Source of the DNA: Streptomyces sp. HUAS CB01
Lineage (GTDB): Bacteria > Actinomycetota > Actinomycetes > Streptomycetales > Streptomycetaceae
Reading direction: 5' to 3'
Length of the DNA stretch: 64,000 nt
NCBI RefSeq assembly: GCF_030406905.1
Contig: NZ_CP129137.1
Coordinates: 496,001-560,000 of the forward strand
This document shows, piece by piece, positions 1 through 64,000 of the stretch; position 1 is the first letter of the stretch, and every line of letters begins with the position of its first letter. The notes under the pieces were generated by a model, which saw only the letters and a program-made list of their open reading frames with translations, did not search any database and had not been told where the DNA came from. Both the position numbers and the translations under genes were made by a program.

Positions 1-771
<771 letters not shown>

Positions 772-851
772 GCGGGGTGCTCCCTTGGGGTGTGGCTGCG
801 GGCGAGTGGCGGAGGGCGCGGACGGGCCCGGCGCACGGGCCGGGCCCGGGA

Positions 852-1880
852 TCAGGCGGTCCAGTCGAGGATGATCTTGCCGCTGCGGGCGGTGGCGGCC
901 TCGTCGAAGGCCGCGTCGAAGTCCTGGTAGCCGTAGCTGCCGGTGATCACGGGGCCGAGGTCGAGCCCGCCCTCCAGCAGCACCGTCATCGCGTACCAGG
1001 TCTCGAACATCTCGCGGCCGTAGATGCCCTTGATCGTGATCATCGAGGTGACGATCTTCGACCAGTCGACGGCGAACTCCTGCGCGGGCAGGCCCAGCAT
1101 CGCGATCCGGCCGCCGTGGGTCATGTTGTCGATCATGTCGCGGACGGCCTCGGGACGGCCGGACATCTCCAGACCGACGTCGAAGCCCTCCTTGAGCCCG
1201 AGCGTGCGCTGCGCCTGGGCGATGTCGGACTCGGCGACATTGACGGCCAGGGTGGCGCCCACCTTGCGGGCCAGCTCCAGGCGGGGCTCGCTCACGTCGG
1301 TGACCACGACGTTGCGGGCGCCCGCGTGGCGCGCGACGGCCGCCGCCATCACGCCGATCGGGCCGGCGCCCGTGATCAGGACGTCCTCCCCGACGAGCGG
1401 GAAGGAGAGTGCGGTGTGGACCGCGTTGCCGAACGGGTCGAAGATCGCGGCGATGTCGAGGTCGACCTGGGTGCGGTGCACCCAGACGTTCGACGCGGGC
1501 AGGGAGACGTACTCGGCGAACGCCCCGTCGCGGCCGACACCGAGCCCGACCGTGCTGCGGCACAGGTGGCGGCGGCCGGCCAGGCAGTTGCGGCACTTCC
1601 CGCAGACCAGATGGCCCTCACCGCTCACCAGGTCGCCGACCGCGACGTCCTCGACGTCCGCACCGACGGCGGCGACCTCGCCGACGAACTCGTGTCCCGC
1701 CACGAGCGGCGTGGAGATCGTCTGCTGCGCCCAGCCGTCCCAGGAGCGGATGTGGAGGTCGGTCCCGCAGATGCCGGTGCGCAGGACCTTGATCAGCACG
1801 TCGCCGGGGCCGTACTCGGGCTCGGGGACGTCCATGAGCCACAGCCCGGGCTCGGCGTGCTGCTTGACGAGTGCCTTCAT
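852..1880 (-). CDS. tdh: L-threonine 3-dehydrogenase
   Basis: Zinc-dependent medium-chain dehydrogenase that oxidises L-threonine to 2-amino-3-ketobutyrate with NAD. At 342 residues it matches the 341 of the E. coli enzyme. Catalytic zinc ligands are visible at Cys38 (GICGTDLHI) and in the GHEFVGEV segment. The structural zinc loop [15 protein letters not shown] and the Rossmann motif [12 protein letters not shown] are intact. I start at the ATG at 1880 ([12 protein letters not shown]), which has GGAG upstream; an in-frame ATG six codons earlier would add MPGAAL, absent from the family. It is first in the tdh-kbl operon. About 130 upstream bases with an AT-richer stretch near 1980-1995 probably hold the promoter. 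Confidence 0.96.
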
Positions 1881-2012
1881 GAGTGCGGCTCCAGGCATGG
1901 CGGGAGGGGTTGACCAGGCATGACGGCCCGGCCGGCGGTGACGCGCACCAATCTGCCGAGCCTTGGGCGTTCAGTCCATCGAGATCTTCTTAAGCGGGCC
2001 GACAGCAGAGCT

Positions 2013-2870
2013 TCACGGCGGGCGTCCGTCCGCCTCCAGGAAGGCGGTGACGGTACGGCGGAAGGCGTCCGGGTCGTCCAGCCAGGGATAGTGGCCGGCG
2101 CCGGGCTGCACGGCCGCCGTGCCCCGCGGGAACAGCGCGGCGATCTCGTGCGCCCGGGCGGGGGTCGGTCCGCCGTCGTACTCCCCGGCGAGGACGAGGA
2201 CGGGAGCCTCCCACGCGGACAGGGCCTCGCGCGTGGCGGCCGGATCGAACGCACCTTCGGAGTAGTAGACGCCGCGCGCCCGGGGGTTCGTCTGGTGCGC
2301 GTCGTCCGCCGCGTGCTCCCGGGCGGCGGCGTCCCAGCGGCCGTACAGGAACGGCACGATGTCCGGCCAGAGGTCGTCGAGCTCCGCCCCGCCGAGGAAC
2401 GCCTCCCAGGCGGCGCTGCCCGCCTCGAACCACGGCTCGCCCCGGCGCAGCGCGACCGCGCCGCGCCAGTCCGCCTCGGTGGCCTCGATGCCGAGCGCGC
2501 GGGTGCCGGGGGCGACGAGGGTCAGGGAGCGTACCCGCCCGGGATGCGCCGCCGCGTACAGCAGGGCGAGGTTGCCGCCCGCGGAGTGGGCGAGGAGATC
2601 GGCGCGGTCGAGTCCGAGGTGCTCGCGCAGTGCCTCGACGTCGTCGACGAGCCGGTCGCAGCGGTACGTCGTCTCGTCGATCGGGACGGCCGAGTCGCCG
2701 GTGCCCCGCAGGTCGAACCGTACGAGCCCCCGGTGCGCGGTGAGACCGCCGAGATCGCCGAGGTACGCCGAGGCGCGCATGGGGCCGCCGGGCAGACAGA
2801 GGAGCGGGGCGCCCCCGCCCTCGGCGTGGTAGGCGAGCGCCGTGCCGTCGTGGGCGCTGAAGGTCGGCAT
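2013..2870 (-). CDS. Alpha/beta-fold hydrolase, proline-iminopeptidase-like
   Basis: A 285-residue cytoplasmic alpha/beta hydrolase. The nucleophile elbow is AHSAGGNLALLY, an oxyanion-type segment LPGGPMRASAY lies near the N-terminus, DLRGTGDS follows, and the catalytic His is in GAGHYPWLDDP near the end. The AHSxGG elbow is common in S33 peptidases and related esterases, so the substrate is unknown. The ATG at 2870 has an excellent GGAGAGGA site; an in-frame upstream start at 2906 has none. It is divergent from the phenylacetate-CoA-ligase-like gene, with about 190 bases between them that include a perfect inverted repeat, so the two may share regulation. Confidence 0.88.
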   Translation of the reverse strand: MPTFSAHDGTALAYHAEGGGAPLLCLPGGPMRASAYLGDLGGLTAHRGLVRFDLRGTGDSAVPIDETTYRCDRLVDDVEALREHLGLDRADLLAHSAGGNLALLYAAAHPGRVRSLTLVAPGTRALGIEATEADWRGAVALRRGEPWFEAGSAAWEAFLGGAELDDLWPDIVPFLYGRWDAAAREHAADDAHQTNPRARGVYYSEGAFDPAATREALSAWEAPVLVLAGEYDGGPTPARAHEIAALFPRGTAAVQPGAGHYPWLDDPDAFRRTVTAFLEADGRPP

Positions 2871-3011
2871 ACGGTGATCCTCTCCGGGCGGCGGCGATCC
2901 CGCCAACGGATCGGGTGGTCCCCGGAGCGCCCCTTGCGGCCGGCGGGCGGCCCCGCGGTGCCGATCCCTTGACGCCCGGCCGGGGGGCTGGATTACTGAT
3001 CCCGGACAGCT

Positions 3012-3029
3012 CGACCGAATGATCGGTCG
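3012..3029. promoter_or_regulatory. Perfect 18-bp inverted repeat, candidate TetR-type operator
   Basis: The sequence CGACCGA-ATGA-TCGGTCG is a perfect 7-bp inverted repeat around a 4-bp spacer, 33 bases before the paaK-like ATG. The ACCGA/TCGGT core resembles TetR-family operators controlling phenylacetate and acyl-CoA genes in actinobacteria. A TTGACG at 2969-2974 could be a -35 box, but no convincing -10 box follows. Either the hydrolase or the ligase, or both, could be the regulated gene. Confidence 0.5.
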
Positions 3030-3061
3030 CCCGGTTTGCGAGTGACACGGGAGTCATCCGT

Positions 3062-4387
3062 ATGACGGATCGGACGGACCTGACGGAGCCGACGGAGCCG
3101 ACGGCAGCGGCGGACCTGCTGGACGCCGGCGAGCGCCTCGGCCGCGACGAGCTGCGGGCCCTGCAGCTCGAACGGCTGAGGACGACCCTGCGCCACGCGT
3201 ACGAGAACGTCGGGTTCTACCGGGAGGCGTTCGACAAGGCCGGGCTGCGGCCCGAGGACTGCCGCTCGCTCGAGGACCTGGCCCGCTTCCCCTTCACCGC
3301 CAAGGCCGATCTGCGCGACAACTACCCGTTCGGCATGTTCGCCGTGGAGCAGTCGCGGGTGCGCCGCGTCCACGCCTCCAGCGGCACGACCGGGCGACCC
3401 ACGGTGGTCGGCTACACCGACCGGGACCTGGACACCTGGGCGGACGTGGTGGCCCGCTCCATCCGCGCCGCCGGCGGCCGGCCGGGCCACAAGGTCCATG
3501 TCGCGTACGGGTACGGCCTGTTCACGGGCGGGCTCGGCGCGCATTACGGCGCGGAGCGGCTCGGCTGCACGGTGATCCCGGCGTCGGGCGGGATGACGGC
3601 CCGGCAGGTGCAGCTGATCCAGGACTTCCGGCCCGAGATCATCATGGTGACCCCGTCGTACATGCTGACGCTGCTGGACGAGTTCGAGCGGCAGGGCGTC
3701 GATCCGCGTTCCACCTCCCTGCGGGTGGGGATATTCGGCGCGGAACCGTGGACGGAGGAGATGCGGCGGGAGATCGAGGAGCGCTTCGCGATCGACGCGG
3801 TCGACATCTACGGGCTGTCGGAGGTGATGGGGCCGGGGGTGGCCCAGGAGTGCGTGGAGACCAAGGACGGACTGCACATCTGGGAGGACCACTTCTATCC
3901 GGAGGTGGTGGACCCCTTCACGGGCGAGGTGCTGCCGGACGGCGAGGAGGGCGAGTTGGTCTTCACCTCGCTCACCAAGGAGGCCATGCCGGTGATCCGG
4001 TACCGGACGCGGGATCTGACGCGGCTGCTGCCGGGGACCGCCCGGGCGTTCCGGCGGATGGAGAAGGTCACCGGGCGCAGCGACGACATGATCATCCTGC
4101 GCGGGGTGAACCTCTTCCCGACCCAGATCGAGGAGATCGTGCTCCGCACGCCGGGGGTCGCCCCGCACTTCCAGCTGCGACTGACGCGGGAGGGCCGGAT
4201 GGACGCCCTCACGGTCCGGGCCGAGGCACGCGAGGGTGTGTCACCGGAGCAGCGGGAGGCGGCGGCCCGGGGGATCGCGGCGGCGGTCAAGGACGGGATC
4301 GGGGTGTCCGTCGGGGTCGAGGTCGTCGATCCGGAGACGCTGGAGCGGTCCGTCGGCAAGATCAAGCGGATCGTCGATCTGCGCTGA
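3062..4387 (+). CDS. paaK: Phenylacetate-CoA ligase family adenylate-forming enzyme
   Basis: Cytoplasmic ATP-dependent ligase that would activate phenylacetate or a related aryl acid to its CoA thioester. The 441 residues match PaaK length. Motifs visible are FYREAFDKAGL and FPFTAKADLRDNYPFGM near the N-terminus, the phosphate-binding loop HASSGTTGRPTVVGYT near residue 105, IYGLSEVMGPGVA, and the C-terminal GRSDDMIILRGVNLFP typical of PaaK rather than generic FadD enzymes. ACGGGAG lies upstream of the ATG. No other paa genes are nearby, so it may serve an isolated aryl-acid pathway; the substrate is inferred from family only. Confidence 0.88.
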   Translation: MTDRTDLTEPTEPTAAADLLDAGERLGRDELRALQLERLRTTLRHAYENVGFYREAFDKAGLRPEDCRSLEDLARFPFTAKADLRDNYPFGMFAVEQSRVRRVHASSGTTGRPTVVGYTDRDLDTWADVVARSIRAAGGRPGHKVHVAYGYGLFTGGLGAHYGAERLGCTVIPASGGMTARQVQLIQDFRPEIIMVTPSYMLTLLDEFERQGVDPRSTSLRVGIFGAEPWTEEMRREIEERFAIDAVDIYGLSEVMGPGVAQECVETKDGLHIWEDHFYPEVVDPFTGEVLPDGEEGELVFTSLTKEAMPVIRYRTRDLTRLLPGTARAFRRMEKVTGRSDDMIILRGVNLFPTQIEEIVLRTPGVAPHFQLRLTREGRMDALTVRAEAREGVSPEQREAAARGIAAAVKDGIGVSVGVEVVDPETLERSVGKIKRIVDLR

Positions 4388-4475
4388 GCCCGCGGGCGCG
4401 GCGGGGCGGTTCGCAGGCGGGCGTGGCCCGGCAGCCACGGGGCCGCGGAGCCGCCCTGCGGTGCGGGGGAACCGC

Positions 4476-4581
4476 GCGCCGATCGGAGGGAGCGGTGCGG
4501 GGAACCGGGCGCCGGGCGATCGAACGGCGGCACCGGGGCGCCGATCGGAGAGTGCCGCGCGACCGCCGGCGATCGGAGGGC
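4476..4581. repeat. Degenerate GC-rich intergenic repeat
   Basis: The 335-base gap between paaK and the next gene holds no supported gene. It contains three copies of a CGATCGGAG core: GCGCCGATCGGAGGG at 4476, GCGCCGATCGGAGAG at 4538 and a CCGGCGATCGGAGGG variant near 4567. The first two are 62 bases apart and flanked by similar GGGGAACCGGGCG and GCGCC strings, so a unit of about 60 bases seems to have duplicated and decayed. Confidence 0.5.
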
Positions 4582-4723
4582 GCCGGGCGAAGGCCGGCGC
4601 CGGGGCGCCGTGCACCCGAACGGGCGCCACGCTTTGCGGGTCACGCGCGCCGGACGGAGCATCCTTGCGGAAGCGTCCCGTCACAGGCCGCCCCGGCCTG
4701 TCGTTCCCGCGGAGGGATACACC

Positions 4724-5269
4724 TTGGACACGACCTCACTGGCCGGGATCGAGTCGGTCGTCAAGCGCGGCAGAGCCGTGATGGCGGCCGACGACACCGC
4801 TGTCGTGGACGCGGTGAAGGAGACGGTACGGAGCGGCCGGACGGCGACGTTCTATCTGACCAGGTCCCAGTTCGACGCCGTCAACGCCTGGTACTGGACC
4901 CCCAGCCGGATGAAGCAGCTCGGTCTGGAGCCGGTGTCCGACGAGGAGATGGCCCGGATCACGGCGGAACTCGGCGCCGAGGCGTGCGGATCGGCCTACT
5001 CCAACCGGATCAAGTGCCCGTCGGGCCACGTCTACGGGGCGTTCGAATTCGTCAAGCAGGGAATCGAGGAGCACGGGCTCGAAGCCACCCGGGCCGTGTT
5101 CGCGCTCAAGGACACCGCCGTGATCCGCGCCAACCCGCACCAGCAGGTGCAGTGCGTCGAGTGCCGCCGCCGGCTCGCCACCCCGCACTACTACGTCTAC
5201 TGGGGCTACGGCTGCTGCGTGGATCTGGACGACACGTCGACCGCGGCGTTCGCGCTCCGGCACCGCTGA
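4724..5269 (+). CDS. Conserved hypothetical protein with putative zinc-ribbon cysteines
   Basis: A 181-residue protein I do not assign to a characterised family. The TTG at 4724 is chosen because GGAGGG at 4711-4716 is well spaced and the N-terminus LDTTSLAGIESV looks like a real start; upstream codons have non-coding composition. The middle carries IKCPSGHVYGAFEF and, about 45 residues later, VQCVECRRRLATPHYY followed by GYGCC. Together these supply a possible Cys/His metal site. The first half is rich in charged helices (TFYLTRSQFDAVNAWYW). No signal peptide or membrane segment is visible. It stands alone on the plus strand. Confidence 0.75.
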   Translation: MDTTSLAGIESVVKRGRAVMAADDTAVVDAVKETVRSGRTATFYLTRSQFDAVNAWYWTPSRMKQLGLEPVSDEEMARITAELGAEACGSAYSNRIKCPSGHVYGAFEFVKQGIEEHGLEATRAVFALKDTAVIRANPHQQVQCVECRRRLATPHYYVYWGYGCCVDLDDTSTAAFALRHR

Positions 5270-5476
5270 GCCGGCTGCCGTCCCGGCGCCGACCCCAGCG
5301 CGCCGGACGGGCCGCTTTCGACGGACGGTTCGGCGGACGCTTCGGCAACGGTGCGCCGGACGGTCGGGCGAGCGGTCGGACGGGCCGGTTTCGGGCCCGC
5401 GCCGAGGACCGGCTAAGCTCGGCAGCCGCCTCCGGTACCGGTGGTGGAACTCGTCTGCGGAAAGGGCTGGTTGGCT

Positions 5477-5653
5477 GTGTGGCAGGAGGCGCCGATCTAC
5501 GACCGGCTCGTCACCGAACGCGGTGACGTGCCCACTCAGGTGCGCCGGGAGGCCGAGCAGACTCTGCGCAGCCTGGAGCAGGTCATCCGGCTGGGTGCGG
5601 TTCCGGCCGGCATGCCGTCGCAGCATGCGCAGCCGTTCCCGCCCGGCCGGTAG
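5477..5653 (+). CDS. Small conserved protein (58 aa) of unknown function
   Basis: A 58-residue protein beginning with GTG at 5477 after a GGAAAGG site; a longer in-frame version from 5441 would place the ribosome site inside the coding region. The sequence VWQEAPIYDRLVTERGDVP is followed by an amphipathic helix (EAEQTLRSLEQVIRL) and a proline-rich tail. I recall similar short proteins starting WQEAPIY in many Streptomyces genomes, but none with a function. It could be a small regulator or adaptor; nothing in the sequence decides. Confidence 0.65.
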   Translation: MWQEAPIYDRLVTERGDVPTQVRREAEQTLRSLEQVIRLGAVPAGMPSQHAQPFPPGR

Positions 5654-5779
5654 ACCCGTACCGACCGGCGGCAGGCACTCCCGGCCCGGCCGGGAAACCC
5701 GTGCCGCCCGGTCGGCGGAACCCCGGCCGGGCGGTGAGAACCGCTTCCCTGCTCGCGCGAACCGGTCGCGCTCACCCGC

Positions 5780-7279
5780 TCATGCGAACCGGTCGCGCAG
5801 CTCCCGCTTGAGGATCTTGCCGCTCGCGTTGCGCGGCAGCTCGTCGACGAACAGCACCCGCTTCGGCGCCTTGAACCCCGGCAGCCGCTCCCTGGCATGG
5901 GCGAGCAGTTCCTCCTCCGTCACTCCTCCCCGGGCGACCACCACGGCCGTGACGGACTCGATCCACCGCTCGTCGGGCAGGCCCACCACGGCCGCCTCGG
6001 CGACCGAGGGGTGTGTGTAGAGCACGTCCTCGACCTGGCGGGAGGCCACGAGGACTCCCCCGGAGTTGATGACGTCCTTCACCCGGTCGACGATCGTGTA
6101 GTACCCCTCCGGGTCGCGGACCGCGAGGTCGCCGGAGCGGAACCAGCCGTCCCGGAAGGCCCGACCGGTCTCCTCGGGCTTGTCCCAGTAGCCCTCGCAG
6201 AGCTGGGGCGAGCGGTAGACGATCTCACCCGGTGTCCCGTCCGGTACGTCCTCGCCGTCCTCGTCGACGATCTTCGCCTCGACGAAGCGCACCGGCCGGC
6301 CGCAGGACTCCATCCGTCCCTCGTGCTCCTTGGGTCCGAGCACCGTCGCCAGCGGCCCGATCTCGCTCTGGCCGAAGCAGTTGTAGAAGCCGAGCCCCGG
6401 CAGCCGGTCGCGCAGCCGCTCCAGGACGGGCACCGGCATGATCGACGCCCCGTAGTACGCCTTGCGCAGGGCGCTCAGATCGCGGGTGGCGAAGTCCGGG
6501 TGGCGGGACAGTCCGATCCACACGGTGGGCGGAGCGAACAGGCTGTCGGCCCGCCCCTCCTCCACCAGGTCGAAGATCTGTGCGGCGTCCGGCGCGTCGA
6601 GAACCGTGTTCTCCGCGCCGACGGCCAGGTACGGCAGCAGGAACACGTGCATCTGGGCGGAGTGGTACAGCGGCAGCGAGTGGACCGGCTTGTCGTCCTC
6701 GTCCAGGTCCAGGGCGGAGATGGCGCTGACGTACTCGTGCACCAGGGCCCGGTGCGTCATCATCGCGCCCTTCGGCTGGGCGGTGGTGCCCGAGGTGTAG
6801 AGCAGCTGTACGAGGGCACCGGGGCTCCGGTCGGCTTCGAACTCCCGTGGGTCGGCGAGTGCGGCCGACAGCGAGCCGGCGGAACCGCGCAGGTCGCGTA
6901 CGGCGAAGTCGCCGGGAACGCGGTCCCTGAGCGCCGGGTCGGCGAGGACGAGCGAACTGCCCGACTGGCGCAGGACGTAGACCAGGTCGTCGCCGGTCAG
7001 ATTGTGGTTCACGGGCACGTGGACGAGGCCGGCGCGGGCGCAGGCCAGGAAGGCGATGAGGTAGGCGTCGGAGTTGTGTCCGTAGGCGGCGACCCGGTCC
7101 CCGGGGCCGAGCCCGTGGCCGGCCAGAACGGCGGCCGCGGTGCTGACCGCCCGGTCGAGCTCCGCGTACGTCCAGCTCCGGTCGGCGTAGCGGACGGCGG
7201 TCCGGTCGGGGACGCGCAGGGCGCTGTCGCGCAGGATTCCGTCGACCGTGCTGCTGAGGAGGTGCTCCATGGCTGCCAT
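5780..7279 (-). CDS. Acyl-CoA synthetase (AMP-forming), FadD-like
   Basis: A 499-residue adenylate-forming ligase that converts a carboxylic acid, ATP and CoA to an acyl-CoA. The P-loop reads LLYTSGTTAQPKGAMMTHRAL near residue 160, the adenine-site motif is GFYNCFGQSEIGPLA, GWFRSGDLAVRD carries the ribose-binding Asp, VDRVKDVINSGG is the hinge, and PRNASGKILKRELRD contains the catalytic C-terminal Lys. The ATG at 7279 is preceded by AGGA; an ATG three codons later is possible. Chain-length specificity cannot be read from the sequence. It lies just upstream of chaA on the same strand, but a hairpin after chaA and unrelated functions argue against a functional unit. Confidence 0.92.
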   Translation of the reverse strand: MAAMEHLLSSTVDGILRDSALRVPDRTAVRYADRSWTYAELDRAVSTAAAVLAGHGLGPGDRVAAYGHNSDAYLIAFLACARAGLVHVPVNHNLTGDDLVYVLRQSGSSLVLADPALRDRVPGDFAVRDLRGSAGSLSAALADPREFEADRSPGALVQLLYTSGTTAQPKGAMMTHRALVHEYVSAISALDLDEDDKPVHSLPLYHSAQMHVFLLPYLAVGAENTVLDAPDAAQIFDLVEEGRADSLFAPPTVWIGLSRHPDFATRDLSALRKAYYGASIMPVPVLERLRDRLPGLGFYNCFGQSEIGPLATVLGPKEHEGRMESCGRPVRFVEAKIVDEDGEDVPDGTPGEIVYRSPQLCEGYWDKPEETGRAFRDGWFRSGDLAVRDPEGYYTIVDRVKDVINSGGVLVASRQVEDVLYTHPSVAEAAVVGLPDERWIESVTAVVVARGGVTEEELLAHARERLPGFKAPKRVLFVDELPRNASGKILKRELRDRFA

Positions 7280-7346
7280 GGCTGGATCCTGGGCGCCGGC
7301 CCGGACCGGGTCAAGGACGCGGCCGCTGCGGTCCGCCCGTGGGCTG

Positions 7347-7367
7347 CGGCCTGTCGCCCACAGGCCG
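7347..7367 (-). terminator. Hairpin immediately after chaA stop
   Basis: CGGCCTGT, loop CGCCC, ACAGGCCG form an 8-bp perfect stem directly behind the chaA stop codon on the minus strand. There is no T tract, as is common for terminators in high-GC actinobacteria. Confidence 0.5.
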
Positions 7368-8468
7368 TCAGGGGCTGAAGGACAGCAGGACGAAGGTGGC
7401 GAACAGTACGAGGTGGACGAAGCCCTGGAGCAGGGTGGCCCGGCCGGGGACCACGGTCAGGGCGCTCACCACGGCGGTGAGCGTGAGCAGCACCATGTGG
7501 GTGGCGCCGATCCCGAGGACCAGCGCGCCGGGCAGCCAGATCGAGGCGAGGGCGATCGCAGGTACGGTCAGCCCGATGCTGGCGATGGCGGAGCCGTACG
7601 CGAGGTTCAGACTGGTCTGCATCCGGTCCCGGCGCGCGGCCCGTACGGCGGCGAGGGTCTCGGGCATCAGCACCATCAGGGCAATGACGACGCCGACGAC
7701 GGAGTTGGGCAGTCCCGCCGACTCCACTCCGCCCTCGATCGTCGGCGAGACGAGTTTGGCGTCCCCGACGACGGCCACCAGCGCCACGAACAGCAGCGCG
7801 ACGCTCCACCAGGTCTGGCGCATGCCGGGCGGCGGCGCGTGTTCGTCGGGGTCGCTCGTGTGCCCCTCGCGCTCCACGGGCAGGAAGTAGTCGCGGTGCC
7901 GGACGGTCTGCACGGCGATGAAGATGGCGTACAGGCAGAGCGAGGCGATCGCGGCGAACGCCAGCTGCCCCGTGGTGAACTCACGGCCCGGGCGGCCGGT
8001 GGTGAAGGTCGGCAGCACCAGCGTCATGGTCGCGAGGGTGCACACCGTGGCGAGCGCCCCGCCGGAGCCCTCGGCGTGGAAGACGGCGACCCGTTTGTGC
8101 AGGGCGGTGACGAGCAGGGACAGCCCGACGATCCCGTTGCAGGTGATCATCACGGCGGCGAAGACGGTGTCCCTGGCGTACGTGGAGGCCTTCTCCCCGC
8201 CGCCCGCCATGAGGGTGACGACGAGTCCGACCTCGATGACGGTCACGGCGACGGCGAGGACGATCGAGCCGAACGGCTCGCCGACCCGGTGCGCGACGAC
8301 CTCGGCGTGGTGCACCGCGGCCAGCACGGCACCGACGAGGCACAGTCCCACCACGGTCACGGCGAAGCCGGGAAGGTGCCTGCCCCAGCCGAGGACGAGC
8401 GCCAACGCGGCGGCGACCGGCACCCAGGTGGTCCACTGCGCGCTCAGCGTGTTCGTGCCGGTCTTCAT
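7368..8468 (-). CDS. chaA: Calcium/sodium:proton antiporter, ChaA type
   Basis: An integral membrane cation/proton exchanger of the CaCA superfamily. At 366 residues it equals E. coli ChaA. About ten hydrophobic segments are visible. The conserved acidic motifs sit in GSIVLAVAVTVIEVGLVV in the first half and in VVIALMVLMPETLAAVRAA in the second, the two inverted alpha repeats. A soluble loop (HRDYFLPVEREGHTSDPDE) joins the halves. I start at the ATG at 8468 (MKTGTNTLSAQW); a further in-frame ATG at 8696 would add 76 residues of low-complexity translation of repeat DNA. The role would be calcium or sodium efflux at alkaline pH. Confidence 0.9.
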   Translation of the reverse strand: MKTGTNTLSAQWTTWVPVAAALALVLGWGRHLPGFAVTVVGLCLVGAVLAAVHHAEVVAHRVGEPFGSIVLAVAVTVIEVGLVVTLMAGGGEKASTYARDTVFAAVMITCNGIVGLSLLVTALHKRVAVFHAEGSGGALATVCTLATMTLVLPTFTTGRPGREFTTGQLAFAAIASLCLYAIFIAVQTVRHRDYFLPVEREGHTSDPDEHAPPPGMRQTWWSVALLFVALVAVVGDAKLVSPTIEGGVESAGLPNSVVGVVIALMVLMPETLAAVRAARRDRMQTSLNLAYGSAIASIGLTVPAIALASIWLPGALVLGIGATHMVLLTLTAVVSALTVVPGRATLLQGFVHLVLFATFVLLSFSP

Positions 8469-8574
8469 GCGCGCCACGCTGCCAGGAGGCCGGGCGGGTC
8501 GCGCGGGCTGGTGCGCCGACGGGACCACGGGGGTCCCTCGGCCGTCCGGCCCGTCCGCGGCCGGGATGCGCCGC

Positions 8575-8768
8575 GGACACCGCTCGCGTCCCGCCGCCGG
8601 GGCGCCCGGTTCCGCGGCGTGCGGGTGCCGCTGACACCGCTGAGGTACGCGCCACCGTGTGGCCCCGACCCCTCCGCCCGACGGTCCGGCGGACACCGCA
8701 CGCGTACGCGCCGGCGGGGTGCCCGACCCCTCCGCGTGCGGGTGCCGCAGGCATCTCGCGCGTACGGA
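8575..8768. repeat. Degenerate ~59-bp intergenic repeat
   Basis: The 362-base gap between chaA and the next acyl-CoA synthetase contains no supported gene. TACGCGCC followed by CGACCCCTCCGC occurs at 8646-8677 and again at 8705-8735, and GTGCGGGTGCCGC occurs near 8621 and 8738. Partial GCGGACACCGC copies lie near 8573 and 8689. The pattern fits a duplicated, decaying unit of about 59 bases. Confidence 0.5.
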
Positions 8769-8830
8769 AACGGGTCACGGCCCGCCCCTGCACCCGGGGC
8801 GCCGGGGGCACGACGCTCTCCCCGCACTCC

Positions 8831-10408
8831 TCAGACCGGGCGGTCGTGTCCCTCCCAGTACGGTTCCCGCAGGCGGCGTTTGTAGAGCTTGCCGTTGGGG
8901 TCGCGGGGCATGGCGTCGACGAAGTCCACGCTCTTGGGCCGTTTGTAGCCCGCGAGACACCGCTCGCAGTGGGCGAGGATCGCGGCGGCGAGTTCGGGGC
9001 CGGGGGCGTGACCCTCGGCAGGCTCGACGACGGCCTTGACCTCCTCGCCCCAGTCGGCGTGCGGAATGCCGAAGGCGGCGGCGTCGGCGACGGCGGGGTG
9101 GGCGAGGAGCGCGGACTCGATCTCGGCGGGGTAGATGTTGACTCCGCCCGAGATGATCATGTCGATCTTGCGGTCGCGCAGGAACAGGTAGCCGTCCTCG
9201 TCGAGGAGGCCGAGGTCGCCGACCGTGAAGAAGTCGCCGATGCGGTTCTTCCGGGTCTTGGCCTCGTCCTTGTGGTAGCTGAAGCCTCCGGTCGACATCT
9301 TCATGTAGACGGTGCCGAGTTCGCCGGGCGGCAGCCGGTTGCCGTCGTCGTCGAAGACGGCGAGTTCGCTGATGGGCCAGGCACGGCCGACCGTGCCGGG
9401 CTTCTTCAGCCAGTCCTCGGCGGTGGCGAAGGCGCCCCCGCCCTCGCTCGCCGCGTAGTACTCCTCGACGCAGTCCCCCCACCAGTCGATCATCGCCCGT
9501 TTCACGTGGTCGGGGCACGGCGCGGCGCCGTGGATGGCGTGCCGCATGGAGCTGACGTCGTACCGGTCGCGGACCTCCTCGGGCAGCGCCAGCAGCCGGT
9601 GGAACTGGGTCGGGACCATGTGGGTGTGGGTGCAGGCGTGGGTGTCGATGAGGCGCAGCATCTCCTCGGGCGTCCATTTGTCCATCAGCACCAGCCGGTG
9701 GCCGATGTGCAGCGACGCTCCCGCGAACTGGAGCACGGCGGTGTGGTACAGCGGCGAGCAGACGAGGTGGACGTTGTCGTCGAACGGTCTGATGCCGAAG
9801 ATGCCCAGGAACCCGCCGAGATGGGTCTCCTCCGGCGGCCTGCCGGGGAGCGGGCGGCGGATGCCCCGGGGGCGGCCGGTGGTGCCGGACGTGTAGTTCA
9901 TGACCCAGCCGAGGGTGCGGTCGGCGGGCGGTGTCGCGGGCTGCCCGTCGAGCAGTTCGGCGTACGGCCGGAAGCCGTCCACGTCGCCGACGGCGTAGCG
10001 CCGGTGGGCGGGCAGCCCCGCCTCGTCGGCGGCGGCGGTCGCTGCGGCGCCGAAGCGTTCGTGCGCGATGAGGACCCTGGCCCCGGAGTCGGCGACGATC
10101 CAGGCGATCTCCGGGCCGACGAGATGGTGGTTGACGGGGACGAGGTAGAAGCCGGCCTGCGAGGCGGCGAGGTACGCGGTGAAGAACTCGACGCCGTTCG
10201 GCAGCACGACGGCGAAGGCGTCGCCGCGTTCCATCCCCGCCGCGCGCAGCCCGTGCACGAGCCGGTTGACGTCGTCGTGCAACCGTCCCGCGGTCCACTC
10301 CTCGCCGCCGGGGGCGATCAGCACGGTGCGTTCCGGGTCGGCACCGGCCTGCGCCCAGAAGCCTCCCGGGGATTCGGTCCGCGGGGCTTCCGCCGGCCGC
10401 TCGCTCAT
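8831..10408 (-). CDS. Acyl-CoA synthetase (AMP-forming)
   Basis: A 525-residue adenylate-forming ligase. Motifs are VMNYTSGTTGRPRGIRRP (P-loop) near residue 180, EEYYAASEGGGAFA, GDFFTVGDLGLLDEDGY, RKIDMIISGGVNIYP and the C-terminal PRDPNGKLYKRRLRE with the catalytic Lys. The ATG at 10408 has a strong AAGGAGTGG site. It overlaps the stop of the upstream nitronate-monooxygenase-like gene by an ATGA, so the two are translationally coupled. Open reading continues upstream through that gene in another frame, but the protein similarity begins at MSERPAEAP. This pair is typical of actinobacterial lipid or steroid-acid catabolic clusters, a family inference. Confidence 0.92.
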   Translation of the reverse strand: MSERPAEAPRTESPGGFWAQAGADPERTVLIAPGGEEWTAGRLHDDVNRLVHGLRAAGMERGDAFAVVLPNGVEFFTAYLAASQAGFYLVPVNHHLVGPEIAWIVADSGARVLIAHERFGAAATAAADEAGLPAHRRYAVGDVDGFRPYAELLDGQPATPPADRTLGWVMNYTSGTTGRPRGIRRPLPGRPPEETHLGGFLGIFGIRPFDDNVHLVCSPLYHTAVLQFAGASLHIGHRLVLMDKWTPEEMLRLIDTHACTHTHMVPTQFHRLLALPEEVRDRYDVSSMRHAIHGAAPCPDHVKRAMIDWWGDCVEEYYAASEGGGAFATAEDWLKKPGTVGRAWPISELAVFDDDGNRLPPGELGTVYMKMSTGGFSYHKDEAKTRKNRIGDFFTVGDLGLLDEDGYLFLRDRKIDMIISGGVNIYPAEIESALLAHPAVADAAAFGIPHADWGEEVKAVVEPAEGHAPGPELAAAILAHCERCLAGYKRPKSVDFVDAMPRDPNGKLYKRRLREPYWEGHDRPV

Positions 10409-11514
10409 GATCCACTCCTTCCGGCGATGCGCTGGATGCGGTCCACGGCGCGTTCGAAACCGCGGGTGAGCTCGTCGAACACCTGCTGGACGCTCCGCTC
10501 CGAGGTCATCCGGCCGACGATCTGGCCGACCGGGGTGCCGAGGAGCGGTTCGGTCCCGTGCTTCTGGATGCGCGAGACGGCTTCGGCGACGAGGAGGCCC
10601 TGGAGTGGCATGGGCAGGGCGCCGGGGCCGTCGGGGTCGTCCCAGGCATCGGTCCACTCGGTGCGCAGCTGGCGGGCGGGTTTGCCGGTGAGCGCACGGG
10701 AGCGGACGGTGTCGCCGGAGCCCGCGGCGAGCAGTTTCGCGGTGAGGGCACGGGAGTGGAGGTCGGCCTCGGTGGTGGTGAGCCAGATCGAGCCGAGCCA
10801 GACGCCCTGGGCTCCCAGGGCCAGTCCGGCGGCGATCTGTTCGCCGCTGCCGATGCCTCCGGCGGCGAGCACCGGCAGCGGGCCGACGGCGTCGACGACC
10901 TCGGGGGTGAGCACCATCGAGGCGATCTCGCCGGTGTGGCCGCCGGCCTCGTAGCCCTGGGCGACGACGATGTCGATGCCGGCTTCGGCGTGGCGGCGGG
11001 CGTGTGCGGAGCTGCCGGCGAGGGCGGCGACGAGCACTCCGCGGTCGTGGGCCCGGTCGACGACGTCGGCGGGCGGGGAACCGAGGGCGTTGGCGAGGAG
11101 CTTGATGGGATAGTCGAAGGCGACGTCGAGCTGGCTGCGGGCGACGTGCTCCATCCAGCCGGTGATCCGCCAGCCGGAGGCCTCGCCCTCGGGAAGCGGG
11201 GGTACGCCGTGCTTGGTGAGGAGTGCCTCGACGAAGCGGCGGTGCCCCTCGGGGATCATGGCTTCGACCTCGGCCTCGGTGACGCCCTCGACCTTTCCGG
11301 CCGGCATCACGACGTCGAGTCCGTACGGTCTGCCGCCGGAGTGCTCCTGCATCCAGTCGAGGTCCCGGGCGAGGTCGTCGGGGGCGGTGTAGCGGACCGC
11401 GCCGAGGACCCCGAAACCACCGGCCCGGCTGATGGCGGCGGCGACCGCGGGGAACGGGGTGAAGCCGAAGATGGCGTGCTCGATTCCCAGTCTCTTGCTC
11501 AGCTCCGTCTCCAT
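10405..11514 (-). CDS. NAD(P)H-dependent flavin oxidoreductase, nitronate monooxygenase family
   Basis: A 369-residue FMN-binding TIM-barrel protein. The FMN phosphate site is visible as AAGGIGSGEQIAAGLALGAQ near residue 215, followed by GVWLGSIWLTTTEA; VVAQGYEAGGHTGEIAS carries the family His. The N-terminus IFGFTPFPAVAAAISRAGGFG is typical. Family members act as nitronate monooxygenases or as FMN-dependent reductases of 2-enoyl-CoA-like compounds; the coupled acyl-CoA synthetase favours the latter, but this is inference. The ATG at 11514 has no clear ribosome site. A palindromic TCTGA-N7-TCAGA lies 43 bases upstream. Confidence 0.87.
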   Translation of the reverse strand: METELSKRLGIEHAIFGFTPFPAVAAAISRAGGFGVLGAVRYTAPDDLARDLDWMQEHSGGRPYGLDVVMPAGKVEGVTEAEVEAMIPEGHRRFVEALLTKHGVPPLPEGEASGWRITGWMEHVARSQLDVAFDYPIKLLANALGSPPADVVDRAHDRGVLVAALAGSSAHARRHAEAGIDIVVAQGYEAGGHTGEIASMVLTPEVVDAVGPLPVLAAGGIGSGEQIAAGLALGAQGVWLGSIWLTTTEADLHSRALTAKLLAAGSGDTVRSRALTGKPARQLRTEWTDAWDDPDGPGALPMPLQGLLVAEAVSRIQKHGTEPLLGTPVGQIVGRMTSERSVQQVFDELTRGFERAVDRIQRIAGRSGS

Positions 11515-11556
11515 GGGCGCAGGATGCCGCAGGGGAACGGCCGAGGGAAGAGATTT

Positions 11557-11573
11557 TCTGATGCAGTGTCAGA
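11557..11573. promoter_or_regulatory. Inverted repeat TCTGA-N7-TCAGA, candidate operator
   Basis: A 5-bp inverted repeat with a 7-base spacer lies 43 bases upstream of the flavin-oxidoreductase gene, in an AT-richer pocket (AGATTTTCTGATGC). TetR-type regulators of acyl-CoA genes bind sites of this shape. The pair of genes it precedes would be the target. Confidence 0.35.
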
Positions 11574-11605
11574 TTCTTGGACGGCCTTGACTCCCCCTCA
11601 CCGCG

Positions 11606-11627
11606 GTAAGAAAGTTTCACGTGTTAC
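11606..11627 (+). promoter_or_regulatory. Promoter-proximal palindromic region before the serine hydrolase
   Basis: A TTGACT at 11587-11592 could be a -35 box. It is followed by an imperfect palindrome running from GTAAGAAAGTTTC to GTGTTAC (11606-11627), about 40 bases before the Tat-like leader ATG at 11665. The GAAAGTTTC core is itself palindromic. It is a plausible operator, with no regulator identified. Confidence 0.3.
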
Positions 11628-11664
11628 AGGATCGCCCGAAGGATTCCTTCAGGGAGGGTGCGGT

Positions 11665-11775
11665 ATGACGGAGGCCTCGGCAGGCAGGGGGATCAGCCGC
11701 CGCCGGTTCGGCGGCGGAGTGCCGGCACTGGGAGGAGCTCCCCCGGAGCTTCACACGGGAGGTACCCCCAGGTGA
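11665..11775 (+). pseudogene. Out-of-frame Tat-like leader peptide of the downstream serine hydrolase
   Basis: A 36-codon reading frame begins with ATG after AGGGAGGGTG and encodes GISRRRFGGGVPALGGAPP, the start of a twin-arginine signal peptide (S-R-R-R-F, then a hydrophobic stretch). It runs into TGA at 11773-11775. The hydrolase frame lies one step away, and its first usable codon is the GTG at 11772, overlapping this stop as GTGA. The expected arrangement is one protein with leader and hydrolase fused. A short palindromic element (11728-11771) sits exactly at the frame break. Either the leader has been disconnected by a recent insertion or indel, or the two are made by coupled re-initiation. 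Confidence 0.55.
11728..11771. repeat. Short palindromic element CTGGGAGGAGCTCCCCC...GGGAGGTACCCCCAG
   Basis: About 44 bases made of GGGAGGAGCTCCCCC, a centre with GGAGCTTCACAC, then GGGAGGTACCCCCAG. I recall very similar palindromic strings scattered through Streptomyces genomes. Here it spans the point where the Tat leader frame is lost and also provides a GGGAGG ribosome site for the GTG at 11772. Confidence 0.4.
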
Positions 11776-13484
11776 TCGGACCGGTCCCGGGAGCCGCCGC
11801 CGCGGCCCCGTCCGCGGGCGGGGGGCGCCGGCGTACGACGCTGCGGCACGGGACGCCCGAGCAGGCCGGGCTCCTCACCGGGCCCCTGGACCGGCTGGTC
11901 GCGGACGCCGAGGCCTTCCTGTCCCCCTCACCCCGGCGTCCCTGGTACGCCGGAGCCGTCCTGCTCGCCGGGCGCGGCGGCACGGTCGCGCTGCACCACC
12001 CGATCGGGAAGGCCGTGCGCTACTCCGCCTACGACGAGAAGACCGACACCGGCGTGGAGTTCCCGCCGGATCGGCAGATCCCCATGACCGAGGACACCGT
12101 GTTCGACCTGGCGTCGGTGTCCAAGCTGTTCACCTCGATCCTCACCGTGCAGCAGATCGAACGCGGCACGCTGGAGCTGGAGGAGAGGGTCGTCACGTAC
12201 CTGCCGGAGTTCGGGGCGGCGGGCAAGCAGGACGTCACCGTACGGCACCTGCTCACCCACACCTCCGGATTCCGGGCGTGGATCCCGCTCTTCAAGGAAC
12301 CCACGCACGAGGGCCGGCTGCGGCTGCTGTGGAACGAGGCACTCGCCGGCCCGCCCGGAACCAGGTACCTGTACTCCGACCTGAATCTGATCACGCTTCA
12401 GCTGATCCTGGAGGAGGTCACCGGGCGGGGCCTGGACACCCTGCTGCGGCAGGAGGTCACGGCCCCGCTCGGCATGGACCGCACCCGCTTCAACCCGCCC
12501 TCCTCCTGGCGGCCGGGGATCGCCGCGACCGAGGACGCCCGGCTGCCGTGGTCGGGCCTGGACCGCGGGCTGGTGTGGGGCGAGGTCCACGACGAGAACG
12601 CCCACGCGTTCGGCGGGGTCGCCGGGCACGCCGGGGTGTTCTCCCGCGCCTGGGACCTGGCGGTGCTCGCCCGCGCCCTGCTCAACGGGGGCGCGTACGG
12701 ACGGGCCCGCATCCTCGCCCCGGAGTCCGTGGAACTGCTGTTCACCGACTTCAACACGGCGTTCCCCGGCGACGAGCACGGGCTCGGGTTCGAGCTGTAC
12801 CAGCACTGGTACATGGGCGCGATGGCCACGCCCCGCACCGCCGGGCACACGGGATTCACCGGTACGAGCCTCGTGATCGACCCGTCGACGGACTCGTTCC
12901 TGGTCCTCCTCGGCAACTCCGTCCACCCGGTGCGTACATGGCGCTCCGGCAGCGCACCGCGCGTGGCCGCCGCGAACAACCTCGCCCGTGCCGTCCCCGT
13001 GCGGCCCGCGCACGGACGCACCGCCTGGTTCTCCGGGATGGCGTCGGCCGCCACCGCGACCCTGGCACTGCCCGAGGTCACCCCGTCCACCGGGCGCGCC
13101 CGGCTGCGCTGCGCCCTCTGGTGGGACACCGAACCCGCCTCCGACAAGGTCTTCCTGGAGGCCTCAGCCGACGGCGGGACCACCTGGCAGGCCCTGCCCT
13201 TCGCCACCGTGCGCCGGGGGGAGCGGGCGGTGCCCCGCCCCGAGGGCTGGGTCAGCGGCTGGTCCGACCGGGTCTGGCACGGCGTCGATGCGGGTCTGTC
13301 CTCGTGGCGGGGCCGACCGCTCCGGCTCCGCTGGCGGTACACGACGGACCAGTTGTACGTCGGGCGGGGGGCGTACGTGGACGGCCTGCGGGTCGACGAC
13401 GGCGGCAGGACGCTGTTCGACGGGACCAGGCCCGGTGACGCGGCCCGGATCGAGGCGTCCGGCTGGAGCCCTTCCGCCGACTGA
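11772..13484 (+). CDS. Serine hydrolase, beta-lactamase/class C family, with C-terminal beta-sandwich
   Basis: A 570-residue serine hydrolase related to class C beta-lactamases and D-Ala-D-Ala peptidases. The S-x-x-K is FDLASVSKLFTS (Ser115, Lys118), the second motif is YLYSDLNLI near residue 200, and the third is GHTGFTGTSLVIDP, an HTG in place of KTG. Residues from about 430 onward (CALWWDTEPASDKVFLEASA to VDGLRVDDGG) look like an immune-inhibitor-A-type beta-sandwich. Relatives are exported. Here the leader lies in another frame, so the product from the GTG at 11772 (site GGGAGG, 9-base spacing) would stay cytoplasmic unless a frameshift joins them. Confidence 0.82.
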   Translation: MIGPVPGAAAAAPSAGGGRRRTTLRHGTPEQAGLLTGPLDRLVADAEAFLSPSPRRPWYAGAVLLAGRGGTVALHHPIGKAVRYSAYDEKTDTGVEFPPDRQIPMTEDTVFDLASVSKLFTSILTVQQIERGTLELEERVVTYLPEFGAAGKQDVTVRHLLTHTSGFRAWIPLFKEPTHEGRLRLLWNEALAGPPGTRYLYSDLNLITLQLILEEVTGRGLDTLLRQEVTAPLGMDRTRFNPPSSWRPGIAATEDARLPWSGLDRGLVWGEVHDENAHAFGGVAGHAGVFSRAWDLAVLARALLNGGAYGRARILAPESVELLFTDFNTAFPGDEHGLGFELYQHWYMGAMATPRTAGHTGFTGTSLVIDPSTDSFLVLLGNSVHPVRTWRSGSAPRVAAANNLARAVPVRPAHGRTAWFSGMASAATATLALPEVTPSTGRARLRCALWWDTEPASDKVFLEASADGGTTWQALPFATVRRGERAVPRPEGWVSGWSDRVWHGVDAGLSSWRGRPLRLRWRYTTDQLYVGRGAYVDGLRVDDGGRTLFDGTRPGDAARIEASGWSPSAD

Positions 13485-13517
13485 GGGGCGGACGGACGGG
13501 GAACGGGCCCTTCCCGC

Positions 13518-13620
13518 CGGCTCGGATGCGGCCGGACGGGCCCTCCGCAGGCTCCGGGGGCGGACAAGCCTGTTCCGCGGGCCCCGGGGGCGGCCGGACG
13601 GGCTCGTTCCCCGGGCCCCC
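13518..13620. repeat. Degenerate ~31-bp intergenic repeat
   Basis: The roughly 300 bases between the serine hydrolase and the quinone reductase hold no supported gene. Three imperfect units of about 31 bases begin GGCTCGGATGCGGCC, GGCTCCGGGGGCGGAC and GGCCCCGGGGGCGGCC, each followed by a GACGGGC/CAAGCC and TTCC-type tail. Confidence 0.4.
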
Positions 13621-13783
13621 AGCGTGGGCGGCCGGGCCGGGTTGAGTGGAGGCACCAGTGCCGAACCGGGAACGCCGGCCACGGCCGGGACGGGCGCCGA
13701 GGCGCCGGTCCCGGACCGGGCCAGGCCGGACCGGGGTTCGGCGGTCGCCTCGGGCCCGGCCGTACGCGCGCCGTGCGAACGGG

Positions 13784-14752
13784 TCAGACGTCCGCGACCG
13801 TGAGCACGATCTTCCCCCGGGTGCGTCCGGTCTCGCCCAGCCGGTGGGCGTCGGCGGCGCGCTCCAGCGGCAGCACGGTCTCGACGACCGGACGCAGCCT
13901 TCCCTCCGCCGCGAGGGACGCGAGGGCCCGCATCCCGGTGGAGTCCGGCTCCACGAGCGTGAATCCGGTGCGGATGCCCCTCGGCACACCCCCGTCGGGG
14001 ACCGGCACCTCGTCGGGCGAGGGCAGGGTGAGGAGCGTGCCGCCGTCCCGCAGTACCCGCAGGGACCGGTGACCGTAGTCCCCGCCGATCGAGTCGAGGA
14101 CGACGTCGACGTCCTGGCTCCCCAGCACGTCCGCGAAGTCCTGCCGGGTGTAGTCGACGAGTTCGTGCGCGCCGAGTCCCTTCAGCAGTGCGTGCTTCTC
14201 CTCCCGGGCGGTGCCGATGACGTAAGCGCCGCGGGCCGCCGCGATCTGGACCGCCAGATGGCCGACGCCGCCCGCCGCCGCGTGGACGAGCACCCGCTGA
14301 CCGGAGACGAGCCCCGCGGTCTCCACGAGGGACTGCCAGGCGGTGAGGCCGGCGAGCGGCAGGGCGGCCGCCTCCACGTGGCTCAGGACCGCGGGCTTCG
14401 GGACGAAGTGCCGGGCCGGGCCGGTGACGTACTCGGCGTAGCCGCCGGCCTGGCGCGGGAACTCCGGCATGCCGAACACCTCGTCGCCCGGGCGGTGGAG
14501 GGTGACGCCCGGTCCGACGGCCTCGACGACGCCGGAGACGTCGTACCCGAGCACCGGCGGCTCGCCGTGCATCCCGAAGCCTCCGGTGGCACGCGTCTTC
14601 CAGTCGATGGGGTTCACCCCGGCCGCGTGCACCCGCACCAGGATCTCGGTGGGGCCGGGGGCGGGCCGGGCGAGGGTCACCTCGCGCAGCACCTCGGGGC
14701 CGCCCCAGGCGGCCGGGCTGATCGCGCGCATCGTGGACTCGGTGTCGAGCAT
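13784..14752 (-). CDS. NADP-dependent quinone oxidoreductase, zinc-less medium-chain family
   Basis: A 322-residue NADPH:quinone-reductase-like medium-chain dehydrogenase. It shows AAGVNPIDWKTRATGG, LGYDVSGVVEAVG, GDEVFGMPEF, the nucleotide motif HAAAGGVGHLAVQIA (A-x-x-G-x-x-G form) and the C-terminal RTRGKIVL. No zinc ligands are present, as expected. The ATG at 14752 follows GGAAAGGA; a second in-frame ATG seven codons on lacks a site. It is divergent from the AraC/GlxA regulator with 95 bases between the starts, so the regulator probably controls it. Confidence 0.9.
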   Translation of the reverse strand: MLDTESTMRAISPAAWGGPEVLREVTLARPAPGPTEILVRVHAAGVNPIDWKTRATGGFGMHGEPPVLGYDVSGVVEAVGPGVTLHRPGDEVFGMPEFPRQAGGYAEYVTGPARHFVPKPAVLSHVEAAALPLAGLTAWQSLVETAGLVSGQRVLVHAAAGGVGHLAVQIAAARGAYVIGTAREEKHALLKGLGAHELVDYTRQDFADVLGSQDVDVVLDSIGGDYGHRSLRVLRDGGTLLTLPSPDEVPVPDGGVPRGIRTGFTLVEPDSTGMRALASLAAEGRLRPVVETVLPLERAADAHRLGETGRTRGKIVLTVADV

Positions 14753-14821
14753 GAGAGGTCCTTTCCGTTCTCGGTACGCCCCCACCATCGGCGTCCACGG
14801 CGCCGCCCAGAACTGGCCGGA

Positions 14822-14852
14822 TGGCCATGATGTGACAGAATCTGGCCATGAG
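14822..14852. promoter_or_regulatory. Direct repeat TGGCCATGA in divergent promoter region
   Basis: TGGCCATGA occurs at 14822-14830 and, as TGGCCATGAG, at 14843-14852, starts 21 bases apart or two helical turns. A related TGGCCGGATGGCC precedes the first copy. AraC-family dimers bind paired direct repeats with this spacing. The second copy includes the start codon of the regulator gene, which would suit autorepression. Confidence 0.4.
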
Positions 14853-15963
14853 CACTTCGGGACGGGGCAGGGGGCGCACGGCGGACCGCGCCGACCGCCA
14901 GCGGAACGCGAGCGGCGAATGGGACGTGCACGAGGGCTGTGTCGTACCCCCCGGGCCGGATCCCCATCGCGTGGTGGTCCTGGCCCTCGACGGGGTGATG
15001 ACCTTCGAACTCGGCATCCCCGCGCGGATCTTCGGCAGCGCCCGGTCCGCGGACGGGACGGCGCTGTACGAAGTGATCGTCTGCACACCGGACGGCGGTC
15101 CCGTCCGTACCGAGGCGGGCTTCACGATCGACGTGGCCCACGGTCCCGAGGCGCTGGAGAGCGCCGGCACCGTGATCGTCGCGCCCACCCACCGGCTCGG
15201 GACCATCGCCGAGGAGGGGGTGCTGCCGGCGCCTCTCGCCTCCGCCCTCGCGCGGATCCGGCCCGGCGCCCGCACGGTGTCGATCTGCACGGGCGCCTTC
15301 GTCCTCGCCGCGGCCGGACTGCTCGACGGCCGTCCCGCCACGACCCACTGGGCCGAGGCCGGGCACTTCCGCCGACTGTTCCCGCGGGTGCGGTTCGACG
15401 AGGACGTCCTGTTCGTCGACGACGGCGACCTGCTCAGCTCGGCCGGCGCTGCGGCGGGCGTCGACGTGTGCCTGCACCTGGTCCGGCGTGACCACGGCAG
15501 CGCGCTCGCCAACCAGGTGGCACGCCGCTGCATCGTGCCGCCGTGGCGTGACGGCGGGCAGGCGCAGTACATCGAGCGGCCCGTTCCGGAGCCCACGACG
15601 GCCACGACGGCCCCCACCCGGGCCTGGGCGCTGGAGCGGCTGGACCGGCCGCTGACGCTGGGCGAACTGGCCGCGCACGCGCGGATGAGCGTACGGACGT
15701 TCACCCGGCGCTTCCGCGACGAGGCGGGCGTCACCCCCGGCCAGTGGCTCACCGCCCAGCGGGTCGAGGTGGCCAAGCAACTGCTGGAGACGAGCGACCT
15801 GTCGATCGACCTGGTGGCCGACCGCGCCGGGTTCGGCAGTGCCAACTCGCTGCGGCAGCACATGCGCGAACTCGTGGGCGTCTCCCCCGCCGTCTACCGG
15901 CGTACCTTCCACACCGAGGCCACCGGCGGCCGGGCCGGGGCGCTGAACACCGCGAAGGCCTGA
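14848..15963 (+). CDS. GlxA-type AraC family transcriptional regulator with DJ-1/PfpI domain
   Basis: A 371-residue regulator. The N-terminal DJ-1/PfpI-like domain (about 30-210) includes VVVLALDGVMTFELGIPARI, the elbow VSICTGAFVLAAAGLLDGR with a Cys, and TTHWAEAGHFRRLFP. The C-terminal AraC DNA-binding domain (about 260-350) has RPLTLGELAAHARMSVRTFT and the second helix-turn-helix IDLVADRAGFGSANSLRQH. The gene is divergent from a quinone reductase, its likely target. No ribosome site precedes the ATG, so translation may be leaderless. The ligand is unknown; family members sense small metabolites or thiol state. Confidence 0.9.
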   Translation: MSTSGRGRGRTADRADRQRNASGEWDVHEGCVVPPGPDPHRVVVLALDGVMTFELGIPARIFGSARSADGTALYEVIVCTPDGGPVRTEAGFTIDVAHGPEALESAGTVIVAPTHRLGTIAEEGVLPAPLASALARIRPGARTVSICTGAFVLAAAGLLDGRPATTHWAEAGHFRRLFPRVRFDEDVLFVDDGDLLSSAGAAAGVDVCLHLVRRDHGSALANQVARRCIVPPWRDGGQAQYIERPVPEPTTATTAPTRAWALERLDRPLTLGELAAHARMSVRTFTRRFRDEAGVTPGQWLTAQRVEVAKQLLETSDLSIDLVADRAGFGSANSLRQHMRELVGVSPAVYRRTFHTEATGGRAGALNTAKA

Positions 15964-16104
15964 ACGGCCCACGCCCACACCACCGCCGACGGTGTCCGAA
16001 CGAACCGCGGGCTCCGGCACCCCCCGGGTTCCGGCCCACCCCGGGTTGCGGGCACCGCGGTGCCCGGCGGCCGGTGCCGGCCGCCCGCCACCGGAGGGGA
16101 ACGG

Positions 16105-17670
16105 TCAGCGGCCCAGCGCAGCCATCGCCGCGTTGTGCCCCGGGATGCCGCTCACGCCTCCGCCGCGCACGGCTCCCGCCCCGCACAGCAGGACGTTGGC
16201 GTGGGCGGTCTCCACGCCCCAGCGGCCGGTCGAGGCGTCGGCCCAGGGGAAGGCGAGATCGCGATGGAAGATGTGCCCGCCCGGCAGCCGCAGATCGTGC
16301 TCCAGGTCCAGCGGGGTCTTCGCCTCGATGCAGGGGCGGCCTGCCTCGTCGAGCGCCAGGCAGTCGGTGATCGGCTCGTCGAGATGGGCGTCGAGTTCGG
16401 CGAGGGTCGCCTTGAGCAGCGCGTCGCGGGTCGCGTCCGGAGCCTCGGTGAACAGCCGGGCCGGGGTGTGGAGCCCGAAGAGGGTCAGGGTCTGATAGCC
16501 CTGGGCGGCCAGTTCCGGGCCGAGGATGGACGGGTCGGTCAGCGAGTGGCAGTAGATCTCCGAGGGGGGCGCCTCGGGCAGGCGTCCCGCCGCGGCCTGG
16601 GCGTACGCCGCCGCCAGCTGACCGTAGCCCTCGGCGATGTGGAAGGTGCCGGAGAACGCCTGCCGCGGGTCGACGGAGCGGTCCCGCAGCCGGGGCAGCC
16701 GCCGCAGCAGCATGTTGACCTTGAGCTGGGCGCCCTCCGCCGGGGGCGGTGCGGGCTCGCCGAGGAGGGCGGACAGGGCCTGCGGCGACGCGTTGACCAG
16801 CACCTTGCGGGCGGCGACAGTGCCTTCGCCGTCCTCGGTGCGGAAGACGACCTCGGCGGCCGTCCCGTCGGTCTCGATCCGGATCGCCTCGTGGCCGGTG
16901 ACGATCTCGGCTCCGGCGCTCCGGGCGGCCCCGGCGAGCGCGTCGGTCAGCGCGCCCATGCCTCCGACGGGCACGTCCCAGTCGCCGGTGCCCCCGCCGA
17001 TGACGTGGTAGAGGAAGCAGCGGTTCTGGACCAGCGACGGGTCGTGGGCGTCCGCGAACGTGCCGATGAGGGCATCGGTCAGGACGACGCCGCGGACCAG
17101 GTCGTCGGCGAAGTTCTCCTCGATCGCGGCTCCGATGGGCTCGTCGAACAGCATCCGCCACGACGTCTCGTCACCGACGCGGTCCCGCAGTTCCTGCCGG
17201 GTCGGCAGCGGCTCCGTCAGTGTGGGGAAGACGCGCTCGGCGACCTGCCTGGTCCGCTCGTAGAACGCCTCCCACGCCGCGTACTCGCGGTCGGAGCCGG
17301 TGAGGGCAGCGAACGACTCGCGCGTACGGTCGCCGCCGACGAGCAGTCCGGTCGCCCGGCCGTCGCGCACGACCGGGGTGTACGAGGAGACGGTGCGCTT
17401 GCGGACGGAGAACGACAGCCCCAGGTCGCGCACGATGCTGCCGGGCAGCAGGGACACCAGGTACGAATAGCGGGACAGCCGGGCGTCCACCCCGGCGAAC
17501 GGGCGGGTGGAGACGGCCGCTCCCCCGGTGGTCCCGAGGCGCTCCAGGACCAGGACGGACCGTCCCGCCCGGGCCAGATAGGCGGCGGCGACGAGCCCGT
17601 TGTGGCCACCGCCGACGATGACGGCGTCGTACACGGACCGGCTGAACGTTTGGGAGGAAGCTGCTCGCAT
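16105..17670 (-). CDS. FAD-dependent oxidoreductase, phytoene-dehydrogenase (CrtI/CrtN) related
   Basis: A 521-residue flavoprotein. The N-terminal dinucleotide fold DAVIVGGGHNGLVAAAYLARAG starts at residue 14. GGGTGDWDVPVGGMGALTDALA lies in the middle, and the C-terminal FAD contact reads ANVLLCGAGAVRGGGVSGIPGHNA. This combination marks the CrtI-like NAD(P)/FAD oxidoreductase group that includes mammalian PYROXD2-like enzymes. No carotenoid genes are adjacent, so a desaturase role is not supported. The ATG at 17670 has AAGAGG upstream. No membrane segment or signal peptide is evident. Confidence 0.88.
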   Translation of the reverse strand: MRAASSQTFSRSVYDAVIVGGGHNGLVAAAYLARAGRSVLVLERLGTTGGAAVSTRPFAGVDARLSRYSYLVSLLPGSIVRDLGLSFSVRKRTVSSYTPVVRDGRATGLLVGGDRTRESFAALTGSDREYAAWEAFYERTRQVAERVFPTLTEPLPTRQELRDRVGDETSWRMLFDEPIGAAIEENFADDLVRGVVLTDALIGTFADAHDPSLVQNRCFLYHVIGGGTGDWDVPVGGMGALTDALAGAARSAGAEIVTGHEAIRIETDGTAAEVVFRTEDGEGTVAARKVLVNASPQALSALLGEPAPPPAEGAQLKVNMLLRRLPRLRDRSVDPRQAFSGTFHIAEGYGQLAAAYAQAAAGRLPEAPPSEIYCHSLTDPSILGPELAAQGYQTLTLFGLHTPARLFTEAPDATRDALLKATLAELDAHLDEPITDCLALDEAGRPCIEAKTPLDLEHDLRLPGGHIFHRDLAFPWADASTGRWGVETAHANVLLCGAGAVRGGGVSGIPGHNAAMAALGR

Positions 17671-18062
17671 GCCTCTTGGTAACACGCGATGATCGCGCGG
17701 ACCAGAGAGCGGCGTCACGTTTGCGGCCGCGGGACGGCGGAGGTGACGACGGTGGAAGGGCGGCGCTCCGGATGACGGCACCGCGGACGGCCGGGACGCG
17801 CGCGGATCGGCGGACGGGCCGGGCACGGGGCAGCCGGGCGTCCCGCGGCTCGGAAGGCGTCCGGAGCACGTAGGGCGGCCTGGGCCCGCGACGCGGGAGC
17901 CCGGAGCCGGAGCAGGCCGGCCACGGGCGGCAGTGGCACGCCCGCGAGGCGGAAGGGCAGCCCCGAGCCGGAGGGGCCCGTACGCGGAGGCCGGCGGGCG
18001 CCGAGCGGAAACAGCCCCGGACGCCGGGCCACACGCGAGGCTGCCCCGCGCGGACGGCGGCC
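17671..18062. other. GC-rich intergenic region without supported gene
   Basis: About 390 bases between two minus-strand genes. Reading frames here have the composition of shadow translation and no ribosome sites. A short AT-richer patch (TTGGTAACACGCGATGATC, 17675-17693) just upstream of the oxidoreductase could be its promoter. GGAGGCCGGC and GAGCCGGAG strings recur but do not form clear units. Confidence 0.4.
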
Positions 18063-19400
18063 TCAGACTCCGGAGGTGGCCTCCACCGCCCCGGACTCGA
18101 TCGCCGCGCGGAGGGCCTGGTGGTCCTCGACGGTCCGGTCCGCGTACGCCACGGCGAAGTCGGCCATGGCCCGGTCGAAGGTGTCGGACGCACCGAGGTA
18201 CGCGGCGATCGCGATGCGCTCGCCCGACCGGGCGTGGGCCCGGGCCAGGGCCCTGCCGCACAGTGCGGCGTAGTCGCGCAGCAGCGTCGGGGACATCGTC
18301 GCGACGTCCGCCGAGCCCTTCATGTCGCGCAGCTGGCGCCAGTAGAAGTGCCGCCCGCCCGGACCGCTGACCCAGCCCAGGAAGATGTCGCTGGCCGCCT
18401 GCAGCAGCCGCTGTCCGGCGACGACCCGCTGGCCCTGGTGGCGGTAGGCGGACTTCGGCAGATGGGGCTCCAGCACGGACCGCTGGGCCTCCTTGATCTG
18501 CAGGAAGAGCGGGTCCTCGGTGTCGCGGCCGGTCATCAGCGCGACGAAGCAGCGCGTCCCGACGCTGCCGACGCCGACGACCTTGCGGGCCGCCTCGACG
18601 AACCGGTACCGGTCCAGCAGGACCCTGCGGTCCTCGGGCAGGGTGCTGCGGTAGTCGCTGAGGATCTTCCGCACGGAAGCGGCGTCGAGTCCCGCCACGG
18701 CCTCGAGCAGCGGGGGATCCTGCACGATCCTGCGCCGCCCCCCGACGACCTCGGTGAGCTTGTCCAGGGCCTGCAGACTCGTCCGGCGCCGCGCCTTGGC
18801 CAGTTGTGCCTCGATCCGCGCCCGCTCCAGGTCGCGCACGAGGGGCACCAGGTCCTCCGCGGCGATCCGCTCGTACCAGACGTCGAGTTCGCCGAGCCCG
18901 GAGAGGCGGCGCAGGGACAGCCGGTACGACTCGGCCGCCGCCCGCGCGGCCCGCCGGGCACCGGCGTCGGGCTCGCCGTTGTCCCGTGCGGCGACCGCGA
19001 CGCTGGCGACGAGGCGTTTGACGTCCCACTCGAAAGGGCCGGGCAGGGTCTCGTCGAAGTCGTTGAGGTCGAACAGGAGGGTGCGTTCGGGAGAGGCGAA
19101 GACCCCGAAGTTGAGCAGGTGGGCGTCGCCGCAGAGCTGGACGCGCAGCCCGGTGTTCCGCTGGACGGCGAGGTCGGCAGCCATGACGGCCGGAGCGCCT
19201 CGCAGATAGGTGAACGGCGAGACGGCCATCCGCCCGTACCGCACGGGCACCAGGTCCGGCTCACGGGTCCTCGCCTGTGCCTCCAGCACCGCGAGCGGAT
19301 CCGGCCGGTCGGCGGCCGGGATCCAGCGCCCGTGGGAGGACCTCGGCACCTCCTTGCGCACGGCGCGGCCGCGTGCCCTCTCCTCGGCCAGGTCCGTCAT
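18063..19400 (-). CDS. DUF2252 family protein
   Basis: A 445-residue protein of the DUF2252 family, distantly kinase-like and without a firm biochemical role. Diagnostic stretches are RYGRMAVSPFTYLRGAP, LCGDAHLLNFGVFASPER and LLFDLNDFDETLPGPFEWD near the N-terminus, KVVGVGSVGTRCF in the middle and QGQRVVAGQRLLQAASDIFL later. The GDAHLLNFG and DLNDFDE strings resemble the catalytic and metal-binding loops of aminoglycoside-phosphotransferase folds. I use the ATG at 19400; a GTG two codons upstream is equally possible because neither has a clear ribosome site. Upstream lies a short degenerate repeat. Confidence 0.9.
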   Translation of the reverse strand: MTDLAEERARGRAVRKEVPRSSHGRWIPAADRPDPLAVLEAQARTREPDLVPVRYGRMAVSPFTYLRGAPAVMAADLAVQRNTGLRVQLCGDAHLLNFGVFASPERTLLFDLNDFDETLPGPFEWDVKRLVASVAVAARDNGEPDAGARRAARAAAESYRLSLRRLSGLGELDVWYERIAAEDLVPLVRDLERARIEAQLAKARRRTSLQALDKLTEVVGGRRRIVQDPPLLEAVAGLDAASVRKILSDYRSTLPEDRRVLLDRYRFVEAARKVVGVGSVGTRCFVALMTGRDTEDPLFLQIKEAQRSVLEPHLPKSAYRHQGQRVVAGQRLLQAASDIFLGWVSGPGGRHFYWRQLRDMKGSADVATMSPTLLRDYAALCGRALARAHARSGERIAIAAYLGASDTFDRAMADFAVAYADRTVEDHQALRAAIESGAVEATSGV

Positions 19401-19489
19401 GGTCACAGTGTGCGGTCGCGGCGGGGACGACGCGACGCGGGGACCCGCGCGCGGGGGATCGTACGGGCCCGCGCGCGGCGGTTCCCGGG

Positions 19490-19570
19490 ACCCCGCGCGC
19501 CCCAGCTCGTACCGGGGCTCGCGCGCCGCAGCTCGTACCGGGACCGCCTCCGGGTCGTACCGGGCCCGCG
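19490..19570. repeat. Degenerate 23-26-bp tandem repeat
   Basis: CAGCTCGTACCGGG occurs at 19503-19516 and 19529-19542, with a shortened GGGTCGTACCGGG at 19552-19564. The spacers are GC-rich (CGCGCGCC). A related GGGATCGTACGGGCCCGCGCGC lies just before. It sits between the DUF2252 start and the kinase stop. Confidence 0.5.
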
Positions 19571-19580
19571 GGGCCGCCCG

Positions 19581-21815
19581 TCAGCCCGCCCCGCCCTGGC
19601 GGCGCAGCGCCGCCACGCGGCGGTACAGTTCGACCGCCTCGCCGCCGCGGCCGAGTTGCTCCAGGCAGTGGGCCTGGTCGTTGCGGCTGGCCAGGGCGTC
19701 GGGGTGGTCCGGCCCGAGGACGCGTTCGCGGGACTCGGCCACCTGCTGGTAGACGGCGAGCGCGTCGCTCCAGCGGCCCAGCCAGCCCAGTCCGACCGCG
19801 ACCTCCCGGCGGCTGACGAGGGTGTCCGGGTGGTCGGGCCCCAGGACCTGCTCGCGGATCGCGCAGACGTCACGTGCCTCGGCCAGCGCCTCCTCCCAGC
19901 GGCCGAGCCGGCCCAGGTTGACGCCGAGCCCGTGGCGGGCCCGCAGGGTCTCCGGGTCGGCGGCGCCGTGCACCCGCGTGCGGTCCGCCACCAGCGCGCG
20001 GTACTGCTCCAGTGCCTCGGCGCTCCGTCCGAGGCGGCCGAGGCTGATCCCCGTCTCGTAGCGTGCGGCGAGGGTGTCCGGGTGGTCCGGGCCGAGCGCC
20101 TGCGCCCGGGCCGTCGCGACGTCCCGGTAGGTCTGCAGGGCCTCGGTCCAGCGGCCCAGCTGCCCGAGGGCGTACGCCACCTCGTACCGGGTCACGAGCG
20201 TGTCCGGATGCGCGGCGCCCAGCACCCTGGTGCGGGCCTCGGCGACCTCTGCCGCCATGCGGTACGAGTCCTCGAGCCGGCCGAGGCGGCTCAGGTTGAA
20301 GGCGAGGTTGTGACGGCACCGCAGGGTGTCGGGGTGGTCCGGGCCGACGGTGCGTTCCCTGGAGGCGAGCACCGACGTGTACACCTGGTGGGCCTCGAAG
20401 TGCCGGCCGAGCCGGCCGAGGACGTACGCCATCTCCTGGCGGGCGGCCAGGGTCTCCGGGTGGTCGGGGCCCAGGGCGCGTTCACGGCCCTCGGCGACGC
20501 GGCCGAACTCCCGCAGCGCGTCGGCGGCCCGGCCGGTCCTGCTGAGCGTGAAGCCGACCTCGTACCGGCTGGCGAGGGTGTCCGGGTGGTCGGGGCCGAG
20601 GGCGTGCTCGCGTTCGGTGGCGACCGCGCGGTGCACCTCGCCCGCCTCCTCCCAGCGGCCGAGCCGGCCGAGGCTGAGGCCGGCGTTGTGCTTGCCGGTG
20701 AGGACGGCCAGCAGTTCGGGCGACGGGGTGGGCCGCTCGGGCCGGGGTAGTCGGACGGGCGCGGGGCCGCGCAGATCCACCCCCGTGGTCCACTCGCCGG
20801 TCAGGCCCGCCGTGAAGTCGGGCGGAGGCGTCCGCAGCGCGGCGACGGTGACCGCCTTGTGGCCGGTCGTCATGCCGCGGGTCCAGGACGGCAGTCCCGG
20901 TTCCCCTCCGACGTGCGCATGCGGATGCGGGGGCGACGCCGCGGTGCCGGCGGCGGGCGTGGCGGTCGCACGCCCGGCGCCGATCCTGCGACGCAGGTCC
21001 TTGGCGTCTACGGGCCGCTCCTCGGGCGTCTTGGCGAGCAGGTCGAGGACGATCTCCTCGATGAAGTCGGGGAGTTCCGGCCGGTGACTGCGCAGCGGCC
21101 GGGGCGAGGTGTCCCGGTGGCCGACGAGGATCGACCAGGCGTCGCCGAGGTCGAAGGGCGGCACGCCGGTGGCGATCTCGTACAGCACGCACCCCAGGGA
21201 GTACAGATCGCTGCGGTGGTCGACGTGGCCTCCGCCGATCTGCTCGGGCGACATGTAGTGGGGGGTGCCCATGGCGATGCCCGTCCCGGTCAGCCGGGAC
21301 GTGAATCCGATGTCGTGGCCGAGCCGTGCGATGCCGAAGTCGCAGATCTTCACCGTGCCGTCGGTGAGCCGCATGATGTTGGCGGGCTTCAGGTCCCGGT
21401 GGACGATGCTCTGTTCATGGGTGTAGGCGAGGGCGTCGGCGACCTGGTCCGCGATGTCGACGACGTCGTGCACGGGCAGCGGATGCTGCTTGTTGTCCTC
21501 CATCAGCTGACTGAGGTTGCGGCCCTCGAGCAGCTCCATCACCAGGTAGAGCACGCCTTCGTGCTCGCCGAAGTCATGGACGACCGTCACCCCGCGGTGC
21601 TGCAGGGCGGCGGCCACCCTGGCCTCCCTGCGGAAGCGCTCGCGCAGGACGGGTACGAACGTCTGGTCGTGCTGCGGCCCGAGCGGTTTGAGGCACTTGA
21701 CCGCGACCCGCCTGCCCAGCGACTCGTCGCGGGCCTGCCACACCTCGCCCATGCCGCCCCGACCGATCAGTTCAAGCAGCCGGTACCGGCCCTGGATCAG
21801 CCTGGTGTCCGCCAT
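19581..21815 (-). CDS. Serine/threonine protein kinase with C-terminal tetratricopeptide repeats
   Basis: A 744-residue Hanks-type kinase. The kinase domain occupies about residues 10-270: glycine loop GRGGMGEV (18-25), Lys40, HRDLKPAN (catalytic Asp141), DFG at 159-161, and GTPHYMSPEQIGG. A proline/alanine-rich linker follows. Residues about 360-740 then hold some nine TPR-like units of 42 residues with the kinesin-light-chain pattern LGPDHPDTLxxR and LGRxxEA. There is no transmembrane or PASTA segment, so the protein is cytoplasmic and probably uses the TPR array to dock substrates. The start MADTRLIQGRYR at 21815 is the natural kinase N-terminus. Substrates are unknown. Confidence 0.93.
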   Translation of the reverse strand: MADTRLIQGRYRLLELIGRGGMGEVWQARDESLGRRVAVKCLKPLGPQHDQTFVPVLRERFRREARVAAALQHRGVTVVHDFGEHEGVLYLVMELLEGRNLSQLMEDNKQHPLPVHDVVDIADQVADALAYTHEQSIVHRDLKPANIMRLTDGTVKICDFGIARLGHDIGFTSRLTGTGIAMGTPHYMSPEQIGGGHVDHRSDLYSLGCVLYEIATGVPPFDLGDAWSILVGHRDTSPRPLRSHRPELPDFIEEIVLDLLAKTPEERPVDAKDLRRRIGAGRATATPAAGTAASPPHPHAHVGGEPGLPSWTRGMTTGHKAVTVAALRTPPPDFTAGLTGEWTTGVDLRGPAPVRLPRPERPTPSPELLAVLTGKHNAGLSLGRLGRWEEAGEVHRAVATEREHALGPDHPDTLASRYEVGFTLSRTGRAADALREFGRVAEGRERALGPDHPETLAARQEMAYVLGRLGRHFEAHQVYTSVLASRERTVGPDHPDTLRCRHNLAFNLSRLGRLEDSYRMAAEVAEARTRVLGAAHPDTLVTRYEVAYALGQLGRWTEALQTYRDVATARAQALGPDHPDTLAARYETGISLGRLGRSAEALEQYRALVADRTRVHGAADPETLRARHGLGVNLGRLGRWEEALAEARDVCAIREQVLGPDHPDTLVSRREVAVGLGWLGRWSDALAVYQQVAESRERVLGPDHPDALASRNDQAHCLEQLGRGGEAVELYRRVAALRRQGGAG
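19660..20700 (-). repeat. 126-bp coding tandem repeats (TPR array of the kinase)
   Basis: Eight copies of the block encoding LGPDHPDTL or close variants recur every 126 bases, visible on the plus strand as GTGTCCGGGTGGTCGGGCCC-type strings. Copy identity at DNA level is high enough for unequal recombination, so repeat number may differ between strains. Confidence 0.8.
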
Positions 21816-21841
21816 CGCGTGCCGTCGCCCCCGTCGCTTCG

Positions 21842-22702
21842 CTACGCCCTCCCCGGCCCGTCCAGTATGGCCGCCTGTCTGCGCAGTTTGTACGGTGCGG
21901 GCCTGCTCCCGGGCCCGAGTCGCGCCATTGCCTTCAAGATGTGACCTGGCGGAAGCTGCCAGCGCAGCCGCGAGGGGACGCAGCGCAGGGCGGTTCCGGC
22001 GGCGGCGAGCCGTCTGGTGACGCGCTCCGGCGGGGGCGCGGGCCGGCCGTAGAGCTCGTGGGCGTACGGGGGCAGCGAGTCGTACGCGAGCGCGGCGACG
22101 CGCCGCCAGACCAGTTCGCGTGCCGGGACGAGCAGGGTGTGAACGGGGGGACGCCGCAGGAAGTCGTCGACGACGCGGGCGTCCGCACCGGCTTCCAACG
22201 CGGGCCGTACGGCGGCGAAGTAGCCGGCGAGGGCGGCCCTCGTGGCGGGGACGCCGGCCGGGTCGAGCCCGACGAGCCGGGCGCTGGTCCGGTGCTCGTC
22301 GACGTACCGGTCCGCCTGGCCGTCGGTGAGGGGGAAGCCGGAACGGCGCAGGACGTCCAGGTACGAGTCCACTTCGGCGCAGTGCACCCAGAGCAGGAGG
22401 TCCGGGTCGTCCACTCCGAGGAGGCGGTGGATCCTGCGGACGCGCGCACCGGCCCGTTCGGCGGCCTCGGTGGTGCCGTAGGAGATGGTGCCGACGAAGT
22501 TCGCCGTGCGCAGCAGCCTGCCCCAGGCGTCCTTGCGGAAATCACTGTTGATCATGACTCCGCGTACGGCGCGGGGGTGCAGGGCCTGCAGGTAGAGCGC
22601 CCGGACCCCGGCGATCCACATCATGGGGTCGCCGTGCATCTGCCAGGTGACCGACGCGGGACCGAACAGGCCCGGGTCCCGGTCGTCGGCGTTGTCGGTC
22701 AT
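21842..22702 (-). CDS. Oxygenase MpaB family protein (DUF2236)
   Basis: A 286-residue member of the DUF2236 family, which includes the latex-clearing oxygenase Lcp and fungal MpaB, both haem-dependent. The family pattern is visible: GDPMMWIAGVRALYLQALHPRAVRGV with a likely haem-contact His, the RLLRTANFVGTISYGTTEAAE block, VHCAEVDSYLDVLRRSGF and a proline-rich C-terminus. The ATG at 22702 (MTDNADDRDP) is chosen because upstream codons are not family-like. It is cytoplasmic with no leader. The substrate is unknown. Confidence 0.85.
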   Translation of the reverse strand: MTDNADDRDPGLFGPASVTWQMHGDPMMWIAGVRALYLQALHPRAVRGVMINSDFRKDAWGRLLRTANFVGTISYGTTEAAERAGARVRRIHRLLGVDDPDLLLWVHCAEVDSYLDVLRRSGFPLTDGQADRYVDEHRTSARLVGLDPAGVPATRAALAGYFAAVRPALEAGADARVVDDFLRRPPVHTLLVPARELVWRRVAALAYDSLPPYAHELYGRPAPPPERVTRRLAAAGTALRCVPSRLRWQLPPGHILKAMARLGPGSRPAPYKLRRQAAILDGPGRA

Positions 22703-22783
22703 ACGTCGACTGTGCCCCGTCGCCCCGGCCGGCACGCACGTGTCCGCCTGACCGGGAGGCTGCCTGCGCCGGGGAGCGGGGGC

Positions 22784-22812
22784 GCCCGGCCCTCCGAACC
22801 GGAGGGCCGGGC
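22784..22812 (-). terminator. Strong hairpin downstream of CBS/BON genes
   Basis: GCCCGGCCCTCCG, loop AAC, CGGAGGGCCGGGC form a perfect 13-bp stem. It lies 48 bases beyond the stop of the BON gene on the minus strand and before the MpaB-family gene, so it most likely ends the CBS-BON transcript. No T tract follows. Confidence 0.7.
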
Positions 22813-22859
22813 ACGGGATCCGGGGCCGGCAGACGCGGCCGTTCGTCCAGGGCGGCGTC

Positions 22860-23090
22860 TCAGGACGCCGCGTCCTCGGCCCGCGGGGGTCCGGTCAGCG
22901 TGCAGGTCACTCCGACCACTCCCTCCACCGCCTGCGTGAGACGGGCCGCCACGGGGACGAGTCCCCCGTCGCGGACCTCCGCCGAACTCGACGAATCCGT
23001 CGGTGACAACGACCGTGACGCCCCGACGGGACACCGGGGGACGACGGTCTCGGTCGTCACGTCCTCCACGGTGTCGGTGCTCTGCGCCAT
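22860..23090 (-). CDS. Small BON-domain protein with an internal out-of-frame segment
   Basis: The open frame encodes 76 residues from the ATG at 23090, which overlaps the stop of the CBS gene (TGATG), so it is coupled to it. The C-terminal half AEVRDGGLVPVAARLTQAVE and GVVGVTCTLTGP is the second half of a BON domain. The first half of the domain is present in the neighbouring frame (GVTVVVTDGFVEFGG, about 22990-23034), while the frame in use gives a serine-rich replacement there. Two compensating indels, one near 23035 and one in the GGCGGAGGTCCGC run near 22975, would explain this. The gene is either damaged or encodes an altered fold. Confidence 0.55.
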   Translation of the reverse strand: MAQSTDTVEDVTTETVVPRCPVGASRSLSPTDSSSSAEVRDGGLVPVAARLTQAVEGVVGVTCTLTGPPRAEDAAS

Positions 23091-23839
23091 CACGGCTCCT
23101 CCGGCGTCATGCGCCATCCGCTCCACGCGTCACCCCGTCCCCGGGAGTGAGGCCGCTCCTCCGGGGCACGCGCCGGGGGCCGGGAGCCGTCGGAGGGTGC
23201 GGCGAGGTGCTGGCTCACCGACACCACCCCGTCCATCTGCTCCGTCAGCTTGACCAGGACCGGGATCTGGCCGGCCGTCTCCACACGTCCTTCCAGGGTG
23301 ACCCTTCCGTCGACGACATGGACGTCGATCGCTTCGGGGTCGAGGCCCATGGCGCCCGTCAGCACTTCCTCGATCACCAGGAGACGGATCTCGGGGTCCG
23401 GCCGGAGGAACACCTGCAGCAGGTCGCGCCGGGTGACGATGCCGACCAGGCGGTCCTCCTCGTCGACGACGGGCATCCGCTCGACGCCGCGCCGCAGCAT
23501 GGTGCGGGCGGCCTCGGCGATGGTGTCCTCGGCGTGAACCGTCACCGCGGGCGCGGACATCAGCCGCCCGGCGGTGAGCCCGTCGCGGTCGTCGTCGGGG
23601 AAGCCGCCGTCGCCGCTCCACGCTCCGAGCACGGCGGCACGGGCACCGCCGGCGGAAGCCTGGCGCACCAGAAGATCGGTCTCGGAGACGACGCCGACCA
23701 CCCGGTCGTCGTCGTCGAGCACCGGCAGGCCGCTGATGTCGTGCTCGGCGAGCCGCTTGACGACCTCCTTGAACGGGGTCGACGGCACGGCCGAGACGAC
23801 CTCCCCGACCATCAGGGTTCCGACCTTGCTGTGTTTCAT
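23090..23839 (-). CDS. CBS-domain protein with C-terminal BON domain
   Basis: A 249-residue protein with two CBS domains and a BON domain. CBS1 (about 5-70) includes VGTLMVGEVVSAVPSTPF and ISGLPVLDDDDRVVGVVSE. CBS2 (about 95-150) includes MLRRGVERMPVVDEEDRLVG. The BON domain (about 165-225) includes DVHVVDGRVTLEGRVETA and DGVVSVSQHL. CBS pairs bind adenylates and similar ligands. Relatives such as Rv2626c belong to the hypoxic DosR regulon. The ATG at 23839 has AGGAG at proper distance; a GTG three codons upstream lies on that site. It heads a short operon with the small BON gene. A GGGCCC-N3-GGTCCC palindrome lies 150 bases upstream. Confidence 0.9.
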   Translation of the reverse strand: MKHSKVGTLMVGEVVSAVPSTPFKEVVKRLAEHDISGLPVLDDDDRVVGVVSETDLLVRQASAGGARAAVLGAWSGDGGFPDDDRDGLTAGRLMSAPAVTVHAEDTIAEAARTMLRRGVERMPVVDEEDRLVGIVTRRDLLQVFLRPDPEIRLLVIEEVLTGAMGLDPEAIDVHVVDGRVTLEGRVETAGQIPVLVKLTEQMDGVVSVSQHLAAPSDGSRPPARAPEERPHSRGRGDAWSGWRMTPEEP

Positions 23840-23988
23840 GTTCGCCACTCCTGCCGAGCCGGCGCCCCCAGGGCCCGGACGATCGGGCGGACCACGACCC
23901 GGGTGTCCGCAGCGCCGTCCGCGCGTACGACACGGCCATTCAATCGCTGGGGACCAGCGCCCACAGGGGCCGAACAGGCCGCCCGCCG

Positions 23989-24003
23989 GGGCCCAATGGT
24001 CCC
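23989..24003. promoter_or_regulatory. Palindrome GGGCCC-AAT-GGTCCC, candidate DevR/OsdR box
   Basis: A near-perfect palindrome with GGGCCC and GGTCCC arms around AAT, extended by a further G/C pair. It sits in the divergent region between the CBS gene and the SHOCT/universal-stress-protein genes. On the minus strand it reads GGGACCATTGGGCCC, close to the GGGAC-N-GNCCC shape of mycobacterial DosR boxes. A weaker GGGACCAGCGCCCA lies at 23950. Two similar 15-mers recur at 28070 and 63545. Confidence 0.45.
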
Positions 24004-24168
24004 CACGGTCCGCCCCCGGTCAGGGCCCCGCTCCCCCGGCGGGTCGGTCGACCCGTCCGCCGGGGACGGCCGGCAGCCGGGCGGGACCGTTCGGCCCCCG
24101 CCTCCGCCCGCGCACGCGTCGGATCGTGGAGGAACGAGGGCAATCCACGACATCGCGAGGAGGAGCCG

Positions 24169-24467
24169 GTCGCGCACGGGTACGGCCACGGCCCGGAAGG
24201 CTGGTTCGCCGCACTCATGGCCGTCGGCACCGCGGTCTTCCGGATCCTGCTGCTGCTCGGGGTCCTCCTCCTGGCACGCCGGACCCCGACCGGAGCCGTC
24301 GGCACACCGCCCGGCGGAGCCGAGCGGCCCCGGCCCGGGAGGGTTCGCCCACGAGGGCCGAGGAGATCCTCGCGGAGAGATTCGCCCACGGCGACATCGA
24401 CGACGAGGAGTACCGGCGGCGCGCCGTAACCCTGCGACACCTCGGCGGGCCCGCACGGCGGGGCTGA
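24169..24467 (+). pseudogene. SHOCT-domain small membrane protein, frameshifted and lacking a normal start
   Basis: A strong AGGAGGAG site at 24159-24166 precedes VAHGYGHGPEGWFAALMAVG, but the codon at the expected start is GTC. A membrane helix follows (FRILLLLGVLLLARR). The reading frame then drifts into arginine-rich translation, while the neighbouring frame continues the expected C-terminus: TRAEEILAERFAHGDIDDEEYRRR, a SHOCT domain, ending at TGA 24467. The frame change falls between about 24300 and 24345, in a CCCCGGCCCGGG run. An ATG at 24217 could give a short truncated product. It is best read as a recently decayed gene. Confidence 0.65.
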
Positions 24468-24676
24468 CGCGGCACAGCGGCCCCGGGGCCGGGGCCGGGG
24501 ATAGCGCCTTACCGCGTCGTTCGGCCACGGCGACGGTGGGTGTCCTCCGGTCGCTCGGCCACGGAGGGGGCCCTTCGGCCCCGACGTTCGGGCTCGTCGG
24601 CCCTGCCCGTCCGGCGGCCGTCCCGCTCATGCTGGGGACGTTGCCGCCGGGCCGACCCGGAAGGAGGCGCACGGAC

Positions 24677-25570
24677 ATGACTCGCCCTGTGACCGTCGGA
24701 GTGGACGGGTTCCCGGAAAGCAGCGCGGCCGCGGACTGGGCCGCGAGGGAAGCCCTGCTGCGGGAGGCCCCCCTGCGCGTGGTGCACGCCGACGAGTGGC
24801 CGCGCATTCCCGCCGTGCCCCCGGTCGACCGGGAGGAGCACCAGCGCTGGGCGGACACCGTGCTCGACGAGGCGTCGGGCGCACTGCGCCGCCGGTACCC
24901 CGAGCTGGCCGTCTCGTCCCGACGGCAGGCGGGCCGGGCGGCGGCCGTGCTGGCCGTCGAGGCCGCCGATTCCCAGATGCTGGTTCTCGGGTCGCGCGGA
25001 CGCGGCGCCGTCGAGGGCTTCCTCGTCGGCTCGGTGAGCACGGCCGCCGTCGGGCTCACGGACACCCCGGTCGTGCTCGTCCGTCCCCCCGGCACGTCCC
25101 GTGGCGAGCCGCCGGAGCCACGTCGGTCCCGTGACGCGGTGGCGGGACGGGACGTCGTGGTGGGAGTGGACATCCACGAGAACGCCGATGCGGTGCTCGC
25201 CTTCGCCTTCGACGAGGCGGCGCGGCGCGGCTGCGGGGTCCGTGCCGTGCACGGATGGTCGTTGCCGTTCGCGTTCAGCTACGCGCCCCGGCTCGATCCC
25301 GGTGTCCGGCAGGAGGTGGCCGACGGCGTCGCAGGCGCCCTCGCCGAGCGGCTCCGGCCGTGGCGGGGGCTGTACCCCTCGGTCAAGGCCGAGGAGAGGG
25401 TGCTCGTCGGCGCGCCCGCCGAGCAGGTGCTGTACGAGGCCGAAGACGCGGAACTCGTCGTCGTCGGCCGCCGCATCCGGCGGGCTCCGGTCGGCGGGCA
25501 CCTCGGGCACGTCGCCCACGCCGTACTCCACCACGCCACCGCTCCGGTGGCCGTCATCGCCCACGACTGA
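24677..25570 (+). CDS. Universal stress protein, tandem UspA domains
   Basis: A 297-residue protein with two Usp domains (about 1-145 and 155-297). Domain 1 starts TVGVDGFPESSAAADWAARE and has the ATP-binding G-x2-G-x9-G run in GSRGRGAVEGFLVGSVSTAA. Domain 2 starts VVVGVDIHENADAVLAFAF and has VVGRRIRRAPVGGHLGHV, a degenerate loop. It is of the actinobacterial type linked to dormancy. AAGGAGG precedes the ATG at 24677. A nitroreductase gene follows after 37 bases on the same strand, so the two form an operon. It is probably induced by hypoxia through the palindrome upstream of the neighbouring SHOCT remnant. Confidence 0.93.
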   Translation: MTRPVTVGVDGFPESSAAADWAAREALLREAPLRVVHADEWPRIPAVPPVDREEHQRWADTVLDEASGALRRRYPELAVSSRRQAGRAAAVLAVEAADSQMLVLGSRGRGAVEGFLVGSVSTAAVGLTDTPVVLVRPPGTSRGEPPEPRRSRDAVAGRDVVVGVDIHENADAVLAFAFDEAARRGCGVRAVHGWSLPFAFSYAPRLDPGVRQEVADGVAGALAERLRPWRGLYPSVKAEERVLVGAPAEQVLYEAEDAELVVVGRRIRRAPVGGHLGHVAHAVLHHATAPVAVIAHD

Positions 25571-25607
25571 CCACCAGCACGCCCGACCACCGGCCCTGGA
25601 GCGCCCC

Positions 25608-26594
25608 ATGACCGCAGAACCCCTCGACGCCAGCGTCGTCACCTCCCTCGTCCGGGACGCGACGGCGGCCCCGTCCATGCACAACGCCCAGCCGTGGAGG
25701 TTCCGGTACCTCACGGACCGGGTGGCGATCCGGCTGTTCGGGGATCCGGAACGGGCCATGGCGAAATCCGACCCGGAGCGGCGCTCCCTGCACCTCGGAT
25801 GCGGCGCCGCGCTGTTCAACCTGAGGGTGGCGGCCGCCCACGCGGGCAGGGAGCCGGACACCGTGCTGCTCCCCGATCCCGCCGAGCCGTGGCTGCTGGC
25901 GGAGGTCCGCCTGGACCGCCCGGTGCGGCCCGACGACGACCTCGCCGCGCTCCACCCCGCGCTGCACCGACGCCACACCAGTCGCTTCCCGTTCACCGAC
26001 GAGGAGGTCCCCACCGGCGTTCTGGACGGACTGCGCGCCGCCGCGCGGAAGGAGGGGGCGCGGCTCCGCGTGCCAGGCGCCTGGCACGTACAGGAGGTGC
26101 TGGACCTGCTCCACGAGGCCGAGGGCCGCGAGGCGCTCGACCCGGAGGCGCGGGAGGAACTGCTCCGCTGGACCGGTGCGCCCGGCGACGCGCCGTCGCC
26201 CGGGGACGGCATCCCCGCGCACGCGTTCGGGCCTCGGCAGCACGATGTCACCGCCCCGGTACGGGACTTCGCCGCCGGACGGACGGTGGCCGGCCGCGGC
26301 AGCGCCACGTTCGAGAAGCGGCCCCTGCTCGCCCTGCTGGGAACGCCGAACGACGGCACCCTCGACTGGCTCACGGCCGGACAGGCGCTGGAACGCGTCC
26401 TTCTCCAGGCCACCTCGGACGGTCTGGTCGCCTCCCTGACGTCCCAGGCGCTGGAATGGCCCGAACTCCGCTGGGCCCTGCGCGATCCCGCCTCCTCGAT
26501 GGGGCACGTGCAGATGGTGATCCGCCTCGGCTACGGCCCCGAGGGCCCGCGGACTCCACGCCGTGCCGTCGAGGACGTGCTGGAGATCGCGTAG
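25608..26594 (+). CDS. Nitroreductase-family protein, Acg/Rv3131-like
   Basis: A 328-residue flavin-fold protein of the Acg subfamily. The N-terminus VVTSLVRDATAAPSMHNAQP carries the conserved SxHNxQPW motif, followed by RRSLHLGCGAALFNLRVAA. The C-terminal half has VRDFAAGRTVAGRG, LLALLGTPNDGTLDWLTAGQ and QMVIRLGYGPEGPRTPRR. In mycobacterial Acg proteins part of the normal FMN site is covered by a lid and nitroreductase activity is lacking; a flavin-storage role has been proposed. It is the second gene of the usp operon. Its DosR-regulon relatives support a dormancy function. Confidence 0.9.
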   Translation: MTAEPLDASVVTSLVRDATAAPSMHNAQPWRFRYLTDRVAIRLFGDPERAMAKSDPERRSLHLGCGAALFNLRVAAAHAGREPDTVLLPDPAEPWLLAEVRLDRPVRPDDDLAALHPALHRRHTSRFPFTDEEVPTGVLDGLRAAARKEGARLRVPGAWHVQEVLDLLHEAEGREALDPEAREELLRWTGAPGDAPSPGDGIPAHAFGPRQHDVTAPVRDFAAGRTVAGRGSATFEKRPLLALLGTPNDGTLDWLTAGQALERVLLQATSDGLVASLTSQALEWPELRWALRDPASSMGHVQMVIRLGYGPEGPRTPRRAVEDVLEIA

Positions 26595-26839
26595 GAGAGG
26601 TGCCGGGCGCGGGGGACGGACCGAGGACCGCGCGGGAGCCGGGCCGGCGTTCGGCCCCTTCCCGGCCGTACGCGTACGACCGGGCAGCTCGGCGCCACGG
26701 TCGGGCCCGGACGGGTCGGCCCGAGTTGCTCACGCCGGGCCGCCGGCCTCCGGTCGATGTCGCTGCCCGGCCGCCACGAGGTCCCGGCACCCGGTCCGTT
26801 CGTGGCCGGGGCGCCCGGTCCGTTCGGGGCTCCGCTCGT

Positions 26840-27997
26840 TCACCTCTCCTCGGACGGTCCGGGGTGAAGGCCGTCCGACGGTCCCGGTACCGGGCTCTCC
26901 GACGGTCCTGGGCCCGGGCTCTCGGGCGTTCCGGTGCGAAGTCCCAGAGCGTCGTGGGCCGGTCCCCCGAGCACCACCTTCAGTGCGCCGGTGTCCGCGG
27001 GACGCGAGAACACGTCGTAGGCCTCCTCCATCCGCCCCAGGGGGAACCGGTGGGTGACCAACGCGGAGGAGGGGAGCCTGCCCGCGGCCGTCAAGCGCAG
27101 GAGCAAGGGAGTGGAGTGGGTGTCGACGAGACCCGTCGTGATGGTGACGTCCCTGATCCAGAGGTCCTCCAGATGGAGCGCGGCGGGCCGGCCGTGGACC
27201 CCCACGTTCGCCACGCGGCCGCCCGGCCTGACCATACGGGTGCACATCTCGAACGTCTCCGGGACTCCCACGGCCTCCACCACCACATCGGCCCCCAGCC
27301 CGTCGGTCAGGTCCCGTACGAGATCCTCGGGGCCTTCCGCCGCGTTGACGGTGGCGTCCGCGCCGAGCCCGCGGGCCGCGGCGAGCCGGGCCCCGGCGAG
27401 GTCGACGGCGATGATCCGCCCCGGGGTGAAGAGGCGGGCTGTCGCGATGGTGGCCAGGCCGACGGGACCGGCACCGACCACGACGAGCGTGTCGCCGGGC
27501 CGCACCTGCCCGTTGAGGACGCCGACCTCGTAGCCGGTGGGGAAGATGTCGGCCAGCAGCACGGCGTTCTCGCTGTCGACGGCTGCGGGCAACGGGTGGA
27601 CGGACAGGTCCGCGAAGGGGACCCGGACGTACTCGGCCTGCGTGCCGTCGACGAGGTGGCCGAGGATCCAGCCGCCGCCTCCGAGGCACTGCCCGTACCG
27701 GCTCTCGCGGCAGTAGCGGCAGCGCCCGCACGCGGTGATGCAGGAGACGAGCACACGGTCACCGGGCCGGACCGTCCGCACCTCGCCGCCGACTTCCACG
27801 ACCTCGCCGACGGCCTCGTGCCCGAGGACCCGGCCGGGCTCCACTTCCGGGACGTCGCCCCTGACGATGTGCAGATCCGTTCCGCAGACGGTGACCGCGT
27901 CCACCCGGACCACGGCGTCGGCGGCGTCCTCGATGCCCGGATCGGGAACGTCCTCCCACGACGTCTTTCCCGGTCCGTGGAAGACGAATGCCTTCAT
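26840..27997 (-). CDS. Zinc-dependent alcohol dehydrogenase family protein
   Basis: A 385-residue zinc medium-chain dehydrogenase. Catalytic zinc ligands appear in AVTVCGTDLHIVRGD and VLGHEAVGEVVEVG. The structural zinc loop is CGRCRYCRESRYGQC, followed by the GGGGWILGHLVDGTQAEYVR type seen in alcohol/formaldehyde-type enzymes. The cofactor fold is VVVGAGPVGLATIATA. The last 30 residues are an irregular proline/serine/glycine tail built on PGPSE repeats, which reflects repeated DNA at 26870-26930. The ATG at 27997 has GGAGGAAGGG upstream. It may regenerate NAD during oxygen limitation, an inference from neighbours. A candidate DevR-like palindrome lies 73 bases upstream. Confidence 0.9.
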   Translation of the reverse strand: MKAFVFHGPGKTSWEDVPDPGIEDAADAVVRVDAVTVCGTDLHIVRGDVPEVEPGRVLGHEAVGEVVEVGGEVRTVRPGDRVLVSCITACGRCRYCRESRYGQCLGGGGWILGHLVDGTQAEYVRVPFADLSVHPLPAAVDSENAVLLADIFPTGYEVGVLNGQVRPGDTLVVVGAGPVGLATIATARLFTPGRIIAVDLAGARLAAARGLGADATVNAAEGPEDLVRDLTDGLGADVVVEAVGVPETFEMCTRMVRPGGRVANVGVHGRPAALHLEDLWIRDVTITTGLVDTHSTPLLLRLTAAGRLPSSALVTHRFPLGRMEEAYDVFSRPADTGALKVVLGGPAHDALGLRTGTPESPGPGPSESPVPGPSDGLHPGPSEER

Positions 27998-28069
27998 GGT
28001 GACGAACCCTTCCTCCCCGCTCCGGTGGTCCTCCCTGCCAGCGTGTCCGGCGCCCGGGCCCGGCCGCTT

Positions 28070-28084
28070 GGGCCGGACGGTCCC
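28070..28084. promoter_or_regulatory. Palindrome GGGCCG-GAC-GGTCCC, candidate DevR/OsdR box
   Basis: It shares the 15-base layout and outer bases of the site at 23989. On the minus strand it reads GGGACCGTCCGGCCC and lies 73 bases upstream of the alcohol dehydrogenase ATG, a normal activator distance. Confidence 0.4.
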
Positions 28085-28205
28085 GCGGTGGTGCCTCTCG
28101 GCCCATCCGGGACGAACGCGCCGTCCCGGCCGACGACATCGCGGACCGGCGGTTCCCCGCGCCCGTTTCCGGGGCACGCGGTCCGGTCGTGCGCCGGCTC
28201 GTGCG

Positions 28206-29075
28206 TCAGTCGTGGGCGACGACGGCCACGGGAGCCTCACAGTGGTGGATCACGGCATGGGCCACGGGCCCGAGACGGGCACCGAGGTGCGACGTGCGGA
28301 TCCGCCGGCCCACGACCACGAGCGCGGCGCCCTCGGCGGCGCGCAGCAACTGCTCGGCGGCCCCGCCGATCGGTGTGAGGTCGACGACGTCGACCGAGGG
28401 GTACTTCTGCCGCCAGGGGGCGAGGACGTTCCTGAGGTGTCCGACGACATCCGGCCGCATCTCCCGCAGGGCCATGTCGAGGGCCAACGCGTCCCGTCCG
28501 AAGGGCGGAAGCGACCAGGCGTGCACGGCCCGGAGGCGGTCACCGCGCAGGGCCGCCGCGCCGAAAGCGAAGTCGAGTACCGGTTCGCACGCCTCGCGGA
28601 CGTCCACACCGACGACCACACTGCCGGCGGCCGCGCCGGACGCCTCCCCACCGCGCTCCGGGCGCGGCTCGTGCTCCGGCCGCACGAGCACGACCGGGCG
28701 GTCCGTCCCGACGATCGTCGCCATCGCGACGGACCCGAGGAGGAAGCCCCGTACGCCGCCGAGGCCACGGGAACCGAGCACGGTGAGCTCGGCGTTCGCC
28801 GCTTCGCGCGCGAGGACGGGCGGTGGCCTGCCGGACAGCCGCTCCGTGCGGATCTCGAGCCCGGGGTGCCTGTCGTGCAGGGCTTTCGCGGTGCCGGCCA
28901 GAACCTCGTCGACGGCGTCCGGCCCGCCTGTGGCGCCCGGGGCCGGTTCCGGCGCGTCGGTCACGAGCAGCAGGTGCAGGACGGCCTTCCGCAGCAGGGC
29001 TTCGCGGGCCGCCCACGCGGCCGCGGCGGCACTCTCGGCGGATCCGTCCAGTCCGACGGTCACGTGCTGCGGCAT
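28206..29075 (-). CDS. Universal stress protein, tandem UspA domains
   Basis: A 289-residue tandem Usp protein. Domain 1 begins HVTVGLDGSAESAAAAAWAA and has the ATP-loop string GSRGLGGVRGFLLGSVAMAT. Domain 2 begins VVVGVDVREACEPVLDFAFG and has VVGRRIRTSHLGARLGPVAH. Architecture and spacing match the usp at 24677, so they are paralogues. The ATG at 29075 has GAGG upstream; a GTG three codons earlier is possible. Its 5' region carries a three-copy 16-bp tandem repeat. It is convergent to nothing and lies between the alcohol dehydrogenase and the Rv1733c-like gene. Confidence 0.92.
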   Translation of the reverse strand: MPQHVTVGLDGSAESAAAAAWAAREALLRKAVLHLLLVTDAPEPAPGATGGPDAVDEVLAGTAKALHDRHPGLEIRTERLSGRPPPVLAREAANAELTVLGSRGLGGVRGFLLGSVAMATIVGTDRPVVLVRPEHEPRPERGGEASGAAAGSVVVGVDVREACEPVLDFAFGAAALRGDRLRAVHAWSLPPFGRDALALDMALREMRPDVVGHLRNVLAPWRQKYPSVDVVDLTPIGGAAEQLLRAAEGAALVVVGRRIRTSHLGARLGPVAHAVIHHCEAPVAVVAHD

Positions 29076-29105
29076 CGGCGACACCTCGGGAGGATGGGAG
29101 GACGC

Positions 29106-29153
29106 AACGAAGGAAGGGCGGAACGAAGGAAGGGCGGAACGAAGGAAGGGCGG
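29106..29153. repeat. Three perfect copies of AACGAAGGAAGGGCGG
   Basis: A 16-bp unit is repeated exactly three times without spacers, 31 bases upstream of the universal stress protein start on the minus strand. The sequence is purine-rich on the plus strand and unlike the surrounding GC-rich DNA. Perfect copies suggest recent slippage; it may affect spacing of upstream regulatory sites. Confidence 0.85.
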
Positions 29154-29399
29154 CCCGCCGGCCCGCCGGAGCAGCAGAGGCGGGACGGCGGAAACGGCCG
29201 GGCGACTTCGTCCCGCCGAGGACCCAGCCTCCTCCTCCGGCGGCCGCGGCGGCAGAGTCCGAACGGCCCTCGGAAGGGCCGACCGGCCCAGGGAGGGGGA
29301 CGGTCGCCCCTACGAGACGTCCCGGCGAACGACGGAGAGTGGGGCGCGACCATCACGCCGCACTCCCCGGCCACGGGCGGTACAGCAGGGAGGCCCGTC

Positions 29400-30038
29400 A
29401 TGCCGCATGATCTCTCCGAGCCCCGACAGCGAGGAACGGCGAGGAACGCCCTGTGGCGGCATCTGCGCCGCGCCGTCGGCCGGGACGCCGGGCCGCTCGT
29501 CCGCCCGGCCGACCGCGTGCGGAGCCGGCTGGTGGCGGGATGCGCGCTCGCCGTGGTGGTGGCCCTGGCGCTGGCCGTCACCGCCGCGTGCGGGACCTGG
29601 AGCGCCGAGCACCGTCGTGCGCTGAACGAGCGGCAGGAGCGCCGGCAGGTGACCGCGACGACCGTGCAGAAGGCGGTGACGGGCACGAGTGACGGCGGGT
29701 CGGGCCCGGCCGACGAAGGGCTCGCCGATGCGACGTGGCGGGGGCCGGGAAACGCCCGGCACAAGGGCGTCGTGGCGGTCCCGCTCGGCACGCCGGCCGG
29801 TAGTCCCGTCCGGGTCTGGGTCGACGCGAGCGGCGGGGCCACGACGAGCCCCCGGACCGACTCCGATGTGGTCATGGCGTCGGCGCTCGCCGGCGTGGCG
29901 GTGTTCACCGTCCTCTCGGCCGCCTCCCTGGGCGTCTACTCCCACCGTGCGCGCCGGCTCGACCAGCGGACACTGGAGGCATGGGAGACGGAGTGGGACC
30001 TCGTCGAACCGCGTTGGTCGGGTCGCCCGGAAGTCTGA
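29400..30038 (+). CDS. Rv1733c-like membrane protein
   Basis: A 212-residue protein with two membrane helices. The N-terminal cytoplasmic region ends in PLVRPADRVRSRLV, then comes helix 1 (AGCALAVVVALALAVTAACG), an extracytoplasmic domain of about 90 residues with VTGTSDGGSG and GVVAVPLGTPAGSPVRVWVD, helix 2 (ASALAGVAVFTVLSAASLGV) and a short cytoplasmic tail ending in EWDLVEPRWSGR. This layout and the PRxDRVRSRL/EWxxVEPxWSGR signatures match the Rv1733c family, a strongly hypoxia-induced mycobacterial antigen of unknown function. The ATG at 29400 follows GGGAGG. Confidence 0.85.
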   Translation: MPHDLSEPRQRGTARNALWRHLRRAVGRDAGPLVRPADRVRSRLVAGCALAVVVALALAVTAACGTWSAEHRRALNERQERRQVTATTVQKAVTGTSDGGSGPADEGLADATWRGPGNARHKGVVAVPLGTPAGSPVRVWVDASGGATTSPRTDSDVVMASALAGVAVFTVLSAASLGVYSHRARRLDQRTLEAWETEWDLVEPRWSGRPEV

Positions 30039-30313
30039 CCCGCCGCGCGGCCGCTCGCGTCCCGGCCTGAGCGGCGCGCGGAGCCGCACCGAGCCGCACG
30101 CCGGCGACTTCGATCGTGACGGCGACGACGGGCGGCGCGGCGGAAAGCGGCGCCGCCGGGCGGCAGGCCCCGTGAGGCCCGGCGGAGCACCCCCGACCGC
30201 GAGCCCGGACGAGCGGCCCGGACCGCGAGGGCGGCCCAGGGCGCCGCCGAGCAGGGCCGGACGGCGCCGGTCCGCGAGGACGAGCACCCCGCGACTGCGC
30301 GAGGGAGGGAAGC

Positions 30314-31189
30314 ATGGACGACGGAGCCACGAACGACGTCACCGGCAGCCGCGAGGTGATCGTCGGTCTGGACCCTCGGGACGGATCGCGCGCGGCGATC
30401 GCCTGGGCGGCGGAGGAGGCTCGCCTCAGGGGCCTGCCCCTGAGACTCGTGGTCGCCGTGCCGTGGCTCGGGGACACCCAGCACGTCGACGCCGAACCGC
30501 GGCGCGTGTCGTTGCGCGCGCAGGCGGGCCAGGCGCTCGAGGCGGCCGCGGCGTGGGCCGAGGACACGTACGCGCTCCCGGAACTGATCATGGAGCTGTA
30601 CGACGGGAGCGCCGTCGCCGCGCTGATCTCCGGGTCCGCTCACGCACAGTCGGTCGTGGTCGGTTCACGCGACCTCAACCGACTCAAGGAGGTGCTGAGC
30701 GCGGGTTCGGTCGTCGTGCCCCTCGCCGCCCGGGCCCTCTGCCCGGTCGTCGTCGTACGGGAACCGCGAACCGCGCCGGCCCGTCAGCCGCGTCTGGTGG
30801 TCGGGGTCGACGCGGACTCTCCCTCTGCCGCCGCCCTCGCGTTCGCCTTCGGCGAGGCGGCCGTGCGTGGTGTCGCGCTCGGCGCGGTGTCCGTCGGTGA
30901 GCCGCCGGTGCTGCCGTTCACCCACCGGGAGCGGGCGAGGGAGCGGCAGCGCGGGCTGCTCGCGCGGACCGTCGCCGACTGGTCGCGCCGGCATCCCGAC
31001 GTGGCGGTCGCCGGAGAGGTGGTGAGCGGCGACCCGGTGGAGGAGCTCGTGAAGGCTTCCACGACGGCGCTCGCCGTCGTCGTCGGCAGGTCCCGTCGTC
31101 ATGCCGGCACCGGGCGCAGGCTGGGACGGGTGGTGCACGGGCTTCTGCACCGCGCGGGATGTCCGGTCATCGTCGTTCCCCCGCAATAG
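30314..31189 (+). CDS. Universal stress protein, tandem UspA domains
   Basis: A 291-residue tandem Usp protein. Domain 1 starts REVIVGLDPRDGSRAAIAWA but its ATP loop is altered (VVVGSRDLNRLKEVLSAGSV). Domain 2 starts LVVGVDADSPSAAALAFAFG and has VVVGRSRRHAGTGRRLGRVV. The loss of the G-x2-G-x9-G spacing suggests it does not bind ATP in the standard way, unlike the two sister copies. The start ATG follows GAGGGAGGGAAGC. It stands between the Rv1733c-like gene and ppk2 on the plus strand. Confidence 0.9.
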   Translation: MDDGATNDVTGSREVIVGLDPRDGSRAAIAWAAEEARLRGLPLRLVVAVPWLGDTQHVDAEPRRVSLRAQAGQALEAAAAWAEDTYALPELIMELYDGSAVAALISGSAHAQSVVVGSRDLNRLKEVLSAGSVVVPLAARALCPVVVVREPRTAPARQPRLVVGVDADSPSAAALAFAFGEAAVRGVALGAVSVGEPPVLPFTHRERARERQRGLLARTVADWSRRHPDVAVAGEVVSGDPVEELVKASTTALAVVVGRSRRHAGTGRRLGRVVHGLLHRAGCPVIVVPPQ

Positions 31190-31407
31190 GGACGCCGGAC
31201 CGCCGGCCGGTGCCCGGGTCGTCACGGCGCCGCGGGTCACGGTGGTCCGCCGCGGCCAGGGCGGGACGCGTTGGCGCGACATGGTGCGCGGGGCGATTCT
31301 GGAGGGGGTGCACGCGTACCGGCGAGCCCGGCGCGCACCTTGTCGCTCCTCGGAGTCCGCACGGCAGTTCCCCGGAGTCCGCACGACAGCGAGGAGGCGG
31401 ACCGCCG

Positions 31408-32454
31408 ATGGTGGACGCAAGGGCCGTGGACACAAGGGCCGAGCGCATCGCGCGGCTGATCGAACCCCTGCGGGTGCAACCGGGAACGCGGGTGGACCTG
31501 CACAAGGACTTCGACCCCCGCTTCAGGGCCGGACTGAAGAAGGAGACCGGTGTCGAGCTGCTGAGGGCCGGGGTCTCACTGCTCGCCGAGTACCAGGACC
31601 GCCTGGCCGCCCAGAGCACCTTCGGGGTGCTGCTCTGCCTCCAGGCCCTGGACGCCGGGGGCAAGGACGGCACGATCCGGCACGTCATGAGCGGGGTGAA
31701 CCCCCAGGGCGTGAAGGTCAGCAGCTTCAAGGTGCCGTCGGCCGAGGAGCTCGACCACGACTACCTGTGGCGCTATGCGCGCAGACTGCCCGCCCGCGGT
31801 GACATCGCCATCTTCAACCGCTCCCACTACGAGGAGGTCCTGGTCGTACGGGTGCATCCGCAGAACCTGGACCGGCAGCGGCTGCCGCGGGAGGCGCGGG
31901 GCCCGGACATCTGGGACCGCCGGTACCGGGAGATCAACGACTGGGAGCGCTATCTGACGGACAACGGGTTCAAGGTGGTGAAGGTCTTCCTGAACCTCTC
32001 GCAGGAGGAGCAGCGCGTCCGTTTCCTGAAACGGATCGATCTGCCCGAGAAGAACTGGAAGTTCTCCGCGTCGGACGCGCGGGAGCGCCGGCGGTGGGAC
32101 GACTACCAGTACGCGTTCTCCGAGATGCTGTCGGCGACCAGCACCGAGTGGGCGCCTTGGTACGTTGTGCCCGCGGACCGGAAGTGGTTCGCTCGCATCT
32201 GCACCGCGGCGGTGCTCGCCCATACGCTGATGGACATCGATCCCCGCTACCCGGTCGTCGGGAAGGAGGCCCGGCGGGAGCTCCGGGCGGCCCGGCGCGA
32301 ACTGGTGGACGAGGCTCCCGAAGGCGCCGCCGCCGATCCGTACGCAACAGCGCATCCCGGCACCGGCGGGCGGGGCGGTCGCGGGGCCGGGCCGAAGGAC
32401 TCCTCGGCGGGGGCGCGGCGGGCGAAAGGGCACAAGCGGGCCCAGGGCGTCTGA
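31408..32454 (+). CDS. ppk2: Polyphosphate kinase 2 family protein
   Basis: A 348-residue PPK2-family enzyme transferring phosphate between polyphosphate and nucleotides. Walker A is LDAGGKDGT (81-89), Walker B DIAIFNRSHYEEV (132-144), and the lid includes DLPEKNWKFSASDARERRRW. The single-domain length and the N-terminal LHKDFDPRF suit the class that phosphorylates AMP or ADP. The ATG at 31408 follows GAGGAGG. The C-terminal 50 residues are a basic, low-complexity tail (GAGPKDSSAGARRAKGHKRA) that may bind polyphosphate. In the dormancy context it would supply nucleotides when respiration stops, which is inference. Confidence 0.93.
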   Translation: MVDARAVDTRAERIARLIEPLRVQPGTRVDLHKDFDPRFRAGLKKETGVELLRAGVSLLAEYQDRLAAQSTFGVLLCLQALDAGGKDGTIRHVMSGVNPQGVKVSSFKVPSAEELDHDYLWRYARRLPARGDIAIFNRSHYEEVLVVRVHPQNLDRQRLPREARGPDIWDRRYREINDWERYLTDNGFKVVKVFLNLSQEEQRVRFLKRIDLPEKNWKFSASDARERRRWDDYQYAFSEMLSATSTEWAPWYVVPADRKWFARICTAAVLAHTLMDIDPRYPVVGKEARRELRAARRELVDEAPEGAAADPYATAHPGTGGRGGRGAGPKDSSAGARRAKGHKRAQGV

Positions 32455-32498
32455 CGAATCCCGGGACCGGGCGGACCGATCCGGACCGGAGGTCGAAG

Positions 32499-32744
32499 AT
32501 GACAGCGCAGCCGAAACGGCCGTCGGGGCAACCCGTGGCTCCCGCCTCCCGGTACTCCCGCTCCCCGCAGGAGGTCGCGACCGCGCTCGGCGTGGAACCG
32601 GCGGTCGGTCCCTTCCCGCCCCGGCCGGGCGAACCGCCGACCGCCGTCCCGGCGCCGGAGACCGGATCCGGGGCCGCACCACGGTGCGGGGCACGGACGA
32701 GGTCCGGGGCGGCGAGGGCCCACGAGAAGCGGATCCATGGCTGA
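32499..32744 (+). CDS. Small proline-rich hypothetical protein, coupled to the SulP gene
   Basis: An 81-residue frame from the ATG at 32499 with a well placed GGAGG. It contains RYSRSPQEVATALGVEPAVG, then a proline/alanine/arginine-rich tail. It ends 8 bases inside the SulP gene, whose own ribosome site is weak, so translation of this frame may deliver ribosomes to the transporter start. I know no family for it. It could also be a leader whose product is unimportant. Confidence 0.5.
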   Translation: MTAQPKRPSGQPVAPASRYSRSPQEVATALGVEPAVGPFPPRPGEPPTAVPAPETGSGAAPRCGARTRSGAARAHEKRIHG

Positions 32745-34458
32745 CCGGACCCCCGTCCCGGGGGGCGGGTGGCGCCGTGCCGTTCCCGGCCTCGCGGTGC
32801 TCGGGGCGTACCGGCGGGACTGGTTGCGCGGTGATCTGCTGGCCGGGTTCACCGTCGCCGCCTACCTCGTGCCGCAGGTCATGGCGTACGCGAGTGTCGC
32901 GGGGCTGCCGCCGGTCGCGGGGCTCTGGGCCATCCTCCCGGGAATCGCGCTGTACGCCCTGCTGGGTTCGTCACGGCTGCTGTCCGTCGGCCCCGAGTCG
33001 ACGACGGCGCTGATGACCGCGGCCGTCGTCGCGCCCCTCGCCGGGGGCGACCCCGTGCGGTACGCCGTGCTGGCCTCCGCCCTGGCCGTCGCCGTCGGCC
33101 TGATGTGCCTCGTGGCGTGGGCGGCCCGGCTCGGCTTCGTCGCCGATCTGCTGTCCCGGCCCGTGCTGGTCGGCTATCTCACCGGCGTGGCCCTGATCAT
33201 GATGGTCGATCAGCTGACCAAGCTGACGGGCGTACCGACGGAGGGCTCGGGCTTCTTCCCTCAACTGGTGTCCTTCCTGTCGCACCTGCCCGAGGCTCAT
33301 CCGGCGACTGTCGTGCTGAGCGCCGTCGCCCTGCTGCTGCTCTTCGCCGCGCTGCGTCTCCCCCGCGCCTTTCCCGGCCCGCTGCTGGTGGTCGCGCTCG
33401 GGACGGCCGCCGTGGCGGTGTTCGACCTGCAGACCCGCGGGATCGCCGTGGTCGGCGACATCCCCGCCGGTCTGCCGGGCTTCGCCCTGCCGGACCTCGC
33501 CGAGGTCCCCCGGCTGCTGCTGCCGGCCGTCGGGGTGCTGCTCGTCGGCTACACCGACTTCATTCTCACGGCACGCGCCTTCGTCACGGACGACGACGGG
33601 CCGCGCCTGGACTCCAACCAGGAACTGCTGGCCCTGGGTGCCGCGAACCTCGGTGCCGGGATGCTGCGGGGGTTCCCGGTGAGCAGCAGCGCCAGCCGGA
33701 CCGCGCTCGCCCAGTCGGCGGGGGCCCGCACCCAGGTGTACGGGCTCGTCGCCGGTGCCGCCGTGGTGGCGGTGCTGCTGTTCCTCAGTCCGCTGCTCCG
33801 CAGCACACCGACGGCCGTGCTGGGGGCGCTGGTGGTGTACGCGGCCGTCCGGATGATCGATCTGGCCGGGTACCGGCGCCTTGCGTCCTTCCGCCGCCGG
33901 GAGCTGCTGCTCGCGGTCGGCTGCCTCGTCGGGGTGCTCGTCCTGGACATCCTGTACGGAGTGCTGGTGGCCGTGGCCCTGTCGGTGGCCGAGCTGCTGA
34001 GCCGGGTGGCGCGTCCGCACGACGCCGTCCAGGGCCTGGTTCCGGGGGTGGCGGGGATGCACGACGTGGACGACTACCCCGAGGCGCGGGTCGTCCCCGG
34101 GCTGCTCGTCTACCGCTACGACTCACCGCTGTTCTTCGCCAACGCGGAGGACTTCCGCCGGCGCGCCCTGGCCGCCGTGGAGGAACAGGAGATCCCTGTG
34201 CGGTGGTTCGTGCTCAACACCGAGGCGAACGTGGAGGTCGACATCACCGCGCTCGACTCCGTCGACGCCTTGCGGGAGGAACTGACCGGCCGCGGCATCG
34301 TCTTCGCCCTGGCACGCGTCAAGCAGGACCTGCGCGCGGAACTGGACGCCTACGGCCTGACCGCATCCGTCGGCGAGGACCGGATCTTCCCCACGCTGCC
34401 GACCGCGGTGGAGGCGTACCGCTCCTGGGTGCGTGACCCGGGGAACTCGGAGCAGTAG
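32737..34458 (+). CDS. SulP family anion transporter with STAS domain
   Basis: A 573-residue inner-membrane transporter of sulfate or bicarbonate type. The N-terminus GDLLAGFTVAAYLVPQVMAY is the SulP signature, followed by roughly ten to twelve hydrophobic segments. FPVSSSASRTALAQSAGART is the conserved second motif. A cytoplasmic STAS domain occupies about 435-565 (GLLVYRYDSPLFFANAEDFR, LNTEANVEVDITALDSVDAL). The mycobacterial homologue Rv1739c belongs to the DosR regulon, which fits this neighbourhood. The substrate cannot be read from sequence. Confidence 0.92.
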   Translation: MADRTPVPGGGWRRAVPGLAVLGAYRRDWLRGDLLAGFTVAAYLVPQVMAYASVAGLPPVAGLWAILPGIALYALLGSSRLLSVGPESTTALMTAAVVAPLAGGDPVRYAVLASALAVAVGLMCLVAWAARLGFVADLLSRPVLVGYLTGVALIMMVDQLTKLTGVPTEGSGFFPQLVSFLSHLPEAHPATVVLSAVALLLLFAALRLPRAFPGPLLVVALGTAAVAVFDLQTRGIAVVGDIPAGLPGFALPDLAEVPRLLLPAVGVLLVGYTDFILTARAFVTDDDGPRLDSNQELLALGAANLGAGMLRGFPVSSSASRTALAQSAGARTQVYGLVAGAAVVAVLLFLSPLLRSTPTAVLGALVVYAAVRMIDLAGYRRLASFRRRELLLAVGCLVGVLVLDILYGVLVAVALSVAELLSRVARPHDAVQGLVPGVAGMHDVDDYPEARVVPGLLVYRYDSPLFFANAEDFRRRALAAVEEQEIPVRWFVLNTEANVEVDITALDSVDALREELTGRGIVFALARVKQDLRAELDAYGLTASVGEDRIFPTLPTAVEAYRSWVRDPGNSEQ

Positions 34459-34767
34459 ACGGGGGCGGGAAGCGGCACACGGCGTGGCTCAAGCACTGCC
34501 GACTCTCAGCAAAGCGGCGAAACCCTCTGCAAATAGCCGATTGCACCCTCAGGGCCGTCGATCATGTTGCGCATGCCAGCTTCCAGTTCCACCTCCGGCA
34601 CCCGACCGTCGTCACGTGCGGACCGGCGTCACCGCTCGCCGTTCCGTCTCGCCGTGGTCGCATCGCGGACGAGATCCGGAGAACACGACGGCGCAACCGC
34701 CCCCCTCCGGCGCACCGGCCGCGCCGGGGAGCCTGCCGGGTGTCCGACCGGCGGCAGCTACCCGGCC
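34459..34767. other. Intergenic region before the metallopeptidase lipoprotein
   Basis: Part of this 309-base stretch is lower in GC (AGCAAAGCGGCGAAACCC and GCAAATAGCCGATTGCACC near 34505-34545) and probably holds the promoter for the next gene. An in-frame ATG at 34564 would extend that protein by 68 residues of low-complexity sequence, so the real start may lie anywhere up to there. No separate gene is supported. Confidence 0.4.
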
Positions 34768-35697
34768 GTGTCCCGGACGGTCGTCGCGGGCGCGCTGCTC
34801 GTCGCCGGCTTCGCCGTAGCCTCGTGCGGCGGCGACGGCGCCAAGTCCGACGCGAGCGGCAAGGTCACGATCGTCTACGAGGACGGCGCGATCAAGCCGA
34901 AGGACCGGCACGCCGTGACGGTGGTCCGGGAGTCCCGCGTGCTCGAGGAGGTCGCCGACTGGGTCAACGAGTCGCTCGCCCTCCCCCACGACATGGTCGT
35001 GAAAGTCACCGACAGGGTCCCCCCGGGGGTCACGGACGCGGTCACCCAGCCCGACGGCAGGACCGTCTACGTACCGCCCGCCTTTCTGACCCGGATCGAA
35101 GGGGTTTTCGGCGAGGTGGTGAAGACCGTCGAGCGCCCCGCCGTGATCCCCGGCACCGAATGGAACGCCGACGACCTGACCGCACTGTCGACCCAGTTCG
35201 TCTTGGGCCACGAGATGGGCCACGCCCTGCAGCGCCAGCTGCTGCTCCCGAACCTCGGCCTCGAGGAGGACGCCGCTGACGGCTTCGCGTCCTTCCACAC
35301 CGTCAACGAGGTCGGTCCGGGGCCGTCGTTGGCCACCGCCGTTCTTTTCGACGAGCTCGCCCGCGAGGAAGGGGAACTGACGCTGGAGGGGCTTTCGAGC
35401 GATCACCCCGTCACCCAGCAGCGCGTCTTCAACTTCCTCTGCTACCTCGAGGGGAGCGACCCGAAGAAGTTCGACGCACCCCTGGTCGGCGCGGGATACC
35501 TCCCGAAGTCCCGCGCCCCCCTGTGCCCCCAGGCCTGGGCAATGCTGGACCACGGCTGGTGGACCCAGCTCCAACCGCATTTCAGCGAGGGGTTCAGGGA
35601 AGAGGGAGACCGTGCGCAGCAGAGGTCACGCGACCGCCTGATCGCGGAGACGGAGGCGCTCGCGAAGAAGCTCGACGAGATCCGCAGCGGGCAGTGA
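34768..35697 (+). CDS. Lipoprotein zinc metallopeptidase, DUF4344 type
   Basis: A protein of about 309 residues. From the GTG at 34768 it has a compact lipoprotein leader: S-R-T, a hydrophobic run AGALLVAGFAVA, then the lipobox ASC, giving Cys20. The catalytic motif is VLGHEMGHALQRQLLLP (HExxH) with a downstream EEDAADGFASFH that can supply the third ligand. This pattern fits the DUF4344 putative metallopeptidases. GSRAPLCPQAW-type C-terminal residues follow. It would be anchored to the outer face of the membrane. The start is uncertain, since no strong ribosome site precedes it and an ATG at 34564 is in frame. It may be a housekeeping factor for secreted proteins. Confidence 0.75.
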   Translation: MSRTVVAGALLVAGFAVASCGGDGAKSDASGKVTIVYEDGAIKPKDRHAVTVVRESRVLEEVADWVNESLALPHDMVVKVTDRVPPGVTDAVTQPDGRTVYVPPAFLTRIEGVFGEVVKTVERPAVIPGTEWNADDLTALSTQFVLGHEMGHALQRQLLLPNLGLEEDAADGFASFHTVNEVGPGPSLATAVLFDELAREEGELTLEGLSSDHPVTQQRVFNFLCYLEGSDPKKFDAPLVGAGYLPKSRAPLCPQAWAMLDHGWWTQLQPHFSEGFREEGDRAQQRSRDRLIAETEALAKKLDEIRSGQ

Positions 35698-36530
35698 GCG
35701 CCGGGGCCATCGGCTCCCGTCACCGCCGGGCACGGTCTCGCGGCTGACCACGACGGCCGCCGCCACGGGTGGTCCCGGCGACGGCGGTCGGCCCTTCGGA
35801 CCGGCCGCCGTCTCCGCCGCGGGGTTGCGACGCGGATTGGTAGTTGACATCAGGCGACTGGCTTCAGCAGTCGGGGGGCCGGAGCCGGAGAGATGGTGCA
35901 CTCTGGTACAGCGCACGTCACGTGGAGCGTCGCAACAGCAACGACAGCTCTGCGGCGACGGACTTCCCATCCGCTTTCTTGCTGATGACCCGTGCGGTGT
36001 TGCACAAGACGGCCACGTCACAGAGCCGGAGCACATTGTTGGTCTCAGGGGGTTGACCGGCCTGCTGTAGGCCGGCCATACCCACCCGGACCGATCGGGT
36101 TCCTGCCAGGCGACGGCGGTGGGGTACTCCTCGGCCTCGTCCTGGCGCTGGAGGCCCATGGCAACGGGGCACGGGTCCGTATCGCCGAGCGGCGGCCTGA
36201 TCCCTTCCGGCCCTCGCACGCCCCCGCTCGACCCTCGTCCAGCAGTTGGTGCGCCCAGTCGCGTGGGACGTCGTCGCCGGTGCAGTCGAAGTATCCGACG
36301 TAGAGCAGGACCGCGGGGCGCGGATCGCGGGCGGTGCGCGCCCGAACGATGAACATGCGGCTCAGGTGCGGTGCGGAACTGTGACGGGGGCCAGTGGCCC
36401 TCGAGCCCCGTGATCAGACGCGGGCGGCGTACAGGACCAGACGTCGCCACTCCTCTGTCCTGGTACAGGAGGCCGGTTCTTTGTGGCGGGGCCAACTAAG
36501 TGTGGATGTGCCAGCAGTTGCCTTGGCCAG
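35698..36530. other. Gene-poor region of lower coding quality
   Basis: About 830 bases without an intact gene between the metallopeptidase and the acetate-kinase gene. GC falls in 35830-36040 (GGATTGGTAGTTGACATCAGG). The minus strand holds pieces of plausible protein in three frames, listed separately as a decayed gene. A GGGCC-AGT-GGCCC palindrome lies at 36388-36400. Confidence 0.5.
35920..36356 (-). pseudogene. Remnant of an unidentified gene in three frames
   Basis: Reading the minus strand, one frame starts MFIVRARTARDPRPAVLL and continues YVGYFDCTGDDVPRDWAHQL (near 36356-36240). A second gives VAMGLQRQDEAEEYPTAVAW then QEPDRSGWVWPAY (near 36180-36080). A third gives NNVLRLCDVAVLCNTARVIS and KKADGKSVAAELSLLLRRST (near 36040-35920). 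Each piece looks like real protein and none is an arginine-rich shadow, so a single gene broken by two or more frameshifts is likely. I cannot name the family. Confidence 0.4.
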
Positions 36531-37673
36531 TCACATACCGAGAACCCGTCGGGTCTCGACGGCGATCTGCTGTGTCTCGCCGGTCGCGACCACGAGGACC
36601 GGGACACCGCTCACCGCCTGATCGATGCGTCGGAGGCCTTCCCGCATCAAATCTTCCAGTTCGGGGACGAGCAGCCCGCCTCGTACACCGATGACAGTCA
36701 GGGCCGAGCAGATCTCCTCGCGTACCTCGGGTTGGTCTTCGCCGATCTCCCCGGTGAAGACCAGCGCGTCCAGCCGGTCCAGCGAGGCGGCCATCGAGGC
36801 GATGCCCCTGCGGCAGCTGAGTGTGAACGTCTCCAGCGCCAACGCGGCCGCGGCATCACCCTCCGCGCGGGCGCGCACCAGGTCCCGAGTGTCTGCCGAG
36901 GTACCGGAGAGGCCGAGCAGACCTGAATGCCGGTGGAGTGCGTCATCCAATTCGTCCGTGCTCAGACCGTGCCGCCGCTGCAGCCACAGCAGCGCGCCGG
37001 GGTCGAGGCTGCCGCTGCGCCGGCTCATCACCAGGCCTTCCAGCGGAGTGAGGCCCATGGTGGTGTCCACGCTGCGTCCGTTCCGGACGGCGCAGGCCGA
37101 GCAGCCGCCGCCCAAGTGCACGAGTACGACCTGGAGGTTGTCGACGGGTCGGCCCAGGGCCTGCGCCGTCCTCTGCAGTGCCCACGAGTAGGAAAGCCCG
37201 TGGAAGCCGTACCGGCGCAGCCCGTATTCGGCTCGCCACCGCTCCGGCACGGCGTACGTGCGCGCCTGTGCCGGCAGATCCTTGTGAAAGACAGTGTCGA
37301 AGCAGGCGACGTGAGGAACGTCGGGCAGGAGTTCTCGTGCGGCATCGACCACAGGCAGGGCAGGGGTCACGTGCAACGGCGCGAGATCGGCGACGTCCGC
37401 CAGCAGAGCCCGTACGCGTGCGTCGATCAGCGTATGGCCAGTCAGGTGCGGGCCGCTGTGGACGATGCGGTGACCAACCGCCGCAGGAGCGGGCACCTCG
37501 CTGAGGAAGTTCCGCAGTTCCGCCACCGCAGCAGGTCCCGGGGGCTCCGAGGCGTCTCGATCCGCCACCCGTTCGCCGTCCGCCGCGAACAGAGCGACGT
37601 GAAGGCTCGAAGAGCCGGCGGCAAGGACCAGTACGTGACCATTACGGCTCTCGTGGGAGCGGTCAGCACTCAT
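36531..37673 (-). CDS. ackA: Acetate kinase-like protein
   Basis: A 380-residue protein of the acetate kinase family, which interconverts acetyl phosphate plus ADP and acetate plus ATP. The catalytic residues align: Arg in VGHRIVHSG, Asp in CFDTVFHKDLP, His in RRYGFHGLSYS, Arg in SRRSGSLDPG, and Glu in VATGETQQIA. Deviations are Ala for the conserved Asn in VLVLAAGSSSLHV, Gly for Asn in LVHLGGGCSA, and Tyr for the second His in HGLSY. It is shorter than the usual 400. TGGAGGTG precedes the ATG at 37673. Its start overlaps a 130-residue upstream frame. In anoxia such an enzyme would make ATP with phosphoketolase, which is not in this window. Confidence 0.85.
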   Translation of the reverse strand: MSADRSHESRNGHVLVLAAGSSSLHVALFAADGERVADRDASEPPGPAAVAELRNFLSEVPAPAAVGHRIVHSGPHLTGHTLIDARVRALLADVADLAPLHVTPALPVVDAARELLPDVPHVACFDTVFHKDLPAQARTYAVPERWRAEYGLRRYGFHGLSYSWALQRTAQALGRPVDNLQVVLVHLGGGCSACAVRNGRSVDTTMGLTPLEGLVMSRRSGSLDPGALLWLQRRHGLSTDELDDALHRHSGLLGLSGTSADTRDLVRARAEGDAAAALALETFTLSCRRGIASMAASLDRLDALVFTGEIGEDQPEVREEICSALTVIGVRGGLLVPELEDLMREGLRRIDQAVSGVPVLVVATGETQQIAVETRRVLGM

Positions 37674-38055
37674 CCCACACCTCCAGTGCACTCGCGTCCT
37701 CCGGCACGGTGCGCCCGCCACGGAGTGCGACCCTGTGCTCAGGGTCGGCCTCGATGCGGAGCGGGTTGTGCTCTACCCGACTCGGCAGGTCGGTGAGGAA
37801 GACGCCGATGTCCCCGTCGCCGTCCTCCCGGCGGGTGCCGACGTTTCGGCCACGTCGGACACGGCGACCTGCTCGTTGGCTGCCAGAGGCGCTGTCGGCG
37901 CCCGCATCCGGGCGGGTAGCACTGGCGGTGGGGCGGCGCGGTTCCTCCCGCAGGCCGGAGGCGAGGTCCCGGGCCGTCTCGGAGGGCAGACCCCGGGTCG
38001 GCGCCAGGACGGGCCGCAGGTTCCTGCCGTTCGTGTCCGCGTCGGGCTGCCTCAT
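37663..38055 (-). CDS. Hypothetical protein overlapping the ackA start
   Basis: A 130-residue frame from the ATG at 38055, ending 11 bases inside ackA. The first two thirds are arginine/alanine-rich and could be non-coding. The last third (REDGDGDIGVFLTDLPSRVE, then HNPLRIEADPEHRVALRGG and VPEDASALEVWDEC) has balanced protein-like composition. AGGACAAGGGTT precedes the ATG. It may be a real partner of ackA or the surviving C-terminus of a decayed gene. I do not recognise the family. Confidence 0.4.
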   Translation of the reverse strand: MRQPDADTNGRNLRPVLAPTRGLPSETARDLASGLREEPRRPTASATRPDAGADSASGSQRAGRRVRRGRNVGTRREDGDGDIGVFLTDLPSRVEHNPLRIEADPEHRVALRGGRTVPEDASALEVWDEC

Positions 38056-38191
38056 AACCCTTGTCCTGCCGCCTGGTAGGCCTCGGTGATGCCGCGCCTT
38101 GCCGCTTCCTCCAGGCTGCCACCACAGGGAGGGATCCGCTCGTTCCCCCGTTCGGCAGCACGCCGCGCCTGCGAGCCGGGGCGCACCTAGC

Positions 38192-38728
38192 ATGCTGACT
38201 GTGCGACCCATTCCCCCGAAGATCGAGGGCGGCCGGCTGCAGGGCCTCCTGCAGCTCATCGAGGACGGCATCCACCTCGTCGTCGCGGCGCTCCTCGTAC
38301 TGCTCGCGGGGCTCCTGACGGTCGGGGTCGTCCACGACGTCATCAGGTCGATCCAGGGGCCGTACCGGGAGGAGACGGTCGTTCTCTCCGCCCTCGACAA
38401 CGGCCTTGTGCTGTTCATCGTCGCCGAGCTGCTCCACACCGTCCGCCTGACCATCAGGAACCAGACCCTCGACGCGGAGCCGTTCCTCGTCGTCGGGCTG
38501 ATTGCCGGCATCCGCAAGGTGCTCATCGTGACCGCCGAGGCGGAGAAGTCCTTCCGTTGGAACGTCGAGGGGATCGAACTGCTCGTCCTGGCGGGTCTGA
38601 TCCTCGTGATGGCGGCAGCGGTGTACGTGTGGCGGCGCTCGACGCGGCCGGCAGACTACTTCCCGCTCCAAGAGGCGCGGCGTTCCCCGTCACCGCCGCC
38701 GTCACCCACCCCGGTGCGCGGGGCCTGA
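38192..38728 (+). CDS. PsiE-like small membrane protein
   Basis: A 178-residue protein with four predicted membrane helices: VVAALLVLLAGLLTVGVVH, VVLSALDNGLVLFIVAELL, EPFLVVGLIAGIRKVLIVTA and ELLVLAGLILVMAAAVYVW. LLHTVRLTIRNQTLDAEPFL between helices 2 and 3 is characteristic of the phosphate-starvation-inducible PsiE family. The ATG at 38192 has no ribosome site and may be leaderless; a longer in-frame start at 38099 exists. Its function is unknown. The C-terminal tail is proline-rich. Confidence 0.75.
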   Translation: MLTVRPIPPKIEGGRLQGLLQLIEDGIHLVVAALLVLLAGLLTVGVVHDVIRSIQGPYREETVVLSALDNGLVLFIVAELLHTVRLTIRNQTLDAEPFLVVGLIAGIRKVLIVTAEAEKSFRWNVEGIELLVLAGLILVMAAAVYVWRRSTRPADYFPLQEARRSPSPPPSPTPVRGA

Positions 38729-38731
38729 TCC

Positions 38732-39430
38732 TCACCTTCCGCAGCCACGGCCGCCCGCACCCGCTGCTCCTCGTGAGCAGAGCCGACGCCCCGCTCCAGG
38801 AGTGCGGCTCAGGGGCATCGCGAGGTCCTCCAGGGCCCGCTTCTGCAGTTCCGTCCCGCGCCGCAGCACCGGGCTCCGGACCCCGGCGGCGACGCCTTCC
38901 CCGTTGTCGGGCGTACCGGGGAGCGGGCGCCCGCGGGCCTGCCGGCGCGGGCGTCTTCCCGCGCGTCGCCGCTCCCTGGCGATCCCCCTGACGCCTGGCC
39001 GAGCACGGCGGCCCCGTCGACCGACTCCCGCCCGCGGTCCCGCCCGGGTCCCCGGGCGCCGACGTCCGGTCGGCGAGCACGGCGACGACCGGACGAATGC
39101 GCTCGGCGAGGGCTCGAGGGCCATGGAGGGCCGGGGGCGGGTGCGTGCCTGTGATGGCGTCACGGCGGCAGCGTCCCGGGCCGTCATCAACGGCTCCGGG
39201 CCGAACGGAGCGGTCAGGTCGTGCCGCAGCCCGACGAGCGTACTCCGCCACACCGGCCAGGGCGTCGGCGAGCGCGTCACGCTGGGCTCCCGACGGCGGA
39301 TCGGAAACAGCAAGATCAGCACGGCCTCCGCCCGGTTGATCACGTCCATGGGGCCGTCGGTGCTGCGCCGGGCGCCGGTGGGGAGGACGACCGTGTGGTG
39401 GGCCGGGTGGGCCGGGCCGCCCAGGGGGTC
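38732..39430 (-). pseudogene. Remnant of a FUSC/aromatic-acid-exporter-like membrane protein
   Basis: The minus strand between the PsiE-like and reductase genes holds an interrupted coding sequence. One frame gives PMDVINRAEAVLILLFPIRRRE. The next frame gives RDALADALAGVAEYARRAAA. The first frame returns with PEPLMTARDAAAVTPSQART, and the second again with ALHGPRALAERIRPVVAVLA. These pieces in this order resemble the cytoplasmic C-terminal part of Streptomyces FUSC-type exporters. At least three frame changes and loss of the N-terminal membrane half mark it as a pseudogene. Confidence 0.5.
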
Positions 39431-39432
39431 CG

Positions 39433-41190
39433 TCAGAGGGAGAGGCGTTGCCTGGACTCGGACTCGCCCGCCACCACCCGACGCCCCTCGGGGCCCGCGG
39501 TGCGGACCAGGTTGCCCGTCTGCTCCCGGTGCTCGTGCACGAGGTGGATCGCCATGGCACCCTCACCGGCCGCCGAGGCCACCCGTTTGACCGAGCCGCT
39601 CCTGACGTCGCCGGCGGCGAAGACTCCGGGAAGGGTGGTCTCCAGCGGCAGCGGACCACGGCCGAGCGAGACCCACCGGGTCGCGTCGGCCGCCGCCTGG
39701 GCGTCGGCGCCGGTGAGGACGAAGCCCTTCTCGTCCAGGGCCAGCACGCCCCTGAGCCATTCCGTGCGCGGCCGGGCCCCGATGAACACGAAGAGCGCTG
39801 TGGCCGGCAGCTCCCGGCGCTCGCCGGTTGCGTTGTCCTCAACCGTCAGCGCCTCCAGCTTCTCCTCCCCGGAGACGCCCCGGACCTCGGTGTGGAGCAG
39901 CACCTCGATCTTCGGGTGCCGTTCCACCTGGTCCACCAGGTAGCGCGACATGTCCGCGTTGAGGTCACCGCCCCGGACAAGGAGGTGGACCCTGGACGCG
40001 TGGTTCGCGAGGAACAGCGCCGCCTGTCCGGCGGAGTTCCCGCCGCCGACCACGGCGACCGGCTCCGACTGGCAGAGACTGGCCTCGTGGATCGTCGCCG
40101 CGTAGTAGACGCTGGTGCCCTCCAAGCGGTCGATGCCGGGCACCTCGAGCCTGCGGTACCACACGCCCGAGGCGAGCACCACGGCGCCGGCCCGGGTCTG
40201 GGACCCGTCTGTGAAGGTGACGACGTACTCGTCGTCCTGCGGGGTGAGCCCGCTGACCTGGGCCGGCACCATGAGGCGGGCACCGAACTTGTGGGCCTGG
40301 AGTACCGCGCGTTCGATGAGCTCGCCCCCGGAGATGCCCGACGGGAAGCCAAGGTAGTTCTCGATGCGAGACGAGGTACCGGCCTGGCCTCCGGTGGCCA
40401 CGGCGTCTACTGTGACCGTCTTGAGGCCGTCGGAGGCACCGTACACGGCGGCGGCGAGTCCCGCGGGTCCCGCACCGATCACCATCACGTCGCACCGCCC
40501 GGCCTCCGGCGAGGGGGCGGGCAGCCCGATGAGCCGGGCGAGTTCGGCGTTGCTCGGATTGCGCAGCACACGCTCGCCCTTCCAGATGACGACTGGAGTC
40601 TCCTCGGGACGGATGGAGAACCGACGCAGCAGCGCCTCCGCCTCCCGGTCCTTCTCCAGGTCCACCCAGCGGTGGGGCAGCCGGTTGCGGGCGGCGAACT
40701 CACGCAGCCGCAGCGTGTCCGGTGAATAGCACGACCCCAGGATCCGGAAGCCGGCCCCCAGGCCGATGAGCAGATACCGGCGGCACAGGTAGGCGCGGAG
40801 GATCAGGTCGCCGAGGACGTGATCGCGGTCGACCAGGGCGCGCTGCCGGTCCACCGGTACGGCCAGTATTTCGCCCGCCTCGCGTACCACGGCGGTGTCG
40901 AACGCCGCCTGGCCCTCCAGCAGCCCGAGTTCACCCAGGAACCTGCCGGGTCCGTGCACCGCCACCGTGCGCTCGTCGGGCCCGCCGTGGTCGTGGAGGA
41001 TCTCGACGGTTCCGCTGAGGATCGCGAGGAACTCCCGGAACGGCTCGCCCTCGCGGTACAGCACCTCGCCATCGGCGGTCCTGCGGCGCTCACCGTGCGC
41101 GGTCAGGTCCTCGAGCTGCTCCGGTGTCAGGCGCGGGAAAGCCCCGTGCCGGTCCGGTGTCTCACTCTGTTTGTGCTCGGCCGTGCTCAT
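39433..41190 (-). CDS. Fusion of cyclic-nucleotide-binding domain, thioredoxin-like domain and thioredoxin-reductase-like flavoprotein
   Basis: A 585-residue three-part protein. Residues about 20-135 form a cNMP-binding (CRP-type) beta-roll with GRFLGELGLLEGQAAFDTAV, where the phosphate-binding Arg of cAMP receptors is absent. Residues 140-222 are thioredoxin/glutaredoxin-like with one Cys (GSCYSPDTLRLREF, Cys154) and TPVVIWKGERVLRNPS. Residues 233-560 are a thioredoxin-reductase fold with FAD motif GAGPAG (239-244) and NAD(P) motif VVGGGNSAGQAA. The redox-active CxxC of real thioredoxin reductases is missing (YYAATIHEASLCQ). The start overlaps the UBP zinc-finger gene stop as TGATG. It is probably a ligand-gated redox enzyme or sensor. 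Confidence 0.9.
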   Translation of the reverse strand: MSTAEHKQSETPDRHGAFPRLTPEQLEDLTAHGERRRTADGEVLYREGEPFREFLAILSGTVEILHDHGGPDERTVAVHGPGRFLGELGLLEGQAAFDTAVVREAGEILAVPVDRQRALVDRDHVLGDLILRAYLCRRYLLIGLGAGFRILGSCYSPDTLRLREFAARNRLPHRWVDLEKDREAEALLRRFSIRPEETPVVIWKGERVLRNPSNAELARLIGLPAPSPEAGRCDVMVIGAGPAGLAAAVYGASDGLKTVTVDAVATGGQAGTSSRIENYLGFPSGISGGELIERAVLQAHKFGARLMVPAQVSGLTPQDDEYVVTFTDGSQTRAGAVVLASGVWYRRLEVPGIDRLEGTSVYYAATIHEASLCQSEPVAVVGGGNSAGQAALFLANHASRVHLLVRGGDLNADMSRYLVDQVERHPKIEVLLHTEVRGVSGEEKLEALTVEDNATGERRELPATALFVFIGARPRTEWLRGVLALDEKGFVLTGADAQAAADATRWVSLGRGPLPLETTLPGVFAAGDVRSGSVKRVASAAGEGAMAIHLVHEHREQTGNLVRTAGPEGRRVVAGESESRQRLSL

Positions 41191-41453
41191 CAGACCAGGG
41201 CCTCGTGGACGTAGCACCAGCGCCAGTCCTCTCCCGGCTGGAAGGACCGCACGATTGGGTGACCGTCGCTGCCCGCGTGCCGCCTGGCGTGCTTGAGGGG
41301 CGAGGAGTCGCAGCAGCCGACGTGCCCGCAGGTGAGGCAGAGTCGCAGGTGCACCCATGGGGAATGCTCCATGAGGCACTCCTCGCAGCCCTCCGGGGTA
41401 CGCGGCGTCACCGGGCGCACCATCGCGAGGTGCGGGTCGGGAATCGTGGCCAT
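41190..41453 (-). CDS. UBP-type zinc finger protein
   Basis: An 87-residue protein made almost entirely of a UBP-type (ZnF-UBP) zinc finger. Probable ligands are Cys23, Cys26, Cys39, Cys42, Cys47 or Cys48, His55, His59 and His65, within [19 protein letters not shown] and [20 protein letters not shown]. In eukaryotes this fold binds the C-terminal Gly-Gly of ubiquitin; bacteria lack ubiquitin, so the partner is unknown. AAGGAGAACCCCT precedes the ATG at 41453. Its stop overlaps the start of the cNMP/FAD-reductase gene, so the two are translationally coupled and probably act together. Confidence 0.9.
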
Positions 41454-41474
41454 GAGGGGTTCTCCTTCCGTGGG

Positions 41475-41668
41475 CGGACTGCTCGGCCGCGGCCCGCGAT
41501 GGTCTCGTCCACCCAGCGGCGCAGCCCCGGGGCGAGACCGGTCCGGCGGGACATCTCCGCTCACTTGTCGAGCAGGACCAGGGTCGGCACGGCCGTGACC
41601 TGGAACCGCTGCGCGAGCGCCGACGACCGGTCGACGGCGACCTTGACGAGCTCGAGCTCGCCGGCAGG
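41475..41668 (-). pseudogene. Thioredoxin C-terminal fragment
   Basis: The minus strand reads [20 protein letters not shown] then [14 protein letters not shown] and stops at TGA 41561-41563. The following bases continue, after a one-step frame change, as [20 protein letters not shown], the rest of a thioredoxin tail. It resembles the C-terminal half of the intact thioredoxin at 45983. The N-terminal half with the WCGPC site is gone, replaced by dnaK sequence. Confidence 0.7.
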
Positions 41669-42369
41669 CTGCTGTCTGTCTCACCGAACTCAGCTCGGTC
41701 CCGGCCTTGTCCGCAGCCTCGAACAGCCGCTGCAGCGCGTACGGGCCCTTGCGCAGGTCGATGCCGTTCCCCTGCTGGAACTTGTCGGCGATGTGGTCCA
41801 CCAGGCGCCGGTCGAAGCCGTCGCCGCGCAGGTGGCTGCCGCCCGCCGTGGACGCACATCGACCACGTCATCGCCGACGTCGAGGAGGCTGACGTCGAAG
41901 GTACCGCCGCCCGGGTCGAAGACGTGCCCGGTCTCGTGCTGCTTCCTGTCCGGACCGGAGGCCGGTGCGGCCGCGGTCGGCTCGTTGGCATGTGCGGCAC
42001 GACGAGGCCGGCCATACGTCCGGCTTGCTCGGGGCGGCGCCGTGCGCTGGGCGTCGTTGAGATGGGCGGACATGGTGATGACCGCCTCCGTCACGCGTTG
42101 CCCGCGGCGTCGGCGAGCTTTCGTAGCACCAGTGTGGTGATCTCCTCCGGTGCGTACACCTTGTCGCGGACGTTGAAGCGGGCGTTGCCGTGCTCGGCGG
42201 GGGCGATGTCGAAGCCGACAGACGGTTCCCTCGGGGTTGGGGATCGCCTGCCTGCGGGCGAGCCGGCCGACAAAGGGTTCGCCATTGTGATGACCGCGGC
42301 CTCCCCGCCCTGCCATGCGGCGATCGCGGAACTGATCGGGCCGAGGCCGATTCCGACTGCCTTGGACAT
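41669..42369 (-). pseudogene. dnaK fragment with deletions and frameshifts
   Basis: The minus strand begins MSKAVGIGLGPISSAIAAWQ and continues to FNVRDKVYAPEEITTLVLRK, in step with DnaK but missing the segment around residues 55-85. After a stop near 42091 the next frame resumes with [40 protein letters not shown] and [11 protein letters not shown] third frame gives [20 protein letters not shown] and [12 protein letters not shown]. It then breaks off into the thioredoxin fragment at about 41668. The intact homologue is at 51050-52954. It is clearly a pseudogene. Confidence 0.85.
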
Positions 42370-42915
42370 AGGAGTCCTCATTCGTCGAAAATCCTGCAAC
42401 ATGGGGGTGGGCCCGCAAAGCCGCGTGCGGCACTGGCAACCGGTCAACGGCGCGGAGCTGGACGCGTCGAAGCGAGTTTCCGGGCCTCTGGGCGCTCCAG
42501 CCGATCGAGCGTCGCGGCGCCGGGGTACATGCGGCCTGGCGTTTCCGCCCGGGTCCCAATTCACCCGGCTGCCCGAGCCGACCAGTACAAACAACGATAA
42601 CAAAGTGGGCCCCCCGCGGGGTATGGGTGGGTGGCATCTTGGTGGAGAGCCCGCACCACCTCACCTCCCTCCCCAGCGGCACAAGCGCCGCCTGACCAGG
42701 ACGCTGCGGTCCGGCTGCGCTGCGGCCGGCCTGGATCGACGGATCGCACGCCCGTCCGACTGCTCGGGCAGTCGGACGCCTGGGCCTGGCAGGGTAATAC
42801 GGGGAGGCTAATTCGCCCCGACATGCGCATGCGTTCTCGCGTCCCGTCGGCAAGGCTGACTGGTAAGCCCAGGAGCCGGGAAGCACCCCGGCTCCCGCAG
42901 CCGGAGGTTGCCGTC
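42370..42915. other. Intergenic region between dnaK remnant and DUF1931 gene
   Basis: About 545 bases with no supported gene. It includes an unusually AT-rich patch (AGTACAAACAACGATAAC, 42583-42600), a CCCCCCGCGGGG run, a perfect hairpin at 42753-42778, and GGTAATACGGGGAGGCTAA (42795-42813) that may be part of the DUF1931 promoter. Confidence 0.5.
42753..42778. repeat. Perfect 11-bp hairpin with TCGG loop
   Basis: CGTCCGACTGC, TCGG, GCAGTCGGACG. It lies 138 bases upstream of the DUF1931 start and far from any stop codon, so a terminator role is not obvious. It may be an RNA structure in the 5' region of that gene or an operator. Confidence 0.6.
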
Positions 42916-43365
42916 ATGACCGTGATGTCCATCGCCAGGTTCGAAAGGTTCTTCCGCGCGGCCGCGGGGCTGGACGTCGACAAGAACGATCTCAAGCGCT
43001 ACAGCGACTTCGTCGACGCCAAGCTCTACGACCTGCTGACCGTCGCCCAGGCCACTGCCAAGGCCAACGGGCGCGACATCATCCGGACCTGTGACCTACC
43101 GATCACGAAGGGCCTGCAGGAGAGCATTCACGACTTCCAGAAGATCGACCAGGAAGTGGAACTCAAGCCGATCCTTGAACAGCTCGCCACCCACCCCGCT
43201 CTGGACCGGACGCCCGACGAGGAGACCGAGGCGGCCTATCCGGACATCGTCGGCGGACTCAGCCTGGCCCTCGCCCAGAGCTTCAAGATCCTCCACCCCG
43301 ACCTGAAGAACCCCCAGACCCAGCACTGGGAACAGGCCCGAGCCGTCTTCGACCGCCTGCTGTGA
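42916..43365 (+). CDS. DUF1931 histone-fold protein
   Basis: A 149-residue protein of the DUF1931 family, whose structures from Aquifex and Thermus show a tandem histone fold. The sequence FERFFRAAAGLDVDKNDLKR and DFVDAKLYDLLTVAQATAKA matches the first histone-like half, DIIRTCDLPITKGLQESIHD is the characteristic middle, and LALAQSFKILHPDLKNPQ lies in the second. It may bind DNA or act in stress. GGAGG at 42903 precedes the ATG. It is the only plus-strand gene inside the chaperone part of the island. Confidence 0.9.
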   Translation: MTVMSIARFERFFRAAAGLDVDKNDLKRYSDFVDAKLYDLLTVAQATAKANGRDIIRTCDLPITKGLQESIHDFQKIDQEVELKPILEQLATHPALDRTPDEETEAAYPDIVGGLSLALAQSFKILHPDLKNPQTQHWEQARAVFDRLL

Positions 43366-43692
43366 GCGGCGACCGCACCATGCGGTGCAGGCCACGGCCG
43401 AACCCGCGCTGCGCTTTGCGCCGCTGTTTCGATACGCCGGTCGTCACCTGCCGGGCGCCGGGTGCCTGACCGGAACGGCGGGCCAGGAACCCTGCGTTCG
43501 TCGCCCTCCGCTTTTCGATGCCGCCCTCGACCATGTGGGCCAAGCCGTCCCGGACGCGGGAGGAATTCCAGGGTCGGAAACTGCGCGCCATCCATGGTGT
43601 CGAAGGAGGAGAAGCCCGTTTGGGCCGTCTCACGGCCCCTTTCGGTCCCGGGCGGTGCCGGACCGTGGTCCCGCACCGCCCGGCTCCTCGGC
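43366..43692. other. Convergent intergenic region
   Basis: About 330 bases between the converging DUF1931 and hsp20 genes. Frames here are arginine-rich shadows without ribosome sites. No strong hairpin was found by eye. Confidence 0.4.
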
Positions 43693-44184
43693 TCAACGAC
43701 CGCCGCTCTCGCTGCTTTCGGTGATCTGGATATGACGGGGCTTGGCGACCTCCGCCTTGGGGACGGTGACCGTGAGCACACCGGCCGACATCTCCGCTGT
43801 GACCTTCTCGGCGTCCACATCTCCGGGCAGCCGCAGCCGGTACTCGAAGGCACCGGTTCGGCGGGTGCTACGGCGCAGGACGCCCTTGCGCTCCTTTTCC
43901 TTGATCTCTCCGCTGATCACCAGCTCCTGTCCGTTGGCCTCGACGTCGATGTCCTTGCTCTTGACGCCAGGGAGTTCGATCTCGACCACGATGGCATCAT
44001 CAGTCTCCGTGACGTCCGCGAGGGGGGTCCACGCCACCGCGGGCGCGGCGCCGCCCACCGTGGATTCGAGCAATCCGCTCATCTGGGTGAGCAGTTCGTC
44101 GAATTCCGTCAGCGGATTGCGGGCCCACCCGAGGGGCCGCTCCATCGTTCCGCCACTGCGGTGGCGCCGGACGGGCAAGGTCAT
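43693..44184 (-). CDS. hsp20: Hsp20/alpha-crystallin small heat shock protein
   Basis: A 163-residue holdase chaperone. The alpha-crystallin domain covers about residues 50-150: WTPLADVTETDDAIVVEIEL, PGVKSKDIDVEANGQELVIS, GEIKEKERKG and the terminal-side AGVLTVTVPKAEV. The C-terminal ITESSESGGR lacks a clear I-x-I anchor. Its ATG overlaps the stop of the cNMP/MFS chimera as ATGA, making it the last gene of the minus-strand chaperone operon. The mycobacterial HspX relative is the hallmark of the DosR regulon. An ATG at codon 14 (MERPLGW) is an alternative start. Confidence 0.93.
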   Translation of the reverse strand: MTLPVRRHRSGGTMERPLGWARNPLTEFDELLTQMSGLLESTVGGAAPAVAWTPLADVTETDDAIVVEIELPGVKSKDIDVEANGQELVISGEIKEKERKGVLRRSTRRTGAFEYRLRLPGDVDAEKVTAEMSAGVLTVTVPKAEVAKPRHIQITESSESGGR

Positions 44185-45977
44185 CGCCCATCACCTCCGT
44201 CTTCTCGTGGGTTCGCGGCAGTACCGCCTTCCTCGCCCGGCGCGGAGGGCCGGCCGGGCGGAGCACAGATGTCATCGGGCAGGCTCTGCGCACGCGATTC
44301 GCGGGCCGCTTCGCGCAGCGCCTTATGGAAGCGTCCAGGGCCCCATGCCCGTCCCCCCACGATGCGCTCGAGATCCTCGCGTCCGGTCGGGCCGCGCTCG
44401 GCGAGAGCCTGGGAGACCTGCTCGATCTCGTCGTCGAGGGCTTGATCGGCCATGGCCGAGGTCCGGCTCGCCGTGCCTGCGGTGCCGACCAAGCCCCGGC
44501 GAGTAGAACTGCCGGTTCCGGTCCCGGGACGGCACCTGAGCCCGCCTGCGCGCTCGCGCTGTGTGCGGCGGGCCTTGCGGTCTGCGATCCGCTGTTGCCG
44601 CTCGCGCACCGCCCGCCGGACATCTTCGGGGAGGTCGCGCTCGCGTACGGCTGCCGGGGAGGGTTCGTTCCGCGCGTCGGCGTCCGCCTCCTCCGCGGTC
44701 AGCGGCCTGGCGATGTTCTCCAGGGACTGCTGTTCGGCACGGACGCCGAAGAACAGCTCGGCGAGTCCGCCGAGGGCCATGGCCACGGCTCCGATGACGA
44801 AGCCGAGGGCCACCAGACCGGAGTCGCCGCTGTGAACGAACCGTCCGAAGAGCAGTGGTCCGGTGATGCCTCCGATGGCCGTACCGACGGCGAAGAAGAG
44901 CGAGATGGACAGTGCGCGAGTCTCCATGGGGAACACCTCGCCGACCGTCAGGTACGCCGAACTCGCTCCCGCCGAGGCCACGAAGAAGGTCACCGACACC
45001 AGCAGGAAGAAGGTCCATGCGGTCAGGGAGCCGTTGCTCGTCAGCACAGCGAGCAGGACGGAGGCGGCCGCCGCACCGAAGTAGGTTCCTGTGATCATCG
45101 GCTTCCGGCCGACCGTGTCGAAGAAGCGGCCCAGAAGCAGCGGCCCGAGGAAGTTGGCGACGGCGAAGAGGGCCATGAAGTACGGGACCGAGCCCGAGCC
45201 GGTGCCGAAGAAGCCGCTGAGGATGGTCCCCAGGCCGAACACGATCGCGTTGTACAGGAATGCCTGGCCGATGAAGAGCGCCAGTCCGAGCAGGGCGCGG
45301 CGCGGGTACCGTCGTATGGCGACCCGCGCGATCTCGGTGAACGGGATGACCTTGGGCTGCCGGACGGTGATCGCCTCGCCCGGCTCCGGCAGGTCCCCGG
45401 TCGTGAGGGACATGCAGCTCCGGACCTGGCCCTGCAGCCAGCGGTGCGGCAGCCGGTTGCGGGCTGCGAACTCCCGTAGCCGCAGGGTGTCGGGCGAGCA
45501 GCGGGAGCCGAGGATGCGAAACCCCGCGCCGGAGCCGATGAGGGCGGTGCGGCGGGCCGGGTAGGCACGCAGGATGAAGGAGTCGAGGATGGGATCCCCG
45601 GCGACGAGGCCCCGCGACCGGTCGACCGGGACGGAGCGGACCTCACCGTCCTCCCGCGCCCACGCCGTGTGGAAGGCCACCTGCCCCTGGAGCAACCCCA
45701 GTTCACCGAGGAGGCGGCCGGGACCGTGCACGTTCATCACGTGCTCTCCCGCGGTGCCATGGCGCTCGGTGATCGCGATCGAACCGCTGTGGACGACGAA
45801 GAACCGCTCGCACGGCTCTCCTTCCCTGATCGGGAGCTGACCGGCGCGAACGGCCAGGCCGTGAGCGCGACCGGTGAGGAAGCCGACCTGCGCGTCCGTC
45901 AGCCGGGGATTCGCTCCGTACAGATCCGGGATCTCGGGGAGTGCGGTCTCCTTGGGCTCCTCCGTCGGCCGGCCCAC
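44181..45977 (-). CDS. Chimeric protein: cNMP-binding domain fused to the C-terminal half of an MFS transporter
   Basis: A 598-residue protein with an unusual build. Residues about 20-140 are a cNMP-binding beta-roll (GRLLGELGLLQGQVAFHTAW, again without the cAMP-contact Arg). Residues 146-180 match the linker of the cNMP/FAD-reductase at 39433 (GAGFRILGSRCSPDTLRLRE) up to RLPHRW. At about residue 181 the sequence switches to an MFS transporter and shows only six membrane helices, with the GRFFDTVGRKP loop of the second half. A charged tail and a winged-helix-like end (REDLERIVGGRAWGPGRFHK) follow. The start at GTG 45977 follows GGGAGG; GTG 45986, overlapping the trx stop, is an alternative. 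Confidence 0.8.
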   Translation of the reverse strand: MGRPTEEPKETALPEIPDLYGANPRLTDAQVGFLTGRAHGLAVRAGQLPIREGEPCERFFVVHSGSIAITERHGTAGEHVMNVHGPGRLLGELGLLQGQVAFHTAWAREDGEVRSVPVDRSRGLVAGDPILDSFILRAYPARRTALIGSGAGFRILGSRCSPDTLRLREFAARNRLPHRWLQGQVRSCMSLTTGDLPEPGEAITVRQPKVIPFTEIARVAIRRYPRRALLGLALFIGQAFLYNAIVFGLGTILSGFFGTGSGSVPYFMALFAVANFLGPLLLGRFFDTVGRKPMITGTYFGAAAASVLLAVLTSNGSLTAWTFFLLVSVTFFVASAGASSAYLTVGEVFPMETRALSISLFFAVGTAIGGITGPLLFGRFVHSGDSGLVALGFVIGAVAMALGGLAELFFGVRAEQQSLENIARPLTAEEADADARNEPSPAAVRERDLPEDVRRAVRERQQRIADRKARRTQRERAGGLRCRPGTGTGSSTRRGLVGTAGTASRTSAMADQALDDEIEQVSQALAERGPTGREDLERIVGGRAWGPGRFHKALREAARESRAQSLPDDICAPPGRPSAPGEEGGTAANPREDGGDGR

Positions 45978-45982
45978 CGTGT

Positions 45983-46437
45983 TCACCCTCCCGCGGCGGT
46001 TTGCCGGCCCGCCACGGCCTGTTCGACCCACTCACGCAAAACGTGCGCGGGTGCCGCCCCGGCCTGCCGGGCGACCGTCTCGCCCTTGTCCAGGACGAGC
46101 AGCGTGGGCACCGCCTGCACCTCGAACCGCCGGCTGAGCCGCGGGTTCCGATCGACGTCGACCTTTACGAGCTTGATCCGTCCGGCGAGGTCGAGGGCGA
46201 CCTGTTCGAGGGCGGGGCTGACCATGCGGCAGGGACCGCACCAGGTGGCCCAGAGATCGACCAGGACGGGCATGGTGGCGTTGTCGGCGACCTCGGCGAA
46301 GTCGTCGTCGCCCGCGTCGACGATCCAGGGCAGGGGCTGCTTGCAGTGACCGCACTTGGGGCGTCCCTCGGCGGCCACGGGAACCCGGTTCCCGCGCTCA
46401 CAGTTCGGGCAGGTCACCGTCGTCGTTCGGGTGGTGT

Positions 46438-46441
<4 letters not shown>
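45983..46441 (-). CDS. Thioredoxin with N-terminal zinc finger (TrxC/Trx2 type)
   Basis: A 152-residue thioredoxin. The N-terminal zinc ribbon uses CPNCERGN and CGHCKQP. The thioredoxin fold follows with the active site [20 protein letters not shown] and the cis-Pro loop [13 protein letters not shown]. This arrangement matches TrxC, a stress-inducible disulfide reductase and chaperone. It overlaps the end of clpB by 4 bases (start 46441, clpB stop 46438), so it is coupled in the chaperone operon. A C-terminal copy fragment occurs at 41475-41668. Confidence 0.94.
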
Positions 46442-49067
<2,626 letters not shown>

Positions 49068-49077
<10 letters not shown>

Positions 49078-49475
49078 GGGGGTGAGTCACTCCTCCTGCC
49101 GCGGGCGCGCAGTGCGGCTTCGAGCAGGCTGATGCGGTCGAGCAGGTCGAGCACCAGACCGATGGATGCGTAGTTGAGGCAGAGCCCGGAGCGCAGCCGC
49201 TGGACGCGGGCGAGGACCGCCGGAGCGTTGGTGTCGAACACCAGGCGCCCCGAGGCGTCGCGCTCGGCGTCGACCAGTCCGAGGGCCACGAACCGGCGGA
49301 CCAGGTCGGGGTGGAGGCCCGAGCGGCGGGCCACGGCGTCCACGGACAGCCTGGGCACGGGCACGAGCGCGTAGCGCACGGCCGTGGCGTCGGCGCTCGT
49401 CCGTACGGGACGCTCGCCCGCGTCGGCCCGGGCGGTCCGGCCGCCGGTCGCCGGTCCTGAGGGTCGGTGGCTCAT
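49068..49475 (-). CDS. cbpM: Chaperone modulator CbpM-like, MerR-type HTH protein
   Basis: A 135-residue protein with a MerR-like helix-turn-helix ([20 protein letters not shown], then [13 protein letters not shown]) and a C-terminal [20 protein letters not shown] typical of CbpM, which binds the J-domain of CbpA. The first 35 residues are low-complexity. It begins inside the last bases of the DnaJ-like gene (ATGA overlap) and runs into clpB, so translation is coupled. HspR repressors look similar, but no HAIR operator was found near dnaK, so the modulator role is preferred. Confidence 0.8.
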
Positions 49476-50425
49476 CGCGACCTCCTGGGGTCGTACGAAG
49501 AGGTGGCGGCGAGCTCCTCGAACAGCTCGCGCTCCCGGTCGCCCAGGGTGGGCGGCACCATGATGCGGAGTTCGGCGTACAGGTCGCCGTTGGCGCCGCG
49601 CGGGTTCGGCATGCCCTCGCCGCGCAGCCGCAGCCGCCGGCCGCTGGAGGAGCCCGCGGGCACGGTGACCTTGGCCGTGCCGCCGCCGGGGGTGGGCACC
49701 GGCACGGTCGCGCCCAGGGCCGCCTCCCAGGGGGTGACGGGGACCTGTACGTGGACGTCGCGGCCGTCCAGTCGGAACTTGGGGTGGGGCTGGACACGGA
49801 CCCGCAGGTACAGGTCTCCTGCGGGTGCGTCACCGCCGCCGCGGCCGCCCTCGCCGGCCAGGCGGATGCGCTGCCCGTCGGTTACGCCGGGCGGTACATC
49901 GACGCTGTACTGCCGCGGCTGCCCGGTCGGACCGGCGAGCGTGACGGTGCGGCGGCCGCCCCTGTACGCCTCCTCGACGGTGAGCGGCAGCTCGGCCTCC
50001 TGGTCGGCTCCCGGTACACCGCCGGGGGCGGCGCCTGCTCCGAAGAGCGAGCCGAGCAGGTCCTCGATGTCGATGCCCTCCGCCGCGAAGTCGTCGCCGA
50101 AACCGGTGGTGTACCGGACACGGGGGCCGCCCGCGCCCGCGGTCCTCCGAGCGCGGAAGCCGCCGCCCGCTCCGGCCGCGACCCGTTCGTCGAAGTCCTC
50201 GGGGATCTTGCGGAAGTCCTCACCGAAGCGGTCGTAGCGGGCCCGGGTCTTCGGGTCCGAAAGGACGCTGTATGCCTCGTTGAGGTCCTTGAAGCGTTCC
50301 TCCGCCCCCGGGTCCTTGTTGACGTCGGGGTGGTACTTGCGGGCGAGCTTGCGATATGCCTGCTGGATCTCGTCCTGGCTCGCGGTCCTCGACACGCCCA
50401 GTACCTCGTAGAAGTCCCGTGCCAT
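49472..50425 (-). CDS. DnaJ/CbpA-type co-chaperone without zinc-finger domain
   Basis: A 317-residue J-domain protein. Residues 1-70 are the J-domain with the HPD triad in [21 protein letters not shown] glycine-rich linker follows ([17 protein letters not shown]) and then the C-terminal substrate domains with [20 protein letters not shown] and [20 protein letters not shown]. The CxxCxGxG zinc repeats of true DnaJ are absent, which makes it a type II/CbpA protein and fits the adjacent cbpM. It starts 6 bases after grpE and would stimulate the DnaK at 51050. Confidence 0.93.
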
Positions 50426-50431
50426 GACCGC

Positions 50432-51040
50432 TCACTCCCGCTTCGCGACGGTCACGGCGGCGGGCCTGAGCTGCCGTTCGCCGTCCCCGTAGCCCGGGCG
50501 CAGCACCTTGACGACGGTGCCCGGTACGGCGTCGGGGTCGTGGACGACGCCGACCACCTCGTGCCGGGCCGGGTCGAAGGCGACGCCAGTTTCCGCGTGC
50601 CGCGGGTAGCCGAGCAGTTCGAGGACGTTCACCGCCTGGTCGCGGACCGCCCGGACGCCCTCCACGATCGCGCCGGCGTCGGCTCCGGCGTGGGCCAGGG
50701 CGAGTTCGAGGTTGTCCAGGACGGGCAGGAAGGCGGCGGCCGTACGAGCACGCTCGACGCTCCGCTCCCGCTGCAGTTCCCTGGCGTGGCGCTTGCGGAG
50801 GTTGTCGAGGTCGGCGAGCGCGCGCCGCCAGCGGTCCTCGAGTTCCTGGAGCTCGGCCGTGTACTCGTCCTCGGACGGTGCGGGACCGCCGACCGCGTCG
50901 GGGCCGGGTTCCCCGTCCGCAGGCCCGTTCGGCGGGCCCCCGCGCGGAAGATCCCCGCGGGGAGGGTGCACGGCGCCCTCCGGGGCCGAGCCGGTCTGGT
51001 CCGGCACGGCCGGGTCGGGTTCCCTGGGGTGGCTCGGCAT
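50432..51040 (-). CDS. grpE: GrpE nucleotide exchange factor
   Basis: A 202-residue co-chaperone that releases ADP from DnaK. The N-terminal 60 residues are disordered and proline-rich. Then comes the long dimerising helix (ELQELEDRWRRALADLDNLR, KRHARELQRERSVERARTAA) and the beta-wing with FDPARHEVVGVVHDPDAVPG and VVKVLRPGYGDGERQLRPA. It lies between dnaK (9 bases away) and the dnaJ-like gene. It is shorter in the C-terminal head than many GrpE proteins but complete. Confidence 0.95.
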   Translation of the reverse strand: MPSHPREPDPAVPDQTGSAPEGAVHPPRGDLPRGGPPNGPADGEPGPDAVGGPAPSEDEYTAELQELEDRWRRALADLDNLRKRHARELQRERSVERARTAAAFLPVLDNLELALAHAGADAGAIVEGVRAVRDQAVNVLELLGYPRHAETGVAFDPARHEVVGVVHDPDAVPGTVVKVLRPGYGDGERQLRPAAVTVAKRE

Positions 51041-51049
51041 GGCGCTTCC

Positions 51050-52954
<1,905 letters not shown>

Positions 52955-53008
52955 GAGGAACTCCTCCCGGTGCGGCGGCATGCGCCGACACTGCGGATCC
53001 GATTTCGA

Positions 53009-53497
53009 TCAGGTGGGGGTGGGACGTCCGCCGGCGCCGGTGGTCTGCAGCCCACCGAGCAGCCGTACGGCCTCGTCGGCGACCGCTTCGTCGACGAGGA
53101 CGTCGTACCGGCTGGGCTCCATCGAGCGGACGGAGGCGAAGTCGCGGCGGCCGCCCTGCAGGGCGTGCAGCAACATGCCGAACAGCGCGCCCAGGATCGC
53201 TCCGAAAATCAGGCCGTAGAGGGCGACGAGCAGGGCGGAGACGAGGGGGTTCACCCAGTCGAACAGGCCGAAGAGCCAGCCGATCAGGGCACCGGGAAGG
53301 GCCCCGCTCGCCGCTCCGTTCAGGGCGGCCCTGCCGTAGTCCATACGGCCGACGACCTGCTCGACGAGGCGGACGTCCTGGCCGATGATGGCCACCCTCT
53401 GAACGGGAAACCCCTGGTCCGCGAGGTGGTCGACGGCGCGTTCGGCTTCTTGGTACGTCTCGTACGTGGCAACGGACCTACGAGGCTGCTCGGTCAT
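53009..53497 (-). CDS. General stress protein, YflT/GSP17M-like with glycine-zipper segment
   Basis: A 162-residue protein. The N-terminal domain SVATYETYQEAERAVDHLAD and FPVQRVAIIGQDVRLVEQVV is the heat-induced YflT type. A hydrophobic middle (GAASGALPGALIGWLFGLFD and ALLVALYGLIFGAILGALFG) forms two membrane helices with glycine-zipper spacing. The end (EPSRYDVLVDEAVADEAVRL) is soluble. The ATG at 53497 follows AAGGA. It is just upstream of dnaK on the same strand (54-base gap) and could be co-transcribed. Its function is unknown, but it fits stress response. Confidence 0.85.
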   Translation of the reverse strand: MTEQPRRSVATYETYQEAERAVDHLADQGFPVQRVAIIGQDVRLVEQVVGRMDYGRAALNGAASGALPGALIGWLFGLFDWVNPLVSALLVALYGLIFGAILGALFGMLLHALQGGRRDFASVRSMEPSRYDVLVDEAVADEAVRLLGGLQTTGAGGRPTPT

Positions 53498-53720
53498 CAC
53501 CCCAGTCCTTCCTACCGGTGAGTACTGCGGCCCCGGGCATGTCCCAGGCTCGCGGACCGAGCAGCGTTACGCCTGCCCCCGGGAGGTCAAAGAACAACGG
53601 GACCCGTCGCCCCCCGAGCACCAGACGAAGACTCCGAACATCTCGGGTAAATTTGGTCCGAGAGGCGTACAGGAAGTGCCGCTGTCACCTCTCTCAGGGC
53701 TCGGGGAACGGAGTGATCCC

Positions 53721-55502
53721 ATGGCCGACTGGGCCCGGAACGAGTCCCGACGCTGTCCCGACGGGGAAGGCAGCCTTCCGGGGGACTGTCCCGGGCGGCA
53801 CCCCGTTGTGATCTCGCGGAGAGGGTCCCGCCCGCCCCTTCCCGCCCGGGCCGACCCGACATCCCACGGACTGCCCGCAGTCTCGCGCGCCCTGTTCGAC
53901 ACCCGGGACGAAGGCGAGGTCCTGCGCCTGGCCATGGACCACGTGTCCGCCGTCGGCCCCTACAGAGCCGAGGCCGGATACCTCAGGGTGGAAGGCCATC
54001 TGGTCCCCAGCCCGCGGATCGGGCCGGGCCATTCGTCAGCCGTCGACCGGACGGTGCGAGAGCTGACGGGTCGGGACGGCCCCGTGACCGTTCCCGGCCG
54101 GTCCTGGGGCCGGGCCCTGGCCCTGCGCGGACCCGATGGACTGCACGGCTACCTCGTGGTGACGTCCCGCTCCCGGCCCACCGAGGCCCAGCACGTCCTG
54201 CTCGCCACGCTCGTACGCCACACCGCCGCGGCCCTGTCGGTCGCCGTCGCGCACCGCCGCCGGCGGGAAGACGCCCTGGAGCTGCACCGACTGCGACGGG
54301 AACGGGCAACCCTCCAGCGGCGGCTGATCTCCCTTGTGGTCGAGGTGGGATACCAGCGGGCCGTGCACGCGGCCCTCGCCGAGATCGCGGCCTCGGGCGG
54401 CGGCGAGGAGGCCGTCACCAGCGCACTGCACGAGCTCACCGGACTTCCCGTGCTGGTGGAGGACCGCTTCGGCCGACTGCGGTCCTGGACCGGTCCCGGC
54501 CGGCCCGACCCCTATCCGGAACCGGACCCCCCACGCCATGAGGAGATGCTCCAGGCGGTGGCCCGGACAGGCGGACCCGTGCGGATCAAGGACCGGCTGA
54601 TCTCCCTGGTCCGCCCCCACGGCGAGGTCCTCGGCCTGCTGGCCCTGGTCGATCCCCGGGACGACGCCGACGAGTACACCGTGTTCGCCCTGGAGCACGC
54701 CGCCGCCTACCTCGCCCTGGCACTGTCGCACCTGCGCCATCTGGCGGAGCTGGAGCTGAGACTGCGCCGCGACCTGGTCGACGATCTTCTGGCAGGCACG
54801 GACCAGGCGAGCGCCTACGCCCGGTCCGAGGCGTTCGGACACGACCTGCACCGCACGCAGTACGTGGTAGTCGTGCAGTGGCCGAGCCGGGCCGCGGACG
54901 ACGCTTTCGCGCGGACCGTGGACCGGGCGGCATCGGCCGTGGGCATGCCGTCGCTGGTGACCGGGCGCGCCGACCACGTGGTCCTGGTCGCCGACGGCAG
55001 GCCCCAGGACCACGCCTTGTACGAGACGCTCGCCCGGGAGACCGGGACACCGGACGGGACGATCGGGGTGAGCGCCCGGTGCGACACCCCGGACGGCATC
55101 CCCGGCCGCTACCAGGAGGCACTACGTGCCCTGGAGGTAGGCCGACGGTCCCCAGGGCGATACGGCACGACGTTCTTCGACGATCTGGGCCTCTACCGCA
55201 TCCTCGGGCCCGGAAACGAATACCGGGAGCTGGAGGCGTTCGTACGGGAATGGCTCGGACAGCTCATCGACTACGACGGCCGGCACCGGACGGCGCTCGT
55301 GGAGACCCTGTCCCGGTACTTCGACTGCGGCGGCAACTACGCCGAGACCGCCGAATCCCTCGCGATCCACCGGAGCACGCTCCGCTACCGGCTCCAGCGC
55401 ATCCGCGAGCTCAGCGACCATGACCTCACGAACGTGGAGGACCGCCTCAACCTGCAGGTCGCGACCCGGGTGTGGAAGATCATGCTGGGTGGACCCGGTT
55501 GA
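53721..55502 (+). CDS. PucR/CdaR-type helix-turn-helix transcriptional regulator
   Basis: A 593-residue regulator. The N-terminal half contains one or two GAF-like domains (PAVSRALFDTRDEGEVLRLA and the region with EAVTSALHELTGLPVLVEDR). The middle VVQWPSRAADDAFARTVDRA resembles the CdaR GGDEF-like domain. The C-terminal HTH_30 is typical: LVETLSRYFDCGGNYAETAE then SLAIHRSTLRYRLQRIRELS. GGAG precedes the ATG at 53721; a longer in-frame start at 53466 is unlikely. It is divergent from the general stress protein. The ligand and targets are unknown; it may control the stress genes or the acyl-CoA dehydrogenase next door. Confidence 0.88.
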   Translation: MADWARNESRRCPDGEGSLPGDCPGRHPVVISRRGSRPPLPARADPTSHGLPAVSRALFDTRDEGEVLRLAMDHVSAVGPYRAEAGYLRVEGHLVPSPRIGPGHSSAVDRTVRELTGRDGPVTVPGRSWGRALALRGPDGLHGYLVVTSRSRPTEAQHVLLATLVRHTAAALSVAVAHRRRREDALELHRLRRERATLQRRLISLVVEVGYQRAVHAALAEIAASGGGEEAVTSALHELTGLPVLVEDRFGRLRSWTGPGRPDPYPEPDPPRHEEMLQAVARTGGPVRIKDRLISLVRPHGEVLGLLALVDPRDDADEYTVFALEHAAAYLALALSHLRHLAELELRLRRDLVDDLLAGTDQASAYARSEAFGHDLHRTQYVVVVQWPSRAADDAFARTVDRAASAVGMPSLVTGRADHVVLVADGRPQDHALYETLARETGTPDGTIGVSARCDTPDGIPGRYQEALRALEVGRRSPGRYGTTFFDDLGLYRILGPGNEYRELEAFVREWLGQLIDYDGRHRTALVETLSRYFDCGGNYAETAESLAIHRSTLRYRLQRIRELSDHDLTNVEDRLNLQVATRVWKIMLGGPG

Positions 55503-55623
55503 GGCACCCACGACCGCGGGGCCGGATCCGCTGTCCCCATCACCGTAAGGATCAGGCTGCGCTCCGCCGAAATGGCTCGTCCGGCATCACGAAGACCACC
55601 GGCGGCGGCCTCGCAGCGGGGCT

Positions 55624-56802
55624 TCAGCGCCGCACGCGCGGCATGCCGAGTCCGATCCAGGAGATGATCTCGCGCTGGATCTCGTTGTTGCCGCCGCCGA
55701 AGGTGAAGATCACGGCGGACCGGTAGCCGCGCTCCAGCTCGCCGTGGAGGACGGCTCCGGCCGAGCCCTCCTTGAGCGGGCCCGCCGCCCCGACGACCTC
55801 CATCAGCCAGGCGTAGGCGTCACGGCGGGCCTCGGATCCGTACACCTTCACCGCAGAGGCGTCCTGCGGGGTCAGCGTGCCGTTCTGGACGGCGCCGACC
55901 ATCTGCCAGTTGAGCAGCTTCATCGCGTCGAGCCGGGTGTGCGTGCGGGCGAGGCGCCCCCGCACCCAGCCGAGGTCGATCACGCGCCGCCCGTCGGCGA
56001 GCTTGGTCCCCGCCGCCCAGCGCTGGACGTCCTGGAGGGCGCGGATGGCCATGGTGCCGTGGGCTGCGAGGGTGACGCGCTCGTGGTTGAGCTGGTTGGT
56101 GATCAGCCGCCATCCCTTGTTCTCCTCGCCCACGCGGCGGGAGACGGGCACCCGGACGTCCTCGTAGTGGCTGGCGGTGGTGTCGTGAGAGGCGAGGGTG
56201 TTGATGACCGTGCAGGAGTAGCCCGGGTCGGAGGTCGGCACGAGCAGCATGGTGATGCCCTTGTGCGGCGGGGCGTCCGGGTCGGTGCGGACCGCGAGCC
56301 ACACCCAGTCGGCGGTGTCGCCGTTGGTGGTCCAGATCTTCTGGCCGTTGACGACGTACGTGTCGCCGTCGCGTACGGCACGGGTCCTGAGCGCGGCGAG
56401 ATCGGTGCCCGCGCCCGGCTCGCTGTAGCCGATGGCGAAGTCGATCTCGCCGGAGAGGATCCGGGGCAGGAAGTACGCCTTCTGCTCGTCGGTGCCGTAC
56501 TGCATGATCGTCGGGCCGACGGTGTTCAGCGCCATGAGCGGGAGCGGCACTCCCGCCTGCGCCGCCTCGTCGAAGAAGATGAACTGTTCCATCGGCGTCA
56601 TCCCGCGTCCGCCGTACTCCTCCGGCCAGCCGACGCCGAGCCATCCGTCGGTGCCGAGGCGGCGGATCGTCTCCCGGTAGAAGCGCTTCTGCGCGGCGGG
56701 GTCCCCGTAGCGGGCGTAGGCGTTGTCGGGGACGAGTCCGTCGAAGTAGTCACGCAGCTCGGCGCGCAACCGCTGCTGTCCCGGCGTGTATTCCAGGTGC
56801 AC
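55624..56802 (-). CDS. Acyl-CoA dehydrogenase
   Basis: A 392-residue FAD-dependent acyl-CoA dehydrogenase. It shows RRLGTDGWLGVGWPEEYGGR, the FAD/substrate motif FAIGYSEPGAGTDLAALRTR, VVNGQKIWTTNGDTADWVWL, and the C-terminal GGGNNEIQREIISWIGLGMP. Length and pattern fit the actinobacterial FadE group that often works as alpha2-beta2 pairs on steroid or branched acyl-CoAs, but no partner gene is adjacent. The GTG at 56802 is chosen because GGAGGGACCC precedes it and the family N-terminus (LEYTPGQQRLRAELRDYFD) follows directly. Confidence 0.93.
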   Translation of the reverse strand: MHLEYTPGQQRLRAELRDYFDGLVPDNAYARYGDPAAQKRFYRETIRRLGTDGWLGVGWPEEYGGRGMTPMEQFIFFDEAAQAGVPLPLMALNTVGPTIMQYGTDEQKAYFLPRILSGEIDFAIGYSEPGAGTDLAALRTRAVRDGDTYVVNGQKIWTTNGDTADWVWLAVRTDPDAPPHKGITMLLVPTSDPGYSCTVINTLASHDTTASHYEDVRVPVSRRVGEENKGWRLITNQLNHERVTLAAHGTMAIRALQDVQRWAAGTKLADGRRVIDLGWVRGRLARTHTRLDAMKLLNWQMVGAVQNGTLTPQDASAVKVYGSEARRDAYAWLMEVVGAAGPLKEGSAGAVLHGELERGYRSAVIFTFGGGNNEIQREIISWIGLGMPRVRR

Positions 56803-57478
56803 GGGTCCCTCCAGGCGTCTCGTGCCGGCGTGCGTCCCTGCGGCGGCACAGAGTAGAACGCGTTCCAGGAATCCGGAAGAGACGTGCGCGGCCGGATACG
56901 GGAGGGCGGTCGCGGCGGCACCCGGCGGGGTCGGCGCGGGCATGCCGCCCCGGCCCCTCCGTGTCCGGATCTCGCCGTTCATGCGTACGGACGGGGCGGA
57001 GCGCCGACGGCCCGTACGTGCGTCCGCAGGACGACGGACTCGCCGGTGCGCCCGGTAGGTCGCCGTGCGCACCGGGCGCACCGACGTCGCACGGCGAGGC
57101 CGTCCGGGCCCGGCGTCCGGCCCAGGGGCGCGGCGAGCCCGTCCGGTCCCGCGCACCGCCCAGGGGCGCGTCCATCCGGGCCCGGGTACGGTCACTCGCG
57201 CCCCTCCGGATCCCACCGCCACAGGAGCGCGATCCACAGCCCTCGAGGAAGGTGACACCTCGTGGCACACGGGCGACGCATGCGCCGTACGGGTCACCCC
57301 GGCCGGTCCTCCCCCGCCGCTCCTCCACCCGCGACCTCATGGCCGGCACCCGCGCCCCATCCGCCCCGCTTTCCGGCGACTGGCTGAAACTGCATCAAAA
57401 ACCTCTCGTGGCAAGGTGTTTCCGGAGAAGCCGCTGGTCATCCTCTAGGGAACGGTCCGCATCCCCTGGGAGGCTCGC
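56803..57478. other. Large intergenic region with degenerate repeats
   Basis: About 675 bases without a supported gene between divergent genes. Two 38-39-bp direct repeats lie at 57092-57130 and 57131-57168, both beginning CGGCGAG and ending CGCCCAGGGGCG or CCGGCCCAGGGGCG. An AT-richer stretch (GAAACTGCATCAAAAACC, 57385-57402) is the likely promoter zone of the beta-propeller gene. Confidence 0.5.
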
Positions 57479-59566
57479 ATGGAACGCAGGCGGTTACTGC
57501 ACGCCGGAGCCGGGCTCGTCGCGGCGTCGGTGGTGGGGCCCGTGCTCGGCCCGGCCGCCGCTCATGCCCGCACGGCCGACGGCACGGGTGCGCCGGGCGC
57601 CCCGGGCCCGGAGAGCAGAGCGGCCTCGGCCGGCACGGCCGGGCACTGTTCGGGTCCGGCGGTCTCGACGTACGGCATAGCGACGTACACGGCGGCGATC
57701 GTCGGCATGACCGTCCTGGGCGGTCACGCCTATGTCGTGGCACGTGGTCAGAACCCTCCGCTGCTGGGCGAGATCGACCTGGCGTCGGGGAAACTCACGA
57801 GGACGGTACGGCTCACGCGCGGCGAGGGCGGCTGGGCGGCGACGGTCTCCGGAGGACAGGTGTACGTGGGCACGTACCCGGTCCCGGACCTCTACCGCTT
57901 CGACCCGGCGACGGGGTCGGTGACCCAGCTCGGCACGATAGGGCCGTCGGGCGGTTTCGTCTGGTGCCTGACGACGGCTCCGGACGGGACGGTGTACGCG
58001 GGCACCTATCCGCGCGGCGAGGTCTGGGAGTACTCCCCGGCGACCGGCGTGCTGCGCAACCTGGGTGTCGCGAGGCCCGGTGAGCAGTACGTGCGCGCGA
58101 TCGCCGCCGACGACCGCTACGTCTACGCGGGCACGCTCCCCCTCGGCCACATCGTGGCGTACGACCGGGCCACCGGCGCGAAGCGGTCCATCACGCCGAC
58201 GCCGTACGGCGGGGCCGCGTGTCTGCTCGCCCGGGGCGGACGCGTGGTCGGCGGGTTCGGCAGGTCCGTCGTGGACCTGGCACCCGACGGGAGCGACGCG
58301 CGGGTCATCCCGATACCGGCCGCGGAGCGCCTGGTCGACGCGATCACCTCGACCGACGACGGCACGGTGTACTGCGTCGGCCGGCCGACGGGCACGGTCT
58401 ACCGCCGCGACGGCGACGCCCTCGTGCCGGTCGCCGCGCCCACGCCGCTGGACGAGCACCGTGCGCTCTTCCCGCTCCCGGACGGCAGACTGCTGGGCGG
58501 TGCGGGCAGCGGCCGGCTGTGGTGGCTGGATCTCGACGACGGCGGGTCGACCACGCTGGAACTCATCGACACGGCGATGGCGGGTCCGGACCCCGTGCAG
58601 TCGCTGACCATGGGCACGCGCGGGGCGGTGCACGTCGGCGGGCACTTCTCCATCACGACCCACCGTCCCGCCCAGGGCACGAGCCGGCGGATCCCCGTGT
58701 CGGGCGAGCCGAAGCAGCTGCGCACGGCCGGCGACCGCGTCTACGCGGCGCTCTACCCGAGCACGGAGGTGCTGGAGCTCGACCCGGACCGCGGCAGGGT
58801 CCGGTCGCTCGGGTTCATCGACAACGACCAGCAGCGGCCGACGGACATGGTGTACGCGCGGGCGATCGACCAGTTCCTGATCGCGTCCGCCCCGCCGGCC
58901 GGCCGGCTCAAGGGAGCGCTGACCCTGGCGGACCGGGCGAGACGGCGGCTGACCGTGTACCACGACGTGATCACGGACCAGAGCGTGATGTCCCTGGCCC
59001 TGGACGACCGGCTGGGCGCCCGGATCGCGTACCTCGCCGGTGACACCTGGGGCGGCGGGAGCGTGACCCCCGCCCGGCCGAGCGCGACGATCGTCGCCTT
59101 CGACCTGTGGCGCCGCAAGGTGCTGTGGGAGGTCGCGCCGTTCGAGGGCTACGCGAGCCTGCAGCACATCGAGGTCCTGGACGGAGTGCTGTACGGGGTC
59201 TACAAGCGTCTGGCCGGCACCTGGTTCGCCATGGACCTCGAGACCCGGACGGTACTGCGGTCGGGGAAGCTGCCGAGCTACGGCGAGCTGACCGTGCACC
59301 GCGGGGAGGTCTTCGCCTCCGTCTTCGGCGGCCTGGTGTACCGGATCGGACCCGACCTCGACGAGGCCCAGCCCGTCCTCTCCGGTCTCGGCGACGGCTG
59401 GTACAACCCGCCGCAGCTGGCCTGGGAGCGGTGGTCCTGGCACGCCTGGGGCGTGTCCGGCCGGGAGCTGGCGCGGCTGCGCCTCGACCCGGACTGCGTC
59501 TCCCTGAACCGGGCGGGGATCAACCCGCCGGACGAAGCGGTCCTGGAGTCGCTGCTGGCCAACTGA
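57479..59566 (+). CDS. Tat-exported beta-propeller protein of unknown function
   Basis: A 695-residue secreted protein. The leader reads MERRRLLHAGAGLVAASVVG, a twin-arginine signal, with cleavage likely after AAAHA near residue 30. The rest consists of repeated beta-propeller blades with the pattern VYVGTYPVPDLYRFDPATGS, VYAGTYPRGEVWEYSPATGV and VYAGTLPLGHIVAYDRATGA, each about 45 residues with an aromatic/GT start and a YDxATG end. Two propellers could be present. The tail has no anchor. The ATG is preceded by GGGAGG. It may bind or process cell-wall or extracellular sugars; nothing specific is visible. Confidence 0.85.
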   Translation: MERRRLLHAGAGLVAASVVGPVLGPAAAHARTADGTGAPGAPGPESRAASAGTAGHCSGPAVSTYGIATYTAAIVGMTVLGGHAYVVARGQNPPLLGEIDLASGKLTRTVRLTRGEGGWAATVSGGQVYVGTYPVPDLYRFDPATGSVTQLGTIGPSGGFVWCLTTAPDGTVYAGTYPRGEVWEYSPATGVLRNLGVARPGEQYVRAIAADDRYVYAGTLPLGHIVAYDRATGAKRSITPTPYGGAACLLARGGRVVGGFGRSVVDLAPDGSDARVIPIPAAERLVDAITSTDDGTVYCVGRPTGTVYRRDGDALVPVAAPTPLDEHRALFPLPDGRLLGGAGSGRLWWLDLDDGGSTTLELIDTAMAGPDPVQSLTMGTRGAVHVGGHFSITTHRPAQGTSRRIPVSGEPKQLRTAGDRVYAALYPSTEVLELDPDRGRVRSLGFIDNDQQRPTDMVYARAIDQFLIASAPPAGRLKGALTLADRARRRLTVYHDVITDQSVMSLALDDRLGARIAYLAGDTWGGGSVTPARPSATIVAFDLWRRKVLWEVAPFEGYASLQHIEVLDGVLYGVYKRLAGTWFAMDLETRTVLRSGKLPSYGELTVHRGEVFASVFGGLVYRIGPDLDEAQPVLSGLGDGWYNPPQLAWERWSWHAWGVSGRELARLRLDPDCVSLNRAGINPPDEAVLESLLAN

Positions 59567-59758
59567 GGCGGGAAGGGCCAGGACGACGACGGCGACAACG
59601 GCGGCCCCCGCGCGGGAACGCCGAGGAAGGCGGCAAGGGAAGACGGCGACGCCGGGAACGGCGCCGCTCCGGCGGGCCCCGCGCCGTTCGACGCGGGGCC
59701 GCCGGCCCGTGCCGGTGGGCCCCGTACGCCCGGTCGGGACGAGGTGGTCCCGCCGATG

Positions 59759-59772
59759 GGGCCGTTCGGCCC
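59759..59772. promoter_or_regulatory. Perfect palindrome GGGCC-GTTC-GGCCC
   Basis: A 14-base sequence of two GGGCC/GGCCC arms with GTTC between, flanked by ATG and CAT so that the symmetry extends almost to 19 bases. It lies 57 bases upstream of the maturation-protease-like gene and matches the 14-base geometry of DosR boxes (GGGAC-N4-GTCCC). Confidence 0.4.
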
Positions 59773-59828
59773 ATGTGCGCCGGTGCGCGGGCGGGCCAGC
59801 GTGGTGGGAGCACGACAGGAGCCACGCC

Positions 59829-60344
59829 ATGGATCTCCGTACACGTATCGCGCTCATCGGGCTGGGAAGCGACTCCAGACGGGACGACGGAGTGGGGTGG
59901 GCCGTCGTCGACGCCGTGCGCGAACGCGCCGTCGAGCGGCCCCTCCCCCCGGAGGTCGACCTCGCAACCTGCGACGGGGAGCCCGCACGGCTGGTGGGCC
60001 TGTGGCGCGACGTTGATCTGGCGGTGGTCGTGACCAGCGCGCACGCGTATCCCGGTGAGCCGGGCAGGGTGGTCCGCAGCGAGTTCCACGCGGACGGGAC
60101 AGCCCCGGCCGTACGGGGCGAACCGCACAGCCGCGTGCTGAGCGAGGCCGTGGAGCTCTCCCGGCTGCTCGGCAGACTGCCGGACCGGCTGGTGGTCTAC
60201 GCGGTTCAGGGAGCCGACTCGTCGCTCGGCGCCGGCCTGTCCCCGACGCTCGCGGCCATGGTCGAGCCCCTAGCCGACTGCGTGGAGCGGGAGTTCGCCC
60301 GCGAGTGGGCACCGGCGGCGGCCGTACGGCCGTGTCCCTGGTGA
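59829..60344 (+). CDS. Hydrogenase maturation protease-like protein (HyaD/HybD family)
   Basis: A 171-residue protein of the peptidase A31 fold, which clips the C-terminus of NiFe-hydrogenase large subunits. The N-terminal IALIGLGSDSRRDDGVGWAV keeps the nickel-binding acidic residue (DDG, 19-21), and VVYAVQGADSSLGAGLSP matches the conserved later strand. The central Asp usually found in a VDA-type motif is replaced (VVVTSAHAYP), and the His of the STHG-type loop is shifted (EPHSRVLSEA). No hydrogenase genes are in the window. It may be a degenerate or repurposed member. AGGAG precedes the ATG. Confidence 0.75.
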   Translation: MDLRTRIALIGLGSDSRRDDGVGWAVVDAVRERAVERPLPPEVDLATCDGEPARLVGLWRDVDLAVVVTSAHAYPGEPGRVVRSEFHADGTAPAVRGEPHSRVLSEAVELSRLLGRLPDRLVVYAVQGADSSLGAGLSPTLAAMVEPLADCVEREFAREWAPAAAVRPCPW

Positions 60345-60560
60345 GCCGGGGCGGCGGCGGATCCGCTCCGGGTCGCCCGGCGAGGTGCCGCCGGGTGTCG
60401 CGTCCGGGCGGCGGGGACGGCCCGGCGGGGAACGGGGGTGTGTACGGGAGGGCCGGTGACGGTGTTCCGGCGGTGGGAGCGCAGATGCAGGGTCCGGCCC
60501 TGTTGCCGCGATCGCGGGTGCCGACGTGATCAGGTGGGACGACACACCAGGAGGGCTCAG

Positions 60561-61253
60561 ATGTCCGAGGCACCGGTCTTCTCCGAGGAGTCGCCCATCA
60601 GGGTGTTCCTCCTGGACGACCACGAGGTCGTCCGTCGGGGGCTGCACGACATGCTCGATGCCGAACCCGACATGGAGGTGGTCGGTGAGGCGGCGAGTGC
60701 GGAGCAGGCCCTCGCCCGGGGGCCCGCGCTGCGCCCCCACGTCGCGGTCCTGGACGTGCGGCTCCCCGACGGCGACGGCGTCACCGTGTGCCGCGAACTG
60801 CGCTCCCGCATGCCGGAGCTCGCGTGTCTGATGCTGACGTCCTTCGACGACGAGGACGCGCTGCTCGACGCGATCATGGCGGGCGCCGCCGGCTATGTGC
60901 TCAAGCAGATCAAGGGGTCCGACCTGATTTCGGCCGTGCGGACGGTGGCGACCGGGAAGTCGATGCTCGATCCCGCGACCACGGCGCGGCTGATGCACTC
61001 GCTCCGCGACCCCGAGACCGCGCAGCCGGTCGAGGACGGACGTCTCGCGGCGCTCTCGGAGCGGGAGCGCGACGTACTGGAACTGATCGGCGAGGGGTTG
61101 ACGAACCGGCAGATCGGCAAGCGTCTCTACCTCTCCGAGAAGACGGTCAAGAACCACATCTCGCGGCTGCTGTCCAAGCTCGGCGTGGAGCGGCGGGTGC
61201 AGGCGGCGGTCATCGCCGCGCAGGCCCACGAACACGACGAGCCGCGCGCCTGA
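60561..61253 (+). CDS. osdR: NarL/DevR-type two-component response regulator
   Basis: A 230-residue regulator. The receiver domain (about 12-130) has the acidic pair Asp19-Asp20, phosphoacceptor Asp65 in VAVLDVRLPDGDG, Thr/Ser in LMLTSFDDED and Lys in YVLKQIKGS. The LuxR-type HTH (about 165-225) includes SERERDVLELIGEGLTNRQI and YLSEKTVKNHISRLLSKLG. The DDHEVVRRGLHDMLDAEPDM start and KQIKGSDLISAVRTVATGKS segment are very close to mycobacterial DevR and Streptomyces OsdR, which switch on dormancy genes in hypoxia. AGGAGGG precedes the ATG. The two-GAF kinase downstream on the other strand is its likely partner. Confidence 0.9.
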   Translation: MSEAPVFSEESPIRVFLLDDHEVVRRGLHDMLDAEPDMEVVGEAASAEQALARGPALRPHVAVLDVRLPDGDGVTVCRELRSRMPELACLMLTSFDDEDALLDAIMAGAAGYVLKQIKGSDLISAVRTVATGKSMLDPATTARLMHSLRDPETAQPVEDGRLAALSERERDVLELIGEGLTNRQIGKRLYLSEKTVKNHISRLLSKLGVERRVQAAVIAAQAHEHDEPRA

Positions 61254-61310
61254 CGCACCGCACGCGCCAGATGCCCCGACGCACCGGACGCACCGGAGCG
61301 GCCACGGCAG

Positions 61311-61525
61311 GTGGTGTGGGCGCCGGCCGGCCGCCCGGTGCGTCCCCCGCACGGCATGCGGGTCGACCCGGCGCTGCTCGCCCATGTGGCGTCGGTGGTC
61401 CGCAGGGCTCTGGCCGAGCGGGACGGGGACGTGCTCTGTTTCCTGCCGGGGGCCGGGGAGATCGGGCGGGTCGCCGGACTCCTCGGGGACGTCGGGGGCG
61501 CCTTGCTCGGGCCGGGCGGAGCTCC
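61311..61525 (+). pseudogene. HrpB-type ATP-dependent helicase fragment
   Basis: Between the response regulator and the convergent kinase the plus strand encodes HGMRVDPALLAHVASVVRRA then LAERDGDVLCFLPGAGEIGR and VAGLLGD. This matches the start of the second helicase domain of HrpB-type DEAH helicases (DGDVLCFLPG-x-GEI). The piece covers only about 60 residues, without motif I or II, and runs into the kinase stop region. It is a remnant, not a gene. Confidence 0.6.
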
Positions 61526-63262
61526 TCAGCCGTCGGCGTGCAGCGGTACGGACCAGACCAGCCGGGTGCCGCCCGCGATGCCGCGGGTCGCGACGAGCTC
61601 GCCGGACAGCCTCTCGGCGCGTTCGGCCATGTTGCGCAGTCCGCTGCGGCGCCCGTGCGGGGTGATGCCGATGCCGTCGTCGGTCACGGTCACGGACATC
61701 CGGTCGGCACGCGTCGCGACGGTGACCTCCGCCCGCGAAGCCCGGGCGTGGCGGGCGACGTTCGCCAGGGCCTCGCCGAGCACCGCCACGGCCTCGTCGG
61801 CGACCCGGCGCGGCACCTCGGTGTCGATGAGGCCCTCCATGCGCAGTGCGGGGGCGAAGCCGAGGACCGGGGTGGCTTCCTCGACGGCCCGTACGGCGCG
61901 CGCCCGGAGGCCCGGCAGCACACCGGTGGCCTCGTGCTCGCGCAGTCCGAAGATCGTGGAACGGATGATCTTGATCGTGGAGTCGAGGTCGTCGATGGCG
62001 CGCTCCAGCCGCTCGGCAGCAACCGGATGGTCCACGAAGCGCCGGGCGCTCTGGAGCGTCATCCCCGTCGCGAAGAGCCGCTGGATGGCGAGGTCGTGCA
62101 GGTCCCGGGCGATACGGTCCCGGTCGGCGAGCAGGCTCACCTGCTCGGCGTCGCGGCGCCGGTCGGCCAGTTCCATGGCGAGGGCCGCCTGCCCGGCGAA
62201 CCCGGACAGCGGCGCGGTCTCGGTGTCGCCGAACGCGGCCCGGCCCGAGCTGCGGGCCAGCATCAGCACGCCGCGCAGCTTCTCCGGGGCGCCCACCAGC
62301 ACCGCCATCACCGCGCCGAAGTCCTTCCAGCGTTCCGGCCGGAACGTGACCCGGGGGTCGTCCGCCGCGTCCGGCGTGGTGATCATGCCGTGCTCGCTGA
62401 GCAGCGCCGCCCTGGCGAGCGTGCCCTCGCCGCTCGGCAGTACGACGCCGAGATGGCGCTCGGCGCCCTCGCCGTGCGCGAGGGCGCAGCGCAGGTTCCC
62501 GTCCGGTTCGGTGAGATAGACGAGCCCGAGGTCGGCGCAGGAGATCCGTCGGGCCCGGTCGAGCATCATCTCCAGCACCTCGGACTCCGAGGCACCGGAA
62601 AGCAGTGCGCTGGTGCACTCGGCGCTCGCGGCGAGCCACTGCTCGCGGGAGCGGGTCTCCTCGAACAGCCGGGCGTTCTCGATGGCGATTCCGGCCGCGA
62701 CGGCGAGCGTCGACAGGACCGCTTCGTCCTCGTCGTCGAAGGACGCACCACCGCGCTTCCCGGTGAGGTAGAGGTTTCCGAACACCTCGTCGCGCACCCT
62801 GATGGGGACGCCGAGGAACGAGTGCTCGGAGGGGTGGTGCCCGGGGAAGCCGGAGGACGCCTCGTGGTCGGCGAGTTCGGCGAGCCGGAGCGGCGCGGGA
62901 TGCCGGACGAGCTCACCGAGGAGTCCGTGTCCGGAGGGCAGGTCCCTGATCCGTCCACGCAGTTCGTCGCTGATCCCCACGGGCAGGAACTGCGACAGGC
63001 GCTTGTCGCCCCCGATCACGCCGAGGGCCCCGTACTCGGCGTCGACGAGGACGACGGCCGCTCCGACGATCTCCCGCAGCACCTGCGACAGGTCCAGCCC
63101 GCGGCCCACCGAGAGCACGGCCTCCAGCAGGCCGTTGAGCCTGTCCCTGGTGCCGCGCACCTCGTCGATGCGCACCTGGAGCTCTTCGAGCAGTTCGTCG
63201 AACCTCAGTCGCGGGATCCGGCCCCCGCTCGGGACCGCTCCGCTCCGGATGTCCCCGCCCAT
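61526..63262 (-). CDS. osdK: Two-GAF-domain sensor histidine kinase, DevS/OsdK type
   Basis: A 578-residue kinase. GAF-A (about 60-200) contains DAEYGALGVIGGDKRLSQFL and GFPGHHPSEHSFLGVPIRV; the His residues at 142, 143 and 147 include candidates for the haem ligand of DevS/DosT. GAF-B (about 220-370) follows. The H-box is RDRIARDLHDLAIQRLFATG (His389), then the GHKL ATPase with EALANVARHARAS, VTDDGIGI and SGLRNMAERAERL. There are no membrane segments, so it is cytoplasmic. It is convergent with osdR, separated by a helicase remnant. It probably senses oxygen, NO or CO. GGAGGTGTC precedes the ATG at 63262. Confidence 0.92.
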   Translation of the reverse strand: MGGDIRSGAVPSGGRIPRLRFDELLEELQVRIDEVRGTRDRLNGLLEAVLSVGRGLDLSQVLREIVGAAVVLVDAEYGALGVIGGDKRLSQFLPVGISDELRGRIRDLPSGHGLLGELVRHPAPLRLAELADHEASSGFPGHHPSEHSFLGVPIRVRDEVFGNLYLTGKRGGASFDDEDEAVLSTLAVAAGIAIENARLFEETRSREQWLAASAECTSALLSGASESEVLEMMLDRARRISCADLGLVYLTEPDGNLRCALAHGEGAERHLGVVLPSGEGTLARAALLSEHGMITTPDAADDPRVTFRPERWKDFGAVMAVLVGAPEKLRGVLMLARSSGRAAFGDTETAPLSGFAGQAALAMELADRRRDAEQVSLLADRDRIARDLHDLAIQRLFATGMTLQSARRFVDHPVAAERLERAIDDLDSTIKIIRSTIFGLREHEATGVLPGLRARAVRAVEEATPVLGFAPALRMEGLIDTEVPRRVADEAVAVLGEALANVARHARASRAEVTVATRADRMSVTVTDDGIGITPHGRRSGLRNMAERAERLSGELVATRGIAGGTRLVWSVPLHADG

Positions 63263-63638
63263 GACACCTCCGCCGGTGTCGAACGGTCATGACGCGCTAC
63301 GCGCAGTTCTCACGGTAGCCCGGCGGAGGTGGAGGTGCGCGGGCGGCGGGAGCGCGTACGGAACGGTGGCCCGAGCCACCGGGGCCCCTCGTGCCGGTCC
63401 CCTGCCGCACACGGAAGGCGGAAAGGGCTCATCCACTTCTCGTGGATCCTGATTGCGCGGTGAGCGTTCCGACCGCTTCTCCGCGTCCTCTGCAGAAGCC
63501 CTTTCCGTCCCTTCCATGGAATCACCGGCCGGCGGGTCCCGCCAGGGCCCGACGGTCCCGATCGCCCCGGCACGGTCCGGGTACCCGCAGTGCGGGGCTC
63601 CGCCGGGCGGGCGGACCCGGCCTCACAGGGCAGTACGC
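63263..63638. other. Upstream region of the sensor kinase
   Basis: About 375 bases with no supported gene. It contains a small hairpin ATCCAC-TTCTC-GTGGAT at 63431-63447 in an AT-richer pocket, the candidate kinase promoter, and the GGGCCC-GAC-GGTCCC palindrome at 63545-63559. Confidence 0.45.
63545..63559. promoter_or_regulatory. Palindrome GGGCCC-GAC-GGTCCC, candidate DevR/OsdR box
   Basis: It has the same 15-base form as the sites at 23989 and 28070. It lies 283 bases upstream of the sensor kinase start and 80 bases beyond the DUF1876 stop. It is preceded by an overlapping GGCGGGTCCCGCC palindrome. If it is a binding site, it suggests autoregulation of the kinase. Confidence 0.4.
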
Positions 63639-63929
63639 CTAGGCCGAGGGCCAGCCGTAGGGAGCGGCGACGGTGCTCTCCGGCCCGGCGCCCACCGCCT
63701 CCAGGTCCTGGTCGGCCACCCGCATCAGTTGCCGGGCGAGGTCGGTCATGGCCCGGCTCGCCGCGAGCTCGTCGCCGATCTCGGGCACGTCCACGTCCTG
63801 CGGGTTGCAGCGCGCGGTCCCGCGGCCGGTGAGCTTCGACGTGCCGGTGTCCAGTTCCATCCTGGCCCTGGTCGTACCGTCCTCCTCGGACAGGTACATC
63901 CGGACCTTCCATTCGAGCGCCCGTGTCAT
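63639..63929 (-). CDS. DUF1876 (dsRBD-fold) protein, Rv1738/Rv2632c-like
   Basis: A 96-residue protein of the DUF1876 family. It begins ALEWKVRMYLSEEDGTTRAR, has LTGRGTARCNPQDVDVPEIG in the middle and a helix AMTDLARQLMRVADQDLEAV. Rv1738, one of the most strongly hypoxia-induced mycobacterial genes, has this fold and resembles a ribosome hibernation factor; a role in translation arrest is therefore possible but unproven here. The gene lies upstream of the kinase on the same strand, another member of the dormancy gene set. Confidence 0.9.
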   Translation of the reverse strand: MTRALEWKVRMYLSEEDGTTRARMELDTGTSKLTGRGTARCNPQDVDVPEIGDELAASRAMTDLARQLMRVADQDLEAVGAGPESTVAAPYGWPSA

Positions 63930-64000
63930 CGCGTACCTCCTCGCCCGCGTCCGGGCCGCACCGCCCGCCCCGGCACCCTCCGGGCCGCAGCGCCACCGCC

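Follow-up and report, generated by a model that had tools for sequence, protein, structure and literature searches.

A probable deletion scar in a Streptomyces stress-gene island that joins a cNMP-type domain in frame to the second half of an MFS transporter

A chromosomal stretch of 64,000 nucleotides from Streptomyces sp. HUAS CB01, referred to here as the window, contains one open frame in which a domain of the cyclic nucleotide-binding (cNMP) type precedes the last six helices of a major facilitator superfamily (MFS) transporter. The frame raises the question of whether it encodes a new kind of membrane protein or is what a deletion has left of two genes. The analysis argues for the latter: the frame is best read as a deletion scar in a stress-gene island, with about 2 kb lost between the linker of a reductase and the central loop of an MFS transporter, and a probability of roughly 0.85 is assigned to this reading. 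The frame consists of three pieces, its parental genes are adjacent in relatives, no second example occurs in the sets searched, and other genes nearby are eroded. The features that define the locus are as follows.

44181..45977, reverse strand: chimeric open frame, 598 codons from a GTG start (open reading frame listing and profile search)
45438..45977, reverse strand: first piece (nt 1-540 of the frame), cNMP-type domain and about 35 residues of linker of a cNMP-domain thioredoxin-reductase-like protein
45397..45435, reverse strand: second piece (nt 543-581), 39 bp of the 3' part of a reductase gene, in the reductase frame
44181..45396, reverse strand: third piece, MFS transporter from the central loop onward, with the last six helices and the cytoplasmic tail
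44493..44513, reverse strand: tail stretch GSSTRRG, outside the frame of relatives, between a 4-nt loss and a 1-nt gain
45983..46441, reverse strand: trx (thioredoxin), upstream neighbor of the fusion
43693..44184, reverse strand: hsp20, its start overlapping the fusion stop as ATGA

The first-pass annotation had described a single frame of 598 codons with a cNMP-type domain and the last six MFS helices and tail, which is borne out by the open reading frames and by profiles, as is its placement between trx and hsp20 with coupling-type start and stop signals. The local gene order is clpB-trx-fusion-hsp20, and the fusion starts 5 nt past the trx stop; an alternative in-frame GTG at 46031 would extend the frame to 616 codons. 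The length of the open frame is weak evidence by itself, because two of the other frames across this stretch stay open for 432 and 439 codons.

Near the N-terminus of the fusion, the Pfam profile cNMP_binding (PF00027) is matched at 3.7e-15, and the DNA matches to cNMP-domain reductases, among those listed, end at nt 540 (window 45438), with one ending at 543. The cNMP-domain thioredoxin-disulfide reductase, a name taken from the plasmid record L128, shares its N-terminal cNMP-type domain and linker with the fusion, whereas its FAD and NAD(P)H domains are absent from the fusion save for about 13 residues. ATII-TrxR is a described member of this enzyme class that carries a cNMP-type domain, according to the available part of the published account (PMC6544261). 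No Pyr_redox family of Pfam was detected in the fusion, although these families are present in a paralogue within the window.

39433..42015, reverse strand: open frame ending in an intact paralogue, cNMP-domain thioredoxin-reductase-like

The possibility that the N-terminal part is a recent duplicate of this paralogue was considered and rejected, the two being only 57% identical over residues 13-182. The cNMP-type domain can also be aligned to PKA RI-alpha chains, in which we take the Arg of PRAAT to be the phosphate-binding Arg of the binding cassette. At this canonical position the fusion has Ala, and its 33 relatives have Ala (29), Thr (2), Gly (1) or Ser (1). Since the paralogue at 39433-42015 and the 32 other relatives are without the canonical Arg, the ligand of the domain, if there is any, may not be a cyclic nucleotide.

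For the MFS part, the Sugar_tr profile of Pfam is matched at positions 251-449 of 452 and NCBIfam TIGR00883 at 217-395 of 400. Three general profiles are instead matched in their first half (MFS_1 of Pfam at 9-184 of 347, Tet(E) at 19-176 of 405, and TIGR00880 of NCBIfam at 3-115 of 141), probably because the two MFS halves resemble each other. The assignment to the second half is settled by alignment to full-length relatives, with about 85% identity to L001 and L002 there, and the DNA matches to the closest MFS genes, among those listed, begin at nt 576-587. With the reductase matches stopping at nt 540, the switch point earlier placed at 45431-45437 was right to within a few bases. The two six-helix halves are not both present, no N-half being found upstream of the C-half in the fusion. 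Compared with the MFS transporter of the stress island, the fusion has the same last six helices and long cytoplasmic tail but lacks the first six helices. The nearest NCBIfam family for the full-length relatives is TIGR00895 (aromatic acid/H+ symport), matched below its cut-off. In the tail, a 4-nt loss near 44513 and a 1-nt gain near 44496-44499, about 14 bases apart, sum to -3, so that the frame runs on to the start of hsp20.

A structure model contains six long helices over residues 225-410, at pLDDT 75-92 per ten-residue block. It was built on MFS rows only, a mixed cNMP and MFS alignment having been discarded with its cNMP rows scattered across the MFS region; the first 197 residues thus lacked aligned relatives, and their pLDDT below 50 is uninformative because only MFS rows were used. 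A fold search with the model returned MFS structures at weak E-values (best 7.5e-4, with 2 of 396 matches at or below 0.001) and adds little. By sequence, no solved relative of the MFS half was found at E 0.01.

The earlier description in two parts, the front of a reductase and the back of an MFS transporter, is right as to both parts and missed a third at the join. The stretch of nt 543-581 (window 45435-45397) is 90% identical over 39 bp (E 1.9e-7) to a reductase remnant in the genome G185, and the next-best place for it is the homologous site in Actinacidiphila soli (L002 5224-5268, E 0.010).

L138 9221-10351 (G185): broken reductase and MFS remnants

In the reductase frame, the stretch gives LWQGQGRNCMSLETG in G185 and RWLQGQVRSCMSLTTG in the fusion. 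A reductase match between the cNMP and the MFS parts means that there are three pieces rather than two, and we infer from the sequence comparison that the 39 bp probably derived from the same reductase copy as the first piece. Join 1 carries three extra bases, and short words are common to the fusion, G185 and L002 at both joins (CTGG at the first, ACCGG at the second), as identified by eye, with proxy parents and in DNA of 70.5% GC.

The arrangement of the parental genes can be followed through the related loci. In L130-L135, the island reads dnaK ... clpB-trx-[cNMP reductase]-hsp20-MFS, with hsp20 between the reductase and the MFS gene; in L136 the reductase is reduced to a scrap, and L139 is without the MFS gene. 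In L002 the MFS gene comes immediately after the reductase and has no hsp20 right behind it, and G185 has its reductase and MFS remnants in the same order. In G318, hsp20 comes immediately after the MFS gene, which has no reductase before it. In the same genome, the hsp20 behind the full MFS gene (L129 8424-8719) looks frameshifted and truncated. The full order reductase-MFS-hsp20 occurs in no single locus, and because only its two halves are seen, this order in the ancestor of the window is itself a reconstruction. On the scale of L002, which serves as a proxy parent, the three pieces lie at ...4229, 5224-5268 and 6284 onward, corresponding to about 994 and 1015 nt missing; given that the reductase and the MFS gene are adjacent in relatives, about 2 kb has therefore been lost. 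The proposal that a deletion fused two genes and took away the reductase domains along with the transporter's first half is supported, with the parents adjacent in L002 and G185 and with neither Pyr_redox domains nor an MFS N-half in the frame.

On this basis, the ancestral run would have been clpB-trx-[cNMP-domain thioredoxin reductase]-[12-helix MFS transporter]-hsp20, from which about 2 kb would have been lost between the linker codon HRW of the reductase and the central loop of the MFS transporter, while 39 bp from the 3' end of the reductase would have stayed behind or been inserted where the ends met. The likely cause is a double-strand break repaired by mutagenic end joining, either in one event that captured a local fragment or in two successive deletions of about 1 kb, which would give the same product. 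All three pieces kept their original reading frames, and the open frame of 598 codons thus remains. The available part of a study of repair scars in Streptomyces (PMC5869714) describes scars of which 50% show microhomology of 1-6 nt and two contain inserts, of 42 or 83 bp, that came from nearby. The combination of a deletion and a short insert of local origin, here 39 bp matching the reductase 3' part, resembles those end-joining scars as far as that text describes them (PMC5869714), and the short words at the two joins may or may not be microhomology of the same kind. The published scars, however, were induced with I-SceI and seen directly, according to the same text (PMC5869714), whereas the origin of the fusion, and with it the role of end joining, is deduced from comparison.

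The neighborhood of the fusion bears other marks of erosion. About 2 kb from the fusion, the region at 37.9-42.4 kb looks like a second, much-eroded copy of the island, in which the UBP zinc finger and the 39433 reductase are intact, the latter being 89% identical to a protein of the NBC_01001 plasmid.

41489..42400, reverse strand: dnaK'-trx' deletion scar, a broken dnaK (to residue 272), about 7 nt, then trx residues 86-146
37922-39332, reverse strand: FUSC-family gene remnant and downstream flank, lacking stretches that plasmid NBC_01001 has

The trx' remnant of the dnaK'-trx' scar contains an in-frame stop. In G185, the reductase remnant has a stop inside, and the MFS remnant, whose 197-bp match to the window has 93% identity (13 differences, of which 6 change an amino acid), has a frame change and a jump from residue 130 to about 432; both parental genes have thus been lost in pieces elsewhere too. 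Decay in sister strains had been named beforehand as evidence against a functional fusion, and it is seen to the extent that both parents are broken in G185, in a comparison that includes no strain of the source species. The chaperone island dnaK-grpE-dnaJ-cbpM-clpB-trx-reductase is also found on the Streptomyces plasmids L127 and L128, and may therefore move between replicons.

A search for fusions of cNMP and MFS domains in other genomes, as the first-pass annotation had advised, found no second example among the examined loci, the matches listed for genomes of the genus, and the plasmids. The examined loci gave 122 hits to the MFS C-half that span 150 residues or more, a number that includes repeat fetches of one place; 119 have an MFS N-half directly upstream, and a cNMP domain precedes the other three, each a copy of the locus in the window. 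Some protein matches extend past the join in the upstream direction, and in the fetched loci the MFS matches there have an ordinary MFS N-half upstream. In a DNA search of 392 genus genomes, taken from a larger group and with the source genome among them, no listed match other than that of the window itself spans nt 540 to 575. None of 27 plasmid records with protein matches and none of 34 with DNA matches covers 80% of the query, and a scan of genome contigs yielded 32 loci, the fusion being in none of them. Genomes very near the window's own may be missing from some of the collections searched. A wider cNMP-MFS family behind the fusion was considered and set aside, none being found in the listed genus matches, the 32 scanned loci or the plasmid records. 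Fusions of MFS and cNMP domains are already in print, with the fused domains usually C-terminal according to the available portion of a review. As described there, they resemble the present frame in having both domain types in one chain; the present frame differs in carrying the domain at its N-terminus and in having half of an MFS transporter.

The degree of constraint on the two halves was estimated over the whole branch leading to the window, a branch that may lie mostly before the fusion. Of 62 columns with at least 95% conservation among relatives, the cNMP part deviates at 7, L140P and L49P among them, more than any other of 34 sequences; this excess may reflect only a long branch, because the runners-up, two distant relatives, are close with 6 of 68 each. 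Its pN/pS is 0.50-0.67 (0.27-1.01 among relatives, median 0.45), and its lone changes are 17 amino-acid to 5 synonymous, against 18 to 7 in total in relatives. The MFS half ranks third of 35 sequences for departures from conserved columns (4 of 127); its pN/pS against 10 relatives is 0.22-0.28 (median 0.224 and range 0.112-0.308 for the relatives' own pairs), with lone changes of 9 amino-acid to 8 synonymous versus 23 to 22 in the others. Such figures argue against an old neutral relic, and are compatible both with a recent scar and with a young gene. A frame that is open through two joins and cancelling indels, under ordinary constraint, fits a recent scar or some remaining use, and the lack of any loss of constraint in the MFS half leaves room for a young gene.

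The fusion is best read as an in-frame deletion remnant, which may still be translated along with trx and hsp20 on either side. In MFS proteins the central loop and the two termini are cytoplasmic, so membrane insertion with a cytoplasmic cNMP-type domain is conceivable, and the product, if made, would place a cNMP-fold domain at the cytoplasmic face of a half-bundle of six helices. Lacking a catalytic domain and one half of the transport path, it is probably inactive both as a reductase and as a transporter; we infer a loss of function, and substrate carriage by the half path is unlikely. It is improbable that the frame is a chimeric gene soon after birth, whose membrane-anchored cNMP-fold product is made, inserted and used, for instance in regulating another MFS protein. 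A newborn protein in which the cNMP-fold domain regulates or anchors a six-helix MFS half, itself forming dimers or pairing with another MFS protein, would be in keeping with the open frame and its cancelling indels, the plausible start signal after trx and the ATGA overlap with hsp20, the six helices modeled at pLDDT 75-92, and the maintained constraint on the MFS half. Little credence is nevertheless given to it: among the genomes searched, the listed matches place it in one only, both parents are decaying in G185, the phosphate-binding position is Ala in the fusion and in most relatives, the conserved cNMP positions are departed from more often than in any other of the 34 sequences, and an MFS transport path requires both halves. 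The ligand-gated half-transporter of the first-pass annotation is not supported, the frame occurring in no other searched genome and lacking the canonical Arg, with its parents broken in G185 and at least two more island genes eroded nearby (dnaK'-trx' and FUSC).

A useless protein could also have its frame kept for carrying ribosomes from trx to the hsp20 start, in which case stops or frameshifts would cut hsp20 output. The ATGA overlap and the -4 and +1 tail indels, whose sum leaves the reading frame intact up to the hsp20 start, agree with such a role, as does G318, where the same MFS tail runs into hsp20 with the MFS stop one codon earlier. Chance suffices for the same outcome, however, since about 2% of point changes in the fusion frame make a stop, 30 random changes leave it open with a probability of about 0.5, and a random second indel restores the frame in about one case of three; moreover, hsp20 has its own GGAGG just upstream. 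This explanation is accordingly regarded as unlikely, if worth keeping in mind. That the join or the cancelling tail indels are absent from the chromosome, through misassembly or sequencing error, is very improbable: the 1-nt gain does sit in a G run near 44496, and gains of this kind are a common type of sequencing error, but the contig reaches beyond 7.5 Mb in a genome of 6 contigs, and the 39-bp piece at the join is about 10% off its best match, and the loci searched offer no closer source.

The deletion scar that is the preferred reading offers a well-resolved case in which a deletion left a long chimera in frame, its join holding a short fragment of local origin, with a second gene-joining deletion about 2 kb away. 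It would be an example of erosion in such soil-bacterium chromosomes rather than of a new kind of transporter, and it serves as a caution that long open frames in GC-rich genomes need not be new fusion proteins. If the young-gene reading were true, the deletion would have given a redox-and-chaperone operon a membrane-anchored cNMP-fold protein. With sister strains sequenced, the locus would be a good one for catching the birth or death of a gene.
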